In this document: piece by piece, positions 1 to 64,000 of the stretch
Layout: every line of letters begins with the position of its first letter
Position numbering within the stretch: position 1 is the first letter of the stretch
Assembly: GCA_022447225.1 (NCBI GenBank)
Contig: JAKVAZ010000007.1
Location: 236,475 to 300,474, forward strand
Origin: Fuerstiella sp.
GTDB taxonomy: Bacteria > Planctomycetota > Planctomycetia > Planctomycetales > Planctomycetaceae
DNA: 64,000 nucleotides
Direction of reading: 5' to 3'
The notes under the pieces: generated by a model
Databases searched by the model: none
What the model was told of the DNA's origin: nothing
The model's input: only the letters and a program-made list of their open reading frames with translations
Program-made: the position numbers and the translations under genes

Positions 1-1101
1 GTGTTGGGACCGGTTCGGGCTTCGCTCACGGACGTCACGAAGGAACTGGATGCAATCAGGAAGACGATTCCGACCACGATGGTGCTGCAGGAACTGGAGG
101 AACCCCGGAAGACGCATCTGCAGATTCGAGGGGAATTCCTCAGGACCAGCTATGAAGTGACTCCCGCCGTTCCGGCGGTGCTGCCGGAGGTTGCCGAGGC
201 AGAAGGTGCACGGACACGACTTGATTTTGCAAACTGGCTGATGCACCCCGATCATCCGCTCACGGGACGTGTGCGAGTCAACCGGATCTGGATGCGTCTG
301 TTTGGGCGAGGTCTCGTTGAAACCGAAGACGATTTTGGAACCCAGGGCACCCTGCCCAGTCATCCGCAGTTGCTCGACTGGCTGGCCGATGAATTTCGTG
401 GCCAGGGGTGGTCCACCAAAAATCTGCTGAAGCTAATCATGAATTCGGCGACCTATCGACAGACTTCGGCAGCTCGGCCGGAATTGATGTCGGTGGATTC
501 CGGAAATGTCCTGCTGGCCCGACAGAATCGTCTTCGTGTTGAGGCCGAAATTGTACGCGACCTGGCTTTGTCTGTCAGTGGAAAATTGTCTCCGGTGATC
601 GGGGGCGAAGGAGTCTATCCGCCTCAGGAATCCGGTATCTATGCGTTCACTCAGCGCAAGAAGAACTGGAAAACCAGTGCTGATGAAGATCGATACCGCC
701 GTGGGATGTACACGTTTTTCTACCGCAGTGCGCCCTATCCGATGCTGGAAACATTTGATGTGCCAAAATTTAATGATACCTGCACTCACCGTGACCGATC
801 AAATACGCCCCTGCAGTCTCTGACGATATCGAATTCGGAAGCAATGTATGAGCTGGCACAGTATTTTGGACAGCGAATTCTGTCGAATGAGGCGGTGGGT
901 TCTGAGTCAGCTGCACTGGATGAAGAACGACTCATTTTTGCTTTTCGCCTGTGTGTGAGTCGCCAGCCCAGGCAACATGAACTTGTGGTTCTGATGAGAT
1001 ATTTGGAGCAATCCCGCCAGGTCTTTACTGAGGAAGAGAAGGTCTGGACGGCTGTGGCAAGACTATTGATGAATCTTGATGAGTTTATAACTCGGGAGTG
1101 A
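1..1101 (+). CDS. PSD1 / DUF1553 domain protein, C-terminal part
   Basis: This is the C-terminal portion of a planctomycete PSD1 protein; the reading frame is open at the window edge, so the true start and the expected N-terminal cytochrome (PSCyt1) and DUF1549 parts lie outside. Visible DUF1553 hallmarks are the block with RVNRIWMRLFGRGLVET, then HPQLLDWLADEF, then SATYRQ, LRVEAEIVRD and NTPLQSL. The full-length relative at 46618-49224 carries the same blocks in the same order. A DUF1501 gene follows 75 bp downstream, the usual PSD1-DUF1501 pairing. The family's biochemical role is not established; linkage to heme domains and Tat-exported partners suggests a periplasmic function. Identity of the domain is secure; the function is unknown. 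Confidence 0.92.
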   Translation: MLGPVRASLTDVTKELDAIRKTIPTTMVLQELEEPRKTHLQIRGEFLRTSYEVTPAVPAVLPEVAEAEGARTRLDFANWLMHPDHPLTGRVRVNRIWMRLFGRGLVETEDDFGTQGTLPSHPQLLDWLADEFRGQGWSTKNLLKLIMNSATYRQTSAARPELMSVDSGNVLLARQNRLRVEAEIVRDLALSVSGKLSPVIGGEGVYPPQESGIYAFTQRKKNWKTSADEDRYRRGMYTFFYRSAPYPMLETFDVPKFNDTCTHRDRSNTPLQSLTISNSEAMYELAQYFGQRILSNEAVGSESAALDEERLIFAFRLCVSRQPRQHELVVLMRYLEQSRQVFTEEEKVWTAVARLLMNLDEFITRE

Positions 1102-1175
1102 CATAGACGACACGATGCTGCCGATAGAGCCATCAGGCCCGGCGGAATCGACTGTACTCGGAAAGAACAAAATAT

Positions 1176-2600
1176 ATGACACGATCAGATATTCACCCCC
1201 TGACAAGTGCCGGGCGTCGGGCGTTGCTGGGAAATGCGGGACTCAGCATTGGATCCATTGGACTGTCTTCGTTACTGGCAGGGGAACAGGCACAGGCAGC
1301 GACCGGAGCGCCAATGCCGCACTTCAAGCCTCGTGCCAAGTCTGTGATCTATCTGTTTATGGCAGGTGGGCCAAGTCAGCTGGAATTATTTGAAGACAAG
1401 CCTCAGCTGACTGAGCTGTCGGGACAGAAACCACCCGAAAGCTTCACAAAGGATCGACGATTTGCATTTCTGAAGGGGACGGAGAAACTTCTTGGATCAC
1501 GCAGAACTTTTGGTCGTTACGGCGACAGTGATGTCGTGCTCAGCGACTTGCTGCCATTTACCAGTAAGATAGCGGATGAAGCATGCTGGCTGAAAGGCAT
1601 GAGCACCGATGTTTTCAACCATGGTCCTGCCAAGATCTTCCTGCAGACCGGGTCTCCTCAGCCCGGCCGACCATCAATGGGGTCGTGGGTGACATACGGT
1701 CTTGGCAGTGAATCTAAAAACCTGCCTGGTTTTGTGGTCCTGCCGTCCGGTCCCCGCGGTCCCCGTGGAGGTTCCGCTTTGTGGTCCAGCGGTTTTCTGC
1801 CGACAACTCATCAGGGTGTCCCGTTTCGTGGACAGGGGGACCCGATTCTGAATCTGCAAAGCCCGGAAGGATTTGATCAGCACGCCCAGCGACAGTTCAC
1901 TGATGCTGTACGGGATCTGAATATGGCTCGTTATGACGCCGTGGGTGATCCGGAAATTCAGACGCGAATCTCTGCATACGAAATGGCCTATCGAATGCAG
2001 ATGAGTGCGCCGGAACTGATGGATATTGAAAGCGAACCAAAACATGTCATCGACATGTACGGTGCCGAACCTGGCAAAGCATCCTTTGCCAATAACGCTC
2101 TGTTTGCCCGGCGACTGGTGCAGCGTGGGGTTCGATTTGTACAGCTGTACCATACGAGTTGGGACCAGCACGGTGGCGGCGCATCGCTGGACAATGAACT
2201 TCCGGTTCGCTGCAAAGAGATCGATCAGGCATCCGCGGCGCTGGTCAGGGATTTGAAACAGCAGGGAATGCTGGAAGACACTCTGGTGATCTGGGGAGGT
2301 GAATTTGGAAGAACACCGATGGGCGAAGACCGCTCACTCGGAGCAGTCGGCCGTGATCACCACATTGACGCATTCACGATCTGGATGGCCGGTGGTGGTG
2401 TTAAGTCCGGGTTCACATATGGGAAGACCGATGAACTTGGTTTCGGTGTCACGGAACAGAACGTTCATGTCCACGATCTTCAGGCCACGATTCTACACCT
2501 GATGGGGCTTGACCATACCAAACTGACTTACCGTTCGCAGGGACGTGACTTCCGACTGACAGACGTCCACGGTCGTGTGGTGGACGAAATCATTGCCTAG
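1176..2600 (+). CDS. DUF1501 domain-containing protein (Tat-like leader)
   Basis: A 474-residue DUF1501 protein, a family related to sulfatases/alkaline phosphatases and greatly expanded in planctomycetes. The N-terminus has an RR pair (about residues 14-15) followed by a hydrophobic stretch to about residue 38 ending in AQA, which looks like a twin-arginine export signal. Conserved blocks include VIYLFMAGGPSQLELFE near the N-terminus, WGGEFGRTPMGE and GRDHH in the second half, and the C-terminal FRLTDVHGRVV block. It follows the PSD1 gene by 75 bp on the same strand and probably forms an operon with it. Exported location is inferred from the leader; the substrate is unknown. Confidence 0.93.
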   Translation: MTRSDIHPLTSAGRRALLGNAGLSIGSIGLSSLLAGEQAQAATGAPMPHFKPRAKSVIYLFMAGGPSQLELFEDKPQLTELSGQKPPESFTKDRRFAFLKGTEKLLGSRRTFGRYGDSDVVLSDLLPFTSKIADEACWLKGMSTDVFNHGPAKIFLQTGSPQPGRPSMGSWVTYGLGSESKNLPGFVVLPSGPRGPRGGSALWSSGFLPTTHQGVPFRGQGDPILNLQSPEGFDQHAQRQFTDAVRDLNMARYDAVGDPEIQTRISAYEMAYRMQMSAPELMDIESEPKHVIDMYGAEPGKASFANNALFARRLVQRGVRFVQLYHTSWDQHGGGASLDNELPVRCKEIDQASAALVRDLKQQGMLEDTLVIWGGEFGRTPMGEDRSLGAVGRDHHIDAFTIWMAGGGVKSGFTYGKTDELGFGVTEQNVHVHDLQATILHLMGLDHTKLTYRSQGRDFRLTDVHGRVVDEIIA

Positions 2601-2670
2601 CGATATCGAATTCCGTTCGATATTGGACAGTAGATCGGCTGTGTGACCGCACGGTGGAAGTATCGGTATC

Positions 2671-3687
2671 TTGAAGATCGTTCCGTCAACTGCGACAGCC
2701 GAGGTGCAGCAGGATCGCACCAGTACACTCCGGGCGGACGTTTCCCTGCTGGGAGCCGTCGTGATCTGGGGCATCAATATTCCGGTGATGAAGATCGGTT
2801 TGGATCAGCTGGATCCGTTTGTGTTTAATGCGATTCGGCTGGTCACGTCCGCTGTCGTTCTGACAGGCTTCGCCGTTTGCGAACGGCACAGGACAGGATG
2901 GTCCCTGTCAGGGATCTCGTGGCGGCAAATCCTGATTTACGGATGTTTGGCGGCGGGGCTGTACCAGTTGCTGTTTCTGCTGGGAATTGCCGGAACGACG
3001 GCGGGTAACACCGGTCTGATCATCGCAACCATCCCCGCATGGACCGCGTTGCTGTCCACGTTGTTCATTGGCGAAAAACTGGCCGCAGGGGCCTGGGGCG
3101 GGCTGTGCCTGGCATTTTTGGGTACTGTGATTGTCGCGTTGCAGAGTGAAGATCTTAGCCGCGGTACTGAACATCTGGCCGGGAACCTGATCATTCTTGC
3201 CGCTGCACTGACATGGGCCGGTGGAACCGTGTACAGCCGGCCACTGCTGCGGTCTGTTTCTCCGATACAGCTGTCGGCAGCCGCAACGGTGATCACACTG
3301 CCGCTGCATTTACTGGTTGCCGCAGGACGTTACGAACAGAGCTGGACACAGCTTCAGTCGGTTAACCTGTGGCTGATTATTCTGTACGCCGGAGCCCTTT
3401 CTTCGGGACTGTCACTGCCGATGTGGAGCTATGGTGTACGGCATGCCGGAGCCGCACACGCTGCCACCTTACAAAATCTGGTACCACTGATCGCGATTGC
3501 GGTGGCATGGTTCAGCCGGGGAGAGGCTGTGACAGAAACTCAGTTGTGCGGGGGGGCCTTAATTCTGGGCGGTCTGATTATCATGCGTCTGAATCCGCAG
3601 ACCGGCAGTACCGTGCCACACAAGACCGACGTTGACACGGCTGATGCGGCAGACACTGAATGCCAGGAAGAAACGACGCCGCGTTAG
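2671..3687 (+). CDS. EamA/DMT-superfamily transporter
   Basis: A 338-residue membrane protein with about ten hydrophobic segments arranged as two EamA repeats, typical of drug/metabolite transporters such as RhaT/YdcZ-type exporters. The first repeat starts at SLLGAVVIWGINIPVMKIGL, the usual EamA opening. The first repeat closes around residue 150 and the second begins with LIILAALTWAGGTVYSRP-like sequence. A hydrophilic tail rich in Asp and Thr follows the last helix. The start is a TTG preceded directly by an in-frame stop at 2644, so few alternatives exist. It sits 120 bp upstream of the class II aldolase gene on the same strand, but the spacing does not prove cotranscription. Substrate cannot be predicted. 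Confidence 0.85.
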   Translation: MKIVPSTATAEVQQDRTSTLRADVSLLGAVVIWGINIPVMKIGLDQLDPFVFNAIRLVTSAVVLTGFAVCERHRTGWSLSGISWRQILIYGCLAAGLYQLLFLLGIAGTTAGNTGLIIATIPAWTALLSTLFIGEKLAAGAWGGLCLAFLGTVIVALQSEDLSRGTEHLAGNLIILAAALTWAGGTVYSRPLLRSVSPIQLSAAATVITLPLHLLVAAGRYEQSWTQLQSVNLWLIILYAGALSSGLSLPMWSYGVRHAGAAHAATLQNLVPLIAIAVAWFSRGEAVTETQLCGGALILGGLIIMRLNPQTGSTVPHKTDVDTADAADTECQEETTPR

Positions 3688-3807
3688 AACCTGGCGGTGG
3701 CGAATTCCAGGTGTGTCGGAGTCACGCGGGCTGCTCGTGTGGCTCGCGACCTCAAAAATTCTCCGCTAGCATGCCTGCTGGCGAATATACCAAAAGGATA
3801 AGTTTCA

Positions 3808-4530
3808 ATGATCACTGATATTGCGGAAACCCGGCGCGATATGGCGGCCGTGTTTCGATGGACCAGCCGGCTGGGGCTGAGTGAAGGCATCTGCAATCAC
3901 ATTTCTCTGGCACTGGACGATACCACCTTTCTTGTCAATCCTCAGGGGCTGCACTGGTCGGAGCTGCGAGCCGGCGATCTGCTTGTTGTTGACCATGACG
4001 GGATCGTCCTGGAAGGACAGGGAGTTGTGGAACCGACCGCCCTGTTCATTCATGCCAGAATCCATCTGGGGCTTCCGCACGCTCGCTGTGTTCTGCATAC
4101 CCATATGCCATATGCCACTGCGATCACTTCAATCGAGGGTGGTCGTGTGATCATGGCGAATCAGAACGCGCTGCGATTCTTCAATGACATCGCTTACAGC
4201 GATGAATATGACGGACTGGCGCTGAACGCGACGGAAGGCGATCGGATCTGTGGTGAACTGGGTGATAAACGCGTTCTTTTCCTGGCCAGCCATGGTGTGA
4301 TCGTGGTCGGACCGTCGCTTGCTGTTGGCTTTGATGATCTTTACTATCTGGAACGAGCCTGCCAGGTGCAGATGATCGCCCAGTCGACACAGATGCCGTT
4401 GAATATTGTCGACGATCAGACGGCGGAGAAAACGCGTCAGCAGTTTCGGCAGAGCCAGCTGTTTGCAGAAGACCATCTTCGTGCCATTCGTCGTATTCTC
4501 GATCGCGAATGTCCGGACTATGCAACCTGA
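3808..4530 (+). CDS. Class II aldolase/adducin-family protein
   Basis: A 240-residue protein of the class II aldolase/adducin fold (fuculose-phosphate aldolase, ribulose-5-phosphate epimerase, methylthioribulose-phosphate dehydratase and others). The metal site is visible: HTH at residues 97-99 in VLHTHMPYATA, a third His at 162 in LASHGVIVVGPS, and Glu75 in VVEPTALF at the position of the catalytic acid in FucA. AAAAGGA lies about 9 bp upstream of the ATG. The KARI-like gene begins 31 bp downstream, so the two are very probably one transcript. Family membership is clear; which sugar phosphate or hydroxy acid is used cannot be read from the sequence. The closest general type is the adducin-like branch, not AraD, which has different phosphate-binding sequence. 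Confidence 0.88.
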   Translation: MITDIAETRRDMAAVFRWTSRLGLSEGICNHISLALDDTTFLVNPQGLHWSELRAGDLLVVDHDGIVLEGQGVVEPTALFIHARIHLGLPHARCVLHTHMPYATAITSIEGGRVIMANQNALRFFNDIAYSDEYDGLALNATEGDRICGELGDKRVLFLASHGVIVVGPSLAVGFDDLYYLERACQVQMIAQSTQMPLNIVDDQTAEKTRQQFRQSQLFAEDHLRAIRRILDRECPDYAT

Positions 4531-4561
4531 TCACTTATTTTAGACGTTTGAGAGGTGCCTG

Positions 4562-5566
4562 ATGCAGTTACTCAAGGATGATGACGTCTCCCTGAAGGCT
4601 CTGGACGGCAAAACGGTTTCCGTACTGGGTTACGGGAATCAGGGACGTGCACAGGCACTGAACCTGCGTGACAGTGGCGTACAGGTTGTGATTGGAAATC
4701 GGGATGATGAATACCGGGACCTGGCCGTCCGTGAGGGATTCGACCCGGTTGAAATTCCGGAAGCCGCTGCTGCCGGAGACGTACTGCTGGTGCTTACCAC
4801 CGATGAAGCGATGCCGCTCATCTGGGATGATCAGATAGCTCCGGGAATCCAAGCGGGCAACGTTCTTTGCTGGGGAAGTGGATACAACGTTGGTTTCGAA
4901 GTGATTAGTCCGTCCGTTGAGGCGGACTGGATCATGATCGCTCCGATGATGCCTGGTAATGTTGTTCGTACCAGATACGAACAGGGCCAGGGAGTGATCA
5001 GTCAGTTCGCGGTGGAGCGTGATACAACCGGGAATGCCCGTGAGGTTGCTCTGGCTTTGTGCAAAGGCATGGGACTGACGCGTGCCGGAATCTATCAGAC
5101 GTCTTTTCGCGGCGAGGCAGAACTCAATTTGTATACGGAGCAGGTTGTGTGGGCCGGACTCGCTGCGTGGCTGCAGTTTTGCTTTGAGTTAGCTGTCGAG
5201 AACGGAATCCCTTCGGAAAACGTGGTGATGGCTCTGTATGCGTCGACCGAGAGTTCTGAAATTATGGGATTGATGGCGGAATACGGATTCTACAAGCAAA
5301 TGAAGTATCACTCGACAACCAGCCAGTACGGAACGCTGACCCGCGCCGGGAATCTGATCAGCAAAGAAGTTCGGGACCAGGCGCGGCACAATCTGGTCAA
5401 CGACATTCAGGGAGGGGCATTCGTCAAGGAATGGACTCAGGACAACGAAGCTGCGTCAAAACGTCTGGAACAGTTTTGGCAGAAGGCTCTCGCTCATCCC
5501 ATGAGTCTTGCCGAAGATCGCGTGATCCGAATGATCCAGGACGTGAACAAAACCGCCACTGACTGA
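4562..5566 (+). CDS. Ketol-acid-reductoisomerase-like protein with altered active site
   Basis: A 334-residue protein colinear with class I ketol-acid reductoisomerase (IlvC) but divergent. The Rossmann motif GYGNQGRAQALNLRDSG (from about residue 23) and the C-terminal knotted-domain block DIQGGAFVKEW match IlvC. Aligned by eye to class I enzymes, the active-site His of the AHGF motif is Ser106, the Lys of APKxPG is Met129, the Asp of TDLFGEQ is Asn189, and the first Glu of FECLHE is not acidic; Glu193 and Glu230 remain. The cofactor loop reads GNRDDEY rather than the usual GLR...S, which suggests NADH rather than NADPH. It lies 31 bp after the class II aldolase gene, not in an ilvBN operon. 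It is probably not a working isomeroreductase; a simpler reductase or dehydrogenase role is inferred. Confidence 0.8.
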   Translation: MQLLKDDDVSLKALDGKTVSVLGYGNQGRAQALNLRDSGVQVVIGNRDDEYRDLAVREGFDPVEIPEAAAAGDVLLVLTTDEAMPLIWDDQIAPGIQAGNVLCWGSGYNVGFEVISPSVEADWIMIAPMMPGNVVRTRYEQGQGVISQFAVERDTTGNAREVALALCKGMGLTRAGIYQTSFRGEAELNLYTEQVVWAGLAAWLQFCFELAVENGIPSENVVMALYASTESSEIMGLMAEYGFYKQMKYHSTTSQYGTLTRAGNLISKEVRDQARHNLVNDIQGGAFVKEWTQDNEAASKRLEQFWQKALAHPMSLAEDRVIRMIQDVNKTATD

Positions 5567-5803
5567 TTGCCGAAAGGCAATGACACCACGTCCATCTGTT
5601 ATGAAGATGTGTCAGATTCTGTTTGTCGGACCAACGAGCTGTGCATCCCGCAGAAAGCAACACGCTCACACGGGACCGAAGGAACCACCTTGGTTTGATC
5701 TCAGCAGACCGGGAGTCACCTCCGTCTTTCTGTTCACCCGTGGGAGTTAATTTCGGTCACCGCGGGGTGCAGACGATTCCCAATGACAACATTTCCGAAA
5801 CCA

Positions 5804-6937
5804 TCACGGGGCCGTTTGATCGCAATCCCGCAGGAAGTCTGAGATCAGCCTGTTGACAGGAACGGCGGCTTCCATCTGGACCATGTGTCCGCAGTCTTCG
5901 AACACACGAACCCGCCAGCTGTCCGGGAGTTCTTCGGCGTGTTTGTGAGGAATGATTTGATCACTTTCACCCCAGACGACCTGGACCGGTATTTCGATCT
6001 GATCCAGTCGGTCTCGAAATACAACCGTCTGCTGGCCATCCGTCGTCAACTGGCCGACGATGGTCGTCAGTGCGTCCTGCACGCCGTCAACGCGTTTGAA
6101 CTTCAATAAATCGTCCACCGACTGACGAGTGACCTGCTCTCGGTCGGCGAAGAGTCGTTCGAGCCAGGGGCGGAGCTGTTTGCGGCGGTCGGTACGGACG
6201 ACAGCGTCGAGATACTCCTCATCAATATCCAGTCCGAGCCCGGCACTGGAAATCAGCGTGCAGGACAGCAGTCGATCGGAGTGTCGGAAAACGGTGTCCA
6301 TTGCGATACCTCCTCCCAGTGAGTGGCCTGCAAGGTGCACACGTGGCAGGTCCAGGGCATCCATCCAATCGCAGAGCACGCCGGTGAGTGTCTGGATTGA
6401 ACCGTCTCCCACGTCCTTTGACGACAGGCCGTGTCCCGGCAGATCCAGGGCATACACCGTTCGTTCTTCGGCAAGCGTGGCATGGTTGAACAACCAGTTA
6501 TTCAGGTTGCCGGTGAACCCGTGGACGAGAACCAAAGGCGGTCCACCCTCCCCCAGTTTCAGATATTGAATATTCCGGCTGCCGACCTCAATCGACGCGG
6601 GGGTGGTCTCCTGAGACTGATTCTGTTCTTCAACGGTTTCGACCACGAATCCCTCGACATACCGATCGATTTCTTCTTCGGGCACTGTGGGATCGGCGAC
6701 CACGGCCAGCAGTCCGCCAACCGGGATTTCCTGATCAGGCTGTGCTACCAGACGGCGCAGTGTTCCGCCAATTGGAGATTCCACCACTCCGATGGCCTTT
6801 TCGGTTTCAATTTCCAGGACTTCGTCGCCGGCGGCAATCACAGATCCTTCAGCGGCTTTCCATTCGCCGATGCGGCCCTGTGTCATTGCGAAACCCCATT
6901 TGGGCATGATCAGCTTGTCGATACGGGGGTTGCCCAC
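5804..6937 (-). CDS. acoC: Acetoin dehydrogenase E2 component (lipoyl domain fused to alpha/beta hydrolase)
   Basis: A 377-residue protein with an N-terminal lipoyl domain (residues about 5-85, lipoyl lysine K47 in IETEKA) joined by a Gln/Glu-rich linker to an alpha/beta hydrolase domain (about 120-375; nucleophile S206 in GHSLGG, Asp326, His351). This is the AcoC architecture of acetoin dehydrogenase complexes, in which the hydrolase domain replaces the usual acyltransferase domain and passes the acetyl group from the lipoyl arm to CoA. The GTG start overlaps the end of acoB by 28 bp, indicating translational coupling. No dihydrolipoamide dehydrogenase (E3) gene follows; E3 is presumably shared with other complexes. 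An internal ATG at residue 11 is a possible alternative start. Confidence 0.9.
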   Translation of the reverse strand: MGNPRIDKLIMPKWGFAMTQGRIGEWKAAEGSVIAAGDEVLEIETEKAIGVVESPIGGTLRRLVAQPDQEIPVGGLLAVVADPTVPEEEIDRYVEGFVVETVEEQNQSQETTPASIEVGSRNIQYLKLGEGGPPLVLVHGFTGNLNNWLFNHATLAEERTVYALDLPGHGLSSKDVGDGSIQTLTGVLCDWMDALDLPRVHLAGHSLGGGIAMDTVFRHSDRLLSCTLISSAGLGLDIDEEYLDAVVRTDRRKQLRPWLERLFADREQVTRQSVDDLLKFKRVDGVQDALTTIVGQLTTDGQQTVVFRDRLDQIEIPVQVVWGESDQIIPHKHAEELPDSWRVRVFEDCGHMVQMEAAVPVNRLISDFLRDCDQTAP

Positions 6938-7947
6938 TTTTGGTACTCCGAAACTTCGCGGACGGTTGGAATGATGTTCTCCGAGTTCGGTTTGTACAGG
7001 TCTTCCAGATTGTCACTGAACGGAACCGGAGTGTGCGGTGCGGTGACCATTTTAACGGGGGCCTTGAGTGCTCCGAACGCTTCCTGAGCAATCAACGCTG
7101 AGATATCAGTTGCCATGCTGCAACGAGGAGTTGCTTCATCGACGACAACCACGCGTCCGGTCTGTTCCACACTGTCGAGTACGGTTTCAACGTCCAGTGG
7201 AGAGGTCGTTCTGAGGTCAATGACCTCACAGTCAACTCCCTCTTTTGCCAGTTGTTCGGCAGCTTTGACGGACTCATGCACCATTTCGGACAGGGTGACG
7301 ATGGTGACATCGCTTCCTTCGCGGACGATTTCAGCTTCGCCGAACGGAATCGTATAAGATTCTTCGGGAACATCGCCTTCGAGCTGATACAGCCCCTTGT
7401 GCTCACAGAAGATGACCGGATCGTTGTCTCGAATTGCTGAGATCAGCAGGCCTTTGACATCGTAGGGAGTTGAAGGCACCACACACTTCAAACCGGGGAT
7501 GTGTGTGAAGATAGAATACAGTGACTGCGAATGCTGAGCCGCACCGCGAAATCCGGCGCCGATCATGGTGCGAATCACCACGGGAGTTTCTGCCTTACCT
7601 CCAAACATGTAGCGAAATTTTGCTGCCTGATTAAAAATCTGGTCGAAGCACACACCCAGAAAATCATTGAACATCAACTCAACCACCGGACGCAGACCTG
7701 CCGTTGCGGCACCAATACCGGCGCCGACAAATGCGGATTCGCTGATTGGTGTGTCCATCACGCGGTCGCCGTACTTTGCATACAGTCCTTTTGTGACGCC
7801 CAGCACGCCGCCCCATGCGTCTTCTTCGCCGTCAGCACCCTGCCCTCCCGCGATGTCTTCGCCCATCAGGATCACACTGGAATCCCTCGCCATCTCCTGA
7901 TCGAGGGCTTCGTTAATCGCCTGCTGATAGGTCAAAGTCCGGGCCAT
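6910..7947 (-). CDS. acoB: Acetoin dehydrogenase E1 component, beta subunit
   Basis: A 345-residue TPP-dependent dehydrogenase E1 beta subunit (transketolase pyrimidine domain followed by transketolase C domain). Hallmarks are GEDIAGGQGADGEEDAWGG near residue 30, then DTPISESAFVGAGIGAA, then VELMFNDFLG and, in the C-terminal domain, LRTTSPLDVETVLDSV. With AcoA it would decarboxylate/cleave acetoin, releasing acetaldehyde and forming hydroxyethyl-TPP. I chose the ATG at 7947 because an AGGAG lies 7 bp upstream; the GTG at 7965 would place that site inside the gene. Neighbours acoA (63 bp upstream) and acoC (overlapping) make a single operon. A generic pyruvate dehydrogenase E1 beta is the alternative, but the AcoC-type E2 favours acetoin. 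Confidence 0.9.
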   Translation of the reverse strand: MARTLTYQQAINEALDQEMARDSSVILMGEDIAGGQGADGEEDAWGGVLGVTKGLYAKYGDRVMDTPISESAFVGAGIGAATAGLRPVVELMFNDFLGVCFDQIFNQAAKFRYMFGGKAETPVVIRTMIGAGFRGAAQHSQSLYSIFTHIPGLKCVVPSTPYDVKGLLISAIRDNDPVIFCEHKGLYQLEGDVPEESYTIPFGEAEIVREGSDVTIVTLSEMVHESVKAAEQLAKEGVDCEVIDLRTTSPLDVETVLDSVEQTGRVVVVDEATPRCSMATDISALIAQEAFGALKAPVKMVTAPHTPVPFSDNLEDLYKPNSENIIPTVREVSEYQKWATPVSTS

Positions 7948-8010
7948 CGTGCAACTCCTGAACACAGGGAAAATGAACTGATGTCGAATTCAGTTTGTAT
8001 CGCAGAAAAA

Positions 8011-8979
8011 TCAGTAGGACACGTACACGTCTGTTAAAAGTTCTGCACGATCCGGCTTCGGTGCCGCCTTTGCGGCTGTCACGGAATCTTCGATCAAGGT
8101 TGCCACATCCTGATCGATTGCCTGCAGATCAGCCTGAGTCACGTCAGTGTCACGAGTGACGCGTTCGGCGAACAGTAACAGGCAGTCCTGTTCATCCCGC
8201 AGAATCTTGGTTTCATTCGGTCCGCGGTACGTTTGCGCATCGCCTTCGAAATGGCCGTAGTAGCGGTTGAGCTGACAGTCGATGAACGAGGGGCCTCCAC
8301 CGTTCCTTGCACGTTCGATGGCCTCTCCTGCCGCCGTATAGACAGCGAAGAAATCATGTCCGTCAACCCTTACAGCTGGCAATCCAAATCCTTCGGCACG
8401 CTTCGCATTGCTTTCGGCACCAATCGAATAAGAAGACGACGTTGCTTCTGCATATCCGTTGTCTTCCACCACAAAAATTGCCGGCAGGTTCCAGATCTTG
8501 GCCAAATTCATGCTTTCAAACGTCGTCCCCTGGTTTGAACCTCCGTCTCCGACAAAGGCGACGGCCACGTTGCCTTTTCCTGCCCGCTGCGCCGCAAGCG
8601 CCGCTCCACAGACGAGTGGTGGTCCGCCACCGACAATGCCATTGGCACCCATCATTCCCATGTCGAGATCCGCGATGTGCATCGACCCGCCCTTACCGCG
8701 ACAAAGCCCCGTGGTTCGTCCAAAGATCTCTGCCATCATGCGATTAACATCCACGCCTTTGGCAATGCAGTGTCCATGCCCGCGGTGCGTGGACGCGATA
8801 GAGTCTTCGTCGGTCAGATGACCACAAATACCGGCAGCACTGGCTTCTTCGCCGGCATAAAGATGTACGAACCCGGGGATTTCTCCGGCAGCAAACTCCA
8901 CGTGAACCCGTTCTTCGAACTCGCGAATTGTTTTCATCACCCGATACGTTCGCAGTAACTCATTCTTCGTGAGGTCCAT
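8011..8979 (-). CDS. acoA: Acetoin dehydrogenase E1 component, alpha subunit
   Basis: A 322-residue TPP-dependent E1 alpha subunit. The TPP motif runs from GDG at residues 144-146 (VGDGGSNQG) to the Asn at 174 (VVEDNGYA), and the substrate-channel blocks STHRGHGH (63-70) and GRTTGLCRGKGGSMH (87-101) are intact. These, and the NGYAEATSS segment, resemble AcoA more than PdhA. It is first in an acoA-acoB-acoC run on the minus strand. The 440 bp upstream carry no gene and must hold the promoter; I looked for a sigma-54 -24/-12 element, common upstream of proteobacterial aco operons, and saw none, and no acoR-like regulator is present in the window. Confidence 0.9.
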   Translation of the reverse strand: MDLTKNELLRTYRVMKTIREFEERVHVEFAAGEIPGFVHLYAGEEASAAGICGHLTDEDSIASTHRGHGHCIAKGVDVNRMMAEIFGRTTGLCRGKGGSMHIADLDMGMMGANGIVGGGPPLVCGAALAAQRAGKGNVAVAFVGDGGSNQGTTFESMNLAKIWNLPAIFVVEDNGYAEATSSSYSIGAESNAKRAEGFGLPAVRVDGHDFFAVYTAAGEAIERARNGGGPSFIDCQLNRYYGHFEGDAQTYRGPNETKILRDEQDCLLLFAERVTRDTDVTQADLQAIDQDVATLIEDSVTAAKAAPKPDRAELLTDVYVSY

Positions 8980-9420
8980 CGTTCTGCCTTGCAGCTATGG
9001 ATTATGGATCGATGATATCTCACTTATATCAATGGGACACGTAATCCGCCAGCGGATAGTCAGAGCTGGTTCGAGTCCTGTTGAGAATGATCTCCGTCCG
9101 AGTTGCGACTAAGCGGACAGAAGAGATTTCATAGGTGGAGCAGGGAACGTAAATCCTCTGTTCATACGATGGGTGTCAATCCGGGAGCTGAAATTCCGAG
9201 CGCATCTGCATGTTCCTGCACTCGGTTTCCCAGGCAAACGTGAGCAGTCTGATACTGTTCACACATCTCACAGGTGACGTGTTCCGTAATTCCAGATCGA
9301 CCTCAAACACATGTCCACCGGCCGGAGTCGGCGATCTCACTGTATTCGTCCAAAGACGGGGATTATTTGAGTTCTGAATGCGGGTACGGAAGAGCCGTTA
9401 AACGTACCGGGGACATGTGA
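8980..9420. other. Gene-free stretch upstream of acoA
   Basis: No convincing coding sequence on either strand. It lies between the end of the amidohydrolase gene and the start of acoA on the minus strand, so it should contain the aco promoter. AT-rich sequence lies within about 60 bp of the acoA start, but no clear -35/-10 pair and no sigma-54 element were recognised. Confidence 0.6.
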
Positions 9421-10362
9421 TCATACGCTGCCTGGGAAATCCCAGATATCCAGCGCATTACGGCCCAGCAACAGTTCACGATCGGCATCGGTGTAGAAGT
9501 CACAGTACCTGTCCACAAACTCGAGTTCCTTGTCCATTGGTAATTCCCAGCGCGGACGTGGATAACCGGTTCCCCACACCAGTTGCTTGGGACCGAACTC
9601 TTCATAAATGGCTTTGTAGAATGGCCACGTATCTTCGTACGGATATTGCTTGATCTCTGACATCTCATACGGCTCAGAATTGCTGATCCAGACCTGAGGG
9701 AATTTCTTCAAACGAAACATCTTTCGAAATTCCGGCCAGCAATGTTTGGCCTTCAGGTCCGGCTTCCCCGCGTGGTCCACCACGATCTTCACACCAGGAA
9801 AGCGACCTGCCATTTCTTCCAGCATCGGCATTTGATGAGGAGCGATGTAATAGTTGAACACGGCACCCAGTTTCTCCGCCTCTCGCCACAGCGGATAATG
9901 TTCCTTCGAATTCAGCCATGTTGAGTCCGGGTGGTAGATCGGGCTGAATCGCATTCCGTGCAGCCCGCGTTCCGTCACCCAATATCGAAGTTTTTCGGCG
10001 GCTTTGGGATCTTCGGGTTCGAGCAGTCCATGGCCCACGAAAAGGTCCGGGTAACGCTGCACGCAGTGGGCAATATAGGAATTGTCCCAGCCAAAGTAGC
10101 GAGGATTGATCAGTACCGCGTACCGCAGATCGAAATCTTCCATTTGTTTTACCTGATTTTCGATCGGTGCCGGTTGCTGCACATTCAGATTTGGACCGGC
10201 TTCAGGGTGATTAAACGGAAACTGAGGATCGAGAGTCCAGACTTCAAGGTGAGTGTCGATCAGCAGCCGTTTTTTTGCCGGTGCTGCAGCCAGTGACATG
10301 GTCGCGGCGGCCAGACTACTGACCAGCATGTTTCGGCGGTCAAGAAAAGTTGGTTTGTCCAT
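9421..10362 (-). CDS. Exported amidohydrolase-2-family protein
   Basis: A 313-residue TIM-barrel metal-dependent hydrolase of the amidohydrolase 2 family (COG3618-like lactonase/decarboxylase group). A leader with RR at residues 9-10 and a hydrophobic Ala-rich stretch to about residue 28 suggests export, probably Tat. The barrel begins with IDTHLEVW (35-42), where the usual HxH is H38-x-E40. His176 (IAPHQMP) and His197 (VDHAGKP) are present, but the position of the usual metal-binding Asp before YP is Gly266 (WGTGYPRP). AAGGAAA precedes the ATG. It follows the sialidase gene by 166 bp on the same strand. The fold is secure; the altered metal ligands make the activity uncertain. Confidence 0.82.
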   Translation of the reverse strand: MDKPTFLDRRNMLVSSLAAATMSLAAAPAKKRLLIDTHLEVWTLDPQFPFNHPEAGPNLNVQQPAPIENQVKQMEDFDLRYAVLINPRYFGWDNSYIAHCVQRYPDLFVGHGLLEPEDPKAAEKLRYWVTERGLHGMRFSPIYHPDSTWLNSKEHYPLWREAEKLGAVFNYYIAPHQMPMLEEMAGRFPGVKIVVDHAGKPDLKAKHCWPEFRKMFRLKKFPQVWISNSEPYEMSEIKQYPYEDTWPFYKAIYEEFGPKQLVWGTGYPRPRWELPMDKELEFVDRYCDFYTDADRELLLGRNALDIWDFPGSV

Positions 10363-10528
10363 CGGTTTCCTTAATTTTCAGTTGTGATTGGCGCACAGTC
10401 GGGTGGGATCAAGCGTACTGTTTTCATACGTTTTCGAATCACCTGGGCTTCCGAATGATGGATTGATTCGAGTACTGGCTTAGGGCAACAGTTGTTCCCC
10501 TGATTCTGTTTCATGCGGTCGTCCAGTA

Positions 10529-11683
10529 TTATGGACGGCGCGATGGCCGCAGGTTATCTGTGCCGTCAGTTAGCCACTGAATATTGAATCGGGCCAGTGT
10601 GAGGCTGGAAGATTTGTCTACCTCATACAGCAACAATATGTGTCGATCAGCTGAGACGGTCAAATCGGAATACGCCGATGAACCTTCATGTACAATCTTT
10701 GAGACAGGCCAGCTTTGACATTCGTCGTAGCTGAGTCGAACCGTCATGTGACTTCTTGTGTTCTGCGCGGCGGGCGAGGACAGCAAAATTCGACTGCGTT
10801 CGAATCGATTTGTGTCTGTAAATCGGACCAGTGCACCCTGACACGATGGTTCCGGAAGAGTTGGATCGAATTTGATCGGGGACCAGGTTTCGCCACCGTT
10901 TTGACTGAAGGCATAGGCGCGCTGATGCTTTCCCTGTCGGCTGCGGGCGTTCATATAGAGTGACCTGTCCTCCAATTCGACGACTTCACATTCATCCGAC
11001 ATGTTGGATTCCAGTGCTGTCCCTGCCGTCCAGCTCGCGCCTGCATCGTCACTGTACAAGGCAAAGGACTGTTGAATCTCACCAAGATTAGGCGTCGCAT
11101 CGGCCCAGCAGGGGATGACAAGTCGACCGTTACTCAACTGGATTCCATGGCCAGGGCCGGTTCCTAACCAATGCCAGGCCGGGTTGGCCGTCTGGACTTT
11201 GATATTAACCGTCTCCAACCAGGTTTTTCCGTCATCCGTACTCTTCATAACCAGGATTTCCCTGTTCGTCCGGCAGCAGGGAAGCCAAATGGTTCCCGTA
11301 CTCCTGTCCACGACCGGACAGGGATTGCCCATCGTGTGATTGCCATCGTCGGCGATTACCTGCATTGAGCTCCAGGTTTTGCCGCTGTCGAAGCTTCGTT
11401 TCACGACCAGATCAATATCACCGTGATCGCGGCAGCCCAACTTTCGTGCTTCCGCGAATGCCAGAATCGTCCCGTGTTTTGTCATCAGCAGTGAGGGAAT
11501 TCGATAGCAGTAGTAGCCTTCGGTTCCACTTTGAAACAATGTTTGCTCTTCAAAGGTTGGCGATTCTGATTCCTCGGCTGCATTTGTGATCCGGTCAGTG
11601 TTGAACAGTATTCCCGGTGTCAGGGACCACAACATGAGTGTTTGCCCAAAGTGATTTCTCCGGATCGGTTCAGTCATCCTCAT
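10529..11683 (-). CDS. Sialidase-family protein (BNR/Asp-box repeats)
   Basis: A 384-residue six-bladed beta-propeller of the sialidase/neuraminidase superfamily (GH33-like). The Arg-triad FRIP-type motif is present as YRIPSLL, followed by four Asp boxes: SFDSGKTW, STDDGKTW, SDDAGASW and SQNGGETW. Further sialidase-like features are FAEAR after the RIP motif and a SDECEVVEL segment. An N-terminal hydrophobic segment around residues 10-27 suggests secretion. A second in-frame ATG at 11677 is an equally good start. The DHDPS/N-acetylneuraminate-lyase-family gene is transcribed divergently only about 106 bp away, which would fit a sialic-acid-use pair. Substrate specificity is inferred from family only. 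Confidence 0.88.
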   Translation of the reverse strand: MRMTEPIRRNHFGQTLMLWSLTPGILFNTDRITNAAEESESPTFEEQTLFQSGTEGYYCYRIPSLLMTKHGTILAFAEARKLGCRDHGDIDLVVKRSFDSGKTWSSMQVIADDGNHTMGNPCPVVDRSTGTIWLPCCRTNREILVMKSTDDGKTWLETVNIKVQTANPAWHWLGTGPGHGIQLSNGRLVIPCWADATPNLGEIQQSFALYSDDAGASWTAGTALESNMSDECEVVELEDRSLYMNARSRQGKHQRAYAFSQNGGETWSPIKFDPTLPEPSCQGALVRFTDTNRFERSRILLSSPAAQNTRSHMTVRLSYDECQSWPVSKIVHEGSSAYSDLTVSADRHILLLYEVDKSSSLTLARFNIQWLTDGTDNLRPSRRP

Positions 11684-11789
11684 TTCCCAACAGGTGATGT
11701 GCAGATCAGTCGCGTTTATCGTGAATGCTTCTACTATGACAGCTCTGGTAAATGCTGAATGGTATCTGTTTTGGAAGGGAACTGTTTCT

Positions 11790-12734
11790 GTGGACCGTGA
11801 GAAACTGAAAAATCGATTATCCGGCTGCTATGTCACCGTTCCCACTATGTTTCAGGATGAGGACCTGGAACTGAATTTACCGGCCATCCGCAGACACGTG
11901 CAGTTTCTTCGCGAGGGAGGAATCAACGAGGACACGGCCGTCCTGCTGGCCGGTGGTGCTGCCGGTGATTTTTCCACAATGAGTTTTTCAGAGCGTTTGC
12001 AGGTTGCGGAAACTGTCATCGAGGCAGCTGACGGCAGGGTGCCGGTGGCCATGGGCGCGCAAACCACAAACACCCGCGAACTGATCGAACTGGCTCGAGC
12101 CGCCGAACGACTGGGAGCGGACTACATTCAGGTCTCTCCGCCGTTTTATTTCGGGCATACAGAAGAGGACTTCTTTGAATTCGTTGCTGCCGCCGCACAG
12201 GCCGCAGACGTAGGTATCATTGTCTACAACACCTACTGGACCAGTACGGGGGTTTCCACGGAAATGGTGGAACGACTGGCAGAGATTCCGAATATGGTCG
12301 GACTCAAATGGGCGACTGCGGACGCCACGTGGATGACGTTTGAATCTGTCGTGGCCCAGTTTTCAGATCGACTGAGCATCATCGATAATCAGAACCGCTT
12401 CCTGACCAGCCACATTCTTGGCGCCAGGAGTATTGAGCTTCATATCTGTAACCACTGGCCACAGTTCGGTGTAAAGCTTTGGCAGTTGCTGGAAGAACAA
12501 CGCTATGTCGAAGCCCAACAGCAAATGATGCGGGTCATTCTGCCCTTTATGCAACTCTGGGCCGAGATGGAGCAACACACCAGTGGCGACGGTTACCTCG
12601 ACAAACTTTGTATGGAGCTGGTGGGCCTCGACTCCAGCCGCTGTCGTCCTCCCACACGCGACATCCGTGAAAAATTTCAAGAGCAGACGCGCCGGATGCT
12701 GCTGGATTGCGGTACTCCGAATGTTCAGCAGTAA
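11790..12734 (+). CDS. DHDPS / N-acetylneuraminate lyase family protein
   Basis: A class I aldolase of the DapA/NanA family, 314 residues from a GTG start chosen because GGAAGGGA lies 9 bp upstream; an upstream in-frame ATG at 11694 would add 32 poorly conserved residues. The Schiff-base Lys is K173 (GLKWAT) and the catalytic Tyr is Y146 (VYNTY). The GxTGE phosphate-like loop is altered to GGAAGDF (about 55-61), so the oxo-acid substrate probably differs from pyruvate plus aspartate semialdehyde. It is divergent from the sialidase gene, not near lysine-biosynthesis genes, which makes an aldolase acting on a sugar acid plausible. A hairpin 12 bp past the stop may end the transcript. Confidence 0.86.
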   Translation: MDREKLKNRLSGCYVTVPTMFQDEDLELNLPAIRRHVQFLREGGINEDTAVLLAGGAAGDFSTMSFSERLQVAETVIEAADGRVPVAMGAQTTNTRELIELARAAERLGADYIQVSPPFYFGHTEEDFFEFVAAAAQAADVGIIVYNTYWTSTGVSTEMVERLAEIPNMVGLKWATADATWMTFESVVAQFSDRLSIIDNQNRFLTSHILGARSIELHICNHWPQFGVKLWQLLEEQRYVEAQQQMMRVILPFMQLWAEMEQHTSGDGYLDKLCMELVGLDSSRCRPPTRDIREKFQEQTRRMLLDCGTPNVQQ

Positions 12735-12745
12735 AATCAGCGAAA

Positions 12746-12767
12746 CAGTGCAGAAGTTCCTGCACTG
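12746..12767 (+). terminator. Hairpin after the DHDPS-family gene
   Basis: A perfect 8-bp stem (CAGTGCAG and CTGCACTG) with a six-base loop AAGTTC, starting 12 bp after the stop codon. No T-run follows, so it is either a weak or factor-dependent terminator, or a 3'-end stabilising hairpin. Confidence 0.4.
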
Positions 12768-12938
12768 GAGATGAGATGCAGGACTGCGTTTTCTTAGAGG
12801 TCAATCGGTCATGGTCCTGCCGGAGAGTCCAGGGGAGTATCCTGTTGATGTCTGATATCACTGGATGCTCGTCGAAGCCTCACCTTCGTCGTTCACTGAG
12901 GATGATGTGTCGTTGCACATCAGTAACCTTACAGAACC

Positions 12939-15215
12939 TTATGATTCGCGAGAGGCTTTCACCGTTTCCCACTGTTCCGGTGAATAAATAACTTCGCGGG
13001 CCTGAGCACCGTTGTATTCACCAACGACTCCGTCTTCGGCCATCCAGTCGATCATTCTGGCGGCACGACCGTAGCCGATGCCCAGACATCGCTGGAGCAG
13101 GGAAACGCTGCCTCGCCCTTCCCTGACCACGACATCAATGGCGTTCTCGTACAGATCATCGGCCTGTCGTGGTGCGTTATCCCCGCCTCCGCCTGATGTG
13201 GAGCTGCCCGCTACAATCTGTTGCAGTTCTTCACTGTAATCCGGTTCCAGGTCGCCAAAGAAGTCAATGACATCGGTGATTTCATCGTCGCTGACGAATG
13301 TGCCCTGTGCTCGGGACACGCTGCTGGTTCCGGGAGCGAGATACAACATGTCGCCACATCCCAGCAGCCGTTCGGCGCCACCTTCATCCAGAACAACACG
13401 ACTGTCCATCTTGCTGGCAACCTGAAATGAAATCCGTGCCGGCAGGTTCGATTTGATCAGACCAGTGATCACATCGACGGTTGGCTTTTGGGTGGCCAGT
13501 ACCAAGTGAATACCAACAGCTCGGGATTTCTGGGCCAGACGTATGATGTGCGCTTCAACATCCTTACCGGATGTCATCATCAGATCAGCCATTTCATCGG
13601 CAACAATCACGATGTACGGCATCTTGTGAGGGATATTCTCTGCTTCTTCATGTAACTCGCTGATCCCCAGTCGATCCAGGATTTTTCCTCGGCTAAGCTT
13701 GTTGAAGCCATCGAGATGACGTACGCCGACCCGCGCCAGAAGATCGTAGCGTTCCTCCATTTTATCAACGGCCCACGCCAGAACAGCCTCTGCCTTTTTC
13801 ATGTCCGTAATAACCGGATGCATGAGATGCGGCAGATTTTTGTACGGGCTGAGTTCAACCATCTTGGGGTCGATCATCAGCATTTTGACTTCGTCCGGAG
13901 TCCGTGTCATCAACATGGACAGGATGAGACTGTTCAGGCAGACGCTCTTTCCGGTCCCCGTTCGTCCTGCGATCAGCAGATGGGGCATTTTAGCCAGATC
14001 CACGACCATGGGATGGCCGCTCACGTCTTTTCCCACGAGCAGTGGAATCTTAAGTTTTTCGATCTCACTGCCGGCGGTCAGCAGTAGTTCCTGAAGCCGA
14101 ACGGTCACTTGATTCTCATTGGGGACTTCGACGCCAACTGTATTCTTGCCAGGGATCGGTGCCACGACGCGAACCGACGGCACCCGCAGTGCAATGGCAA
14201 GGTCATCTTCCAGGGCTGTGACTTTGCTCAGGCGCAAACCGGGTTCGAGTTCCAATTCAAACTGAGTGATCACTGGGCCGGTATCAACTTCCGATACCTT
14301 GATGTTCAGGCCAAACTGCTGGAATGTACTCTCAAGGGTTGCGGCAGCGAGACGAGCTTTTTTCGCCAAATATTCGTAATCAAAGTCTTCCGGCGGATCG
14401 AGCAGCTCGATTTCCGGCAGTTGGTATTCGCGCTGCATTCGTGGTTCAGCCGGGGCGTGCACAGTCAAAGCCACAGGTGGATTAATTCTCAGACTGGCAG
14501 ATTCCTCCTCTGAGTCGAGCGGCTCATCATCCCAGGAACTTTCTTCTTCTTCTTCTTCTTCTTCTTCGATATTAGCCAATCGGGATGTATTTTGATCGGG
14601 ATGATTGCTGGTTTCCTCGATCGATGATCGCCAGGCCGGCTGCAATCGCAACAGACCGGTGGCCGTCGATACGATTGCGACGGGGGTAGCAGCAAGCTTC
14701 AGCCCCGGATTGGTGAGGTGCCACAGTGGCGACAGCATCCATCCCGAAATCAGGCCGCAGGTCACCACGATGATGACACCGGTCGGGGCGCAAAAATGCG
14801 TCAGCAATGTTCCGCCCACGGCACCTGCCATGCCGCCGCTTCCCCATGTGGAGCCGGAATCGAATGTGGGAGCCGCCAGCTGTAACGCTACGCAGCCGAA
14901 GATCACCAGAATCAGAGTTCCGGTCAGAGACAGCAGGTTGCCGCGTGTCTTGTCGCGTGACAGCAGTCTCATATCCCACGCCACCACAGCAGCCATCGCG
15001 ACCCACACACCGAACCCAAGCAAATGTCGCCCGTAAAATGCGATGTCTGCTCCCAAGCTTCCGCAAATATTCAGTGGTGACCGACGTACCGGAAATATAA
15101 GGTCAGATGGCGGGTCAGCCGGATCGTAACTCAGAAAACTCAACCCAACGAACACCACCAGAGCCAGAAGCCCCAGGGCAAGTGCGTCGTTTCTGAATCT
15201 TTCGAAGTCAAACAT
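12939..15215 (-). CDS. ftsK: DNA translocase FtsK/SpoIIIE
   Basis: A 758-residue hexameric DNA pump that clears chromosome ends from the division septum and activates dimer resolution. Four hydrophobic segments occupy roughly residues 11-30, 64-84, 95-115 and 145-165. A charged linker (about 190-260) includes a run of nine Glu at 217-225. Then come the alpha domain, a beta (RecA-like) domain with Walker A AGRTGTGKS at 416-424 and Walker B IVADEMADLMM, and a C-terminal winged-helix gamma domain ending in EDGVVGEYNGAQAREV. The Walker A Arg at 418, where ATG is usual, is a small oddity. It stands alone on the minus strand, convergent with the DHDPS-family gene. Confidence 0.95.
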   Translation of the reverse strand: MFDFERFRNDALALGLLALVVFVGLSFLSYDPADPPSDLIFPVRRSPLNICGSLGADIAFYGRHLLGFGVWVAMAAVVAWDMRLLSRDKTRGNLLSLTGTLILVIFGCVALQLAAPTFDSGSTWGSGGMAGAVGGTLLTHFCAPTGVIIVVTCGLISGWMLSPLWHLTNPGLKLAATPVAIVSTATGLLRLQPAWRSSIEETSNHPDQNTSRLANIEEEEEEEEESSWDDEPLDSEEESASLRINPPVALTVHAPAEPRMQREYQLPEIELLDPPEDFDYEYLAKKARLAAATLESTFQQFGLNIKVSEVDTGPVITQFELELEPGLRLSKVTALEDDLAIALRVPSVRVVAPIPGKNTVGVEVPNENQVTVRLQELLLTAGSEIEKLKIPLLVGKDVSGHPMVVDLAKMPHLLIAGRTGTGKSVCLNSLILSMLMTRTPDEVKMLMIDPKMVELSPYKNLPHLMHPVITDMKKAEAVLAWAVDKMEERYDLLARVGVRHLDGFNKLSRGKILDRLGISELHEEAENIPHKMPYIVIVADEMADLMMTSGKDVEAHIIRLAQKSRAVGIHLVLATQKPTVDVITGLIKSNLPARISFQVASKMDSRVVLDEGGAERLLGCGDMLYLAPGTSSVSRAQGTFVSDDEITDVIDFFGDLEPDYSEELQQIVAGSSTSGGGGDNAPRQADDLYENAIDVVVREGRGSVSLLQRCLGIGYGRAARMIDWMAEDGVVGEYNGAQAREVIYSPEQWETVKASRES
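14541..14567 (-). repeat. (GAA)9 microsatellite inside ftsK
   Basis: Nine uninterrupted TTC units on the plus strand, read as nine GAA (Glu) codons in the ftsK linker. Gain or loss of units keeps the frame, so it would only change linker length. Confidence 0.9.
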
Positions 15216-15577
15216 AGGTGGAGTGATGAAACATAAACAGAAGAATTCGAGTTAGCACAATCCAACGCTACCACTTCGACGTTAATGCAGATTCGAAACT
15301 TCGCTAAAGATGTTGCGAAAACGCAACGGGATTCGGACAACTGCCATCATTAGCAGTCAGTCAAGCAGTCCGCCTGTGTGGGATCGGGTGATTACGCTGG
15401 CGAAGTATGGCCTGGATCGCTGATCTGTGACCAAACCACAGATAAAACTGAAGCGATCTTGACAGGTTCCCCTGCTGTCTTGCCATTTGTGGCCGGCCAG
15501 GTAATCTGCACAGACCGGCTGTTCGTTACATTCGGATTACTGTTGTTCACCACAGTCCACACCTTCACGGGGACGGT
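15216..15577. other. Divergent intergenic region, ftsK / secreted protein
   Basis: No gene was recognised. It separates the divergently transcribed ftsK and the secreted protein at 15578, so it should contain both promoters. No clear operator or hairpin was seen. Confidence 0.5.
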
Positions 15578-16666
15578 ATGATGAGGTTGCTGACTTTCCT
15601 GATTGCATTTCTTTTGATGTGTCCGGTGCGTGTGCTGAGCGACGATCGTTGGGGGCTGGAACGCGGCACACCAAATCTGCAGTCAGCCGGAGCGCTGGCG
15701 TTTGGGCCAGATGACGTGCTGTTCGTTGGTGATACAAAATCCGCCGCCGTTTTTGCGATTGCGACCGGTGACTTTTCCGGTGACCCGGTACGTACTGACA
15801 TCAACATCACTGACTTTCGAACAGCGCTCAGTGACGCCTGTGATGCCGAGACTATCATCAACGACCTGGTGGTTAACCCTCGTACCGGAACTGTATTCGT
15901 ATCAGGGACTGCGGGCGAAGTTCCCGTAATATGTCAAATTGAAGGAGCAGGACGAATAACGCGACTTTCCCTCGAAAATGTTCCGTTTGCCAAAGCCACT
16001 CTTCCGAATGCACCCGAAGACCGGCTGGTGCAGCGCGGACGCCGCAAGCGGAATGATCGCCGAGACGCTATCACCGACATTGCTTTCTATGAAGGACGCA
16101 TTCTGGTGTCCGGCCTGACAGCCGGAGAAGTGCCGTCGAGTGTTCGGGAATTCAGCTTTCCGTTTTCCGCGATTGACAGAGGAACCGGCATCGCGATCTA
16201 CCATGCGGCACACGGAAGGGAAGAAGACTATGCGGCCGCCAGGACGTTCATCACACTGATGATTGATGGTGAACCGAATCTGCTTGCTGCGTATACCTGC
16301 ACACCTCTCGTGAAGATCCCTTTGAATGATCTGAGGAATGCCGGAGACCGGATTCAGGCAACAACGGTGGCTGAGCTTGGAAACCGCAATCGGCCTCTGG
16401 ATATGATCAGCTACAACAGAGACGGAACAGACTACCTGCTGCTTAGTAATGATCGACGTGGTGTCATGAAGATTACGACATCGGGTTTAAGTGACAACAT
16501 AGGTTTGAGTGAGCCGGTCCGCCGCGGTGGAGTGGCCGGACAAACCTATGAAAAGATTGATTCGCTGCAGGGAGTCGTCCAGATGGATCAGTTGAATGAT
16601 GATTCTGCGATCGTGCTCATAGATCAGGATAAGCGTGTCAATCTGAAAACTGTTTCGCTTCCGTAG
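15578..16666 (+). CDS. Secreted protein of unknown function, beta-propeller-like
   Basis: A 362-residue protein not recognised as a named family. It has a clear Sec signal peptide (hydrophobic stretch at residues 5-16, likely cleavage after VLS at about 22; a second ATG is codon 2). The mature part has repeated short strands of the type ALAFGPDDVLFVGD, DLVVNPRTGTVFVSG, DIAFYEGRILVSGL and MISYNRDGTDYLLLSND, the pattern of NHL/six-bladed propeller repeats, so a propeller fold is inferred. A basic stretch RGRRKRNDRR sits near residue 155. It is a single gene between ftsK (divergent) and tRNA-Phe (convergent). Possible cytochrome or c-di-GMP links were looked for and not seen. Confidence 0.75.
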   Translation: MMRLLTFLIAFLLMCPVRVLSDDRWGLERGTPNLQSAGALAFGPDDVLFVGDTKSAAVFAIATGDFSGDPVRTDINITDFRTALSDACDAETIINDLVVNPRTGTVFVSGTAGEVPVICQIEGAGRITRLSLENVPFAKATLPNAPEDRLVQRGRRKRNDRRDAITDIAFYEGRILVSGLTAGEVPSSVREFSFPFSAIDRGTGIAIYHAAHGREEDYAAARTFITLMIDGEPNLLAAYTCTPLVKIPLNDLRNAGDRIQATTVAELGNRNRPLDMISYNRDGTDYLLLSNDRRGVMKITTSGLSDNIGLSEPVRRGGVAGQTYEKIDSLQGVVQMDQLNDDSAIVLIDQDKRVNLKTVSLP

Positions 16667-16878
16667 GTGAATCTGCGGTGGCAGCGATCACGGAATGCGG
16701 CCTCCAGGAATCGATCGTCCGCAGTCTGTGCCACGGGCCGGATCGGTGAAGATCAGGTGGCGATTGCAAACCGATACGTTCTGATCAGACGAACGATTTT
16801 CGCCACGAGGAAAAAACATGAGGTGAGATCGGACGTCCGCAAGTCATCCGGTCACAGCATGAACATCTCCGACATCGC

Positions 16879-16909
16879 AAAAAAAAAAATCGGCAACCGC
16901 AGTTGCCGA
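16879..16909 (-). terminator. Rho-independent terminator of tRNA-Phe
   Basis: On the minus strand an 8-bp stem TCGGCAAC/GTTGCCGA with loop TGCG is followed at once by about eleven T residues. It starts 14 bp past the tRNA 3' end. Confidence 0.9.
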
Positions 16910-16922
16910 CTCGTCTTGTTAT

Positions 16923-16995
16923 TGGGCGGAGCCGGAATCGAACCGGCGACACCAGGATTTTCAGTCCTGTGCTCTACCAACTGAGCTATCCGCCC
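16923..16995 (-). tRNA. tRNA-Phe (GAA)
   Basis: A 73-nt tRNA with acceptor stem GGGCGGA/TCCGCCC, D arm GCTC...GAGC, anticodon stem CAGGA/TCCTG with loop CTGAAAA (anticodon GAA), a five-base variable loop, and T arm GCCGG-TTCGATT-CCGGC. The discriminator is A and CCA is not encoded. A strong terminator follows. Confidence 0.97.
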
Positions 16996-17401
16996 GCAGG
17001 CTACAGTCCGTGCTTCCTGCCCGCAATGTTATGTTGCGAGCGGCGGAGTCTAATGACGAGTTCGGAAGCTTACAACCCTTTGTTCCGTGGTTCCCGGGGG
17101 ATGAATCGGTAACCGGTCCGGATGCAGATGCGAGGCGGGTTGCGCCGATCTGTGGATACCTGGGATAATGTCGGATTTGCTGAGTTCTGATGTGTCGGGA
17201 CTAACTCTGAATCCAATTCTTTAGTGGCGGAATTACTGTGAAGACTCATAATGACAGCCGGTGCTGCTGATATGTCGATCAACACGCACACCAGTCATTT
17301 GCGACCACGATCAGTCAGGGGTGTTCTGTGTTGTGGGAGTCAACTACAGTGTAATGATCGACTCGCCCGACTGAAGGACGATGGTGTTTGGAAGGAGCTG
17401 C
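16996..17401. other. Gene-free region between tRNA-Phe and the MFS gene
   Basis: No gene seen. It should carry the tRNA-Phe promoter (minus strand) and that of the MFS gene (plus strand). The MFS ribosome-binding site AAGGAG is at 17392-17397. Confidence 0.5.
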
Positions 17402-18850
17402 ATGTCGAATCTGTCTGGCTCAATGGAAACGAATCCGGGCGATTCACCTGTCGACTCATTGGCAGATACAGGAATAGCCGGTCTGGTCGCCAGCCCCATC
17501 TTTGCGGGAGTCGTGATCACGCAGTTTCTGGGGGCGTTTAATGACAACTATTTCAAACAGATTGTGCTGTTGAAGTGTGTTGAGTTCGAACGTGTCACCA
17601 GGGAACAAACGGGTTCAGGAATCGATCTTCAGCCTTATGCGATGTTTGCGTTTGCGCTTCCTTTCGTGCTGCTGTCAGGGCTGGGTGGATATCTCTCCGA
17701 CCGCTGTTCAAGACAGCGAGTGATTGTCCTGTGCAAAGTTGCTGAGATCGCTGTGATGGCATGTGTCCTGATTGTTCTGCTGACGGGCGATATTTCGACA
17801 CATTTCCGGTTAGTCCTGCTGATTGGTGTCCTGGCAATGATGGGTGGCCAGAGTGCTTTGTTTGGTCCTTCGAAGTACGGGATTCTTCCGGAACTTTTTT
17901 CACGCAATCAGCTGTTGCCGGTCAACGGAGCGGTCCAGATGACGACCTTTCTGGCCATCATTTTCGGGATGGCACTGGCCGGAATTGCCCTGGATGTACT
18001 GGAAGACTCGTTGTGGTATGCCAGCGTGATCGCGGTAGGAATTGCGTTCGCAGGGACACTCAGTTCACTTCTGATCCGACGCACCCAACCGACTCACTCT
18101 GAGTTACCGTTACGGTTGGAAATGTTGTTTGTTCCGCGAGAAACCTGGCGACTGATTTGGAACAGACCCGTGTTGCGAAACTGTTTGATGATGGCCATGC
18201 TCTTCTGGTTTATTGGTGGTGTGACACAGCCGGCGGTGAACAGTCTGGGAGAACTCACTTACGGACTGAGTAAGACTCGCACCAGTCTGCTGGCCGCGTC
18301 CATCGGTGTGGGAATCGGCGTTGGTTGTCTGACTGCGGGTATATTCAGCTGGAATTCGGGTGACGGTTCGATGTGGGTCAGGGCTGGCGGCTGGATGATT
18401 GTGCTGGCACTGGCTGTGACTGCTTTCGTCAGCAGTGGACTGGCCGGATCTCCCCTGCCGTCAGATATACCAAAATCGATTCCGGTGGAATTGTTTCAGG
18501 CGGACAGGATGGAATGGATGCTGCGTGGCAGTTTGTTCTTTCTGGGATTCTCGGCAGGTGTTTTCATGATTCCCATTCAGGTATACATCCAGTCAGCACC
18601 ACCGGCGAATCAGAAAGGAAGAGTCATTGGAGCACTCAATTTGCTGAGCTGGCTTGGTATCCTGGCATCGGCCGTGTTCATCAAAATTTCAAATCTTGTG
18701 ACAGATTACCTGGACGGTGCCGAATCAGCCTACCGCCTGAGATATCTGGTATTTGCAGCACTTGCCGTGGTCATGATTCCCGGGGCGATGTTTTTTCGGC
18801 TGGATACCGGAACAGAGTCATTGGGCCAACAACAGCAGAATGATGAATAA
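17402..18850 (+). CDS. MFS transporter, LplT-like
   Basis: A 482-residue major facilitator with about twelve membrane segments. The opening ITQFLGAFNDNYFKQ is the signature of the LplT (lysophospholipid transporter) branch, and GGYLSDRCSRQRV matches the MFS loop 2-3 motif. MGGQSALFGPSKYGILPEL is also characteristic of LplT and of LplT-acyltransferase fusions. The ATG at 17402 is chosen for AAGGAG 4 bp upstream; an in-frame ATG at 17381 is less likely. In Proteobacteria LplT works with Aas to recycle lysophospholipid; no acyltransferase domain or gene is seen here, so the substrate remains an inference. glgC follows 79 bp downstream but is not functionally linked. Confidence 0.85.
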   Translation: MSNLSGSMETNPGDSPVDSLADTGIAGLVASPIFAGVVITQFLGAFNDNYFKQIVLLKCVEFERVTREQTGSGIDLQPYAMFAFALPFVLLSGLGGYLSDRCSRQRVIVLCKVAEIAVMACVLIVLLTGDISTHFRLVLLIGVLAMMGGQSALFGPSKYGILPELFSRNQLLPVNGAVQMTTFLAIIFGMALAGIALDVLEDSLWYASVIAVGIAFAGTLSSLLIRRTQPTHSELPLRLEMLFVPRETWRLIWNRPVLRNCLMMAMLFWFIGGVTQPAVNSLGELTYGLSKTRTSLLAASIGVGIGVGCLTAGIFSWNSGDGSMWVRAGGWMIVLALAVTAFVSSGLAGSPLPSDIPKSIPVELFQADRMEWMLRGSLFFLGFSAGVFMIPIQVYIQSAPPANQKGRVIGALNLLSWLGILASAVFIKISNLVTDYLDGAESAYRLRYLVFAALAVVMIPGAMFFRLDTGTESLGQQQQNDE

Positions 18851-18929
18851 TCATGTCTAAAGGGGTCGCGGAGTTACTGAAAAACGCTACAAAATGGGTG
18901 TACAGACGATTAATGGGGAGGGATGTCCA

Positions 18930-20249
18930 TTGAACGACGTTCTGACAGTCATCCTGGCCGGTGGTAAGGGCGCCCGACTGGATCCACTGACACGCGACAG
19001 AAGTAAGCCGGCTGTGCCGTTTGGGGGCTACTTTCGCATCATTGATTTCGTGCTGTCCAACTGTATCAACAGCGGGCTTCGCAGAATTCTGGTGGTCACT
19101 CAGTATAAGGCGGCCAGTCTCGAACGTCATATTGAAAGCGGCTGGCATTTCCTGTCCGCGGAACTCGGAGAGTTCATCCGAGTTCGTCCGCCTGAACAGC
19201 GAGTCGACGAAAACTGGTATCAGGGAACAGCGGACGCCCTGTATCAAAACATCTATGCGATTGAACAACAGCGGCCCTCTCACGTGTTGATCCTGAGTGG
19301 AGACCACATCTACCGGATGAATTACTCAGGCTTCGTGCATGATCACATGCAGTCGGAGGCAGAGTGTACGGTCGCCTGTCTGCCTGTGCTGTGTCGGGAC
19401 GGACGGCGTTTTGGAGTTATGCAGGCTGATGATTCGGGCCGGATCCTCAGTTTTCGTGAGAAGCCGGATAATCCGGACCCGATTGTTGGTGATCCGTCCC
19501 GATGTCTGGCGTCGATGGGTATTTACTTGTTCCGCACGGAATTTCTGTTTGAGCGACTTTGCGAAGATGCCAACAGGCTTGGCAGCCATCGAGACTTTGG
19601 CAAGGACATTATTCCTTCGATCATTGATGAACATGTGGTTCGGGCGTGGTCGTTTGTCGATTCGAACACCGGTGATTCTGCGTACTGGAAAGATGTTGGC
19701 ACGATTGATTCATACTATGAAGCCAGTATGGATCTGATCAGCGTCCATCCAAAACTGAATCTGTATGATCCAGCCTGGCCGTTTCGGTCAGCACAACCGC
19801 CGCTTCCACCTCCGAAGTTTGTTTTCAATGACGACACCAGCGGACTTCCACGGGTGGGACGGGCGACAGACAGTATGGTGTGCGCCGGATCAGTGATTTC
19901 GGGAGGTATGGTTGATCGGTGCATTATTGGCCCGCGGGTGCGAGTCAACAGTTATGCTGAAGTCAAGGATTCGATCCTTTACGGAGATGTCCATATCGGG
20001 CGGTATTGCCGCGTTCGTCGGGCAATCATCGACAAGGGTGTTCAGATTCCCGAAAACACTCGGATCGGTTACGACGCTGAGGAAGATCGTGCAAATAACC
20101 TGACGATCAGCGATTCGGGAATCGTCATTGTGCCGCAAAATGCTAAGTTTCGCCGTCCCGGTACCTCTGCGTCGGTCAAAGAGCCTCATCTGCTGAGAAA
20201 CGAATCTCGTGTTCCGAAACGAGTCCGGGGCTGTGGTCACGACCAGTAA
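18930..20249 (+). CDS. glgC: Glucose-1-phosphate adenylyltransferase
   Basis: ADP-glucose pyrophosphorylase, the first committed step of glycogen synthesis (ATP + glucose-1-phosphate to ADP-glucose). The nucleotidyltransferase domain begins VILAGGKGARLDPLT with SKPAVPFGG, and contains WYQGTADALYQN, LSGDHIYRM, FREKP and YWKDVGT. A C-terminal left-handed beta-helix carries hexapeptide-like repeats (SVISGGMVDRCIIGPRV). I chose the TTG at 18930, giving 439 residues, because GGGGAGGG lies 7 bp upstream; an in-frame ATG at 18894 has no such site. Length is near the family's usual 420-440. No other glg gene is in the window. Confidence 0.95.
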   Translation: MNDVLTVILAGGKGARLDPLTRDRSKPAVPFGGYFRIIDFVLSNCINSGLRRILVVTQYKAASLERHIESGWHFLSAELGEFIRVRPPEQRVDENWYQGTADALYQNIYAIEQQRPSHVLILSGDHIYRMNYSGFVHDHMQSEAECTVACLPVLCRDGRRFGVMQADDSGRILSFREKPDNPDPIVGDPSRCLASMGIYLFRTEFLFERLCEDANRLGSHRDFGKDIIPSIIDEHVVRAWSFVDSNTGDSAYWKDVGTIDSYYEASMDLISVHPKLNLYDPAWPFRSAQPPLPPPKFVFNDDTSGLPRVGRATDSMVCAGSVISGGMVDRCIIGPRVRVNSYAEVKDSILYGDVHIGRYCRVRRAIIDKGVQIPENTRIGYDAEEDRANNLTISDSGIVIVPQNAKFRRPGTSASVKEPHLLRNESRVPKRVRGCGHDQ

Positions 20250-20777
20250 CACTGTCGTCTGATGATCATCTCGAATTCCCTGTCCAGGTTGTCAATTCGA
20301 CTGGTGTTTTGTTAACACTTCGTAACACATAGACGGGTGTTGCTGCTGAAAGTGACCAGACTGGTCCGGTCGCTGTCGCTGTCTCTGTCTGCCGGCTTAC
20401 CATGTGTGGCACATCACGGAATGGTAAGGATGCTGGTTCCGGAAGCATCGTGCGTGATGTCCGTTCGTGCTTCAGGTCGTATTGGTGCGTCGCATTTTAG
20501 ATTGCACTGTCCCGATGAGCAGTCGGGTTAATTAATCGCATGAGATGAGAGCCGTTGTTGTCCTGTTTTGATGTCGGTTTAAAGAAGACGGTTGGCATCG
20601 TCACTGCCTGGTTGGGGAGTTATGTAACACTGTCGTGAGGCTTGAGTGCATCTGAAAAATCATAATTTCAGTGGTGCTGCGGCATCTGGAAGTGAAAAAG
20701 CAGTAGTAGGTTGAGTTCCTGAAGTCTTGTATTGATGCCTGTGCGAGCACCATCGGACCCAGACAGTATCTGGAGAT
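20250..20777. other. Gene-free region upstream of cstA
   Basis: About 530 bp with no credible reading frame, tRNA or strong hairpin. Its length suggests an extended regulatory leader for cstA, which is starvation-controlled in enterobacteria, but no CRP-like site or riboswitch fold was recognised. Confidence 0.5.
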
Positions 20778-22628
20778 ATGGAAATGATGACATTGTTGGT
20801 CGCTGCTTTGTCGTTTATCGGATTTATCGTTGCCTACCACACATATGGTCGCTGGTTGTCCCGGCGTATTTTTCGTACTGATCCGACGGCGGTTGTACCG
20901 TCAGTCGAGCTTCAGGATGACGTAGACTATGTGCCCACCAATCGTCATGTGCTGTTCGGTCATCACTTTACCAGTATCGCCGGTACAGGGCCTATTGTTG
21001 GCCCGGCCATTGCCGTCTTCTGGGGCTGGCTGCCGGCATTGCTGTGGGTCGTCCTGGGATCGATCTTTGTCGGTGCGGTCCATGATTTCGCGGCACTCGT
21101 AATTTCACTGAGAAATCAGGGACAGACGATTGGCGAAGTTGCGGGGCGACTGATCAATCCCCGGGCACGACTTTTATTTTTACTGATTCTGTTTTTTGCT
21201 CTGACGATTGTTTTGGCGATTTTTGGTCTGGTGATCGCCAGCATCTTCACGATTTATCCGGAGTCTGTGCTTTCCGTGTGGGTTGCGATGCCGGTTGCCG
21301 TTGGAGTGGGGTTGTGGGTGCATCGACGTCAGGGCAGCCTGCTGATGCCGTCGATTGCGGCACTGGCAATTCTGTATGGTTCCGTTCTGCTGGGGGTCTA
21401 CACCGACTTTTTTCAGCTGCACCTGCCTGAGTGGCTGTGGATCGCGGGATCTCCGGTGATTACCTGGACTGTGGTTCTGATGGGTTACTGCTTCATCGCG
21501 TCGGTGTTGCCTGTCTGGGTGCTGCTTCAGCCGAGAGATTTCATCAACAGTCAGCAATTGCTGGTCGCTCTGGCACTTCTGATCGGAGGGTTCGTCGTTG
21601 CGTGTCTGACAGGTCAGGCTGATCTGGCGGACAGCGCTCCGGCAGTTGCGACCGTCGTTCCGGCGGACGCTCCTCCGATTTTTCCGTTCCTGTTTATTAC
21701 GATTGCCTGTGGTGCGTGCAGTGGATTTCACTGTCTGGTGAGCAGTGGAACGAGCAGCAAACAAATCAGCAGTGAAGCCGATGCTCAGTACGTTGGATAT
21801 GGATCAATGCTCCTTGAAGGGGCGCTCGCGGTGCTCGTTATTCTGGCGTGCTGTGCCGGACTGGGAATGGGAAGTATTGACAACTCAGGTGGTGAGTGGG
21901 CACCGGTGGTGTCAGAGAACGGCGGTGCTGTTGTCGGGCGGGAAGCCTGGCGAAAGGTTTATGAAGCCGACAGCAGCTGGGCCGGCTTCAGTCTGGGTGC
22001 GAAGATTGGTGCATTTGTTCAGGGAGGAGCGAACTTCGTGAATGCCCTGGGGATTCCACTGAAACTTGGGGTGGGAATCATTGCGGTGCTGGTGGCCTGT
22101 TTTGCGGCGACAACGCTTGATACGGCGACTCGTCTTCAGCGGTACGTAATTCAGGAACTTGCCGGCACGCTGCATCTGCAGCCTCTGTCAGGCAAATATG
22201 CAGCGACGCTGTGTGCTGTGACGCTGGGAACTCTGGTGGCCATGATTCCTGGCGGACCAAATCACGAAGCCGGCAAAGGGGGATTAATTCTGTGGCCTCT
22301 GTTCGGGGCGACCAACCAGTTGCTGGCCGGTCTCGCCTTCCTGGTCCTGGTGTTTTATCTGGCTCGTCGCGGGTTGCCGGTTTTGTTTGCACTAATCCCT
22401 GCGTTTGCGATGTCGATCCTGCCGACTGTTGCCTTATTCTGGCAGTTGTTCAACAGTGAAACCGGCTGGTTAGGGCATGGCCAGTGGTTGTTGACAGGAT
22501 TCGCACTGGCAATTCTTGCTTTGCAGGCCTGGATGGTGCTGGAATGTGTGTTGCTGTATCCAAGGATTCGCGGCGTTATCGAAGAAGAGGTTCAGCCACT
22601 GACTCCAGCTCATGGCGGGACAGGATGA
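20778..22628 (+). CDS. cstA: Carbon starvation protein CstA (pyruvate/peptide transporter family)
   Basis: A 616-residue polytopic membrane protein with at least fourteen hydrophobic segments. Family blocks are YHTYGRWLSRRIF, VPTNRHVLFGHHFTSIAGTGPIVGPAIAVFWGWLPA, HDFAALVISLRNQG, CGACSGFHCLVSSGTSSKQ and TTLDTATRLQRYVIQEL. CstA-family proteins import pyruvate or peptides in Enterobacteria; the group here is the shorter CstA type. GGAG lies 8 bp upstream of the third codon (ATG at 20784), so the true start may be two codons in. It is a single gene, 207 bp before the MATE gene. Confidence 0.93.
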   Translation: MEMMTLLVAALSFIGFIVAYHTYGRWLSRRIFRTDPTAVVPSVELQDDVDYVPTNRHVLFGHHFTSIAGTGPIVGPAIAVFWGWLPALLWVVLGSIFVGAVHDFAALVISLRNQGQTIGEVAGRLINPRARLLFLLILFFALTIVLAIFGLVIASIFTIYPESVLSVWVAMPVAVGVGLWVHRRQGSLLMPSIAALAILYGSVLLGVYTDFFQLHLPEWLWIAGSPVITWTVVLMGYCFIASVLPVWVLLQPRDFINSQQLLVALALLIGGFVVACLTGQADLADSAPAVATVVPADAPPIFPFLFITIACGACSGFHCLVSSGTSSKQISSEADAQYVGYGSMLLEGALAVLVILACCAGLGMGSIDNSGGEWAPVVSENGGAVVGREAWRKVYEADSSWAGFSLGAKIGAFVQGGANFVNALGIPLKLGVGIIAVLVACFAATTLDTATRLQRYVIQELAGTLHLQPLSGKYAATLCAVTLGTLVAMIPGGPNHEAGKGGLILWPLFGATNQLLAGLAFLVLVFYLARRGLPVLFALIPAFAMSILPTVALFWQLFNSETGWLGHGQWLLTGFALAILALQAWMVLECVLLYPRIRGVIEEEVQPLTPAHGGTG

Positions 22629-22835
22629 TGCCGAACACGAGCATCACAACAATGTTATTGTTATCAGTTGATTAATGAATCGCATATTTCGACGAGTCGT
22701 CTGCAGGAACATTCCGGTGATTCGGGAGTGTCGACGTCCGGTTTGACAGCTGACACAGGAACCAGCGGTTCACGTCTCCTCGACCAGACGAGTTTTCTTC
22801 TGCCCGCTCCGGCATACTGAAAGTAGTCTTCACCG

Positions 22836-24272
22836 TTGTCAGACAGCAGTATAACGACCTGCCGCAAAGACGGTGCACTGAAAACCCATCAGATCCTGCA
22901 CGGTCATCTTGGGCAAAGGATACTTATCCTGGCACTGCCGACTCTGCTGCAGCAGTTGCTCACTTTCTGTGTGGCACTCTTCGACACGTGGCTCAGCGGA
23001 CGAATCGATGCAGCCGCGACAGCCGCTATCGGCATGGCGGCTTACATTGGCTGGCTGGCAGGTCTGGTGGTGAGCACAATCTGTATCGGCACAACAGCGA
23101 TCGTCGCGCGACATTTAGGAGCGGGCGAGCCAGAGCAGGCCAATCGTGTCATGCACACTGCCTTGATTGTCGGCCAGTTGGTCAGCCTGGGAATGTCGGC
23201 GTTTCTGTATGTGATGGCTCCGGTATTCGTCATGGCATTTGCGCTGGAGGGGCCGACGGCTGTGGTTGGTCTGAATTACCTGAGAATGGATGCGATCGGT
23301 CATGTTCTCTCCGGAATCGTATTCGTTGGAGCAGCAGCGCTTCGCGGATCCGGTGATATGGCGAGACCCATGTTAGTTCTTGGAACGATTAATGTTCTGA
23401 ACATCATTCTTTCCTGCTGCTTTGTTTACGGAATTGGTCCCGAGAGTCCGATCTCTGCCGCGACCGACTGGCTGCCGGCGTTCGGTGTGTACGGGATCGC
23501 AGCAGGAACAGTCGGTGCCAGACTCGCCGGCGGTTTGATGATGGCCTGCGTCCTGCTGTCGGGAAGCGGTGCTCTTCGATTTCGGCCGGGACTCATGCGT
23601 CCGGACTCACAAATCATCCGGCGGCTTGTCAGTCTGGGGGGATACGCAGCAGCCGACAATTTGATCAACTGGCTGGGGCAGTTCAGTTTTTTGATCATCA
23701 TCCGCAATGTAACAGGAATGCCGTTTTCCGCCGACGTAATCTTTGCAGCACACATGGTAGGACTGCAGGTGGAAGCCATCACTTATCTTCCGGCAATTGC
23801 CTGGGGACAGTCGGCTGCGGCAATTACCGGTCAGTGTCTGGGAGCTCGAAAAATTCGTCGGGCTTTTCGGGCCGGCATTGTGGCCACCCTCCAGTGCTGT
23901 GTTCTGGGAGTGATTGTTACGGTTGTTTTTTTCTGGGGGGCGGAAACGATCTATCTCGCAATGCACAGTGATCCTCAAATTACCTCAGTGGGCGCAGAAC
24001 CGTTTCGAGCGATGGCACTGTTTCAGATCCCTCTGATTGTGTTTCTGGTGCTGAAATTCGCTCTGCACGGCGCGGGAGATACACAGTGGCCGATGATCGC
24101 CACAATTACCGGTACCATTTGTCTGCGGCTGCCGCTGGCGTGGTTCCTGGGCGTTCATCTCGGAATGGGACTGATTGGGGCGTGGACGGGGATGTTTGTC
24201 GATGTCACATTGCGTGCGGCACTACTGTTATGGCGTTATCTGGGCCGCAGCTGGCTGCGAAAACGGGTCTGA
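22836..24272 (+). CDS. MATE family efflux transporter
   Basis: A 478-residue polytopic protein with about twelve helices in two six-helix halves, typical of multidrug and toxic-compound extrusion (MATE, NorM/DinF) transporters. The first half opens RILILALPTLLQQLLTFCVALFDTWLSGR and includes GTTAIVARHLGAGEPEQAN; the second contains ITGQCLGARKIRRAFRAG, the matching repeat of the same element. The start is TTG; no in-frame ATG or GTG lies between it and the first helix. The gene ends 22 bp from the convergent recG. Drug or metabolite substrate and coupling ion are not predictable. Confidence 0.9.
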   Translation: MSDSSITTCRKDGALKTHQILHGHLGQRILILALPTLLQQLLTFCVALFDTWLSGRIDAAATAAIGMAAYIGWLAGLVVSTICIGTTAIVARHLGAGEPEQANRVMHTALIVGQLVSLGMSAFLYVMAPVFVMAFALEGPTAVVGLNYLRMDAIGHVLSGIVFVGAAALRGSGDMARPMLVLGTINVLNIILSCCFVYGIGPESPISAATDWLPAFGVYGIAAGTVGARLAGGLMMACVLLSGSGALRFRPGLMRPDSQIIRRLVSLGGYAAADNLINWLGQFSFLIIIRNVTGMPFSADVIFAAHMVGLQVEAITYLPAIAWGQSAAAITGQCLGARKIRRAFRAGIVATLQCCVLGVIVTVVFFWGAETIYLAMHSDPQITSVGAEPFRAMALFQIPLIVFLVLKFALHGAGDTQWPMIATITGTICLRLPLAWFLGVHLGMGLIGAWTGMFVDVTLRAALLLWRYLGRSWLRKRV

Positions 24273-24294
24273 AGGCTGTTAATTCTGCACCGGA

Positions 24295-26403
24295 TTATCC
24301 TGTGCGGGGCAGGTCAAGCACGTCTGCAAAGCGTTCGAGCACCAGAGATTTCAGGGCGGCATAATCCGGTCCGTCAAACTCCGCCGTACGGACCAGATCG
24401 AAGGCCATGCGTCGAGCGGTGGCAAGGATCGATATGTCACGGACCGGGTTAGCGACCCGCAGGGGCAGAACTCCGCTTTGCCGGGTTCCAAGAACATCTC
24501 CCGGGCCTCGTAATTCCACGTCTTTTTCTGCCAGAACGAAACCGTCGGACGATTCCACCAGAGCGTTAATACGAGCCTGTGCTTCGGGGGAGTCCACATC
24601 CGAAAACAGAAAACAGTAGCCCTGAAAGCGACCCCGGCAAACCCGGCCGCGAAGTTGATGCAGCTGGGCAAGGCCAAAGCGTTCTGCCTGGCGAATGACC
24701 ATGATGGTGGCGTTCGGAACATCGACTCCGACTTCAATCACTGTGGTACTGACCAGCACATCGGATTCGTGATGTCGAAATCGGTTCATAACTTCATGTC
24801 GTTTATCTCGATCCATTCGTCCATGAAGCAGATCGACGCGCAGTCCGGAGAGTTCGGAGGACGAAAGCTGCCGATACACGGATTCGGCACTTGCATCATC
24901 ATCCTCGTGCTGACCCTCAACGCGGGGACACACAACATACGTCTGCCGACCTTTCTGAATCTGTTGCCTCACAAAGTCCCATGCTTTCGCCTGATTAACA
25001 GAATCTGAGACTCTCGATGTCACCACCTTCTGACGGCCAGGCGGCATTTCCTGAATCAGTGAGACGTCCAGATCACCGAAACGGGTCAGGCACAAACTGC
25101 GAGGAATGGGCGTAGCCGTCATCACGAGCACATGAGGTGATTCCGATTCACTGCCGAACCGAGCTCGCTGCCGGACTCCGAATCGATGCTGTTCATCGAT
25201 CACGGCAAGTGCTAGATTTTTAAAATGCACGCTGTCCTGAATGACGGCCTGTGTTCCGACAATCAAGCGGCATTCGCCCTCAGCAATTTCCTCCAGCAGT
25301 CGGCGTTTCGATGCCGCGGGAAGTCCTCCGACCAGGTATCCCCGTTTAACCTGACTGTGACTGAGTAGTTCTTCGAATGTCTGCCAGTGCTGCGTTGCCA
25401 GAACTTCCGTAGGTGCCATCAGCACCGTCTGATAACCGGCCGCCACAGCGGACAGCATCGCGTAGGCGGCGACAGCCGTTTTACCGGCACCAACGTCTGC
25501 CTGGAGCAGGCGATGCATGGCCTGCGGTTTGCCCAGATCTTCGATGATTTCAGCAACCGCGGCATTCTGTCCGTCAGTGAACCGAAAACTGAAGAGTTTT
25601 CGAATTCTGGCATCCACAACCGGTGGTGTTGCGACGGTGTGAGCTTTCGATGCGTGATTCCATAAGCGGCGACGTATCGCCAGCCCCAGCTGAAATTCCA
25701 GCAGGTCATCCAGGATGAGTCGGTGTCGTCCCTGCCTGAAGTCCTGGACCGATTGAGGACAATGCACACCCTGTAACGATTCAGCGAGGCCCGAAAGTTC
25801 ATGGTAGTTGCGAAAGTGTTCAGGAAGTGGATCGATCAGTTCACTCGCACAGTATTCGACGACGGCAGCGGTCATGCGACGCATCTGATCCATCGAAATT
25901 CCTTCGGTCAGTGAATAACGAGGCAGCACCCCGGCAGCACTCATCAGGTCATCGTCATCCGTCGCCGGAAAGTGGAGATGAGGATTGCTGAATTCCCAGC
26001 GTCCGGACCGGCGTTTGGGTTTGCCTCTGAAGACCACGTGGTCGCCATCGCTGAATTTGCTGAACATCCACGGCTGATTGAACCAGGTGCCTCTCACGAA
26101 ATGACCGCTGCAGTCCAGCAAAATTCCTACCAGACTGCGGCCATTTGTCAGTTTGCGGGAGTCTCGTTCGACAACAATGCCGTGGACAGACTGTTCAACG
26201 TCGGACTCCAGCCGGGGGACCGTTCTCACATTGCTGAAGTCATGAAATGAATGCGGCAGATGATACAGCAGATCGAAAGCACTGCGGATATTCAGCTTGT
26301 GCAGAAGTTCCGCCCGGACCGGACCGACACCCGGTACAAACTGAACGGGCGTCCCCAGATGGTTTCGTTCATTGAGGCGCTGAGAATCCGGTTGAGACAA
26401 CAT
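24295..26403 (-). CDS. recG: ATP-dependent DNA helicase RecG
   Basis: RecG, which rescues stalled forks and migrates Holliday junctions. The N-terminal wedge/OB domain is visible in VQFVPGVGPVRAELL and the fork-binding FVRGTWFNQPWM region. The helicase core has Walker A LLQADVGAGKTAVAAYAM, the Walker B/DEQH box VIDEQHRFGVRQRARF, MTATPIPRSL and the TRG-like block HQLRGRVCRGRFQGYC. Length of about 700 residues is typical. ATG at 26403 is preferred to the GTG at 26427, which adds eight residues; neither has a strong ribosome-binding site. recJ lies about 200 bp upstream on the same strand, so both recombination genes may share regulation. Confidence 0.95.
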   Translation of the reverse strand: MLSQPDSQRLNERNHLGTPVQFVPGVGPVRAELLHKLNIRSAFDLLYHLPHSFHDFSNVRTVPRLESDVEQSVHGIVVERDSRKLTNGRSLVGILLDCSGHFVRGTWFNQPWMFSKFSDGDHVVFRGKPKRRSGRWEFSNPHLHFPATDDDDLMSAAGVLPRYSLTEGISMDQMRRMTAAVVEYCASELIDPLPEHFRNYHELSGLAESLQGVHCPQSVQDFRQGRHRLILDDLLEFQLGLAIRRRLWNHASKAHTVATPPVVDARIRKLFSFRFTDGQNAAVAEIIEDLGKPQAMHRLLQADVGAGKTAVAAYAMLSAVAAGYQTVLMAPTEVLATQHWQTFEELLSHSQVKRGYLVGGLPAASKRRLLEEIAEGECRLIVGTQAVIQDSVHFKNLALAVIDEQHRFGVRQRARFGSESESPHVLVMTATPIPRSLCLTRFGDLDVSLIQEMPPGRQKVVTSRVSDSVNQAKAWDFVRQQIQKGRQTYVVCPRVEGQHEDDDASAESVYRQLSSSELSGLRVDLLHGRMDRDKRHEVMNRFRHHESDVLVSTTVIEVGVDVPNATIMVIRQAERFGLAQLHQLRGRVCRGRFQGYCFLFSDVDSPEAQARINALVESSDGFVLAEKDVELRGPGDVLGTRQSGVLPLRVANPVRDISILATARRMAFDLVRTAEFDGPDYAALKSLVLERFADVLDLPRTG

Positions 26404-26603
26404 ACCAGTCCAAGTCTGACGTTGCACTTACCTGTGCAGAACTACATCAGAAGCCGCTAAGGTCCTGCGCAGACATGTATTTGTGAGAATTTTATCGACT
26501 GAAGCTGCAGGCGAGCCGCAAACAGGATCATCAGTGAATTGAAGTTGACTGTATCATCCGGTCGGGAGGTGAATCTTCATTTCATCTGACCGGCTGCGAT
26601 ACG

Positions 26604-28343
26604 TCAACCTGTTGGTTTCCAGTCGATCAGTCTCAATTCCACGCGTTCAAAACCTCGAAACGAGTTGATGACCGGAGCAAAACACACCGACAGATGTCCG
26701 TTAACGGCAGCAATTTCTTCCGCCCATTCTCCACGACCAAAGGCTACTGCACGCATGACGGTTTGATGCTGCCGAATACGAAGTGACAGATGACGATCTC
26801 CTTCGCCCATCGTGCGCGGCGGCTCTGCCAGTTCCACGTTGGTGGCTGCAAATCGAGGTACCGGATTTGCTTCGCCGAATGGACCCAGGTGATTGAGTTC
26901 CTCAACAGCACGGCGTGTGACTTCAGAAAGCAGGACTTCCGCATCGACCTGCAGAGCCGAATCGGAATCCTGTTCTCCCCGATGCGTCGATGTCCAGTTT
27001 GCCAGAGCTGTTCGGAATTCGTTGATCCGTCCTGCATCAATTCGAACACCTGCGGCCGCTTTATGACCTCCAAACCCGATTAGGCACTCCTGACAGGCAG
27101 CGATACCGGAATACAGATCAAATCCAGCCCACGATCGAGCACTTCCCTGTCCCGTTCCGTCTTCCCGCAGAGCAATCAAGACCGTTGGTTTTTCATAGCG
27201 TTCCGCAACCCGACTGGCAACGATGCCAATGACACCGGGATGCCATCCATGATCGGCAAGGACCAGTGTGGGATGTTTTTCCCATTCGGATTGCTGATCC
27301 ACCATCTCTCTGGCAGCTTTGAAGATCCGACGTTCCACCGTCTTTCGGTTGTTGTTCAACTGGTCTACGTAATCCGCCAGGGAGGAGGCACGTTCCGGAT
27401 CTGATGTTGTCAGCAACTCGACGGCCAGTCGGGCCTGACCGAGTCGACCTGCGGCATTGAGCCGAGGTGCCAGACCGAAGCCGATATCTTCAGCAGTCAG
27501 TTGCGGTTTCTCATCCAGTTTCGAGACCTTCATCAGTGCCTGGAGTCCCAATGACGCATTTTCTTTTATCGTGCTAAGACCGTAGCGCACGATCACGCGA
27601 TTTTCCTGCAGCAGCGGTACCACGTCAGCCACAGTTCCGATCGCAGTCAGTCCAACAGCTGACTTGAGAAATTCTTTCATACGCGGACTGGCTTTGCGTC
27701 CGTCGCCGAGTCGCTGACAAACGGCCCATGCCAGTTTAAATGCGACGCCGACCCCACAAAGATCGCCAAAAGGGTAATCTGTTTGCGGCAGCCGTGGATG
27801 AACCAGACATGAAGCCAATGGAAGTTCCGGGCCGATTGTGTGGTGATCGGTGATAATTAGTTCCAGACCCAGTTCCTGAGCCAGAGCGGCTTCTTTCGGA
27901 CTGGCAATCCCGCAGTCCACAGAAATCAGTAAACGCTCTGCATCTTCTTCATGCAGCTGACGAATTGCCCCGGCATTGAGTCCGTATCCTTCTTCAATAC
28001 GGCAGGGAATATAGTAATCGACTGTCGCCCCGGCTAAAGAGAGACAGTGCCACAATACACTGGTGGCAGTCACTCCGTCGACATCGTAGTCACCGTAGAT
28101 TGTGATTCGACGCTGGTCGGCGATTGCTGATAAAATGCGATCCGCAGCCTGACTGACTCCTGGTAACCGGCACGGATCGAGGAGGTCTGCCAGACGTGCA
28201 CTGAGAAAGTCACGCGCGACTTCCGCTGACTGGTATCCACGAGCGATCAATACCTGAGCGACAAGCGGAGACAGACGGAGTTGCTGTGAGAGCTTAGTGA
28301 TGGCAGCCGATTGATGTGGCTGGAACAACCACGGACGGGGCAT
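26604..28343 (-). CDS. recJ: Single-stranded-DNA-specific exonuclease RecJ
   Basis: A 579-residue 5'-to-3' exonuclease of the DHH superfamily that acts in recombination and mismatch repair. Metal-binding motifs are seen in order: [18 protein letters not shown] (motif I), [10 protein letters not shown] (II), [14 protein letters not shown] (III, the DHH), then the DHHA1-domain block [12 protein letters not shown] and the C-terminal OB region. The ATG at 28343 is chosen because AAGGA lies 7 bp upstream; the in-frame start at 28382 would add thirteen residues. Length matches the RecJ norm of about 570. Confidence 0.95.
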
Positions 28344-28744
28344 TTTTAAATCCTTGGTTTCCGTCGGTGCCGGCTGAAGCAACCGTCATTCAGTCGCGCC
28401 GATGGTCTGCGGATTACACAGATCGCTGCCGGAGATGTCAATTCCCGGCAATGTGCGGCTTTGCAGCAGATGTTTCGAATCACTGCTGCCGGCAATCACG
28501 TCCTGAAGACGAGATTACCGGCAGCGGTTTTATCGGAATCAACGTATCCGATGAGCGAGCGGATGTCCGGCATCTGCGACCGGAGCCTTCATGTCCATGA
28601 ATCAAACCGTTGCGATCAAATCCATCGAGCCGGGGGCCGCAGTCCCGGCGGTCGCACTGATACGATGTTTAATCAACAGGTGTGCTGTAAGAGGTGACCA
28701 CATGCGGGATTTCTGAGTGCGTCCAATGACAAAAACAATAGTAT
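28344..28744. other. Gene-free region upstream of recJ
   Basis: About 400 bp between the recJ start and the end of the small protein gene at 28745, both on the minus strand. No reading frame with coding character was found. It presumably holds the recJ promoter. Confidence 0.5.
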
Positions 28745-29242
28745 TCAAATTCCTTCACGAAAACTAAAGTTATCAATTCGAATCAGTGGCAGTAACCCGC
28801 TGGCGCCACGTCCCCGTGGCAGTGTAAAGCTGTAAGCAGCTACAACTCCCGAATTTTTTTCTGCGATGTAGAGGGCGCCTCGGGCCGGTTGATTACCCTG
28901 GCCATTCAGTTGAGTCGCCCCGGATACAATGCAGTACTCAGGAGTTGTTTGCCCGAGATTGGACTGAAAATCTGCGGCAACATCATGCACGTACTGGTGA
29001 GTAAACGTTCCGGTTTGATTGTTCAGCCGCCCACCCCGAAGGATACCCGTCAGATGATCAAGGATAAATACGGCTTCTGTGTCGGCCATTCCTTCGACAG
29101 GTACGGTGACCATTGAAAACTTATCAGCGCTGTTCGCGGTGGCTCCAGTAACAGGTTGCTGCGGCAACAGTTGGACTGCAAATGCTCCGACCGCAATTCC
29201 GAACACCAGAGTCATCCAAAGGTTACTGCCGGTCTTACTCAT
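28745..29242 (-). CDS. Conserved planctomycete-type hypothetical protein, membrane-anchored
   Basis: A 165-residue protein of unknown function. One hydrophobic segment at about residues 9-25 is a signal anchor or uncleaved leader. The remainder is probably periplasmic and reads as short beta-strands: FSMVTVPVEGMADTEAVFI, LDHLTGILRGGRLN, and a C-terminal GALYIAEKNSGVVAAYSF. The combination 'DHLTG-L-GG-LN' followed by 'VAADF' and 'P-Y-IV-G' is one I associate, from memory, with uncharacterised planctomycete proteins. It stands alone, 102 bp beyond nothing coding downstream. The frame has strong coding bias and is very probably real. Confidence 0.75.
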   Translation of the reverse strand: MSKTGSNLWMTLVFGIAVGAFAVQLLPQQPVTGATANSADKFSMVTVPVEGMADTEAVFILDHLTGILRGGRLNNQTGTFTHQYVHDVAADFQSNLGQTTPEYCIVSGATQLNGQGNQPARGALYIAEKNSGVVAAYSFTLPRGRGASGLLPLIRIDNFSFREGI

Positions 29243-29708
29243 CTTGAATCCTTCAGGAGAAATATCGATCCGGCCAAGTGAGAATTAGACGATCTATCCC
29301 GCCGGATCGGTTCTGATATTGTACGGATGTGTGATTTCCGGTGCCAGACGGGTGAGCTGACAGGTTGAGAGGAATCGGCACGCCATTCTGTGTGTCCACA
29401 CAGTACAAGCGGCTAGGACACCGAACTGTGTTCCCGACGCGGGGGTACGAAGCTGTTTCTGACCCATATTTCAGTAAAGAACGTCGCGTCCGCAGGGCTT
29501 GTGTCTCAGCAACAGCTGTCAAACGTCAGCAAATTTGGTCAATCTCGAAGTCCGGCTTGTGAGTTGCGTTCAAATGATCAGACTGTTGAGCAGGTGTCGT
29601 ATAACATCATCCGATCAAATGATATTTTGACTTCCGGACCCTCTGTGTCCTTCAGAGCTCATCAGAACGAAATAATTCAAAAATGCTGTCGTAATTCCGC
29701 GGGACCGG
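29243..29708. other. Divergent gene-free region before cysE
   Basis: About 465 bp separating the minus-strand small protein from cysE. It should hold both promoters. No sulfur-responsive riboswitch (SAM-type) fold could be recognised by eye, and no repeats were seen. Confidence 0.5.
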
Positions 29709-30569
29709 GTGAATTGCGACCATATCAACGAAATTCGCCGAAAACGATTCGTGACACAAAACACAAAAAGCTCAACTTCTTCCACCCCGGCAACCGGACA
29801 GTCTGTCTGGACATCGATTCGTGACGCTGCGCTTCGCCATGTGAAAAACGAGCCGTTGCTGGCCGATTATCTGCATACGTCTGTTCTGAATCACCAGCAG
29901 TTTTCCGATGCCGTCAGTTTTCATCTTGCCGGAAAACTACATTCGCAGACACTGTCCGGCACACAGTTTCGTGAGATTACGGAAGGTGCAGTGAATTCAG
30001 ATCCTTCCATCATGGAATCGATTCAGGCAGATATTTTGGCCGTGCGTGAACGAGACCCGGCTGTCGACTGCTGTCTGGTTCCGCTACTGTATCTTAAAGG
30101 GGTTCATGCCCTGGCTTCCCACAGAATTGCTCACTGGCTGTGGATGGACGGTCGGACATTGCTGGCAATCCACCTGCAAAATCGAATTTCCGAGATTTTC
30201 GGCGTCGATATCCATCCTGCTGCGCGAATTGGCAGAGGAATTCTGATGGACCATGGCACTTCGGTAGTCATTGGAGAAACAGCCGTTGTCGGTGACGACG
30301 TATCCATGCTGCATGAAGTAACATTGGGGGGTACAGGGAAGGCTTCAGGAGATCGCCACCCTAAAGTTCGGCGCGGGGTTCTGATTGGGGCGGGAGCCAA
30401 AATTCTTGGCAATGTCGAAGTCGGAGAAGGCGCTAAAATCGGGGCCGGCAGCGTGGTTCTGACCGATGTGCCGCCGCATTCCACGTTTGCCGGTGTTCCA
30501 GCTGAAGCTGTCGGACGTCCTGATACGGATCAGCCGTCACTTTACATGAACCACGGCATCGACATTTAA
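29709..30569 (+). CDS. cysE: Serine O-acetyltransferase
   Basis: Acetylates serine with acetyl-CoA, the first step of cysteine synthesis. The N-terminal helical domain is followed by the catalytic region HPAARIGRGILMDHGTSVVIGE and the left-handed beta-helix VTLGGTGKASGDRHPKVRRGVLIGAGAKILGN, which ends at SVVLTDVPPHSTFAGVPA as in CysE. The catalytic His/Asp pair in LMDHGTS is intact. GTG at 29709 gives 286 residues; a GTG at 29751 is also possible and removes fourteen residues with little coding character; neither has a clear ribosome-binding site. The PLP enzyme follows 24 bp downstream, so the two form a sulfur-amino-acid operon. Confidence 0.93.
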   Translation: MNCDHINEIRRKRFVTQNTKSSTSSTPATGQSVWTSIRDAALRHVKNEPLLADYLHTSVLNHQQFSDAVSFHLAGKLHSQTLSGTQFREITEGAVNSDPSIMESIQADILAVRERDPAVDCCLVPLLYLKGVHALASHRIAHWLWMDGRTLLAIHLQNRISEIFGVDIHPAARIGRGILMDHGTSVVIGETAVVGDDVSMLHEVTLGGTGKASGDRHPKVRRGVLIGAGAKILGNVEVGEGAKIGAGSVVLTDVPPHSTFAGVPAEAVGRPDTDQPSLYMNHGIDI

Positions 30570-30593
30570 TTTTTATTCCGATTAAGTATCCGC

Positions 30594-32096
30594 GTGGTAC
30601 CCAATACTACCTCGCTTCCGACTGATTCATTATTCATGTCCGCGGATCTTTTGACATCTCCACGCTGGAAACCTGAACATCTTGGGTTGCCTGTTCCCGA
30701 CGATCGTGATGCTGTTTCTGCATGCCTTCCGCAGTGGGATCACAACATTGCCTATGAAGAGAACGATCCTCTGGTTGTCAAACAGCTCCAGGCAGCCTAT
30801 CCCCGGTTTTGCATTCATCCGGATGTTGCGGAACTTTGTCATGAACTGTTTCCTCAGCGGTCGGGCCTGCCATTTGCCACATCGGCGGCTGCCGGTCGTG
30901 CTGTCGAGTATGTGCAACATGCCGGCGGCAGGTCAGCTGTTGTACAGCCGATTGCCGGTCAACCCTGTGCGGGAGTGGCGATTGACGATGATGAACTGCC
31001 TTTGCTCCGACAATACTGGCAACATGCCGGAGAAATAGTGTCGTCGCGTATGGCCCGGGCAATTCTCGCGGAGACACCGGTTGAGGTCACGCAAAATGAT
31101 TCACGATTAACGGTAAGACAACGAGTTGCTGAACTTCATCAGACGTCAGCGGACAACGTTTATCTGTATCCTTCCGGTATGGCGGCCGTAGCCGGTGTCT
31201 GGCGTGCAATTGTTCGACTGTCGTCGGGAAGACCAACATGCCAGTTTGGTTTTCCTTATGTGGATACTCTTAAGATTCAGCAGCGGTTTCCGGAAGCGTC
31301 TCACGAATTTCTGCCAGTAGGATCTTCGGGTGATGAGGAAACACTCACCAGGATGTTTCCTGAGCGAAAATTTGCAGCAGTGTTGTGTGAAACTCCCACG
31401 AATCCGTTACTGGTGACACCTGATCTTTCATACCTCCGGGAAATCACCGCACGTCATGGTTCTTTGCTGGTAGTCGACGATACGCTGCGGGCCTGCTGCC
31501 CGCAGACGATATTGCCATCCTGTGATGCGGTGGTCACCAGTCTGACCAAATACTTCAGTGGTTATGGCAATGTTCTGGCAGGTGCGCTTGTGCTAAATTC
31601 TGAGTCGGTGGCGCACGAGATACTCCGCTCTTCGCTGGATGCCGAGTTTGAGGAATCGCTTAGCGATCTCGACACTGAGATTCTTGAGCTGAATTCCCGC
31701 GATCTTGCAGGACGTACGGCACAGTGTGTCCGGAATGCTCAGGTGCTGTCGGATCGATTGCGGCAGCATCCGGCGGTTGCTCAGGTGTTTTTTCCGGAAT
31801 ACAGCGGTGACAGTGATACCAGCTGTGGGGCTTTGTTTTCAGTTCTGCTGAAAAACGCGGCGAACACAACCCCCGGTGTGTTTGACCAGCTTCAGGTCTC
31901 AAAAGGTCCCAATCTTGGGACCAGATTTTCACTTTGCTGTCCATACACGATTCTAGCTCACTACAGAGAACTGGATTTTGCCGAACGTTGCGGTGTCTCG
32001 CGATGGTTATTGAGATTCAGTGTCGGAATCGAACCTGTGGAGGACCTTTGGCATCGTTTTGTCAACGCTTTGGAAACAGTCAGGACAATTCAATGA
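30594..32096 (+). CDS. Cys/Met-metabolism PLP enzyme, N-terminally extended (cystathionine gamma-synthase-like)
   Basis: A 500-residue PLP enzyme of the Cys/Met metabolism family. The PLP lysine is K319 (SLTKYFSGYGNVLAGA), the ring-binding Asp is D295 (LLVVDDTLRA), and ETPTNPLL at 266-273 matches the family's E-P-NP block. YLYPSGMAAVAG (190-201) corresponds to the phosphate-binding region. About 170 residues precede the core, more than in bacterial MetB/MetC (around 390-400 in total). An extension with PRFCIHPDVAEL resembles, from memory, fungal STR2-type cystathionine gamma-synthases. It lies 24 bp after cysE. Reaction may be O-acyl-homoserine or O-acetylserine-dependent; not decided by sequence. 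The next gene starts in an ATGA overlap with the stop. Confidence 0.85.
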   Translation: MVPNTTSLPTDSLFMSADLLTSPRWKPEHLGLPVPDDRDAVSACLPQWDHNIAYEENDPLVVKQLQAAYPRFCIHPDVAELCHELFPQRSGLPFATSAAAGRAVEYVQHAGGRSAVVQPIAGQPCAGVAIDDDELPLLRQYWQHAGEIVSSRMARAILAETPVEVTQNDSRLTVRQRVAELHQTSADNVYLYPSGMAAVAGVWRAIVRLSSGRPTCQFGFPYVDTLKIQQRFPEASHEFLPVGSSGDEETLTRMFPERKFAAVLCETPTNPLLVTPDLSYLREITARHGSLLVVDDTLRACCPQTILPSCDAVVTSLTKYFSGYGNVLAGALVLNSESVAHEILRSSLDAEFEESLSDLDTEILELNSRDLAGRTAQCVRNAQVLSDRLRQHPAVAQVFFPEYSGDSDTSCGALFSVLLKNAANTTPGVFDQLQVSKGPNLGTRFSLCCPYTILAHYRELDFAERCGVSRWLLRFSVGIEPVEDLWHRFVNALETVRTIQ

Positions 32097-33016
32097 TCCG
32101 TTCAGCAATTGGCCATACATGGACCATGGTTACCATGCTGTGCTGGGTAATTTGTGAAAATCAGTTGCCCGCAGATGAAGTCTCAGTACTTGATGCTCAT
32201 TGGAAAGGTGGCGACGCCAATCCATTGTTCACTGGCCGACACAACAAATGGGATGCATTGATTCGGGAACGTGGCTGGGTCATGAAAGACGGTGACACAT
32301 GGAAATTATGGTACACCGGATACAACAAATCGCGTGAACCAGTGACGATGAAGCTGGGATACGCGACGTCCACGGACGGGGTTACATGGGAACGCTGGTC
32401 GGAGGAACCGATTTATGATGATGCGTGGGTAGAAGATATGATGATCGTCAAACGGGACGGTCGGTATTTCATGTTTGCCGAAGGAGCAGGTGATCAGCCG
32501 CAGTTACTTGAGTCCGTGGACGGGATTCAGTGGGTCCGCACCGGAACACTGGATGTACGTCGGACGAACGGCCGGCCAATCAGTCCGGGACCACACGGGA
32601 CGCCGACCGTATTCGTAAAAGATGACATCTGGCATCTGTTTTATGAACGGTATGATTCCGGAATATGGCTGGCGACGTCGACAGACAGAAAGGTGTGGAC
32701 GAATGTTTCGGACGAACCGCTGATCATTCCCGGACCGGACGACTACGATGCACTCATGATTGCCATGAATCAAATCGTCCGAATCGGTGACCGTTTTTGT
32801 GCAGTGATGCATGGCACCGGCACACCACAAAAGCCGCGACAGTGGTGTACGTATTTAGTGGAGTCCACTGATCTGAGAAACTGGACCAAGTTGAAACGCG
32901 GTCCCTTACTGCCGATTGAGCAAAACAAGTCCAGCGGTATTCTCATTCATGACGGAGAAAACTGGAGACTGTATACGATGCACGCCCGCGTGGATGTTTG
33001 GTTTTCCGCAGATTGA
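32093..33016 (+). CDS. Secreted glycosidase-like five-bladed beta-propeller protein
   Basis: A 307-residue protein with a Sec-type leader (residues about 7-24) and repeated strands typical of GH43/GH32/GH117-like five-bladed propellers: WKLWYTGYNK, LGYATSTDGVTWERW, MMIVKRDGRYFMFAE, PQLLESVDGIQWV, HLFYERYDSGIWLATSTDRKVW and YLVESTDLRNW. The pattern 'S-TDG-WE' recurs about every 50 residues. The ATG overlaps the previous stop as ATGA, so translation is coupled to the PLP enzyme although the functions look unrelated. The longer frame beginning at 31934 is rejected. Substrate is unknown; a sugar-active hydrolase or a lyase-like binding protein are both possible. Confidence 0.8.
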   Translation: MIRSAIGHTWTMVTMLCWVICENQLPADEVSVLDAHWKGGDANPLFTGRHNKWDALIRERGWVMKDGDTWKLWYTGYNKSREPVTMKLGYATSTDGVTWERWSEEPIYDDAWVEDMMIVKRDGRYFMFAEGAGDQPQLLESVDGIQWVRTGTLDVRRTNGRPISPGPHGTPTVFVKDDIWHLFYERYDSGIWLATSTDRKVWTNVSDEPLIIPGPDDYDALMIAMNQIVRIGDRFCAVMHGTGTPQKPRQWCTYLVESTDLRNWTKLKRGPLLPIEQNKSSGILIHDGENWRLYTMHARVDVWFSAD

Positions 33017-33183
33017 CGCATTGCATTTATTTTCTCCTGCCTGCGATTCTGCAGGGACTGAAACAAATTTGAGTGCGTTCAACCGTTTTGAAGGCTCGAA
33101 CATCAATGCAGTATTAGTTAGACCGTTGGGGCCGCCATCGCTGCCCGTCGACGGACTAACGTCGTTTTCGTCGCCCGCACGGA

Positions 33184-34065
33184 TTAACAGTGTTGCTCAA
33201 CCATGGTGGTTGCCGGTGCCAGGTGTTGCCGAAGAAACTGCAGGATACGCTGCTCATACTCATTACCGGCGAAATCCTGAAGATCCTCGTGATGAGCACC
33301 ATCAACCATCCACAGTTGCTTCGGTTCGACAGCAGCTTCAAACATGATTTTGGTGTCATTTGCGGTTGTGTGGGCATCGTCAGTGCCGGACATGATGAAG
33401 ACCGGACATCCGATGTTTTTCAGATGAGCAATCGGACGCATTTCAGACACTGAGATGCCCATTCTTGGTTTCATCTGCATCAGCAAAAGCTGAGTCGGGA
33501 GTGCCGCGAAGGCACCAAGTTTGACTCGGACGCGATTTCGTACAGCGGTTGCGATATCCGGATAGACCGATTCCAGGACAACGGCGTCCATGTCCAGAGG
33601 GGATGCCAGCAGAGTTGCTGCGCCACCCATCGAAAAACCGATGACGCCAATCGGTTCATTTGGATGCACAGTTTTAGCGAAGTCGATGGCGGCCTTCGCG
33701 TCATGGCTTTCGAGATATCCGATCGTCACCCGGTTGCCGGGACTTTCTCCGTGACTCTGAAAATCGATCATGATCACAGAGTACCCCTCTGTGTACAGAA
33801 GTCTCGCTCGATTCAACATTGACAGACGTGATCCGCGGTACGGATGCAGTAGCACAATGACTCCACGGCGGTCCACAGATCGGATATGCCATCCGGTAAT
33901 CGAGTGACCGGACCGGCTGTCGAGTGTGATGTTTGTTGCAGGAAGATCTGCCGGCGGATCACCGACCTTGACCGGATGTGCGGCCACCAGAGATCCGGCG
34001 ATCACCCAGATCATCACCAGACCAAGCACCAGCAGCATCACAGTGACAATCAGGAAATAATACAT
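33184..34065 (-). CDS. Membrane-anchored alpha/beta hydrolase
   Basis: A 293-residue hydrolase with an N-terminal membrane anchor (residues about 3-28) followed by an alpha/beta hydrolase domain. The nucleophile elbow is GFSMGGAATLL, the oxyanion region is VLLHPYRGSR, SHGESPGN matches the usual D-HG-S stretch, the acid is in IMSGTDDAHT and the His in GAHHEDL. This is the BEM46/YqkD-like (COG1073) type. ATG at 34065 places the anchor at the N-terminus; a GTG at 34128 would add 21 residues before it. It is convergent with the propeller gene. Confidence 0.82.
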   Translation of the reverse strand: MYYFLIVTVMLLVLGLVMIWVIAGSLVAAHPVKVGDPPADLPATNITLDSRSGHSITGWHIRSVDRRGVIVLLHPYRGSRLSMLNRARLLYTEGYSVIMIDFQSHGESPGNRVTIGYLESHDAKAAIDFAKTVHPNEPIGVIGFSMGGAATLLASPLDMDAVVLESVYPDIATAVRNRVRVKLGAFAALPTQLLLMQMKPRMGISVSEMRPIAHLKNIGCPVFIMSGTDDAHTTANDTKIMFEAAVEPKQLWMVDGAHHEDLQDFAGNEYEQRILQFLRQHLAPATTMVEQHC

Positions 34066-34774
34066 TTGTCTGGATTCGTCATTTTTCGATATTGCATAGA
34101 CATGCTGCCCGCAGAATTTGTGTCTCACTTGATTTGGTCAGGAGGCATCGATGGAAACCTCATCCCGCAGTGCCAGCCGTGGGGCGTCCCGGCGAACGGG
34201 CGGGTGACTGCTGACGTTACTGCCGGACGTGTAACACTCGTGCCTGCCTGGCCACATATTCTCTTTCTCTATACGGAAATCAGTCAATGATTGTTTGCTG
34301 TACCCGATTTAAAGGCTATCGGATGTCTCGGTCACAGTCGGGGTTCACCGCGTGTTTTTAATCGGTTTGAGAAATGATTTAGATTCGGTAAGAGAACCTG
34401 TGTTCTACAGTTATTCTGATTGAGATTGAGCCGGTTTTCGAACGTCGGTTGCGGTGTGGCTGTATCGTTGAGTTGGCATATTGACATAACACTGTCCGAA
34501 TGTTGAACGATCGATCGGCGAATTCACTGAAAGACTGATTCGAACATTCGTAAAAAGACTCATCTGACGCAGCCGAAGTATTTCCGAAAAATTTTAGAGG
34601 GACTGTTTGACGTGTGATGCACATGAGGCAGTGCAAACTGTCCACCTGGCAAAACCAATTCAGACTGTCCGGCCGGGTTTCAGGAGTACCTTCAGAAAAA
34701 ATGCGCGAAATCTTCCGCTTACAATTGCTGACCCCGGTAAGCCGGAAAGCTGCCTGTACGTTTTAAGATCCTGC
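34066..34774. other. Long region without a recognised gene
   Basis: About 700 bp with no gene that can be assigned. An 18-codon frame at 34151-34207 on the plus strand has AGGAGG 5 bp before its ATG, the best ribosome-binding site in the neighbourhood. The rest shows no coding bias. It separates the divergently transcribed hydrolase from the 3' end of the S9 peptidase gene. Confidence 0.5.
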
Positions 34775-34797
34775 AACAGCCGTGATTCGGCTGTTTT
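34775..34797 (-). terminator. Terminator-like hairpin after the S9 peptidase gene
   Basis: A perfect 8-bp stem AACAGCCG/CGGCTGTT with a five-base loop, about 10 bp beyond the stop codon of the minus-strand S9 peptidase. The minus-strand side has no T-run, so termination would be weak or factor-dependent; on the plus strand it is followed by TT. Confidence 0.4.
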
Positions 34798-34806
34798 GAA
34801 ATCCAA

Positions 34807-37005
34807 CTACGGTGGCAATGGAAAAATTCCCAGTGACTCCAGTATGAAATTGTACTTGAGCGTTTCAAAGTGCTGGTCATGAATTCCGTGACGGGCGCGC
34901 GGATACACCATCAGGTCGAATGTCCTGTTTGCGTTCTGCAGCGCTTGAACCAGCTGAAACGTGTTGGCCGGATGGACATTGTCGTCCTGAAGTCCGTGAG
35001 CCAGCAGCAAACGGCCATGCAGATTCCCTGCAGCCGCCACAACGGACGATCTCCGGTATCCGTGCGGGTTTTCCTGAGGGGTTCCCATATACCGTTCCGT
35101 GTAGATGGTATCATAGTTGGCCCAGTTCGTGACTGGAGATCCGGCAATGCCCGCTGTCAGACAATTGCTGTGCGTCATCACGTAACTTGTCAGGAATCCA
35201 CCGTAACTGTGTCCGCTCATGCCGATCCGATTTTGGTCGGCCCATGATTGTGTCGCGAGCCACTCACAGACCGATTCCACGTCGCGGGTTTCTTCAACGC
35301 CCAGTTGTCCATATGCCTTCCATGCACCGGCGGCCCCGTGCCCCCCTGCGGTTCTTGGATCAAACCGAATCACGACGATACCGTGACCGGCCAGCAGGTG
35401 GTCGTCCAGCCGGGCATGCCAGGTATCTGAGACCTGCGGGCTGCGCGGACCACCATAAATCCTGATCCAGACCGGGTGTGCTCGTGATTTATTAAAATCC
35501 GGAGGGGAGACGACGATCGCAGCTGCGCTCGTTTGATCAGCGAGCGGTACATCCTCAATTCCCACGTTTCCGAATTCAAATTCAGTCCATTCATCGGGCG
35601 GTGTGGCACGATGGATTTGTCGGACAACGTGACCTGCTGAATTGCGCAACACGACAGATCTGCGCTGGCTGTGGCTGCTCCAGGAATCGATCAGCAGGCT
35701 TCCGGACGGGTTCACCGATACAGTATGGTGACCTGGTTCCTGTGACAAACGCAGGAGGGATCCTCCGTCCAGATCGACGCGGTACAGATCATCGGCGATC
35801 GGTGAACGTCGGGTTCCGGTCACGATGACTTGATTTTTGGACTCGTTGACGGCATGAATTCCGGTGACGTCCCACGGACCGGATGTGAGTGGTTGCCGAG
35901 TCGCTGCATCAGCCGAAATACGTTCGATATGTCTCCAGCCTGAACGCTCGCTCAGCATCAGGAAACTGTGGTCACTCAAAAAGTGGAGATCTCCCGGTTG
36001 CTCGACCCAGCCGGAAGTTTGTTCCCGCAGCAGTGTATTACTTGAACCGGTGCTCGTGGATGTCCGAACAAGGTCCAGCCACGTCTGACGGCGATTCTGG
36101 ACGTACCAGTAAACGTGGCTGCTGTCGGGATACCAACCGAAGTGAGTGATCAGAGTCGAACTGTCATGAAGTGGAGATTTTACCCAGGAAACAGAACCAC
36201 CATTGACGGAAACGATTCCCAGACGCACCATCGGGTTGCATTGCCCCGCCACCGGAAAATGTTCTGTTTCGATATTTTGTACCGGATTGGTGTGATCAAT
36301 GATGGAGAAGTTCGGGACACTCGTATCATCGAACTGCTGAAAAAGCAGAGACTGACCATCCGGGCTGAACCGGAATGCTTTCCATGTCCGTTTCAGAATT
36401 TCTTCGAAATAGACCCAGTCCGCTTTACCGTTTCGGATATCGGGTCCTGAGTCCTGAGTCAGCCGCAGTACATTTCCGGTTTCGAAGTTGGCGGACCACA
36501 GGTCGTTCCCCGACACAAAAGCGCAGGCGTTCCCGACAGGACTGAGTGTCAGAAGTTCGATCTGCTTCGGAAGTCCATTCACGATGCGAATGTGTTCGCC
36601 ATCAAGTCCGGCCAGAGTCAGTCTGCGATCGGTTTGCAAAACGCATATTCGTCGCGCCGCATCGTGCAGAGTCCAGTTTCCATCGGCGATTTCATCAGCG
36701 TCCTCATCAGGAATCCCGCCTGCCAGCAGTTGCTGCCGGAGCCGTTTTGCATCATACAAAGGTGCTGCTTTTCCCGTAACGGCATTGACTTTTTCCCAAA
36801 CTGTCTCCAACCGCAGCAGAGTCATCGTGTCCAGCCAAACGAAATCGCGAGGAGCCGGGTCTCGAATGACGATCCGGTCGAGTCCGTAAACATTGTTCCA
36901 GGTGATTGGTTTTCGATCACTGGCAGATGCGGTGTGACCATTGAGCAGGATCAGAACGGTCAGCACGACCACACCAGGTTGTGAATTCAGGTGGATTCGT
37001 TTCAC
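34807..37005 (-). CDS. S9 family (prolyl oligopeptidase / DPP IV-type) peptidase
   Basis: A 732-residue secreted serine peptidase. From the GTG at 37005 the first 30 residues form a signal peptide (hydrophobic VVVLTVLILL, ASAS cleavage region). A DPP-IV-type N-terminal beta-propeller follows, and then the catalytic domain with the nucleophile in GMSGHSYGGFLTSYV, Asp in HGLQDDNVHP and His in ARHGIHDQ. WVYFEEILKRTWKAFRFSPDG matches the glutamate (EE) loop region that binds the substrate N-terminus in DPP IV, suggesting a dipeptidyl peptidase. An open frame continues upstream to 37188 but has no leader or coding character. It is divergent from the formylglycine-type gene. Confidence 0.87.
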   Translation of the reverse strand: MKRIHLNSQPGVVVLTVLILLNGHTASASDRKPITWNNVYGLDRIVIRDPAPRDFVWLDTMTLLRLETVWEKVNAVTGKAAPLYDAKRLRQQLLAGGIPDEDADEIADGNWTLHDAARRICVLQTDRRLTLAGLDGEHIRIVNGLPKQIELLTLSPVGNACAFVSGNDLWSANFETGNVLRLTQDSGPDIRNGKADWVYFEEILKRTWKAFRFSPDGQSLLFQQFDDTSVPNFSIIDHTNPVQNIETEHFPVAGQCNPMVRLGIVSVNGGSVSWVKSPLHDSSTLITHFGWYPDSSHVYWYVQNRRQTWLDLVRTSTSTGSSNTLLREQTSGWVEQPGDLHFLSDHSFLMLSERSGWRHIERISADAATRQPLTSGPWDVTGIHAVNESKNQVIVTGTRRSPIADDLYRVDLDGGSLLRLSQEPGHHTVSVNPSGSLLIDSWSSHSQRRSVVLRNSAGHVVRQIHRATPPDEWTEFEFGNVGIEDVPLADQTSAAAIVVSPPDFNKSRAHPVWIRIYGGPRSPQVSDTWHARLDDHLLAGHGIVVIRFDPRTAGGHGAAGAWKAYGQLGVEETRDVESVCEWLATQSWADQNRIGMSGHSYGGFLTSYVMTHSNCLTAGIAGSPVTNWANYDTIYTERYMGTPQENPHGYRRSSVVAAAGNLHGRLLLAHGLQDDNVHPANTFQLVQALQNANRTFDLMVYPRARHGIHDQHFETLKYNFILESLGIFPLPP

Positions 37006-37297
37006 TTTATTAATTTCCGGGTGGCAGGGGCGTCTGTACCACGTTTGTAACATTCCGGACCGGGTGACCTCTTTCGCATGTTTATACAGGTTCCACCAGG
37101 ACAGTTGGGTGAGTAGACGTATTACTATTCGGTTCATGTGGCTGTGAAAACGGTTGAGGGACAGGCACTCGAAAGTCAATTCTCGCACGAATCAGAGTCT
37201 TGTATTCGATTGCCGACGCCACAACAATTTCCTGTGTTCTGAATGTATGCTGTGACAACTCTCCACCCCCGGTACTGTTCAACAGGTCGATTTCTGT

Positions 37298-38428
37298 ATG
37301 AAAAACCAGATCATTGTGTTTTGCTGTTTGTCGACCACTGTGCTTGCGTCCGACGTGATTCCGGGGGTTGTGCTGGAGCAGCCTGATTCCGGGCGATTCG
37401 TGAAGACGGATCAGGGGTTCATGTTGCCATATGAAATGACAATTCCTGGTACGGATGTTGTCTTTGCTCTGGAACCGATTCCTGGCGGTGAAATCACGGT
37501 AGGATCGGATCAGCGTAAATACCGTGTCGAGCCGTTCTGGATGGGGCGATTCGAAGTAACATGGGCTGAATATAAACAATTCATGGGGCTGTACCATGTG
37601 TTTAAGCAGTTTCAGATCAATCGCCGGCGAACGGTGAATGATGATAATGAAGTCGATGCCGTTACGGCTCCAACACCACTTTACGAACCAACATACACGT
37701 TTGAATTTGGTGAAGACCCGCATCAGCCGGCTGTTACGGTCACACAGTACGCCGCAAGACAGTACACCAAATGGTTGTCCGCAATTACGGGACTGCAGTA
37801 CCGACTGCCGTCGGAGGCCGAATGGGAACATGCCTGCCGGGCCGGTGCAACGACAGCCTACCATTTCGGAAAGTCTGCCGACGATCTGTCAGACTATGGC
37901 TGGTTCGTGGGGGTGTCAGATCAGAAGGGAGCTCAGATCGTCGGTCAAAAGAAGCCAAATCCATGGGGGTTATATGACATGCACGGCAATGCAGCCGAGT
38001 GGGTGCTGGACGGTCCAGACGGATCCTCTGTTGCAGAGGCCGGTCAGATTCTGGACGCCTCGACGGAATGGGTGCGGACACAGATGCCGGATCACCGCAA
38101 AGTCTGCGGCGGAAGCTGGGAACTGCCCGCAGCTGACTGCACCTGTGCGTCCCGTTTGCTGTCGGTTCATACAGACTGGAAGTTTACGGATCCGAATATT
38201 CCTAAGAGTCCCTGGTGGTTCACCGATGATCCGGCCCGCGGTGTTGGGTTTCGAATCATTCGCGCCCTGAAGTCGGTCAACCGGGAGCAAATGGAGGAGT
38301 ACTGGAAGATCGACAATGAATCGATCAGCTGGGATGTGTTTGATCGAATTGACGAAGGGCGAGGTGTCAAAGGGCTTGTCGATCGGGATCTTCCACAGGC
38401 CATCAAAGATCTGACTGACGGGCAATAG
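37298..38428 (+). CDS. Formylglycine-generating-enzyme-like (SUMF1 / FGE-sulfatase) protein
   Basis: A 376-residue protein with a short signal peptide (about 17 residues) and a C-type-lectin-like FGE-sulfatase domain. Blocks include EPFWMGRFEVTWAEYKQFM, PAVTVTQYAARQYTKWLS, RLPSEAEWEHACRAGATTAYHFG, NPWGLYDMHGNAAEWVLD, and GGSWELPA near the C-terminus. In true FGE two active-site Cys convert a sulfatase Cys to formylglycine; here a Cys pair is not obvious in the expected C-terminal RGG-S-C region, so it may belong to the large non-catalytic relative group. No sulfatase gene is adjacent. Confidence 0.85.
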   Translation: MKNQIIVFCCLSTTVLASDVIPGVVLEQPDSGRFVKTDQGFMLPYEMTIPGTDVVFALEPIPGGEITVGSDQRKYRVEPFWMGRFEVTWAEYKQFMGLYHVFKQFQINRRRTVNDDNEVDAVTAPTPLYEPTYTFEFGEDPHQPAVTVTQYAARQYTKWLSAITGLQYRLPSEAEWEHACRAGATTAYHFGKSADDLSDYGWFVGVSDQKGAQIVGQKKPNPWGLYDMHGNAAEWVLDGPDGSSVAEAGQILDASTEWVRTQMPDHRKVCGGSWELPAADCTCASRLLSVHTDWKFTDPNIPKSPWWFTDDPARGVGFRIIRALKSVNREQMEEYWKIDNESISWDVFDRIDEGRGVKGLVDRDLPQAIKDLTDGQ

Positions 38429-38525
38429 TGAGAATATCGCTGCGCCTGTGTTGTTGTTGCTCCGAATGTGCGTGTTTTTATCGCAGTTGAACCAAGCGAA
38501 AATTTGAAAAGGCGATTGTCGCGAA

Positions 38526-39563
38526 ATGGAAGACCTTGCCCGCTATCAAAAGCAAATGTTGTTTTCCGGAATTCAGGAGACCGGACAGATGCAGCTGCGA
38601 AACAGTCAGGTTCTCCAGGTTGGCTGCGGTGCTCTCGGATGTGTTGTGGCAGATCATTTGGTTCGGGCAGGCATCGGATTATTGCGGATTGTCGATCGCG
38701 ACTTTGTGGAGCTCAGCAATTTACAACGCCAGAGTCTCTTCACTGAACAGGATGTGACGGACCATCTGCCTAAAGCGATCGTTGCAGAGCGTCGTTTGAA
38801 GCAGGTGAATTCGAATGTACAGATCCACGCGCATGTGGCGGACGTCGACTATCAAAATATTCGCTCATTTACGGAGGGCGTTGATCTGATCATCGACGGT
38901 ACCGATAATTTTGAGATCCGTTATCTGATCAATGATGCTTCACTGGAGTTCGAAGTTCCTTGGATCTATACAGGCTGCACAGGCAGTACGGGACAGGTGA
39001 TGCCCGTTTTTCCTGGGCGATCGGGTTGCCTGAGATGCCTGATTCCTGACCCTCCACCACCTGGTTCCACTGAGACATGTGATACGGCCGGTGTCCTGGG
39101 TCCGGCAATCGGTATGACTGCCTCACTCGAATCGGCGATTGCCCTGCGGATTCTCAGCGGCCACTCCGAAGACGTTCCCTTACAGCTCAGTATAGTGGAT
39201 GCCTGGAACGGGTCTGTGAGAGCGATGGATGTGTCGGCGCTGCGCGATCAGCAAGACTGTCCCGCCTGCGACCGTGGTGAACGGGCATTTCTTAGTGGAT
39301 CGACTGCTTCCGGATCCACGGTCCTGTGTGGAAGGAATGCGGTTCAGGTTTCACCGTCTTCGAAATTGAGTATTTCCCTGGAAGAACTGTCACATCGACT
39401 GGAATCAGCCGGTGTGGTGACGTCCAATTCATTTCTGGTACGCGTCGTTCTGGAAGAGTCGGGTATGGAAGTCACGGTATTTCCGGATGGTCGGGCCATC
39501 ATTCGCGGGACCGAAGATTCTTCGGCGGCTCGAGCAGTTTATTCGCGTTACATTGGGGTATAG
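38526..39563 (+). CDS. moeB: MoeB/ThiF/HesA-family adenylyltransferase
   Basis: A 345-residue E1-like enzyme that adenylates the C-terminus of a ubiquitin-like sulfur carrier (MoaD or ThiS). The ATP site has GCGALGC (33-39) and IVDRDFVELSNLQRQ; DGTDNFEIRYLIND is intact. Zn ligands are C168-x2-C171 and C245-x2-C248, and the catalytic-type Cys is C185 in ETCDTAGVLGP. About 90 extra residues at the C-terminus start with LCGRNAVQ, found in many MoeB proteins, and end in a small alpha/beta fold; no rhodanese Cys is present. It is upstream of mqnP (73 bp), in the same direction. MoeB and ThiF cannot be separated by sequence alone. Confidence 0.87.
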   Translation: MEDLARYQKQMLFSGIQETGQMQLRNSQVLQVGCGALGCVVADHLVRAGIGLLRIVDRDFVELSNLQRQSLFTEQDVTDHLPKAIVAERRLKQVNSNVQIHAHVADVDYQNIRSFTEGVDLIIDGTDNFEIRYLINDASLEFEVPWIYTGCTGSTGQVMPVFPGRSGCLRCLIPDPPPPGSTETCDTAGVLGPAIGMTASLESAIALRILSGHSEDVPLQLSIVDAWNGSVRAMDVSALRDQQDCPACDRGERAFLSGSTASGSTVLCGRNAVQVSPSSKLSISLEELSHRLESAGVVTSNSFLVRVVLEESGMEVTVFPDGRAIIRGTEDSSAARAVYSRYIGV

Positions 39564-39636
39564 GTTGCGGTTGGACGGACAGAGCTTTTACAACTAGTCC
39601 GGGTTTATTTACAGCCTTCATCCGGTTAACTGAAAT

Positions 39637-40527
39637 ATGTCAACGGTTCGTCTGACCGCTTCTGTTCGGCAGTATCTGGAGCTGATTCGCTTCAGTCATA
39701 CGGTCTTTGCGCTGCCGTTTGCGCTGCTGGCAGCCGTGTTGGCCTGGCAAACAGATGGCCGTTCGTTTCAGTGGAACGATCTTGCTGGAATACTGTTGTG
39801 CATGGTCTTTGCCCGGTCCGCAGCAATGGCCTTTAATCGGCTGGTCGACCGCGATGTTGACGCGCTGAACCCCCGTACGGCACAGCGACACCTTCCTGCA
39901 GGTCTTATCAGCGTTCGTGCCGTCATACTGTTTACTGCGCTGACCGGTGCAGGTTTCATTGCGTCGACACTTTTGTTCCTGCCCAACCGTCTACCGATCG
40001 GACTTTCAGGGCCGGTGCTCCTGTTCCTGTTTGGCTATTCCTTTGCCAAACGCTGGACCAACTGGTGCCACTACTGGTTATCAGCAGCATTGATGTTGTC
40101 ACCGATCGCAACCTGGATTGCACTGACCGGTACTGTTGATCGAACGCCGCTGCTGCTGGCTTCGATGATTTTCTTTTGGGTGGGTGGGTTCGACATTATC
40201 TACGCCTGTCAGGATGCTGATATCGATCGAACTCAAAAGCTGTTCAGTCTTCCCTCTCGACTTGGCATCGGGCGTGCTCTCTACGTGGCATTTCTCAGCC
40301 ATGTCGCGGCAATGATCAGTTTGTTTGCCTTATGGTGGTTCACGGATCTGGGAACACTGTTTCTTGTCGGAATTGTGGTTCTGAGCGTTGTTATGCTGTA
40401 TCAGCATACGCTGGTGAGTCCCGGTGATCTTGATCGGGTTAATACCGCATTCTTTGGTGTGAATGCGATCGTGAGCTTCGGTATTCTGGTCCTGGGTTGC
40501 CTGGACGTCTGGCTGCGTCACGAGTAA
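39637..40527 (+). CDS. mqnP: UbiA-type prenyltransferase, menaquinone (futalosine) pathway
   Basis: A 296-residue integral membrane prenyltransferase with about eight helices. The first Asp-rich motif is NRLVDRDVD at 67-75 and the second is in QDADIDRTQ near residue 190, both on cytoplasmic loops and both Mg-prenyl-diphosphate binding in this family. RQYLELIRFSHTVFALPFAL is the usual N-terminus. The gene directly precedes mqnE (48 bp), so the prenyl acceptor is most probably the futalosine-pathway 1,4-dihydroxy-6-naphthoate rather than 4-hydroxybenzoate. The alternative name is UbiA-like. Confidence 0.88.
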   Translation: MSTVRLTASVRQYLELIRFSHTVFALPFALLAAVLAWQTDGRSFQWNDLAGILLCMVFARSAAMAFNRLVDRDVDALNPRTAQRHLPAGLISVRAVILFTALTGAGFIASTLLFLPNRLPIGLSGPVLLFLFGYSFAKRWTNWCHYWLSAALMLSPIATWIALTGTVDRTPLLLASMIFFWVGGFDIIYACQDADIDRTQKLFSLPSRLGIGRALYVAFLSHVAAMISLFALWWFTDLGTLFLVGIVVLSVVMLYQHTLVSPGDLDRVNTAFFGVNAIVSFGILVLGCLDVWLRHE

Positions 40528-40575
40528 ATAAATTTTCAATGGCGCATTTAAGTTCTACCTGGATCGTCAGCCAAC

Positions 40576-41697
40576 ATGTCGACAATTGCTGCGTCAAAAC
40601 TTGACTCCATCACCGACAGAATCAAACAGGGCGAGCGTTTGACGTTTGATGATGGTCTCTATCTGGAAAAAGAAGCCGACCTTCACGCGCTGGGGCGACT
40701 GGCAAATCTGGTACGTCAAAAAAAGAACGGCAATGTCGCCTGGTACAATACCAACATTCATCTCAATCCAACCAATGTCTGTGTCTATCGATGTCGATTC
40801 TGTGCGTTTCGGGCAGATCTGAAAGATGAAAAGGCATATACCTTTTCTGATGAAATGCTGCGTGAACGCATTCTGGAGGGACAGGCCAGCGGCGCGACGG
40901 AAATACATGTTGTCGGCGGTCTGCACCATCGGAAGAAATTCGACTGGTATGTGAATGTGATTCACACGCTTCATCAGACATGTCCGGAAATCCACATCAA
41001 GGCCTGGACTCCTGTTGAAATCCACTGGTTCAGCTTTATTACGAAGAAGCCCGTCGAATGGATTCTGGAGCAAATGATTGATGCGGGGCTGGGCAGTATG
41101 CCGGGCGGCGGTGCGGAAATCTTTGATCCGGAGGTACGCAGTCAGATCTGCGAACATAAAGCGGATTCGAGCGTGTGGTTTGACGTGCATCGTGCGGCCC
41201 ACCAGCTGGGGTTAAGGTCCAACGCCACGATGCTGTATGGCCATGTTGAAGATACGTCACACCGCATTGATCATTTGTTACGTCTGCGTGAACTGCAGGA
41301 CGAAACCGGCGGATTCCAGACATATATTCCGCTGGCATTCCATCCTGAAAATACCGAACTGGATCATATCCAAAAACCGGATGCCCTGTTTGATCTGCGG
41401 ATGGTAGCCGTTGCGCGTCTCATGCTCGACAATTTTGACCATGTGAAGGCGTACTGGATTATGATGGGGGAGCAGACTGCTCAGCTGGCTCTGAGCTACG
41501 GAGCCGACGATCTTGACGGTACAGTGGTGCACGAACTGATCTACCACGATGCAGGAGCAGAAACGCCGGAGGGGAAAACAGTGGAGCAGCTTCATCATCT
41601 CATCCGAGAGGCCGGTTGTGAACCGGTTGAGCGGGACACGCTGTATCGCAGAGTGATTCGAGACGGACGGAACTGGTCTGTTGCTTCCGTACAATAA
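40576..41697 (+). CDS. mqnE: Aminofutalosine synthase (radical SAM)
   Basis: A 373-residue radical SAM enzyme that joins 3-[(1-carboxyvinyl)oxy]benzoate and SAM to form aminofutalosine, the first unique step of futalosine-pathway menaquinone synthesis. The 4Fe-4S motif is C69-x3-C73-x2-C76 in CVYRCRFCAFRAD. HVVGGLHHRKKFDWYV, PGGGAEIF and HPENTELDH are the further MqnE blocks that distinguish it from MqnC. Length and the linked mqnP support the call. No mqnA, mqnB, mqnC or mqnD is seen in the window. Confidence 0.93.
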   Translation: MSTIAASKLDSITDRIKQGERLTFDDGLYLEKEADLHALGRLANLVRQKKNGNVAWYNTNIHLNPTNVCVYRCRFCAFRADLKDEKAYTFSDEMLRERILEGQASGATEIHVVGGLHHRKKFDWYVNVIHTLHQTCPEIHIKAWTPVEIHWFSFITKKPVEWILEQMIDAGLGSMPGGGAEIFDPEVRSQICEHKADSSVWFDVHRAAHQLGLRSNATMLYGHVEDTSHRIDHLLRLRELQDETGGFQTYIPLAFHPENTELDHIQKPDALFDLRMVAVARLMLDNFDHVKAYWIMMGEQTAQLALSYGADDLDGTVVHELIYHDAGAETPEGKTVEQLHHLIREAGCEPVERDTLYRRVIRDGRNWSVASVQ

Positions 41698-42275
41698 GCT
41701 GCATTGCAAAAGGCAATAGTCAGAATCCTGTCAAAACGAGGGAACACATCGCAGGATCGGAAATGACCAATGCATTATGACGACCCGTCGTCGCCGAAGG
41801 CGGGTTCCGCGGTCACACAATCGATCGAAAAGACGAGTGATCGTCAGAGGCCTGGGAGGGTTGTTGGCTGGTGCGATGGCTTCCGAATTGAATCGTTTCA
41901 CCGGAAACTCAATCTGTGAGTTACTCAATGGTACCGCGGCGCGCTCAGCAGGTACGTACTGTGCAACGGGGTCAGGGGGGCAGACGGGTACGTGATCAGA
42001 CCGGCAGCGGCATCATTTGACAGGACAACACAGCTGAAATCGTATCCGGTCGATAATTTGCGGTTTGCTACAGAACTCCGTATGGGAATAACAGTGTTGG
42101 CACAGCCACGGTTTTAGACCGGGACCCTGTGCAAAATACATCCTGACGCGATTACACGGAATAACTGTGGTGCTGACAGAGAGCATATCGAAAGCTTCTG
42201 CAGCCGGAGAGGGCTCCAAATGAGCCGTCATCGTTCGCATTGATCGCCCGATGTGGAATCGATGATCGCAGGCGG
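41698..42275. other. Region with no firm gene after mqnE
   Basis: About 580 bp between mqnE and the end of the enolase-superfamily gene. It holds only the doubtful Arg-rich frame at 41777-41995, listed separately. No terminator hairpin with a T-run was found. Confidence 0.5.
41777..41995 (+). CDS. Doubtful small Arg-rich protein
   Basis: A 72-residue frame with an Arg-rich first 25 residues (TTRRRRRRVPRS, SKRR), then a short hydrophobic Gly/Ala stretch (GLGGLLAGAMA). It has no ribosome-binding site within 15 bp and no homologue I can recall. It follows mqnE by 79 bp on the same strand. It may be a basic nucleic-acid-binding peptide or simply chance. Confidence 0.25.
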   Translation: MTTRRRRRRVPRSHNRSKRRVIVRGLGGLLAGAMASELNRFTGNSICELLNGTAARSAGTYCATGSGGQTGT

Positions 42276-43640
42276 TTACCTTTCCACAGGTCCGTCTGCG
42301 TCTATGGATGCGGTGTACAGTTCCCGCCAGCGAGTGGAACCGTCATTCGGTACGAGGCGGGAGTGGGCACCTTTTTCGTAAAACGGGATCAGTCCTTTGT
42401 TGGCCGCGTTGAGCAGGAAATTGACTTCTTTGCCACTCGCAGTGAACATTCGCCGACCGTTGGCCCACGTTGTTTCCACAAGTCGTTCCGTCAGAGGACG
42501 TTCCGCAGGTTTTGGCACTCGCAGTTTGGCAACCTGGTCACGATCAATTTCATAACCAAGACCAGGACGATCGGGAACGGGTGAGTGGCCGTCTTTAAGC
42601 ACGATAGGTTCGGTCAGCAGGTCGTGCTTAAAGAGCTGGTGGCAATTGACGGCCGGCCAGACTGCCTCTTTCAGCACACCGCCAAAATGCAGCGAGTGTG
42701 CTGCTGTCAGGCCCGCTCCGACAAGCTGCAGCCAAAACGGCATTCCGACCTGTTCACAAAAACGCCCTGTGCCAACCACTCCCGTGGCTCCACCACCTAC
42801 GACAAAGCCATCGCAGCAACCCGACTGAACGACAGTCTTTGGCCGCGGACTGCCGAAGTGCATGGCAATGTTGACAGGTGTTGCATCTGCAATCCTTCGG
42901 TTTCCTTCCACGTCACCCTGTGGAATAGGAGTTTCGAAAATATCAACTTGAGGGTATGCCTCCATTTTTTTAAGGATTGGTATTGCCTGTTCTGCGGTTC
43001 GCAGACTGCTGTTGAAGTCCATGTCGATTTTGAACTCGGGAGGAACCACACTCGTTGCGGCGTCCAGCTGTTCGAAAAGATCAAACCACGGACGTCCTTT
43101 GGTTTTGTACGACATGTAACCAAGACGCAGGGCTTCAGCACAGTCCAGTGCCATGTCAGCAGCGGATGTATCAATATTCCACCATGACAGTGGTGTCGTG
43201 TTGTGGACCTTTGGGCCCAGCAGTGAGTGAACCGGGACTCCGGCGGTGCGTCCCACGGCGTCGAACAGCGCCATTTGCAGGCCGGCGCCCATTCCATCAT
43301 CCCACATCAGATCAACGGCATTTCGACCGACTGCGTCGTTAACAGCATCATCTGATGTAGCGTTCCATGTGTAGAACAACATGGTTTCGCCGCTTCCGGT
43401 GACACCGGAACGCAGTGTCACATCGCAAATTTCGATATAACGCCAGTGTGGTAACTCACGACTCATCGCACGATAAGGGACTGGCCGGTATTCCAGACGC
43501 ACAGTGGAACGCTCAATACTGACGACCTCAAAATGTTTTGCACTCGCAACAGTGCCTTCGGCCTGCAGAACAGAATGACTGTATCCTGCCAGTCCGAAAT
43601 ACGCGGATTGTTTAAGGAACTGTCGACGGTTGAATGACAT
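42276..43640 (-). CDS. Exported enolase-superfamily (mandelate racemase/muconate lactonizing type) protein
   Basis: A 454-residue protein with a Tat signal (N-RRQFLK at residues 4-10 followed by a hydrophobic stretch to about 25) and an MR/MLE barrel. The KxK base pair is K179/K181 (SYKTKGRP), metal ligands D208 (KIDMDFNSS) and E236 (IFETPIPQ). The third ligand position is occupied by AMHFGSP (His261), not the usual acid. ATG at 43640 is chosen for AGGA 6 bp upstream; the frame opens at 43703. It is well separated from the esterase gene. Racemase, dehydratase or an inactive member are all possible. Confidence 0.82.
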   Translation of the reverse strand: MSFNRRQFLKQSAYFGLAGYSHSVLQAEGTVASAKHFEVVSIERSTVRLEYRPVPYRAMSRELPHWRYIEICDVTLRSGVTGSGETMLFYTWNATSDDAVNDAVGRNAVDLMWDDGMGAGLQMALFDAVGRTAGVPVHSLLGPKVHNTTPLSWWNIDTSAADMALDCAEALRLGYMSYKTKGRPWFDLFEQLDAATSVVPPEFKIDMDFNSSLRTAEQAIPILKKMEAYPQVDIFETPIPQGDVEGNRRIADATPVNIAMHFGSPRPKTVVQSGCCDGFVVGGGATGVVGTGRFCEQVGMPFWLQLVGAGLTAAHSLHFGGVLKEAVWPAVNCHQLFKHDLLTEPIVLKDGHSPVPDRPGLGYEIDRDQVAKLRVPKPAERPLTERLVETTWANGRRMFTASGKEVNFLLNAANKGLIPFYEKGAHSRLVPNDGSTRWRELYTASIDADGPVER

Positions 43641-44011
43641 AGTAATCCTCAGAAGAATACGACCGTAAAGGCGGTCAGTAATGCTGTTCACCAGCATAGT
43701 CACTCTTTGAGGAAAGCACGAGCATCCCTGAGGTATTGAGGGAAGTGGTTTCTACTTTCTCTCCCGATGAGCAGCAGTATGATTACAGGGAAAGGCTGAG
43801 CCGGTTAAACCGTTCGATGGTATGGTGAGCCTTACTGTTGCTGCTGCCAGGTCCGTGTGCCGGCGTGCAGACACACCACCAACTCGAGAGAAACGCGGGT
43901 TCGGTTGCGGGGAATGTCTTAACGAGTCCTGTGACTGGAACCGGCGTCAGTTGTTTCTGTGTCGCGGGGAGTCAGGAAGACACGAACACAATCAGCGTTA
44001 CGCCGGAGTTG
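43641..44011. other. Gene-free region
   Basis: About 370 bp between the enolase-superfamily gene start and the esterase 3' end, both on the minus strand. Plus-strand frames here are continuations of the antisense frame across the esterase gene and are not considered real. Confidence 0.5.
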
Positions 44012-45100
44012 TCATTCGGTGTGGTAGCCTCGCCACATCCAGACAAGCGTGTCGGCCAGCGTGTGTTCGAAAACACGGCGATCGCAGTGGCGGGAGTTGC
44101 GGCTGAACACGTAGCGATAATCATAGCCTCTGGCTTTGAGTGCGTCCGCGGTGCGCTGGTTTGCCATCACCCAGTTGTGATAAGTGTTTTCGGGATCGGT
44201 TGCACGAAGGTCATGTTCTGCAACATGTGTAAAGATCCGAAGCGGTTTTTTCTCACTCGTTTCAATGAGCTTCATTCCGGAATGATATTCCCACGCTCCC
44301 AGAGGGTATGTGGCTTCTTCGGGGGCATCATCGTCCTGCTGATCCACGAATGTTCCGGAGTATGTGATCAAACGACGAAACAGATCGGGGCGGAACCAGC
44401 CCATTGTGAGCGTGGCTGCTCCGCCGGAACTGCACCCCATGGCTGCCCGGCCCCAGGGATTATCAGTAAATGCGATCTTCGGATAGACGGCCCTGATTTC
44501 CGCGTTGTTCAGCACGGCTGGCAGTACCTCGTCATTGATGAATCTGGCAAAACGATCGGACATTGTGTCGTATTCCAGTCCGCGTTGACTGCCTTTGCTG
44601 TCGTCACCTCCGTTTTGCACGGAAATCGTAATGAATGCGGGCAGTCTGCGTTTTGGATTCTTCGAGATCGTCAAATTGTCCAGGGCATGCTGTACCAGAT
44701 CGAGACGGTTCGGACCGTCATGCATCACAAGAATGGGTGCTTCCGTACCGTCCTGATACGCAGCAGGGACATAGACGAAAATCTTTCTCGCCACCCGCAC
44801 GGGCTTCGTGGTGTCCAGCGTCGTGTCGTCTCCGCGAAAGATATTGCTTTCGGCCAGCGGCATCAAAAACTCAAAACTCTTTCCTTTAGGATTTCCGCAG
44901 TCTGCCAGATCAGGATCGATCTGATAATCAGGACCGACGATCAGATTCCCGTTGCCCTCAGTACCTGGATTCTCAGAGTAATCGTTGGCAAAGGTGACGC
45001 ACGAAAAAATGAGACAGACGGTCACAACTCTTGAGATGAACGACAGGACGCTGCCGTCGATCTGAGGAATTCGAAGGATTACCAATGGACATGTCCTCAA
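44012..45100 (-). CDS. Secreted putative esterase (enterochelin-esterase/esterase D-like)
   Basis: A 362-residue alpha/beta hydrolase with a leader at about residues 22-38. IFVYVPAAYQDGTEAPILVMHDG is the typical esterase-D start, the nucleophile elbow is GCSSGGAATL, the acid is in THVAEHDLRATDP and the His in NSRHCDRRVFEH. The start is TTG immediately next to the stop of the upstream DUF1501 gene, so coupling is likely and gives the order PSD1, DUF1501, esterase. Substrate is probably a carbohydrate-linked or small acyl ester; family prediction only. Confidence 0.82.
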   Translation of the reverse strand: MRTCPLVILRIPQIDGSVLSFISRVVTVCLIFSCVTFANDYSENPGTEGNGNLIVGPDYQIDPDLADCGNPKGKSFEFLMPLAESNIFRGDDTTLDTTKPVRVARKIFVYVPAAYQDGTEAPILVMHDGPNRLDLVQHALDNLTISKNPKRRLPAFITISVQNGGDDSKGSQRGLEYDTMSDRFARFINDEVLPAVLNNAEIRAVYPKIAFTDNPWGRAAMGCSSGGAATLTMGWFRPDLFRRLITYSGTFVDQQDDDAPEEATYPLGAWEYHSGMKLIETSEKKPLRIFTHVAEHDLRATDPENTYHNWVMANQRTADALKARGYDYRYVFSRNSRHCDRRVFEHTLADTLVWMWRGYHTE

Positions 45101-46567
45101 TCAGGCAAGAATTTCTCTGACAACTCTGGCTTCATCGTTTTCCACCAGCCGCACCTCGCGGGGGCCGACACGGAACCTGAGATCCTGGTGTTTGAGCCCA
45201 AACTGGTGGAGCACAGTTGTCAGCCAGTCGTAATGATGAACGATTCCTTCCACAGCGTAGTGGGAGAATTCATCCGTTGCGCCATGGATATGGCCCTGTT
45301 TGAAACCACCGCCGGCGACCCACTGACTAAAACCGTATGTGTTGTGATCACGCCCCACAGTGCTGCGTTTGCTCAGTCCGTCCCGGAACTGAATAAGCGG
45401 CAAACGTCCCATTTCACCACCCCAGTGGACAATGGTGCTATCCAGCAGACCTCGTTGTTTCAGGTCGCGTACGAGCGCTGCTGCCGGTTTATCGACTTCG
45501 CCACAGCGGGCCGGAAGCTCTGTGAGAATTGAGCCGTGATGGTCCCAGTGCTGGCCCCTGCAAAACAGCTGTATGAAACGTACCCCTCGCTCGACGAGGC
45601 GTCTTGCAATCAGGCATCGAGTGCCGTAGTCAGAAGTGAGTTCCTCGTCTATTCCATACATGCTTTGAGTTGCCTTGGATTCCTGAGACAAATCAAAGGC
45701 GTCCTGCGCAGCCAGTTGCATCCGAGCCGCCAGTTGATAGCTGGATATTCGAGCTTGCAGGTCATTCTCACCGGGATGAGTCATCAGATGCTGCCGGTTG
45801 AACTGATCCAGCAGGGCCAGTTGATTTTGCTGAACGGTTCCTCGCAGATGCGGGGGGCCCTGAAGATTGAATATTCTTGGTTCCGTCGGACGAACAAGCG
45901 TTCCCTGGTAGATGGAGGGCAGTTTGCCGTTCGTCCAGTGCTCAGTCCCCATCAATGGCATGCCACGTCTGTCAGTCAGTGCGACAAAAGCGGGCAAGTC
46001 CTGAGTCTCACTGCCGAGTTCATGCAGCAGCCAGCTGCCCAAAACCGCGCGACCCGACTTGTCGTCGCCTGTGTTCATCGCGTAATTCGACGGCACATGG
46101 TTGTTGACTCCGGTATGCATCGAACGCATTAGTGTAATATCGTCGGCGATCTCGCCCAGATGAGGCAACAACTCTGAGATTTCCATACCGCATTCGCCAT
46201 GGGGCCGAAATCTCCAGATCGGCTTCATGATCTCACGACTGGCCTGTGCCGGGTTGTCAAATTTTACATCTCCAGGAAATGTTGTTCCGTGATGTTTGAC
46301 CAGTTCCGGCTTAGGGTCAAACAGGTCGATCTGGCTCGGACCGCCCAGCATAAAAATAGAAATCATGGCCTGTGCGGGTGCCGAGTGCTCAGGCTGCTTT
46401 GGCAACAGGTCGTAAGTTTTCTGTTCGAGTTCCGGTTTGATTGGTTCAGCAGACTCGGATGCGAAAAGTCCGTCCTGCTTGAGCAACATTGCTGAAGCCA
46501 CAGAACTCAATCCAAACGCAGAAGTGTGCAATAAATGTCGTCGCGAGCAAATTCTGTTCTCGGTCAT
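45101..46567 (-). CDS. DUF1501 domain-containing protein (Tat-like leader)
   Basis: A 488-residue DUF1501 protein. From the ATG at 46567 the leader carries SRRHLLHTSAFG with a hydrophobic run, a Tat-like signal. Conserved blocks are SIFMLGGPSQIDLFDPKP near residue 75, WGGEMGRLPLIQ, GRDHNTYGFSQWVAGGG, and the C-terminal VRLVENDEARVV. In the first DUF1501 of the window the Glu of WGGEFGRTP is conserved; here it is WGGEMGRLP, a modest divergence. It follows the PSD1 gene by 50 bp. A longer frame to 46663 overlaps the PSD1 gene and is less likely. Confidence 0.92.
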   Translation of the reverse strand: MTENRICSRRHLLHTSAFGLSSVASAMLLKQDGLFASESAEPIKPELEQKTYDLLPKQPEHSAPAQAMISIFMLGGPSQIDLFDPKPELVKHHGTTFPGDVKFDNPAQASREIMKPIWRFRPHGECGMEISELLPHLGEIADDITLMRSMHTGVNNHVPSNYAMNTGDDKSGRAVLGSWLLHELGSETQDLPAFVALTDRRGMPLMGTEHWTNGKLPSIYQGTLVRPTEPRIFNLQGPPHLRGTVQQNQLALLDQFNRQHLMTHPGENDLQARISSYQLAARMQLAAQDAFDLSQESKATQSMYGIDEELTSDYGTRCLIARRLVERGVRFIQLFCRGQHWDHHGSILTELPARCGEVDKPAAALVRDLKQRGLLDSTIVHWGGEMGRLPLIQFRDGLSKRSTVGRDHNTYGFSQWVAGGGFKQGHIHGATDEFSHYAVEGIVHHYDWLTTVLHQFGLKHQDLRFRVGPREVRLVENDEARVVREILA

Positions 46568-46617
46568 TGGTCTGATTCCCGAATTCAAATCGAGACAATT
46601 AGTTTTCCGATTCCTCA

Positions 46618-49224
46618 TTAATCTACATATAAGAACCGATTTGAGCCGAACAAGGTCTGGCACAACGTCGCCAGAGATCTCAACTCCGGATTCGGTGGTT
46701 CTGCCTGGTCCTTACCGGATGGCAGTATTTCAAACTGTCGGGTCTGGTTTGACAGAAAATTCGCGCAATAATCCAGTTCTGTGTCAGTTGGCGGTTTCAC
46801 GAACAATCGTACGAATAATTCGGCCAGTCGCGACTGATCGTCTTTGTGCCGGTCCACCAGCAGTCTGGCCAGATCTTCGGATCGGCTGATCAGCTCCGCA
46901 TCGTTCAGGAAATACAGAGACTGGGTTGCCACCGTGGTTGCTCGACGGAGATCACAGTTGGGAGTCATTTCCGGCTGGTCAAAAGTCACCAGTACGTTCA
47001 GTGGCAATTTGCGATGAACCTGGACGTAAACACTGCGGCGAGCCAGATCCTCGCCTGCCTTAATGCCATCTTGTTTCTGCGGTTGTCCAATCACCACTTT
47101 GCCTTCACGGTCTTCCGTTACGGGAAGACTTGGGCCACCCAGTTGCTGATCCAGTCGTTCAACAATGGACAGCACGGCATCTCGAATTTCCTCAGCTTCA
47201 AGACGTCGAAGGCTCATTCGGCCCAGCAGCGAGTTTTCAGGATCAAGCTGATCCTGATGTGCAGATCGAGTGGACAGTTGCTGCCAGGTTCGAGACAGCA
47301 GGATCATGCGGTGAAGTCGTTTGTGATCCCATCCGTTACGGACGAAATCATTGGCGAGCCAGTCCAGAAGTTCAGGATGAGTTGGACGTTCTCCTGAGAT
47401 GCCAAAATCCCCGGGGGTTGCCACCAGACCACGTCCAAAATGATGCATCCACACGCGATTCACAAAAACACGAGCAGCCAGAGGATGAGTTCCATCTGTC
47501 AGTTGCCTGGCCCACGCCAGTCGCCGACCGGTGCCAGAATGCTGTTCATCATTCACCGGGAGTTGTACATCACGACCACGATGGAGCACCATCACTTCGG
47601 CAGGCGTGACTTCCTCGCCGGGACTCTGTGGATTGCCGCGATGAAATATTGTGCTCACCGGTACGACGTTTGGCTGCTCTTGAGTTGCCATTACCAACTG
47701 ACCGGGTGGCTTGGTCGCCCTGAGTTCAGAGATCTTTGCGGCTTCTTTTTGACACTCTCGGTGGAACGCAATATCGTACTCCACAAGATAGCCGGCGATA
47801 AAATCGATTGTTTTGACCATTGGATATAAATCGAGCAGCTTGTTCTGCTCCGGAGTTCGCTGACCCGGGGTTGTTTCAACTGCGTTGAGAGTGGCCATTC
47901 GGTCGGCCTCCGGAACGTCCGCAATTTTTTGTTCGAAAATCGTGGTTGCATGAGTTTTTTTGCGTTTGTTCAGTTCCTCTTGCAGGGATTTGCATTCTGC
48001 TTCGATACGTTCCCATTCCGCTCGTGTTTCGTCCGTTGTGAAGTCAACGAGTCGCCCGCTTGGCTGTTGCCAGTTGTTCAGTGGAAAGACCGGATCAAAC
48101 ACCGCCCGGAATCGATAGTAGTCGTCTGTACCGATCGGGTCATATTTGTGATCGTGGCACTGAGCACAGCCGACGGTGAGTCCCAGCATGGACGAACTCA
48201 CAACTTTAAGTGACTCAGCCACGGCCATATTCCGATTGGCGATACCGTTGCTGCTCTGAGTGGTATCCGGGGCCATCCGCAGGAAGCCGGTCGCTGTCAA
48301 CAGTTCAAGATGACGCGGATTATGGATGTCGATGTCACCGTCGATCAGCTCATCTCCTGCCAGCTGTTCAACATAAAACTGATCGATGGGCTTGTTGGAA
48401 TTAAATGAATCAATGACGTAATCCCGGTAGCGCCAGGCGTGGGGACGCTGAGTATCTTTGTTTGGATCTCCATTGGTCTCAGAATAGCCGGCGACATCCA
48501 GCCAGTGTCTTCCCCACCGGACACCGAATTGCGGAGAATCCAGCAGCTTTCCGACCAGTACCTCCCAGGAATCGGACGATTCATCTGCAAGGAATTCCTC
48601 GACATCCGTTGGAGTTGGAGGTAACCCTAAAAGACTGAAGCTGACTCGTCGAATCAGTGTGTGTTTGTCGGCCTGCGGAGAAAAATTCAGTTGATGTTCA
48701 GCCAGACGTTTTGCGACGAACGCATCAATCGGTGTTCTGATGTCAAAGTTGTCTGCATTCGGAACCGGACGTTCCGTTATCGGTTGCCATGCCCAGTGTG
48801 AAAGTTCTTCATTAGTAAACCGGGCGTCCTCGACATTTTCCGGTTCCGGACGCGCCGTCTTTGCACCCTGTTCCAGCCAGCGCCGGATGCTGTCTTTTTG
48901 CGCGGTAGTGAGCTTCTTGGATCCCTGCGGCATTTCATCGCTGTCGATGTATTGCCACAGCAGGCTGTCGTTTGGCTGGCCGGGGACGATAACCGGTCCG
49001 GATTCTCCCCCGGCCCTCATTAACCTGACAAGTCGGACGTCAAGGTCACCACTCAGCTCAGGCTCTTCTCCGTGACACTGAAAGCAGTGAGCTTTGAAAA
49101 TGGGTCGGACATGTTCTTCAAATGTGAGTTCTTCCGATGGCTGGTCCGGCCTTGCCGGATCAGCAACGACCAGTGTGATACCGAAAGTCAGCAATCTCAG
49201 ATTTGAGCGCCACGACGGGAACAT
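46618..49224 (-). CDS. PSD1 protein: cytochrome c (PSCyt1), DUF1549 and DUF1553
   Basis: An 868-residue planctomycete protein with full PSD1 architecture. After a leader (residues about 8-22), a PSCyt1 region carries heme motif CFQCH (near residue 46) and a downstream MPQGSKKL heme-ligand Met region. DUF1549 follows with RVSFSLLGLPPTP and the second CxxCH CAQCHDHKYDP. DUF1553 carries RVFVNRVWMHHFGRGLV, HPELLDWLAN, SRTWQQ and RRLEAEEIRDAV. Start ATG at 49224 is favoured by the leader; the frame opens at 49302. It is the first gene of a PSD1-DUF1501-esterase run. An electron-transfer or heme-dependent periplasmic function is inferred only. Confidence 0.93.
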   Translation of the reverse strand: MFPSWRSNLRLLTFGITLVVADPARPDQPSEELTFEEHVRPIFKAHCFQCHGEEPELSGDLDVRLVRLMRAGGESGPVIVPGQPNDSLLWQYIDSDEMPQGSKKLTTAQKDSIRRWLEQGAKTARPEPENVEDARFTNEELSHWAWQPITERPVPNADNFDIRTPIDAFVAKRLAEHQLNFSPQADKHTLIRRVSFSLLGLPPTPTDVEEFLADESSDSWEVLVGKLLDSPQFGVRWGRHWLDVAGYSETNGDPNKDTQRPHAWRYRDYVIDSFNSNKPIDQFYVEQLAGDELIDGDIDIHNPRHLELLTATGFLRMAPDTTQSSNGIANRNMAVAESLKVVSSSMLGLTVGCAQCHDHKYDPIGTDDYYRFRAVFDPVFPLNNWQQPSGRLVDFTTDETRAEWERIEAECKSLQEELNKRKKTHATTIFEQKIADVPEADRMATLNAVETTPGQRTPEQNKLLDLYPMVKTIDFIAGYLVEYDIAFHRECQKEAAKISELRATKPPGQLVMATQEQPNVVPVSTIFHRGNPQSPGEEVTPAEVMVLHRGRDVQLPVNDEQHSGTGRRLAWARQLTDGTHPLAARVFVNRVWMHHFGRGLVATPGDFGISGERPTHPELLDWLANDFVRNGWDHKRLHRMILLSRTWQQLSTRSAHQDQLDPENSLLGRMSLRRLEAEEIRDAVLSIVERLDQQLGGPSLPVTEDREGKVVIGQPQKQDGIKAGEDLARRSVYVQVHRKLPLNVLVTFDQPEMTPNCDLRRATTVATQSLYFLNDAELISRSEDLARLLVDRHKDDQSRLAELFVRLFVKPPTDTELDYCANFLSNQTRQFEILPSGKDQAEPPNPELRSLATLCQTLFGSNRFLYVD

Positions 49225-49537
49225 CAGATTAACCGAAAGATAGAGTTGATTGGCAGCGGCCTGGAGACCGAATCGGACAGAAGTCCGGCACACATGACGC
49301 ACAGGCGATTTTTCCTGTCCAATGATTCAGAATCGCGCTACGCCACAATTGACCACTGTTTAATCGTATCGTACCAAATGTAATGTCTCAACGCGGAACT
49401 GGAACCTGCTTCGGATGAAGTACAGTCTGCACGCAGGCGAAAACATGCCGAGTCAGTAGTTACACAGACTCTCTCTTCCGACTGTTTCCGCACAGGTGTG
49501 ATTGCCATTCTGCCGGATTTGACTACAAGAACGCAGT
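49225..49537. other. Divergent intergenic region, PSD1 / phoR
   Basis: About 310 bp with no gene. It should hold the promoters of PSD1 and of phoR. No TTAACA-type repeats like those before pstS were seen, so phoR may not be PhoB-controlled from here. Confidence 0.5.
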
Positions 49538-51316
49538 ATGTGGTCATCACGCCTTTTCTGGAAACTCTTCGCCTCGTACACCATCCTGAACCTTCTGGCA
49601 ACCATCACAATTGTGGTGATTGTCTCCGGGTGGCAGACGGATCAGATTGTCGAACAGATCAAACAGCGTCTGCATGATTCTGCGGCGCTGGTGCGAATTG
49701 ATGTTGCCGGCGGGCTGGACGAGGGACCAACGGAATGTCTGCAGAACCACATTCGCGATCTTGGCCAGGTGATCAACACGCGCATTACACTGGTCGCTAT
49801 GGATGGAAGCGTTCTCGCTGATTCCAATCAGAGGACTGTTTCTGATGTTGTTCAGATGGAGAACCATAAGGACCGGCTGGAGCTTGTGCAGGCTGCCAAA
49901 ATTGGACGCGGAAGTTCGCAGCGGGTCAGTCCAACACTTGGTCAGCCGATGCTCTATGTTGCGCTGCGTATCGGTTCACTGGCTGAACCCGTCGGTCTGG
50001 TTCGTACTGCTTTGCCGATGACAACGGTGCTCGACGAAGTGGCGGCCGTTCAGGGGCTGATTTGGCTGGTCGCGATTTTCGTAAGTCTTGCCGTTGCCGT
50101 ACTGACATGGTTTCTTGCAGCCCGGGTTGTCCGGCCGGTCCAGTTGCTCACCACCGCCGCTGAAAGAATTGCAACTGGGGAGTACCGTCAGAACTTATTT
50201 CTGAACAACCGTGATGAACTGGACGGGCTGGCGAAATCTTTCAATCGAATGGCAAAACAACTCAACATTCGGGAAACACAACTGCGAGAGAGCAGTCGCA
50301 GGCTGGTGACTGTTCTGGAAGGCATGTTTGAAGGCGTCATTGCGCTGGATGGACAGGAGAAAGTTGTGTTGGCCAATGCCGCTGCAGGACGACTGCTGGG
50401 TTTCGATCCAGTTGAGGCCACAGGGCGTCCTCTGCTCGAAGTCGCTCGCAATCGCGCCATTCATGAAGTACTGACACTTCCTGCCGACCAACAGACGCAA
50501 TATGTGGAAATCGAACTCGACGACGACCGGAATCGTGTCGTCGGTATGAACGCAGCAGTGCTTTCGTCTGAACACGCGACCCGCTGGATACTTGTGTTGC
50601 ACGACGTCACGGAACTACGGCGTCTGGAGTCTTTGCGTCAGGAATTCGTGGCCAACGTCTCGCATGAACTCAAGACTCCGCTCAGTTCCATTAAGGCATA
50701 TGCAGAAACCCTGCGGAATGGGGCGTTGAACGACACTCAAAACAACAGAAGATTCGTTGCGCAAATTGACGAACAGGCCGAAAGACTGCATGAATTGATT
50801 CTGGATCTTCTGAGTATTGCCCGCATTGAGTCCGGCCAGCGGGCATTTGATATTGGTGCTGTGATGCTGTGCCAGACCGCGAAGACATGTATTGCGGCTA
50901 ACGAAGCGGTCGCTGTATCGAAAAAAATCAACCTGGTTGCGGACGGTTCACCCACTGATTTGGAGGTCAAAGCCGACGAAGAGGGGCTGCGCCAGATCCT
51001 GAATAACCTGATCGACAATGCCATCAAGTATTCGCCCATCTCCTCAACGGTAAATGTCCTGTGGCACGTCGAAAACGCCACGGCGGTGATTCAGGTGAGT
51101 GATACAGGTCAGGGGATCGCTCCGGAATTCCTGCCTCGGGTGTTCGAGCGATTCTTTCGAGTTGACAAAGCTCGCTCTCGTGCCCTGGGCGGTACAGGTC
51201 TCGGACTCTCAATTGTCAAACATCTGGCCCAGTCGTTTGGTGGTAGTGTTGATGTTCGCAGTCAGGTTGGAACCGGTACCGTGTTTACTGTTCGCCTGCC
51301 CATTGCAGAAGACTAA
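49538..51316 (+). CDS. phoR: Phosphate-regulon sensor histidine kinase PhoR
   Basis: A 592-residue membrane sensor kinase. It has TM1 at about residues 12-30, an extracytoplasmic domain to about 170, TM2 at 172-193, HAMP at 194-246, PAS at about 254-360, a HisKA domain with phospho-acceptor H376 (NVSHELKTPLSS), and HATPase motifs N490-494 (NNLIDNAIKYS), DTGQGI and GGTGLGLSI. This is the phosphate-sensor PhoR arrangement with a large periplasmic domain, unlike short E. coli PhoR. The pst operon and phoB downstream support it. The gene is 383 bp from pstS and is probably transcribed separately. Confidence 0.92.
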   Translation: MWSSRLFWKLFASYTILNLLATITIVVIVSGWQTDQIVEQIKQRLHDSAALVRIDVAGGLDEGPTECLQNHIRDLGQVINTRITLVAMDGSVLADSNQRTVSDVVQMENHKDRLELVQAAKIGRGSSQRVSPTLGQPMLYVALRIGSLAEPVGLVRTALPMTTVLDEVAAVQGLIWLVAIFVSLAVAVLTWFLAARVVRPVQLLTTAAERIATGEYRQNLFLNNRDELDGLAKSFNRMAKQLNIRETQLRESSRRLVTVLEGMFEGVIALDGQEKVVLANAAAGRLLGFDPVEATGRPLLEVARNRAIHEVLTLPADQQTQYVEIELDDDRNRVVGMNAAVLSSEHATRWILVLHDVTELRRLESLRQEFVANVSHELKTPLSSIKAYAETLRNGALNDTQNNRRFVAQIDEQAERLHELILDLLSIARIESGQRAFDIGAVMLCQTAKTCIAANEAVAVSKKINLVADGSPTDLEVKADEEGLRQILNNLIDNAIKYSPISSTVNVLWHVENATAVIQVSDTGQGIAPEFLPRVFERFFRVDKARSRALGGTGLGLSIVKHLAQSFGGSVDVRSQVGTGTVFTVRLPIAED

Positions 51317-51591
51317 GGCGATCGACAGGTGAAAATCTCCTGGCAAGTGATAGATATGAATTCCCGGTTTTGTTCTTAAACGGGAGTTGACGCTTCCGAC
51401 TCTCCGGCCTGTTCTTTTCGGCCACTTGTATAAGACTGGTTGCGGCTGCCGGCGCCGAATTCAGCCAGGGACTCTGCATTGGAGCCGACCTTCTTAAAGG
51501 TGGAATTCCTGGATTTGGAACTATGAAAAAACTGTTCGTTTTCGGCAAAAAAAACTGTTTTGATTCCTTATGGAAAATCGGTCGTTCCTTC
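51317..51591. other. Region between phoR and the pstS promoter
   Basis: About 275 bp with no assigned gene. A bulged hairpin (CCCGGTTT, then AAACGGG) near 51365-51386 has no T-run. A 27-codon frame at 51523-51606 overlaps the Pho box and is not believed. Confidence 0.4.
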
Positions 51592-51634
51592 TTCACGGTG
51601 TCTTAATAATTCGTTAACAAAAGGCCCCTAGGAT
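51592..51634 (+). promoter_or_regulatory. Pho box and -10 element of pstS
   Basis: Three hexamers, TTCACG (51592-51597), TTAATA (51603-51608) and TTAACA (51614-51619), are spaced exactly 11 nt apart (five-base gaps), the usual form of PhoB/PhoP binding sites. Nine bases after the last repeat comes TAGGAT (51629-51634), a fair -10 match, the spacing seen in Pho-activated promoters that lack a -35. It is 66 bp upstream of the pstS start codon. Confidence 0.72.
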
Positions 51635-51699
51635 CCCGCGAAATTAAGGGATGAGAATTCCGGGAAACTGGCAAAACCAACGATTTACACTGAGGTAAA

Positions 51700-52617
51700 A
51701 TGACAAATCGAACGAGATTTCAACTGTTTGCAATGCTGTCGGTTACAGTGTTTGCGCTGGTGGGCTGTTCTGGCAGTAATAATCCGCAAAGCATCATTAT
51801 AGACGGCTCCAGTACTGTCTATCTGGTCACTGAGGCAGTGGCGGAGGAGTACCTTGCTGTAAAACCGGATGTCAGAGTCAACGTGGGAGTTTCGGGCACC
51901 GGTGGTGGAATGAAGAAGTTCATCGCAGGCAGCATTGACATTTGTGGAGCTTCGCGTGCCATGAAGGACAGCGAAGCCCAGGATTGCCAGGAAAACGGTA
52001 TTGGGTATTTGCAGCTTGAAGTCGCCTTCGATGGTCTGGCAGTTGTGCTGAATCCGAATAACACCTGGTGTGATGAGATGACGGTGGATCAGCTCAAAGA
52101 GCTCTGGCGTCCTGAAAGTGCTGTACAGACCTGGAAAGATCTGAATCCGGAATGGCCGGACGAAGAAATCACTCTTTATGGCCCTGGAACCGATTCCGGG
52201 ACGTTTGATTCCTTTACCAAAGCGATTGTTGGTGAAGAAGGAGCCAGTCGAGCCGACTACACAGCCAGCGAAGATGACAACGTACTTGTCACCGGTGTAC
52301 AGGACGACAAGTATGCTTTGGGGTACTTTGGCTATGCCTACTACGACGCTAACAAGGAAAAGCTGAAACTTCTGGGCGTTGACAACGGCAACGGACCAGT
52401 TCGGCCGTCTGAAGAGACCGTTCGTGACGGAACTTACGCGCCACTTTCGCGTCCGCTGTATGTCTATGTTCGTGAGTCATCGATGGCAAAACCGGAAGTG
52501 AAAGAGTTCGTCCGATTCTATCTGGACAACACGGGTGAACTGTCCCGTGAAGTCGGTTATGTTCCGGTTTCGGACGAGGCTGCACAGAAAAACGACGCAG
52601 TATTTGAAGGTACTTAA
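51700..52617 (+). CDS. pstS: Phosphate ABC transporter, substrate-binding lipoprotein PstS
   Basis: A 305-residue phosphate-binding protein. The lipobox is ALVGC (Cys at about residue 23), so it is a lipoprotein. The mature N-terminus IIIDGSSTVYLVTE and GTGGGMKKF, and the GPGTDSGTFDSF block, form the phosphate pocket (Ser/Thr/Asp ligands) as in the PstS family. The ATG has GAGGT 4 bp upstream. First gene of pstSCAB-phoU and preceded by the Pho box, so induction by low phosphate is expected. Confidence 0.95.
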   Translation: MTNRTRFQLFAMLSVTVFALVGCSGSNNPQSIIIDGSSTVYLVTEAVAEEYLAVKPDVRVNVGVSGTGGGMKKFIAGSIDICGASRAMKDSEAQDCQENGIGYLQLEVAFDGLAVVLNPNNTWCDEMTVDQLKELWRPESAVQTWKDLNPEWPDEEITLYGPGTDSGTFDSFTKAIVGEEGASRADYTASEDDNVLVTGVQDDKYALGYFGYAYYDANKEKLKLLGVDNGNGPVRPSEETVRDGTYAPLSRPLYVYVRESSMAKPEVKEFVRFYLDNTGELSREVGYVPVSDEAAQKNDAVFEGT

Positions 52618-52638
52618 CGACAGCAAGGACTGAAATCG

Positions 52639-53583
52639 GTGAGTTCAGCATCTACGTTCGCGAAACCAGTGTTGCCTCAGCACCAGGCGACCGGTGTGCA
52701 TGGACGTAGGAAAACGTTTGAAAAGCTGATTCAGGCATTTCTGTTTGTGTGTGCCGGAATTTCGGTTGTGACCACAGTCTGCATTGTGGTCGTTTTGCTG
52801 TTCGAGTCAGTCCAGTTCTTTTTTGACGTGTCGATCGTCGAATTCCTGACCGGCACGAGATGGACGCCGCTGCTCAAACCCCAGCACTTTGGTGTTCTGC
52901 CTCTGTTGTGCGGAACGATGCTGGTTGCGGTTGGATCGGCGATTGTCTCAATTCCAGTCGGTTTAGGTACAGCAATCTACCTCAGTGAATATGCTCCACC
53001 TCGGTTGCGCGAAGTGATCAAACCTGTGGTGGAGGTGTTGGCCGGTATTCCATCAGTTGTCTATGGTTACTTTGCCGTGGTGACCATATCTCCAATGATC
53101 CGTACTGTGTTTCCGTCGGCGGGACCTTTCAATGCTGCCAGCGCCTGCATTGTTGTTGGCATCATGACGCTGCCGATGATTATTTCGCTCAGCGAGGATG
53201 CTTTACGAGCTGTTCCTCGCTCCCTGCGACAGGGGGCCTACGCACTGGGGGCAACAAAATACGACGTGACTACTCAGGTTGTCGTTCCTGCCGCGATGTC
53301 TGGAATTGTTGCGTCGTTTCTTCTGGCAATTTCGCGAGCCGTTGGCGAAACGATGGCCGTCACACTGGCAGCTGGTGCGACTCCGAAAGCAACGCTGAAT
53401 CCTCTGGAAAGCATTCAGACGATGACCGCGTACATCATTCAGATCAGTCAGGGCGATACTCCGGCGGGTACACTTGAACATCGGACCATCTTTGCGGTTG
53501 GACTGACTCTGTTCATTGTCACGCTGATGATTAATCTGCTGGCGCAGTGGTTCCTCTCACAAGTGAGGGAGAAGTACGAATGA
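52639..53583 (+). CDS. pstC: Phosphate ABC transporter, permease PstC
   Basis: A 314-residue permease with six membrane helices, the first at about residues 33-55. The EAA-type loop with ALRAVPRSLRQGAYALGATKYDV is present, as is ISRAVGETMAV. GTG start with AAGGA 9 bp upstream. It ends in an ATGA overlap with pstA. The leader of about 25 hydrophilic residues is longer than usual but not unusual for planctomycete homologues. Confidence 0.95.
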   Translation: MSSASTFAKPVLPQHQATGVHGRRKTFEKLIQAFLFVCAGISVVTTVCIVVVLLFESVQFFFDVSIVEFLTGTRWTPLLKPQHFGVLPLLCGTMLVAVGSAIVSIPVGLGTAIYLSEYAPPRLREVIKPVVEVLAGIPSVVYGYFAVVTISPMIRTVFPSAGPFNAASACIVVGIMTLPMIISLSEDALRAVPRSLRQGAYALGATKYDVTTQVVVPAAMSGIVASFLLAISRAVGETMAVTLAAGATPKATLNPLESIQTMTAYIIQISQGDTPAGTLEHRTIFAVGLTLFIVTLMINLLAQWFLSQVREKYE

Positions 53584-54455
53584 GTTCAGCGACGAATGTT
53601 CGAGGGCGACGCGGAAAACGTATGATTTCTCTGCTGTTTTCTGCCGGCTGCCTGATGGCCACACTACTGTGCCTGATGATGCTCCTGGTGTTGCTGTGGA
53701 GTGTCATTTCTGAAGGTGCTGCGTGGCTGAACTGGGATTTTCTGAACAATTTTCTGTCACGGCACCCCGAGAAAGCCGGAATCAAGTCTGCGCTGGCGGG
53801 AAGTCTCTGGCTCACAGCGTTCACTGCATTGTTTTCGCTGCCGCTGGGTATTGGCGCAGCCGTGTATCTGGAAGAGTACGCTGCCAACAATCTGTGGCGT
53901 AAGATGATTCAGCTCAATATATCGAATCTTGCGGGCGTGCCTTCAATCGTCTACGGCATTCTGGGGCTGGGGCTGTTTGTCCAGGCATTCTCGCTTGGAC
54001 GCAGTATTATTTCCGGCGCGCTCACACTATCGCTGGTTGTGCTGCCTATTATCATCCTGGCTACTCAGGAAGCGCTCCGTGGCGTACCCGATTCTATCCG
54101 GCACGCGTCGTATGCACTGGGGGCCACACGATGGCAGACTGTCTATTGTCAGGTCCTGCCGGCATCACTGCCTGGTATCATGACGGGGGTCATTCTTGCG
54201 CTGTCCCGGGCCGTGGGCGAGGCGGCTCCTTTGGTTGCTGTCGGTGCCCTGACCTGGGTAACGTTTGTGCCTTCGAGTCCCATGGATCAGTTTACGTCGT
54301 TGCCCATACAGATCTTTAGCTGGGCGGCGAGGCCCCGGGCAGAATTTCATCAAATTGCCGGGGCCGCAATCATCGTCCTGCTGTTGGTCCTGATCTCAAT
54401 GAATACGATTGCTGTCGTCGTTCGCTACAAATACGGAAAACGAATGCGCTGGTAA
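53580..54455 (+). CDS. pstA: Phosphate ABC transporter, permease PstA
   Basis: A 291-residue permease partner of PstC with six hydrophobic segments. Key blocks are AAVYLEEYA, GVPSIVYGILGLGLF, TQEALRGVPDSIRHASYALGATRW (EAA loop) and LSRAVGEAAPLVAVGAL. The ATG at 53580 overlaps the pstC stop (ATGA), fixing the start; an in-frame start at 53547 would overlap pstC by 37 bp. Together with PstC it forms the membrane channel of the high-affinity phosphate importer. Confidence 0.95.
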   Translation: MSSATNVRGRRGKRMISLLFSAGCLMATLLCLMMLLVLLWSVISEGAAWLNWDFLNNFLSRHPEKAGIKSALAGSLWLTAFTALFSLPLGIGAAVYLEEYAANNLWRKMIQLNISNLAGVPSIVYGILGLGLFVQAFSLGRSIISGALTLSLVVLPIIILATQEALRGVPDSIRHASYALGATRWQTVYCQVLPASLPGIMTGVILALSRAVGEAAPLVAVGALTWVTFVPSSPMDQFTSLPIQIFSWAARPRAEFHQIAGAAIIVLLLVLISMNTIAVVVRYKYGKRMRW

Positions 54456-54495
54456 CCGACCATCGCAGTACCCTGCTATTCAGTGAGCTTTTGTC

Positions 54496-55413
54496 GTGCC
54501 TGCTAAAATATTTGATACTCCTGATTTCACGTCTGTTAAACCGGTGCCTTCGGCTGGTGACCAAACGATGGATGCTGTCGACCAGATGATAGATGATTTG
54601 AAGGTTCCCCGAGTCGCTGCTGCTGACCGGCAGGAGACGGATGATGTTTCTGAAAACACGGTTACCCGAATCAGAACCAGGGATTTGTCCGTGTTTTACG
54701 GCGAGGTCCAGGCTCTGAAGAACATCAGTCTCTCCGTGCCTCAACACAGGGTCACTGCATTGATCGGACCTTCGGGATGCGGGAAGTCGACATTTCTGCG
54801 ATGTTTGAACCGGATGAATGACATGGTTGACGGTGTACGCATTGCCGGAAACGTGTGGCTGGACGATCAGGATATTTACGGTCCCGGTACAGACGTGGTG
54901 GAGCTGCGCAAACGTGTGGGAATGGTGTTTCAGAAATCGAATCCCTTTCCCAAATCTATTTTTGACAATGTCGCGTACGGCCCTCGACTTTCCGGCATTC
55001 GGAATCGGGGTGAACTTCATCAAATCGTCGAACACTCCCTCAAACGCTCGGCACTGTGGAACGAAGTGAAGGATCGTCTGAGTGACTCGGCTTTGCAGTT
55101 GTCCGGTGGACAACAGCAACGTCTGTGCATTGCACGCGCGCTGGCGACTGATCCTGAGATTTTGTTGATGGACGAACCAGCGTCTGCTCTGGATCCTGCG
55201 TCCACAGCTCGAATTGAAAACCTGATCTTTGAACTTCGTGACCGGTACACGATTGTGATTGTGACTCACAATATGCAGCAGGCAGCGCGCGTCTCAGACC
55301 GGACTGCGTTTTTCTATGAAGGACGGATGATCGAAGACGGACCAACAAAACAGCTGTTTACGACGCCTGCTGAAAAGCAGACGGAAGACTACATTACGGG
55401 CAGGTTTGGATAG
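54496..55413 (+). CDS. pstB: Phosphate ABC transporter, ATPase PstB
   Basis: The ATPase of the phosphate importer. Walker A is GPSGCGKST (91-99), the signature is LSGGQQQRL (202-210), Walker B is EILLMDEP (221-228), followed by ALDP and the H-loop VTHNMQQA. From the GTG at 54496 the protein is 305 residues and has about 58 extra residues before the first ABC block; an ATG at 54571 (MDAVDQ) would shorten that. phoU begins 2 bp after the stop. Confidence 0.95.
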
Positions 55414-55415
55414 TT

Positions 55416-56093
55416 ATGGCCTTACACCTCCAACGTGACCTTGAGTCACTGGAACGACAGGTACTGGCCCAGTCGTCGCTTGTTGAAGAAATGATCAATA
55501 AGGCCAGCCGGGCGATTCGCGGGATTCGTCCCGAGCTCGTCTCGCAGATCATGGATCGGGAGCAACTGGTTGATGAGAACGAGGTCCGAATCGAAGAAGA
55601 TTGTCTGAAAATTCTGGCCCTGCATCAGCCGGTTGCCAAAGACCTTCGGCGGACAGCCACCATCCTGAAAATAAACAACGATCTGGAACGGATGGCTGAC
55701 CTGGCAGTCAATATTGCCGAACGGGCCCAGTTGTTGTCGCAGCATTCGGGATTTGGTGTTCCCGAGGCGCTCGATCGCATGGCGCAACTGACTGTGACCA
55801 TGGTGAAACGGGCACTGGACGCTCTGGTTCGTCTGGACGTGGATATCGCGAGGGAAGTCTGTCTGAGTGACGATGAAGTTGACTCGCTGAATCGCGAAGT
55901 CATTTTCGAAATGCAGGACGTGATGAGAACTCAGCCGGATTTCATCGAAGCGGCGCTGTCGCTCTTTTCTGCGTCCCGACATATCGAACGCATAGCGGAT
56001 CATGCTACGAATATTGCCGAAGACGTGATCTATCTTGTCGATGGAGAAATCGCCCGTCATAAACATGACTTGGACACTGTTGATCATTCCTGA
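55416..56093 (+). CDS. phoU: Phosphate signalling protein PhoU
   Basis: A 225-residue, all-helical PhoU with two three-helix repeats. Each has the E/D-rich metal-binding block (E-x2-V-x2-DxE/LxxxNNDLERMAD at about residues 85-95, and ASRHIERIADHATNIAED near 190-207). It links the state of the Pst transporter to PhoR and restrains the Pho response. It starts 2 bp after pstB and 28 bp before phoB. ATG with a weak GGA upstream. Confidence 0.94.
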   Translation: MALHLQRDLESLERQVLAQSSLVEEMINKASRAIRGIRPELVSQIMDREQLVDENEVRIEEDCLKILALHQPVAKDLRRTATILKINNDLERMADLAVNIAERAQLLSQHSGFGVPEALDRMAQLTVTMVKRALDALVRLDVDIAREVCLSDDEVDSLNREVIFEMQDVMRTQPDFIEAALSLFSASRHIERIADHATNIAEDVIYLVDGEIARHKHDLDTVDHS

Positions 56094-56121
56094 TGGTCAA
56101 CAGTTGTGTGTCAATGAAGAT

Positions 56122-56811
56122 ATGTCACTACGCAACGTTCTGATTATTGAAGACGACCGTTCGCTGTCCGAGGTTCTGTCCTACAACCTTGAACAGGCCG
56201 GGTACAGTGTGTCCGTTGCCCACGACGGCCAGGATGGTCTGAATCGGGCACGGCACGATCCTCCCGATGTGGTGGTGCTGGATCTGATGCTTCCCGTGGT
56301 TGATGGTCTGGAAGTTTGCCGAAGAATGAGGACCGATCGGAAGCTTCATGATGTACTGATTGTAATGCTGACTGCGAAAGCTGAGGAAAGTGATCACGTC
56401 GTTGGTCTGGCCATCGGTGCAGATGATTACGTGACGAAACCGTTTAGTATTAAAGTGCTGCTGGAACGAATTAAAGCGCTTTTACGTCGTCAAGTGAAGG
56501 GGAGCATTGATGATCATGTGATTGTCAGTCAGGGTGTCGTGCTCGACAAACAGCGTCACTCGGTGATGGTCAATGATGCGTTCCTGGAACTGACTCGCAG
56601 TGAATTCTCTTTACTGGAAATGTTGATCCGCCAGCCGGGTCGAGCGTTCACGCGGAGCGAACTTGTGGAAGCAGGTTTGGGAGACACACTGGTTCTTGAC
56701 CGAACGATCGATGTTCATATTCGTGCGATTCGCAGGAAACTTGGAACCGCCGCCGACCTGATTCAGACGGTTCGCGGCATTGGCTATCGATTTCGTGATC
56801 CAGGACGCTGA
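56122..56811 (+). CDS. phoB: Phosphate-regulon response regulator PhoB
   Basis: A 229-residue OmpR-type response regulator. Receiver domain: acidic pocket D11-D12 (IIEDDRS), phospho-acceptor D54 (VVLDLMLPVVDG) and K106 (YVTKPFS). The winged-helix domain has LTRSEFSLLEMLIRQPG and the recognition helix region RTIDVHIRAIRRKLG, ending TVRGIGYRF. Start ATG at 56122 is 28 bp after phoU; a frame opening at 56035 overlaps phoU and lacks receiver features. It would bind the repeats before pstS. Confidence 0.94.
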   Translation: MSLRNVLIIEDDRSLSEVLSYNLEQAGYSVSVAHDGQDGLNRARHDPPDVVVLDLMLPVVDGLEVCRRMRTDRKLHDVLIVMLTAKAEESDHVVGLAIGADDYVTKPFSIKVLLERIKALLRRQVKGSIDDHVIVSQGVVLDKQRHSVMVNDAFLELTRSEFSLLEMLIRQPGRAFTRSELVEAGLGDTLVLDRTIDVHIRAIRRKLGTAADLIQTVRGIGYRFRDPGR

Positions 56812-57088
56812 ACTCTGTCGGGAATCGTTGATGTGTACACGTTCTGACTCTGATTGACTCGCTGTATATGTCAGCGAATTGCCTGTTCAATGCTGGTGAA
56901 TGCGACGGTGTATCTGTGCTTCCTTTCGGATGATGTCTGATTCTCCTATAAGACCACACATTCATCTCTGCACTGCAGATTGAAGTCACTGTGTGGTTCC
57001 CGCGTCGGAGTTCTCTGCACAGGGTTGTTTTTGGTCAGGTTCTGCGCGATTCACCTGTAAAGAACGTTACAAAATAAGCGAGTGCAGC

Positions 57089-58336
57089 ATGTCCCAGGAG
57101 ACGTCCGGTCTGACGGTTGGAATTCCGAGTGAGCCCGACCCGGATGAACGACGAGTTGCAGTCGTCCCTGCCACTGTTTCAGAGCTGAATAAACTTGGAC
57201 TGCATGTTATTGTTGAGTCCGGGGCTGGAATGGAATCCGGATTCAGTGATGAAGCATATCGGAGCAGGAACGCTGCAGTCTGCGAAACCCGTGATGAAGT
57301 GTTTCAGCAGGCCGATATTGTGTTACAGGTCCAGTATTTAGGAGCGGCCGGAGATGCGGGAGTGGCTGACATTGACCTGTTTCGGAATGGGCAGATCGTG
57401 ATCGGCAGCTGCGATCCGCTCACCTTTCCGGAACCGGTTCGTGGGCTGGCAGATCGTGGCGCGACCGGATTTTCTCTGGAACTGGTGCCGCGAATCACGC
57501 GTGCGCAGAGTATGGACGTTTTGTCATCCATGGCGACGATTGCCGGCTATCGGGCTGTGTTACTGGCTGCGACGGCCGCTCCTCGTATGTTCCCTCTGCT
57601 GATGACGGCTGCCGGCACGCTCAAGCCTGCCAGGGTACTGGTAATCGGTGCCGGTGTGGCCGGGCTGCAGGCAATTGCCACAGCGAAACGACTTGGAGCC
57701 GTCGTGTCGGGATATGACATTCGACCGGCTGTCAAAGAACAGGTTGAAAGCCTTGGTGGACGCTTCGTGGAGCTGGATGTGTCAACTGGTGATGCGGAAA
57801 CCAAAGGTGGTTATGCCAGGGAAATGGATGATGACTTCTACCGTCGTCAGCAGGAGGCAATGAAAAAGATTGTTGCGGACAGTGATATTGTGATTACGAC
57901 AGCAGCTATTCCGGGTCGACAGGCGCCGGTGCTGGTAACCGAGGATATGGTTGTGGCGATGTCTCCAGGCAGTGTGATTGTGGATCTTGCAGCGGAACGT
58001 GGCGGAAACTGTGAGGTCACGGTGTCGGGCGAAACAATCGATCACACTGGAGTCAAAGTGCTCGGTCCGGTCAATATTCCGTCTGATGTTCCTGTTCATG
58101 CCAGTGAAATGCTCAGCCGGAATATTTTAACGTTCCTGCAGGGCCTGGTCAGTGACGGTCAGGTCAACATCGATCTCACAGACGAAATCCTCCGAGATAC
58201 ACTACTCACCAGAAACGGTCAGATTGAAAACGTCCGGATCTGTGAGGCACTCAATCTGCCGGTACCGGATACCGACGGTGAAGAAAATTCTTCTGAGAGC
58301 TCAGCGGCAGCCGCAGGCGATAACTCACCGGACTAA
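57089..58336 (+). CDS. pntAA: NAD(P) transhydrogenase subunit alpha 1 (PntAA)
   Basis: A 415-residue soluble NAD(H)-binding domain I protein. It opens TVGIPSEPDPDERRVAVVPATV; the NAD site is VLVIGAGVAGLQAIATAKRLGAVVSGYDIRP. The RQAPVLVTEDMVVAMSPGSVIVDLAAERGGN block and the mobile-loop region follow. ATG at 57089 is used; the frame opens at 56993 but that part has no family sequence. With PntAB and PntB it makes the three-subunit proton-translocating transhydrogenase (NADH + NADP+ + H+ out to NAD+ + NADPH + H+ in). Confidence 0.93.
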   Translation: MSQETSGLTVGIPSEPDPDERRVAVVPATVSELNKLGLHVIVESGAGMESGFSDEAYRSRNAAVCETRDEVFQQADIVLQVQYLGAAGDAGVADIDLFRNGQIVIGSCDPLTFPEPVRGLADRGATGFSLELVPRITRAQSMDVLSSMATIAGYRAVLLAATAAPRMFPLLMTAAGTLKPARVLVIGAGVAGLQAIATAKRLGAVVSGYDIRPAVKEQVESLGGRFVELDVSTGDAETKGGYAREMDDDFYRRQQEAMKKIVADSDIVITTAAIPGRQAPVLVTEDMVVAMSPGSVIVDLAAERGGNCEVTVSGETIDHTGVKVLGPVNIPSDVPVHASEMLSRNILTFLQGLVSDGQVNIDLTDEILRDTLLTRNGQIENVRICEALNLPVPDTDGEENSSESSAAAAGDNSPD

Positions 58337-58358
58337 AGCTTCATGGAATTCGAACTCG

Positions 58359-58727
58359 ATGGGAACAATATTGATGGTGAACTATCTGATTGTCTCGTTT
58401 GTTTCACTGGCGGATGTCGTCCCTGCTGAGTCCTCCGGCGCAGAACCCGCATCCCTGATACTTCTGCTGACGGTCTTTGTGCTGGCGGTTTTCGTTGGTG
58501 TTGAGATTATTACTAAAATCCCGCCGACGTTGCACACGCCGTTGATGTCCGGTTCGAACGCGATTTCGGGAATCACCCTCATTGGCGCAGTCCTTGCTGC
58601 CGGATCCGATCACAGCATGATGTCATCCGTACTCGGCTTCCTTGCTGTTGTGCTGGCGACCGTAAATGTGGTGGGCGGTTTCCTGGTGACCAATCGCATG
58701 CTGGCCATGTTCAAACAAAAAAAATGA
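58359..58727 (+). CDS. pntAB: NAD(P) transhydrogenase subunit alpha 2 (PntAB, membrane)
   Basis: A 122-residue membrane subunit with four hydrophobic segments: one N-terminal, then ASLILLLTVFVLAVFVGVEIITKIPPTLHTPLMSG-type sequence, with ISGITLIGAVL and VLATVNVVGGFLVTNRML, the standard subunit sequence. An N-terminal extension of about 25-30 residues precedes the usual first helix. Start could equally be ATG 58374. It lies 22 bp after pntAA, and 166 bp before pntB. Confidence 0.88.
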   Translation: MGTILMVNYLIVSFVSLADVVPAESSGAEPASLILLLTVFVLAVFVGVEIITKIPPTLHTPLMSGSNAISGITLIGAVLAAGSDHSMMSSVLGFLAVVLATVNVVGGFLVTNRMLAMFKQKK

Positions 58728-58893
58728 TCCATCACGACGAAGCCCGAAAATCGAGAAGGTCGCACGTCTTTTGTCCCTCTCGATTCCAGGTCGGTTTGAG
58801 TCGGGAAACGAATCTGACCAATCTGACATTCACTGGAAAACATAGAACAAAGACATTCTTATCTGACTGGAAACTCTTAGGAACGAACGTCCC

Positions 58894-60285
58894 GTGAGTA
58901 TTGACCGTGCCGATCTGATTGATCTGAGTTATTTGCTGGCTGCCATTTTGTTCATTGTCGGCCTCAAGGGACTGACACGACCGCGAACAGCCGTGCGCGG
59001 CAACCAGCTGGGTGCGCTGGCAATGCTGATCGCGGTCGTCGCTACGATGCTGCATCAGGATGTTGTCAGCCTGACAGGCATGATGTTCGGGATCGCAATT
59101 GGATCAGCGATTGGGGTCGTACTGGCACTGCGCATCGCCATGACGGCGATGCCACAGTTGGTTGCGCTTTTCAACGGTCTGGGAGGTGCCGCTTCTGTGC
59201 TGGTTGCAGGAGGCTACCTGGCGGGTATTTCTTCAACTGTTACCGATGTCAGTGTTCTTACGGCGACTGCGGTATCAGGCCTGATCGGTTCCATCACCCT
59301 TTCGGGAAGTCTGGTGGCATTTGGCAAGTTGCAGGAGTTGCGATTCGTCAAGGATGTTTCATTCACCGGTCAGCAGTTCATCAATCTGGGAGTGACTGTC
59401 GTTTTACTGTCCCTGGGTTATTTACTGGTCACCCAGCCTGCGTCCGCACAACTGTGGTTCTGGCTCATGTCATTCATTGCCCTGGGCCTTGGCGTTCTGC
59501 TTGTGATCTCGATTGGCGGTGCGGACATGCCGGTGGTGATCGCCCTGTTGAATTCGTATTCCGGTCTGGCAGCTTCGGCCACCGGGTTTGTACTGAATAA
59601 CAATCTGCTGATCATTGCAGGAGCACTTGTGGGGGCGTCGGGACTTATTCTGACCCGGATTATGTGTGACGCGATGAACCGTTCGTTGTGGGCTGTGCTG
59701 TTTGGCACGATGCAGGGTGGAAGCAGTTCGGTCTCTGACGAAGAAGCCTATGCGACCGTAAGGTCCACATCGGCAGATGAGGTTGCAATGATGCTGGAGA
59801 TCGCTCAAAAGGTGTTAATTATTCCAGGCTACGGCATGGCAGTCGCTCAGGCACAGCATGCGGTACGCGATCTCACCAATCTGCTCCTGGCCCGTGATGT
59901 TGATGTACAGTTTGGAATTCATCCCGTCGCCGGGAGGATGCCGGGCCACATGAATGTTTTGCTGGCAGAGGCGGATATTGCCTACGAACGCCTCCAGGAA
60001 ATGGATGATGTGAATTCCACAATGGATCAGATTGACGTAGCGATTGTGCTGGGTGCTAATGACGTGGTAAATCCTCTGGCCCGCACTGACCCGGACAGCC
60101 CCATTGCGGGAATGCCGATCATCGATGTCGATAAGGCCCGTACGGTGATTGTCATCAAACGCAGCCTGAGCGCCGGATTTGCAGGTATTGCCAATCCGCT
60201 GTTTGGGGCGGAGAATTCGCTGATGTTGTTTGGTGACGGGAAAGCCGCCATCGTTGAGATTAGTAAGGCGCTGCAGGAAGGCTGA
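58894..60285 (+). CDS. pntB: NAD(P) transhydrogenase subunit beta (PntB)
   Basis: A 463-residue protein with a membrane domain of eight or nine helices (AILFIVGLKGLTRPRTAVRGNQLGALAM) and a C-terminal NADP(H)-binding domain III with IIPGYGMAVAQAQHAVRDL, FGIHPVAGRMPGHMNVLLAEA, and LGANDVVNPLA. The Tyr/Lys/Asp loop is conserved. GTG start with AGGA about 11 bp upstream. A probable terminator follows directly. The 166-bp gap to pntAB has no gene. Confidence 0.94.
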   Translation: MSIDRADLIDLSYLLAAILFIVGLKGLTRPRTAVRGNQLGALAMLIAVVATMLHQDVVSLTGMMFGIAIGSAIGVVLALRIAMTAMPQLVALFNGLGGAASVLVAGGYLAGISSTVTDVSVLTATAVSGLIGSITLSGSLVAFGKLQELRFVKDVSFTGQQFINLGVTVVLLSLGYLLVTQPASAQLWFWLMSFIALGLGVLLVISIGGADMPVVIALLNSYSGLAASATGFVLNNNLLIIAGALVGASGLILTRIMCDAMNRSLWAVLFGTMQGGSSSVSDEEAYATVRSTSADEVAMMLEIAQKVLIIPGYGMAVAQAQHAVRDLTNLLLARDVDVQFGIHPVAGRMPGHMNVLLAEADIAYERLQEMDDVNSTMDQIDVAIVLGANDVVNPLARTDPDSPIAGMPIIDVDKARTVIVIKRSLSAGFAGIANPLFGAENSLMLFGDGKAAIVEISKALQEG

Positions 60286-60312
60286 ACCAACAGTGAAACG
60301 TCACCTGGTTTT
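60285..60312 (+). terminator. Imperfect hairpin at the end of pntB
   Basis: Begins at the last base of the pntB stop codon: outer stem AACCA/TGGTT, an internal loop, inner stem GTGA/TCAC, loop AACG, then TT. The short T-run makes it a moderate candidate. Confidence 0.4.
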
Positions 60313-60688
60313 CAGCATCGGTACAGCACCGTCATTCCTGCATCCGGCGGAAGATTGCCACTGCAGCAAGCCGGATTTCCTTGGGCGCTTCTGCCACGGT
60401 ATGAGCGACGAGTGGAGTCGTGACTCGCCAGAACCGTCCGTATCGATCGTTCTGCACAAATCGCTGCTGACAGCAACGTTGAGTCGTTTCAGTGGCAGCA
60501 GTGCCTGCCAGCTCCCGACTCGACACCTCTCAGATGACCCTGCCGGTCTGTTTGCATCGACCAGGTGATGACCTCAAAGACGAGGGCATCGCCTGCAACA
60601 GTTGTCGGATGACCAGGGCTGGATGAGTGGTAGTTTTGTCGCCACAATCACACGAATAACTCGCCAATGATGGTGATCACGGCGCAAC
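60313..60688. other. Gene-free region; possible decayed fragment
   Basis: No gene on either strand. A minus-strand frame at 60332-60526, starting right after a stop, ends in an Ala/Arg-rich amphipathic stretch (EIRLAAVAIFRRM) that looks like the end of a HEAT repeat; it is probably a fragment or chance. Confidence 0.4.
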
Positions 60689-60718
60689 AAAAAACGCTGA
60701 TCACGAATGACCAGCGTT
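60689..60718 (-). terminator. Rho-independent terminator of tRNA-Pro
   Basis: On the minus strand an 11-bp stem (AACGCTGGTCA/TGATCAGCGTT, one G-T pair) with a TTCG tetraloop is followed by TTTT. It begins 8 bp beyond the tRNA 3' end. Confidence 0.93.
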
Positions 60719-60726
60719 TTCGTTAG

Positions 60727-60801
60727 TCGGGGCGACATGATTCGAACATGCGACTTCTGCGTCCCAAACGCAGCGCTCTAGCCAGGCTGAGCTACGCCCC
60801 G
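60727..60801 (-). tRNA. tRNA-Pro (TGG)
   Basis: A 75-nt tRNA with acceptor stem CGGGGCG/CGCCCCG, D arm GCTC...GAGC, anticodon stem CTGCG/CGCAG with loop TTTGGGA (anticodon TGG), five-base variable loop AAGTC and T arm GCATG-TTCGAAT-CATGT. The discriminator is A; CCA is not encoded. A first base C1 paired to G72 is typical of bacterial tRNA-Pro. Confidence 0.97.
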
Positions 60802-61219
60802 CTGTTTTTTTGACACCGATTGATGAGGAGATCTTCGGTGTCTTTCTGTGAGGGATTTAAGGCAGGCAGTTTAACGGGGCAGATTCTATGATTCCAGATC
60901 TGCATCACAGGAAAACCCACAGAACACAATTCTGTCGCATTCAGAAGCCAGGAACAGGCGAAATCCGCTGACTCATACTTCCCGCATTTCTTACGACGGA
61001 CGTTTCCCTCGAGGGATATCAAGCAGGACTGTCTAGAATGTCCCGCAGTCGCCGACGGATCGGTCTCTGTGACCCGTCCCGCCTGGTCGCACAACCATTG
61101 AAATGGACTGTCAGTGAATGAACGTGCGTCCGGCTGTTCGGGAACAGAACAAACCTGTGCATTTGTGAGTCGCGACTGATAGAATCTGCGTCCGGACCAC
61201 TGCCTGTCGGAAACCTTCC
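60802..61219. other. Gene-free region upstream of the solitary DUF1501 gene
   Basis: About 420 bp with no assigned gene. It should carry the promoters of tRNA-Pro (minus strand) and of the DUF1501 gene (plus strand). No PSD1 sequence precedes the DUF1501 gene, unlike the other two copies. Confidence 0.5.
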
Positions 61220-62644
61220 ATGTCTCACCATTATCTACGATTTCCGGATACTTCCCGATCGCGACGAGAATTGCTGATTCGGTCAGCCACCGGCTTCGGT
61301 GCCGCAGCGCTGGCAGGTTTGCTGCAGGACGAACTGTCTGCGGACATTCATAACCCGCTGCTTCCCAGAGAAACGCATTTCCCGCCTCAGGTTCGCAGTG
61401 TGATCTTTCTGTATATGGATGGTGGAGTCTCCCAAGTGGATTCGTTCGATCCAAAGCCGTCGCTGGATCGGATCAACGGTCAGCCGTTTCCTAAGAAAAT
61501 TGAGCCCACGCAGTTCAACAATATTGGTCGTTCACTGGCCAGCCTCTGGAAGTTTCAACAGTACGGTGAAAGTGGAACATCGGTGAGTGATTTGTTTCCA
61601 CAGGTGGCGCAGCATGTGGACGATTTGGCGGTGATTCGGTCAATGGTGTCTGATTTTTCAGAACACACCAACGGAAATTACTTTCTGCACACCGGCCACG
61701 GGCAGCAGGGACGACCGTGTATGGGTGCCTGGTGGGGGTATGGACTGGGTACGGAATGTCAGGACCTGCCCCACTACGTCATCCTGAACGGTGGATTGAT
61801 TCCACCAGGCGGACTTGACAATTTTGGGAGTGGTTTTCTGCCGGCCGGTTATCAGGGCTCGGTTTTCAGCAGTACCGGTCCGGCCGTAGCCAATGTGCGC
61901 CGTCGGGAACTGAATCAGGCGCTTCAAAAGAACAAACTGAATCTGATCCGTCAGCTGGATACTGCTGCCCTGGGCCGATTCGGTAATAATCAGCAGGTGG
62001 AGTCTGCCATCGCCAACTACGAGCTTGCTGCGCGGATGCAGCTGGCGGTACCGGACCTGATGGACATCAGCAAGGAATCGAAGGAGACTCAGGATCGGTA
62101 TGGCCTGTTTGCAGAATTCAGCAACACCAGGATATTTGGGCGTCAGTGTCTGCTTGCAAGACGTCTGGTGGAACGAGGCGTTCGCTTCATTCAGGTGACC
62201 TGTCCGGGCGGTAACGGTGATCGCTGGGATCAGCACACCAACCTGCGTGAAGGTCATTCCAAAAATGCATTGTCCGTTGACCAGCCGATTGCCGGACTTC
62301 TGCAGGATCTGAAGAATCGCGGATTGTTTGAACAGACTCTTATCGTCTGGACCGGGGAATTCGGGAGAACTCCGTTTGCCCAGGGTAACAATGGGCGTGA
62401 CCACAATCCATTCGGTTTTTCATGCTGGCTGGCGGGAGGTGGTATACGTGGTGGAACAGTCTACGGTGCCACGGATGAGTATGGTTATCGCGCTGTGGAG
62501 AACCGCGTGGAAATCCATGATCTTCATGCCACGATGCTGTACCTGTGTGGAATTGATCACGAGAGACTTACGTTTCGGTTTAGCGGACGCGATATGCGGC
62601 TGACGGATGTCCATGGTCGCGTGGTCCATGACATTCTGGCGTAA
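61220..62644 (+). CDS. DUF1501 domain-containing protein, solitary copy
   Basis: A 474-residue DUF1501 protein. The leader has SRSRRELLIRSATGFGAAALAGLL, a Tat-like signal. Conserved blocks are SVIFLYMDGGVSQVDSFDPKP, WTGEFGRTPFAQ, GRDHNPFGFSCWLAGGG and the C-terminal DMRLTDVHGRVV. It is nearer in sequence to the copy at 1176-2600 than to the one at 45101-46567 in its C-terminal part. No PSD1 gene is adjacent. It is convergent with the amidotransferase gene, 23 bp apart. Confidence 0.92.
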   Translation: MSHHYLRFPDTSRSRRELLIRSATGFGAAALAGLLQDELSADIHNPLLPRETHFPPQVRSVIFLYMDGGVSQVDSFDPKPSLDRINGQPFPKKIEPTQFNNIGRSLASLWKFQQYGESGTSVSDLFPQVAQHVDDLAVIRSMVSDFSEHTNGNYFLHTGHGQQGRPCMGAWWGYGLGTECQDLPHYVILNGGLIPPGGLDNFGSGFLPAGYQGSVFSSTGPAVANVRRRELNQALQKNKLNLIRQLDTAALGRFGNNQQVESAIANYELAARMQLAVPDLMDISKESKETQDRYGLFAEFSNTRIFGRQCLLARRLVERGVRFIQVTCPGGNGDRWDQHTNLREGHSKNALSVDQPIAGLLQDLKNRGLFEQTLIVWTGEFGRTPFAQGNNGRDHNPFGFSCWLAGGGIRGGTVYGATDEYGYRAVENRVEIHDLHATMLYLCGIDHERLTFRFSGRDMRLTDVHGRVVHDILA

Positions 62645-62667
62645 ATCGTATAGTCAGGGCTGCGGAT

Positions 62668-63429
62668 TCAGTCACAGACCAATTCCACGAAACGACGAAG
62701 CAGTTCGGCAGAATCAGGTGTCTCCCGGCACTGATCAGCGAACTCTTCCAATGTCAGGCCGACAATGTTTTCCAAGTACTGTGGATAGTTTTGTAGGCGT
62801 TCGATCAACGTGTGACGTGTCAGCTCCGGGTGAAATTGTGTCCCGTAGACGGGTTTGCCCCGAAATGTCATCGCCTGATTCGTAACCCGATCGGACGATG
62901 CCAGACAGACCGCATCTTTCGGAAGGCACTCGACGATGTCCTGGTGTCCGGACTGGACTCTGATTGCTGACGGGGCGATTCCAAAAACCGGATCCCTCTG
63001 TCCTTCCGGGGTTATGGTCACCTGAATTGTACCGACTTCAGCGCGGGTCAGGTCTGTCACAACTTTTCCGCCCAGAGCCTGGGCTATTGCCTGAAAACCC
63101 CAGCAGGAAGCGAAGGTGGGTTTACTGATCTCGTGCAGCAGAGCCATGTTTTCTGCTGCAGCAGGCCACCAGGGACCACCCTGGGCGACTGAATAGTTGC
63201 CGCTTCCGCCGATCAGAACGAGGTCCGTGTGACTCAGCCACGTTTTACTGAAGGTGCGGCCTGCGGTCAGGTCAAAAACTTCAATCTGACGTTGGTTACA
63301 TTGAAGTGTCGACCGAAAACACTCTGTTTCCTGAGCCTTCACAGGATCATCTGCATCGCGGATTTGAATCAGTAAAATATTTAGTAAGGGAGAAATCGAG
63401 GTGTTCAATCCAGTGATGTCCGGATGCAA
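62668..63429 (-). CDS. Class I glutamine amidotransferase-like protein
   Basis: A 253-residue class I glutamine amidotransferase (GATase1) domain. The nucleophile is C109 (FASCWGFQAIA), and the His-Glu pair is H200/E202 (GTQFHPELT), so the triad is complete. VLIGGSGNYSV is the Gly-rich loop. It has no synthetase domain and resembles stand-alone GMP-synthase-like proteins (COG0518 type) of unknown role, such as glutamine/gamma-glutamyl hydrolases. It is convergent with the DUF1501 gene and 89 bp from the next minus-strand gene. Confidence 0.86.
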   Translation of the reverse strand: MHPDITGLNTSISPLLNILLIQIRDADDPVKAQETECFRSTLQCNQRQIEVFDLTAGRTFSKTWLSHTDLVLIGGSGNYSVAQGGPWWPAAAENMALLHEISKPTFASCWGFQAIAQALGGKVVTDLTRAEVGTIQVTITPEGQRDPVFGIAPSAIRVQSGHQDIVECLPKDAVCLASSDRVTNQAMTFRGKPVYGTQFHPELTRHTLIERLQNYPQYLENIVGLTLEEFADQCRETPDSAELLRRFVELVCD

Positions 63430-63518
63430 TTTCCTGGAAGGACGTTAGGGTGTCGGTGGTACTTCAGACAGTTGTGGCCGACAATCAAAGCAGTGCATAA
63501 GGCCGTGCCATGGCAGGA

Positions 63519-64000
63519 TCAGGGGAGCTTGGTAACCCTTCGCCCATGGTTGAGGGGAATAATGACACGTCCGTCTTTAGTTCCAACGGGTACCAGCATC
63601 CGCTTTGTCTGCTCACGATCAGTTCCGCCATAACGAGTGACCTGCAAAACAACGTTTCCCGTTACCAGTCGACCTCCAATCTGACGGAGAACAACTTCAT
63701 AGTCACCTTTGAGAGCTTTCTGACAGCGATACTGTTCTGTTTTCCGATCGTTATCGATGCCTGACTGTTTCGTGAGCAGGCCCCCATTTCCGGTGATCTG
63801 TGTTTTGCGATCGCAGGTCACGTTATCAGGTTCGACGACAGCCAGATCGATGTCGGCATTGCCGGCCCACCGTGCGGTGATGATCAGATCCCATGTCAAT
63901 GATTCCGTGAGTTCATTCGCTATTCGACTGCTGAATGCCCGTTGACCTGATTTTTGTGCTGCGGCACGCAGATCCCTGATGACCAGCTCTGCTTCCTGGT
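63519..64000 (-). CDS. C-terminal part of a DUF2135-like protein (runs off the edge)
   Basis: The frame is open to the window end, and the start lies beyond it; about 160 residues are visible. The C-terminal domain has WAGNADIDLAVVEPDNVTC near its start, then GGLLTKQSG, YEVVLRQIGGRLVTGNVVLQV and GGTDREQTKR, which fits the YfaP/DUF2135 type of beta-sandwich domain by its 'D-DL-V-EP' and 'G-YEV' pattern. The part before it (RDLRAAAQKSGQRAFSSRI) is helical and probably belongs to a larger repeat protein. The function is unknown; the call is moderate. Confidence 0.7.
   Translation of the reverse strand, partial: QEAELVIRDLRAAAQKSGQRAFSSRIANELTESLTWDLIITARWAGNADIDLAVVEPDNVTCDRKTQITGNGGLLTKQSGIDNDRKTEQYRCQKALKGDYEVVLRQIGGRLVTGNVVLQVTRYGGTDREQTKRMLVPVGTKDGRVIIPLNHGRRVTKLP

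Follow-up and report, generated by a model that had tools for sequence, protein, structure and literature searches.

A candidate metal-poor, NAD-linked hydroxy-acid oxidoreductase derived from ketol-acid reductoisomerase

In a 64,000-nucleotide stretch of DNA from Fuerstiella sp., called the window throughout, we found a protein of the ketol-acid reductoisomerase (KARI) fold which, judged by alignment, is without the carboxylate that bridges both Mg ions and without one of the two Glu residues of Mg II. KARI is a textbook two-step, two-metal enzyme. We give even chances to the reading that the window protein is a metal-poor NAD-linked hydroxy-acid oxidoreductase, which would have been derived from KARI in two steps and would act within a sugar-acid/hydroxy-acid operon. 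A bolder version, to which we attach somewhat less credence, would have the metal site discarded, with a metal-independent NAD-dependent hydroxy-acid dehydrogenase and a class II aldolase-fold enzyme forming an undescribed sugar-acid/hydroxy-acid pathway, and with the wider family as a large misannotated catabolic set. Within the limits of our literature search, we found no description of a KARI branch without the Mg ligands.

Results

A full-length KARI fold with altered metal-site residues

The window protein, whose gene lies on a 517-kb contig, is a full-length class I KARI-fold protein (Table 1). Residues 14-325 are matched by the Pfam domains KARI_N (1.8e-51) and KARI_C (8.5e-25), the AlphaFold2 model has a mean pLDDT of 96.1 and a pTM of 0.91, and solved KARIs match this model end to end in VIA-align (best Z 38.5, rmsd 1.5, 322 residues, 35% identity). 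NAD_binding_2, a domain of the beta-hydroxyacid dehydrogenase family, was also found at residues 19-107 (23.9 bits, cut-off 21), and the C-terminal side is matched by KARI_C alone. A scan of viral contigs gave no relative.

Table 1. Coordinates in the window of the genes and residues discussed
Feature	Position	Strand	Basis
EamA transporter, 338 aa, proposed operon transporter	2671..3687	+	PF00892; 120 bp upstream of the aldolase-fold gene
Class II aldolase/adducin-fold gene, 240 aa, proposed partner	3808..4530	+	PF00596 1.8e-40; NF005068 298.1 bits, cut-off 269
KARI-like paralogue, 334 aa	4562..5566	+	ORF with ATG start; Pfam, AlphaFold2, structure alignment
Cofactor loop G45-N46-R47-D48-D49-E50-Y51; Asp49 predicts NAD(H)	4694..4714	+	Alignment of 136 rows
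Ser106, at the canonical His position	4877..4879	+	Ser also in 52/77 other family rows
Met129, at the Lys (canonical) or Arg (family) position	4946..4948	+	Met/Ile 5/5 clade; Arg 77/77; Lys 54/54
Asn189, at the Asp bridging both Mg in class I KARI	5126..5128	+	Asn 5/5 clade; Asp 74/77; Asp 54/54
Glu193, metal-site Glu kept	5138..5140	+	136/136 rows
Ala224, at the first Glu of the FECxxHE block	5231..5233	+	Ala/Val 5/5 clade; Glu 76/77 (one Asp); Glu 54/54
Two-residue family insert, residues 227-228	5240..5245	+	Gap in 54/54 canonical rows
Glu230, kept	5249..5251	+	136/136 rows

The residues were compared in an alignment of 136 rows that holds the KARI-like family and 54 rows of canonical KARI. 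The canonical rows were picked by the motif GYG[SA]QG plus an HGFN or S.TAEYG-like motif, which 53 of 57 candidate loci passed; the 54th row is PDB 5e4r, a partial sequence. His106, Lys129, Asp189 and Glu224 are each present in 54 of the 54, the His count being partly built in by the HGFN motif of the filter and Lys, Asp and Glu lying outside it. Against these rows, an earlier reading made from the letters alone (the sequence-only reading), which had described a KARI fold with Ser106, Met129, Asn189 and no first Glu, was confirmed. Its statement that Glu193 and Glu230 are retained extends to every row of the alignment, as do Glu185 and Ser251 (136/136 each).

According to PMC5940873, Mg I of class I KARI is held by D191 and E195 and Mg II by D191, E227 and E231, so that D191 bridges both ions. 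Aligned to the Mg II set of Sac-KARI (D191, E227, E231), the window protein carries Asn189 and Ala224, and Glu230 alone is kept. Asn189 could still coordinate Mg, if weakly, and a weak or altered metal site is possible given Asn189, Glu193 and Glu230. Residues 220-229 contain no Asp or Glu in any of the five members of the clade described below, and the missing first Glu is thus independent of the alignment; residues 121-134 of the clade contain no Lys, Arg or His. A shift of the catalytic residues to other positions, the counter-case named in the sequence-only reading, is ruled out by these two stretches.

Family and clade alike retain the dinucleotide site, Asp81, Glu82, Glu193, Glu230 and Ser251. 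One of the alignments behind this comprised the window and 60 of the 80 family loci fetched (see below); L056 and L112 were omitted because a stop codon interrupts the stretch that was matched, and 18 others as near-duplicates or for space. The stop codon is a single one in each stretch (L056 8001-8987 and L112 8001-8993).

Two layers of sequence change

Scanning GTDB contigs with an alignment, we confirmed 348 relatives and fetched the best 80 of the 348. The record titles of the family loci name Planctomycetota, Lentisphaerota, Verrucomicrobiota, Hydrogenedentota, Armatimonadota, Chloroflexota and Acidobacteriota, and also archaea, among them Asgard lineages. In a tree of the 136 rows, built by a quick method with SH-aLRT values as the only support, a group of 82 rows, with the window and PDB 6jcv among them, separates from the 54 canonical rows with a split support of 100, which agrees with the earlier proposal of a branch apart from ilvC; 6jcv sits on a long branch and its placement inside the family is unsure. 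Left out of the tree were L033 and L034, copies of L043 and L053, and L035, a copy of L001.

One family trait is a two-residue insert ahead of Glu230, absent from all 54 canonical rows. Outside the window clade, the 77 family rows hold Ser106 in 52 and His106 in 22, Arg129 in 77, Asp49 in 76, Asp189 in 74 and Glu224 in 76. The window protein shares the family traits, i.e. the grouping with 6jcv, the HSxTSQYG block, Asp49 and the insert. Read from the aligned rows, the changes come in two layers, a family-wide one (position 106, Arg at 129, Asp49, the insert) and then a clade-specific one (129, 189 and 224).

The His and Lys changes stressed in the sequence-only reading are therefore real but not peculiar to the window protein, given the Ser, His and Arg129 counts of the other family rows. 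Ser106 by itself is no sign of lost function: 6jcv has Ser there and Arg at 129, and by their titles the PDB entries of Sso-KARI (6jcv and others) contain Mg2+, either NADH or NADPH, and CPD, so that those changes alone do not abolish metal or inhibitor binding. By the alignment, the informative losses are 129, 189 and 224, not Ser106. Sso-KARI ('putative ketol-acid reductoisomerase 2' of Sulfolobus solfataricus) shares Ser106, Asp49, the HSTTSQYG block and the two-residue insert with the window protein, but it keeps Arg129, Asp189 and Glu224, which the window protein does not, and its entries hold Mg2+. KARI activity has reportedly been assayed for Sso-KARI.

A separate sub-clade of the family (L074, L080 and L083; support 100) holds Asn189, SPRAMG, and Ser-Ser-Tyr for Ser-Gly-Tyr. 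It retains Arg129 and Glu224, which makes this an independent change of the bridging Asp.

Three losses confined to five proteins

In the quick tree, the window protein forms a clade with L036, L037, L038 and L039 (support 100, stem 0.51). All five have Met or Ile at residue 129, Asn at 189 and Ala or Val at 224, and the joint loss of Arg129, Asp189 and Glu224 is, among the aligned sequences, limited to these five proteins. With the three residues missing in 5/5, we treat the clade as a sub-clade of its own, which the tree nests within the family. Of the 52 positions with a conservation of at least 95% across the other 77 rows, 129, 189 and 224, and no others, are altered in all five members; at a limit of at least 85%, there are 88 positions and nine such alterations, these three included. 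The hypergeometric values (9e-4 and 0.013) are descriptive, as the six catalytic positions were hand-chosen and common descent is ignored.

The nearest clade member, L036, comes from another assembly and is 95% identical (dS 0.43). As the losses are common to five members and L036 stands at this distance, sequencing error is unlikely, and chance or misassembly is ruled out by the 517-kb contig together with the same losses in L036 and in L037-L039. The window gene is under purifying selection: dN/dS against L036 is 0.065 (dN 0.028, dS 0.43), compared with 0.040 for the adjoining aldolase-fold gene and 0.010 for the canonical ilvC of the own genome versus that of the L036 genome, dS being saturated or undefined for the L037 and L038 pairs. 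A pseudogene is unlikely at this ratio. The gene is rare: in the class survey, the own genome and one other out of 397 gave a match at 1e-80. In the phylum survey (294 genomes), identities above 50% among the matches listed were found for the own genome, G130 (58%) and G061 (55%), and neither of the latter two relatives shows the three losses.

A cofactor loop of the NAD type

Position 49 is Asp in 81 of the 82 family rows and Ser, Thr or Gly in the 54 canonical rows. Acidic residues at the phosphate side of the loop mark NADH-preferring KARIs, as stated in PMC5940873. The KARI paralogue BurG binds NAD+, with Asn48 and Asp51 excluding NADP (PMC9359912); by alignment offset, not residue by residue, these correspond to Asn46 and Asp49 of the window protein. 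From Asp49 at the phosphate side we predict NAD(H), and its use by the window protein is likely, which upholds the NADH preference proposed earlier. The accompanying claim that the loop lacks the usual Ser/Arg set stands for the Ser/Thr side, which is lost to Asp49, but not for Arg, since Arg47 is present.

An aldolase-fold gene directly upstream

The aldolase-fold gene ends 31 bp upstream of the KARI-like gene on the same strand, and a homologue is found 30-31 bp upstream in four of the five clade members (window, L036, L037 and L038). In the proteins of these four, the HTH motif is intact in 4/4 and the SHG motif is NHG in two. The gene ahead of the aldolase-fold gene encodes an EamA protein in the window and L036 and an MFS protein in L037 and L038; the latter are nearest to the D-galactonate transporter model TIGR00893 (147-151 bits vs a cut-off of 395), and the candidate EamA transporter is nearest to exporter or carboxylate/amine models, all below their cut-offs. 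In L039, the 192 visible upstream bases encode no aldolase-fold gene, and its genome (a MAG) is without a match at 1e-20; downstream lie an amidohydrolase nearest to L-fucono-1,5-lactonase, below cut-off, and a Gfo/Idh-like gene assigned by eye. Around the window gene, no ilv gene was found among ten neighbouring genes scanned, and no promoter-like site between positions 2500 and 6000.

Across the phylum, the aldolase-fold gene was found in 2 of 294 genomes at 1e-30, the own genome and one at 35%, a rarity that is consistent with a pairing to the KARI-like gene. Among the best 80 loci, many of them on short contigs, an aldolase match at 1e-10 was obtained for L036, L037, L038 and L100 (31%, 4.7 kb off). 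In the genomes of 24 family loci, the aldolase-fold gene is present in the clade genomes G294, G295 and G296, and more distant homologues in G326 (32%) and G327 (54%), both of which carry other members of the KARI-like family; the G327 homologue lies elsewhere in that genome and has uninformative neighbours. The solved matches of the partner include fuculose phosphate aldolases, and also the decarboxylase NovR, TqaM and adducins; it may thus not be an aldolase.

Two further gene sets lie nearby in the window. At 5804-8979 (- strand), a convergent trio encodes a lipoyl domain-alpha/beta hydrolase fusion, E1 beta and E1 alpha, the fusion scoring 445.9 bits (cut-off 307) with the acetoin dehydrogenase E2 model NF011457. 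An acetoin-dehydrogenase-like E2 and part of an E1 beta were also seen in L036. A tie to these genes is unsupported, as they stand beside the KARI-like gene only in the window and L036 (the L037-L039 contigs span 4-17 kb). A DHDPS-family gene (11694-12734) lies 6 kb from the KARI-like gene, and a 60% homologue (L083 9085-10113) directly follows the KARI-like gene of a member of the Asn189 sub-clade; in G294-G296, the best DHDPS homologues are on contigs other than that of the KARI-like gene.

A canonical ilvC elsewhere in the genome

The sequence-only reading had put forward, as a check, a search for a canonical ilvC elsewhere in the genome. This search was positive: in the 33 contigs of the own genome (5.43 Mb in all, 97% complete), one other KARI_C match lies on contig C22, with the canonical motifs SHGFNIHF, APKGPG, ETDLFGEQ and FECMHE. 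The four other clade genomes each have a second, stronger KARI_C match. Genomes were searched for 45 of the 80 loci; 34 have a second KARI_C match (135.9-231.7 bits) beside the weaker family member, resting on the KARI_C score and with residues seen for part of them, and 11 have a single match. One genome (G329, that of L095) has four KARI_C matches in all, two of which lie on the same strand about 700 bp apart (contig C304, 3408-4887) as a possible tandem pair.

The window protein scores 239.7 bits with the ilvC model TIGR00465, above its cut-off of 226.15, and automatic annotation may well label it ilvC. With NF004017 it scores 270.6 bits, below the cut-off of 336, and with NF009940 and NF003557 it is also below theirs. 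Since the metal ligands of IlvC are not all present, we do not class it as a ketol-acid reductoisomerase. It has the whole-length fold, the Rossmann motif, Glu193, Glu230 and Ser251 in common with class I IlvC (EC 1.1.1.86), and differs from it by Ser106, Met129, Asn189, Ala224, Asp49, the two-residue insert and the separate genomic ilvC.

Discussion

Based on the two layers of change, we propose a first step in which an ancient group of paralogues would have abandoned the synthesis of branched-chain amino acids and acquired an NAD-type cofactor loop, and a second step in which the window clade would have lost the bridging Asp, a Glu of Mg II and the Lys/Arg at the same time. With metal ligands lost but Glu193, Glu230, Ser251 and the dinucleotide site still in place, hydride transfer on a 2-hydroxy or 2-oxo acid would remain, and the Mg-dependent alkyl shift is probably gone. 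The window enzyme would most likely oxidise (or reduce) a hydroxy or polyhydroxy acid that the proposed upstream transporter carries, and its product would go on to be cleaved or decarboxylated by the class II aldolase-fold partner. Loss of metal dependence, the direction, the substrate class and the sequential action of the two enzymes are points that we infer. A role as hydroxy-acid or keto-acid oxidoreductase, as the sequence-only reading had suggested, is the most plausible one.

According to PMC4353338, KARI isomerises and then reduces, both activities are separable in vitro, and KARIs are promiscuous reductases. When residue 232 of BurG was changed from Glu to Gln, cyclopropanol was no longer formed, but NADH-linked hydroxypyruvate reduction persisted (PMC9359912), and Glu230 of the window protein is likely, by alignment offset, the counterpart of this residue.

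Could the protein nevertheless use metal? A metal-dependent reductoisomerase or oxidoisomerase acting on another branched hydroxy acid, with a site rearranged around Asn189, Glu193, Glu230 and perhaps Glu185, would account for the invariance of Glu185, Glu193, Glu230 and Ser251 in all rows. It would also be in keeping with the Asn189 of three other family members that have Arg129 and Glu224, and with the Mg2+ deposited with the family member 6jcv. We hold this to be unlikely, as three conserved polar or acidic positions are altered together only in the window clade and the stretch 220-229 is without an acid.

Distinctly less probable is a BurG-like transient-redox enzyme, in which a hydroxy acid would first be oxidised by bound NAD+ and, once a bond had been formed or cleaved, the product would be re-reduced. 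Of the published KARIs put to a new use that we came across, BurG, a cyclopropanol synthase, is the closest: as described in PMC9359912, it is, like the window protein, a KARI paralogue beside a normal ilvC, it has bound NAD+, and it carries Asn and Asp against NADP. We compared it by search and structure rows, outside the tree, and its entries match the window model with Z 37.6 at 2.0 A, but canonical KARIs align to the model equally well. In addition, BurG uses two Mg ions (PMC9359912), the ligands of which are partly lost in the window protein.

A non-catalytic KARI-fold protein, e.g. a regulator or structural partner of the aldolase-fold protein, has a marginally smaller chance still. The alteration of several catalytic positions and the tight linkage to the aldolase-fold gene would fit such a role; the conserved dinucleotide site, Asp81, Glu82, Glu193, Glu230 and Ser251 in both family and clade speak against it, as does L039, which has the protein without the aldolase-fold gene. 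Finally, an ordinary KARI of branched-chain amino-acid synthesis is highly improbable, the TIGR00465 score standing against the lost Mg ligands, the canonical ilvC of the own genome and the second, stronger KARI match of the four other clade genomes, the scores below cut-off with the three other models, and the ten scanned neighbours without an ilv gene.

Threonate-type acid-sugar pathways comprise a dehydrogenase, an isomerase, a DUF1537 kinase and the class II aldolase-fold protein OtnC. They offer an analogy only, in that a 6PGDH-superfamily oxidoreductase is encoded with a class II aldolase-fold protein; in the window set, the KARI fold would replace the beta-hydroxyacid dehydrogenase, and the own genome is without a PF07005 (DUF1537 kinase) match. 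D-apionate oxidoisomerase may be a functional parallel to the window protein. If the proposed reading as an NAD-linked oxidoreductase is true, a natural branch shows a reductoisomerase cut down to a single-step oxidoreductase, with the fold and the cofactor site kept. Because canonical enzymes, Arg-type proteins that have the metal ligands, and the stripped clade form nested groups, what each residue does can be tested directly. The case also points to an annotation problem, as the TIGR00465 cut-off is passed by a protein that is unlikely to make branched-chain amino acids.

Is a sugar-acid context common in the wider family? Among the 80 loci, same-strand neighbours include an SDR cluster in 9, a xylose-isomerase-like TIM barrel in 5, an aldehyde dehydrogenase of the ketoglutaric-semialdehyde type (nearest model) in 3 and a GntP permease in 2, each neighbour family being named from one representative. 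These genes point weakly to sugar-acid or hydroxy-acid catabolism, and the sugar-acid context is found in a minority of the wider-family loci. In four loci of Asgard-related archaea (L089, L096, L103 and L108), a SelB-type elongation factor-like gene, assigned by eye, follows the KARI-like gene after 51-66 bp.
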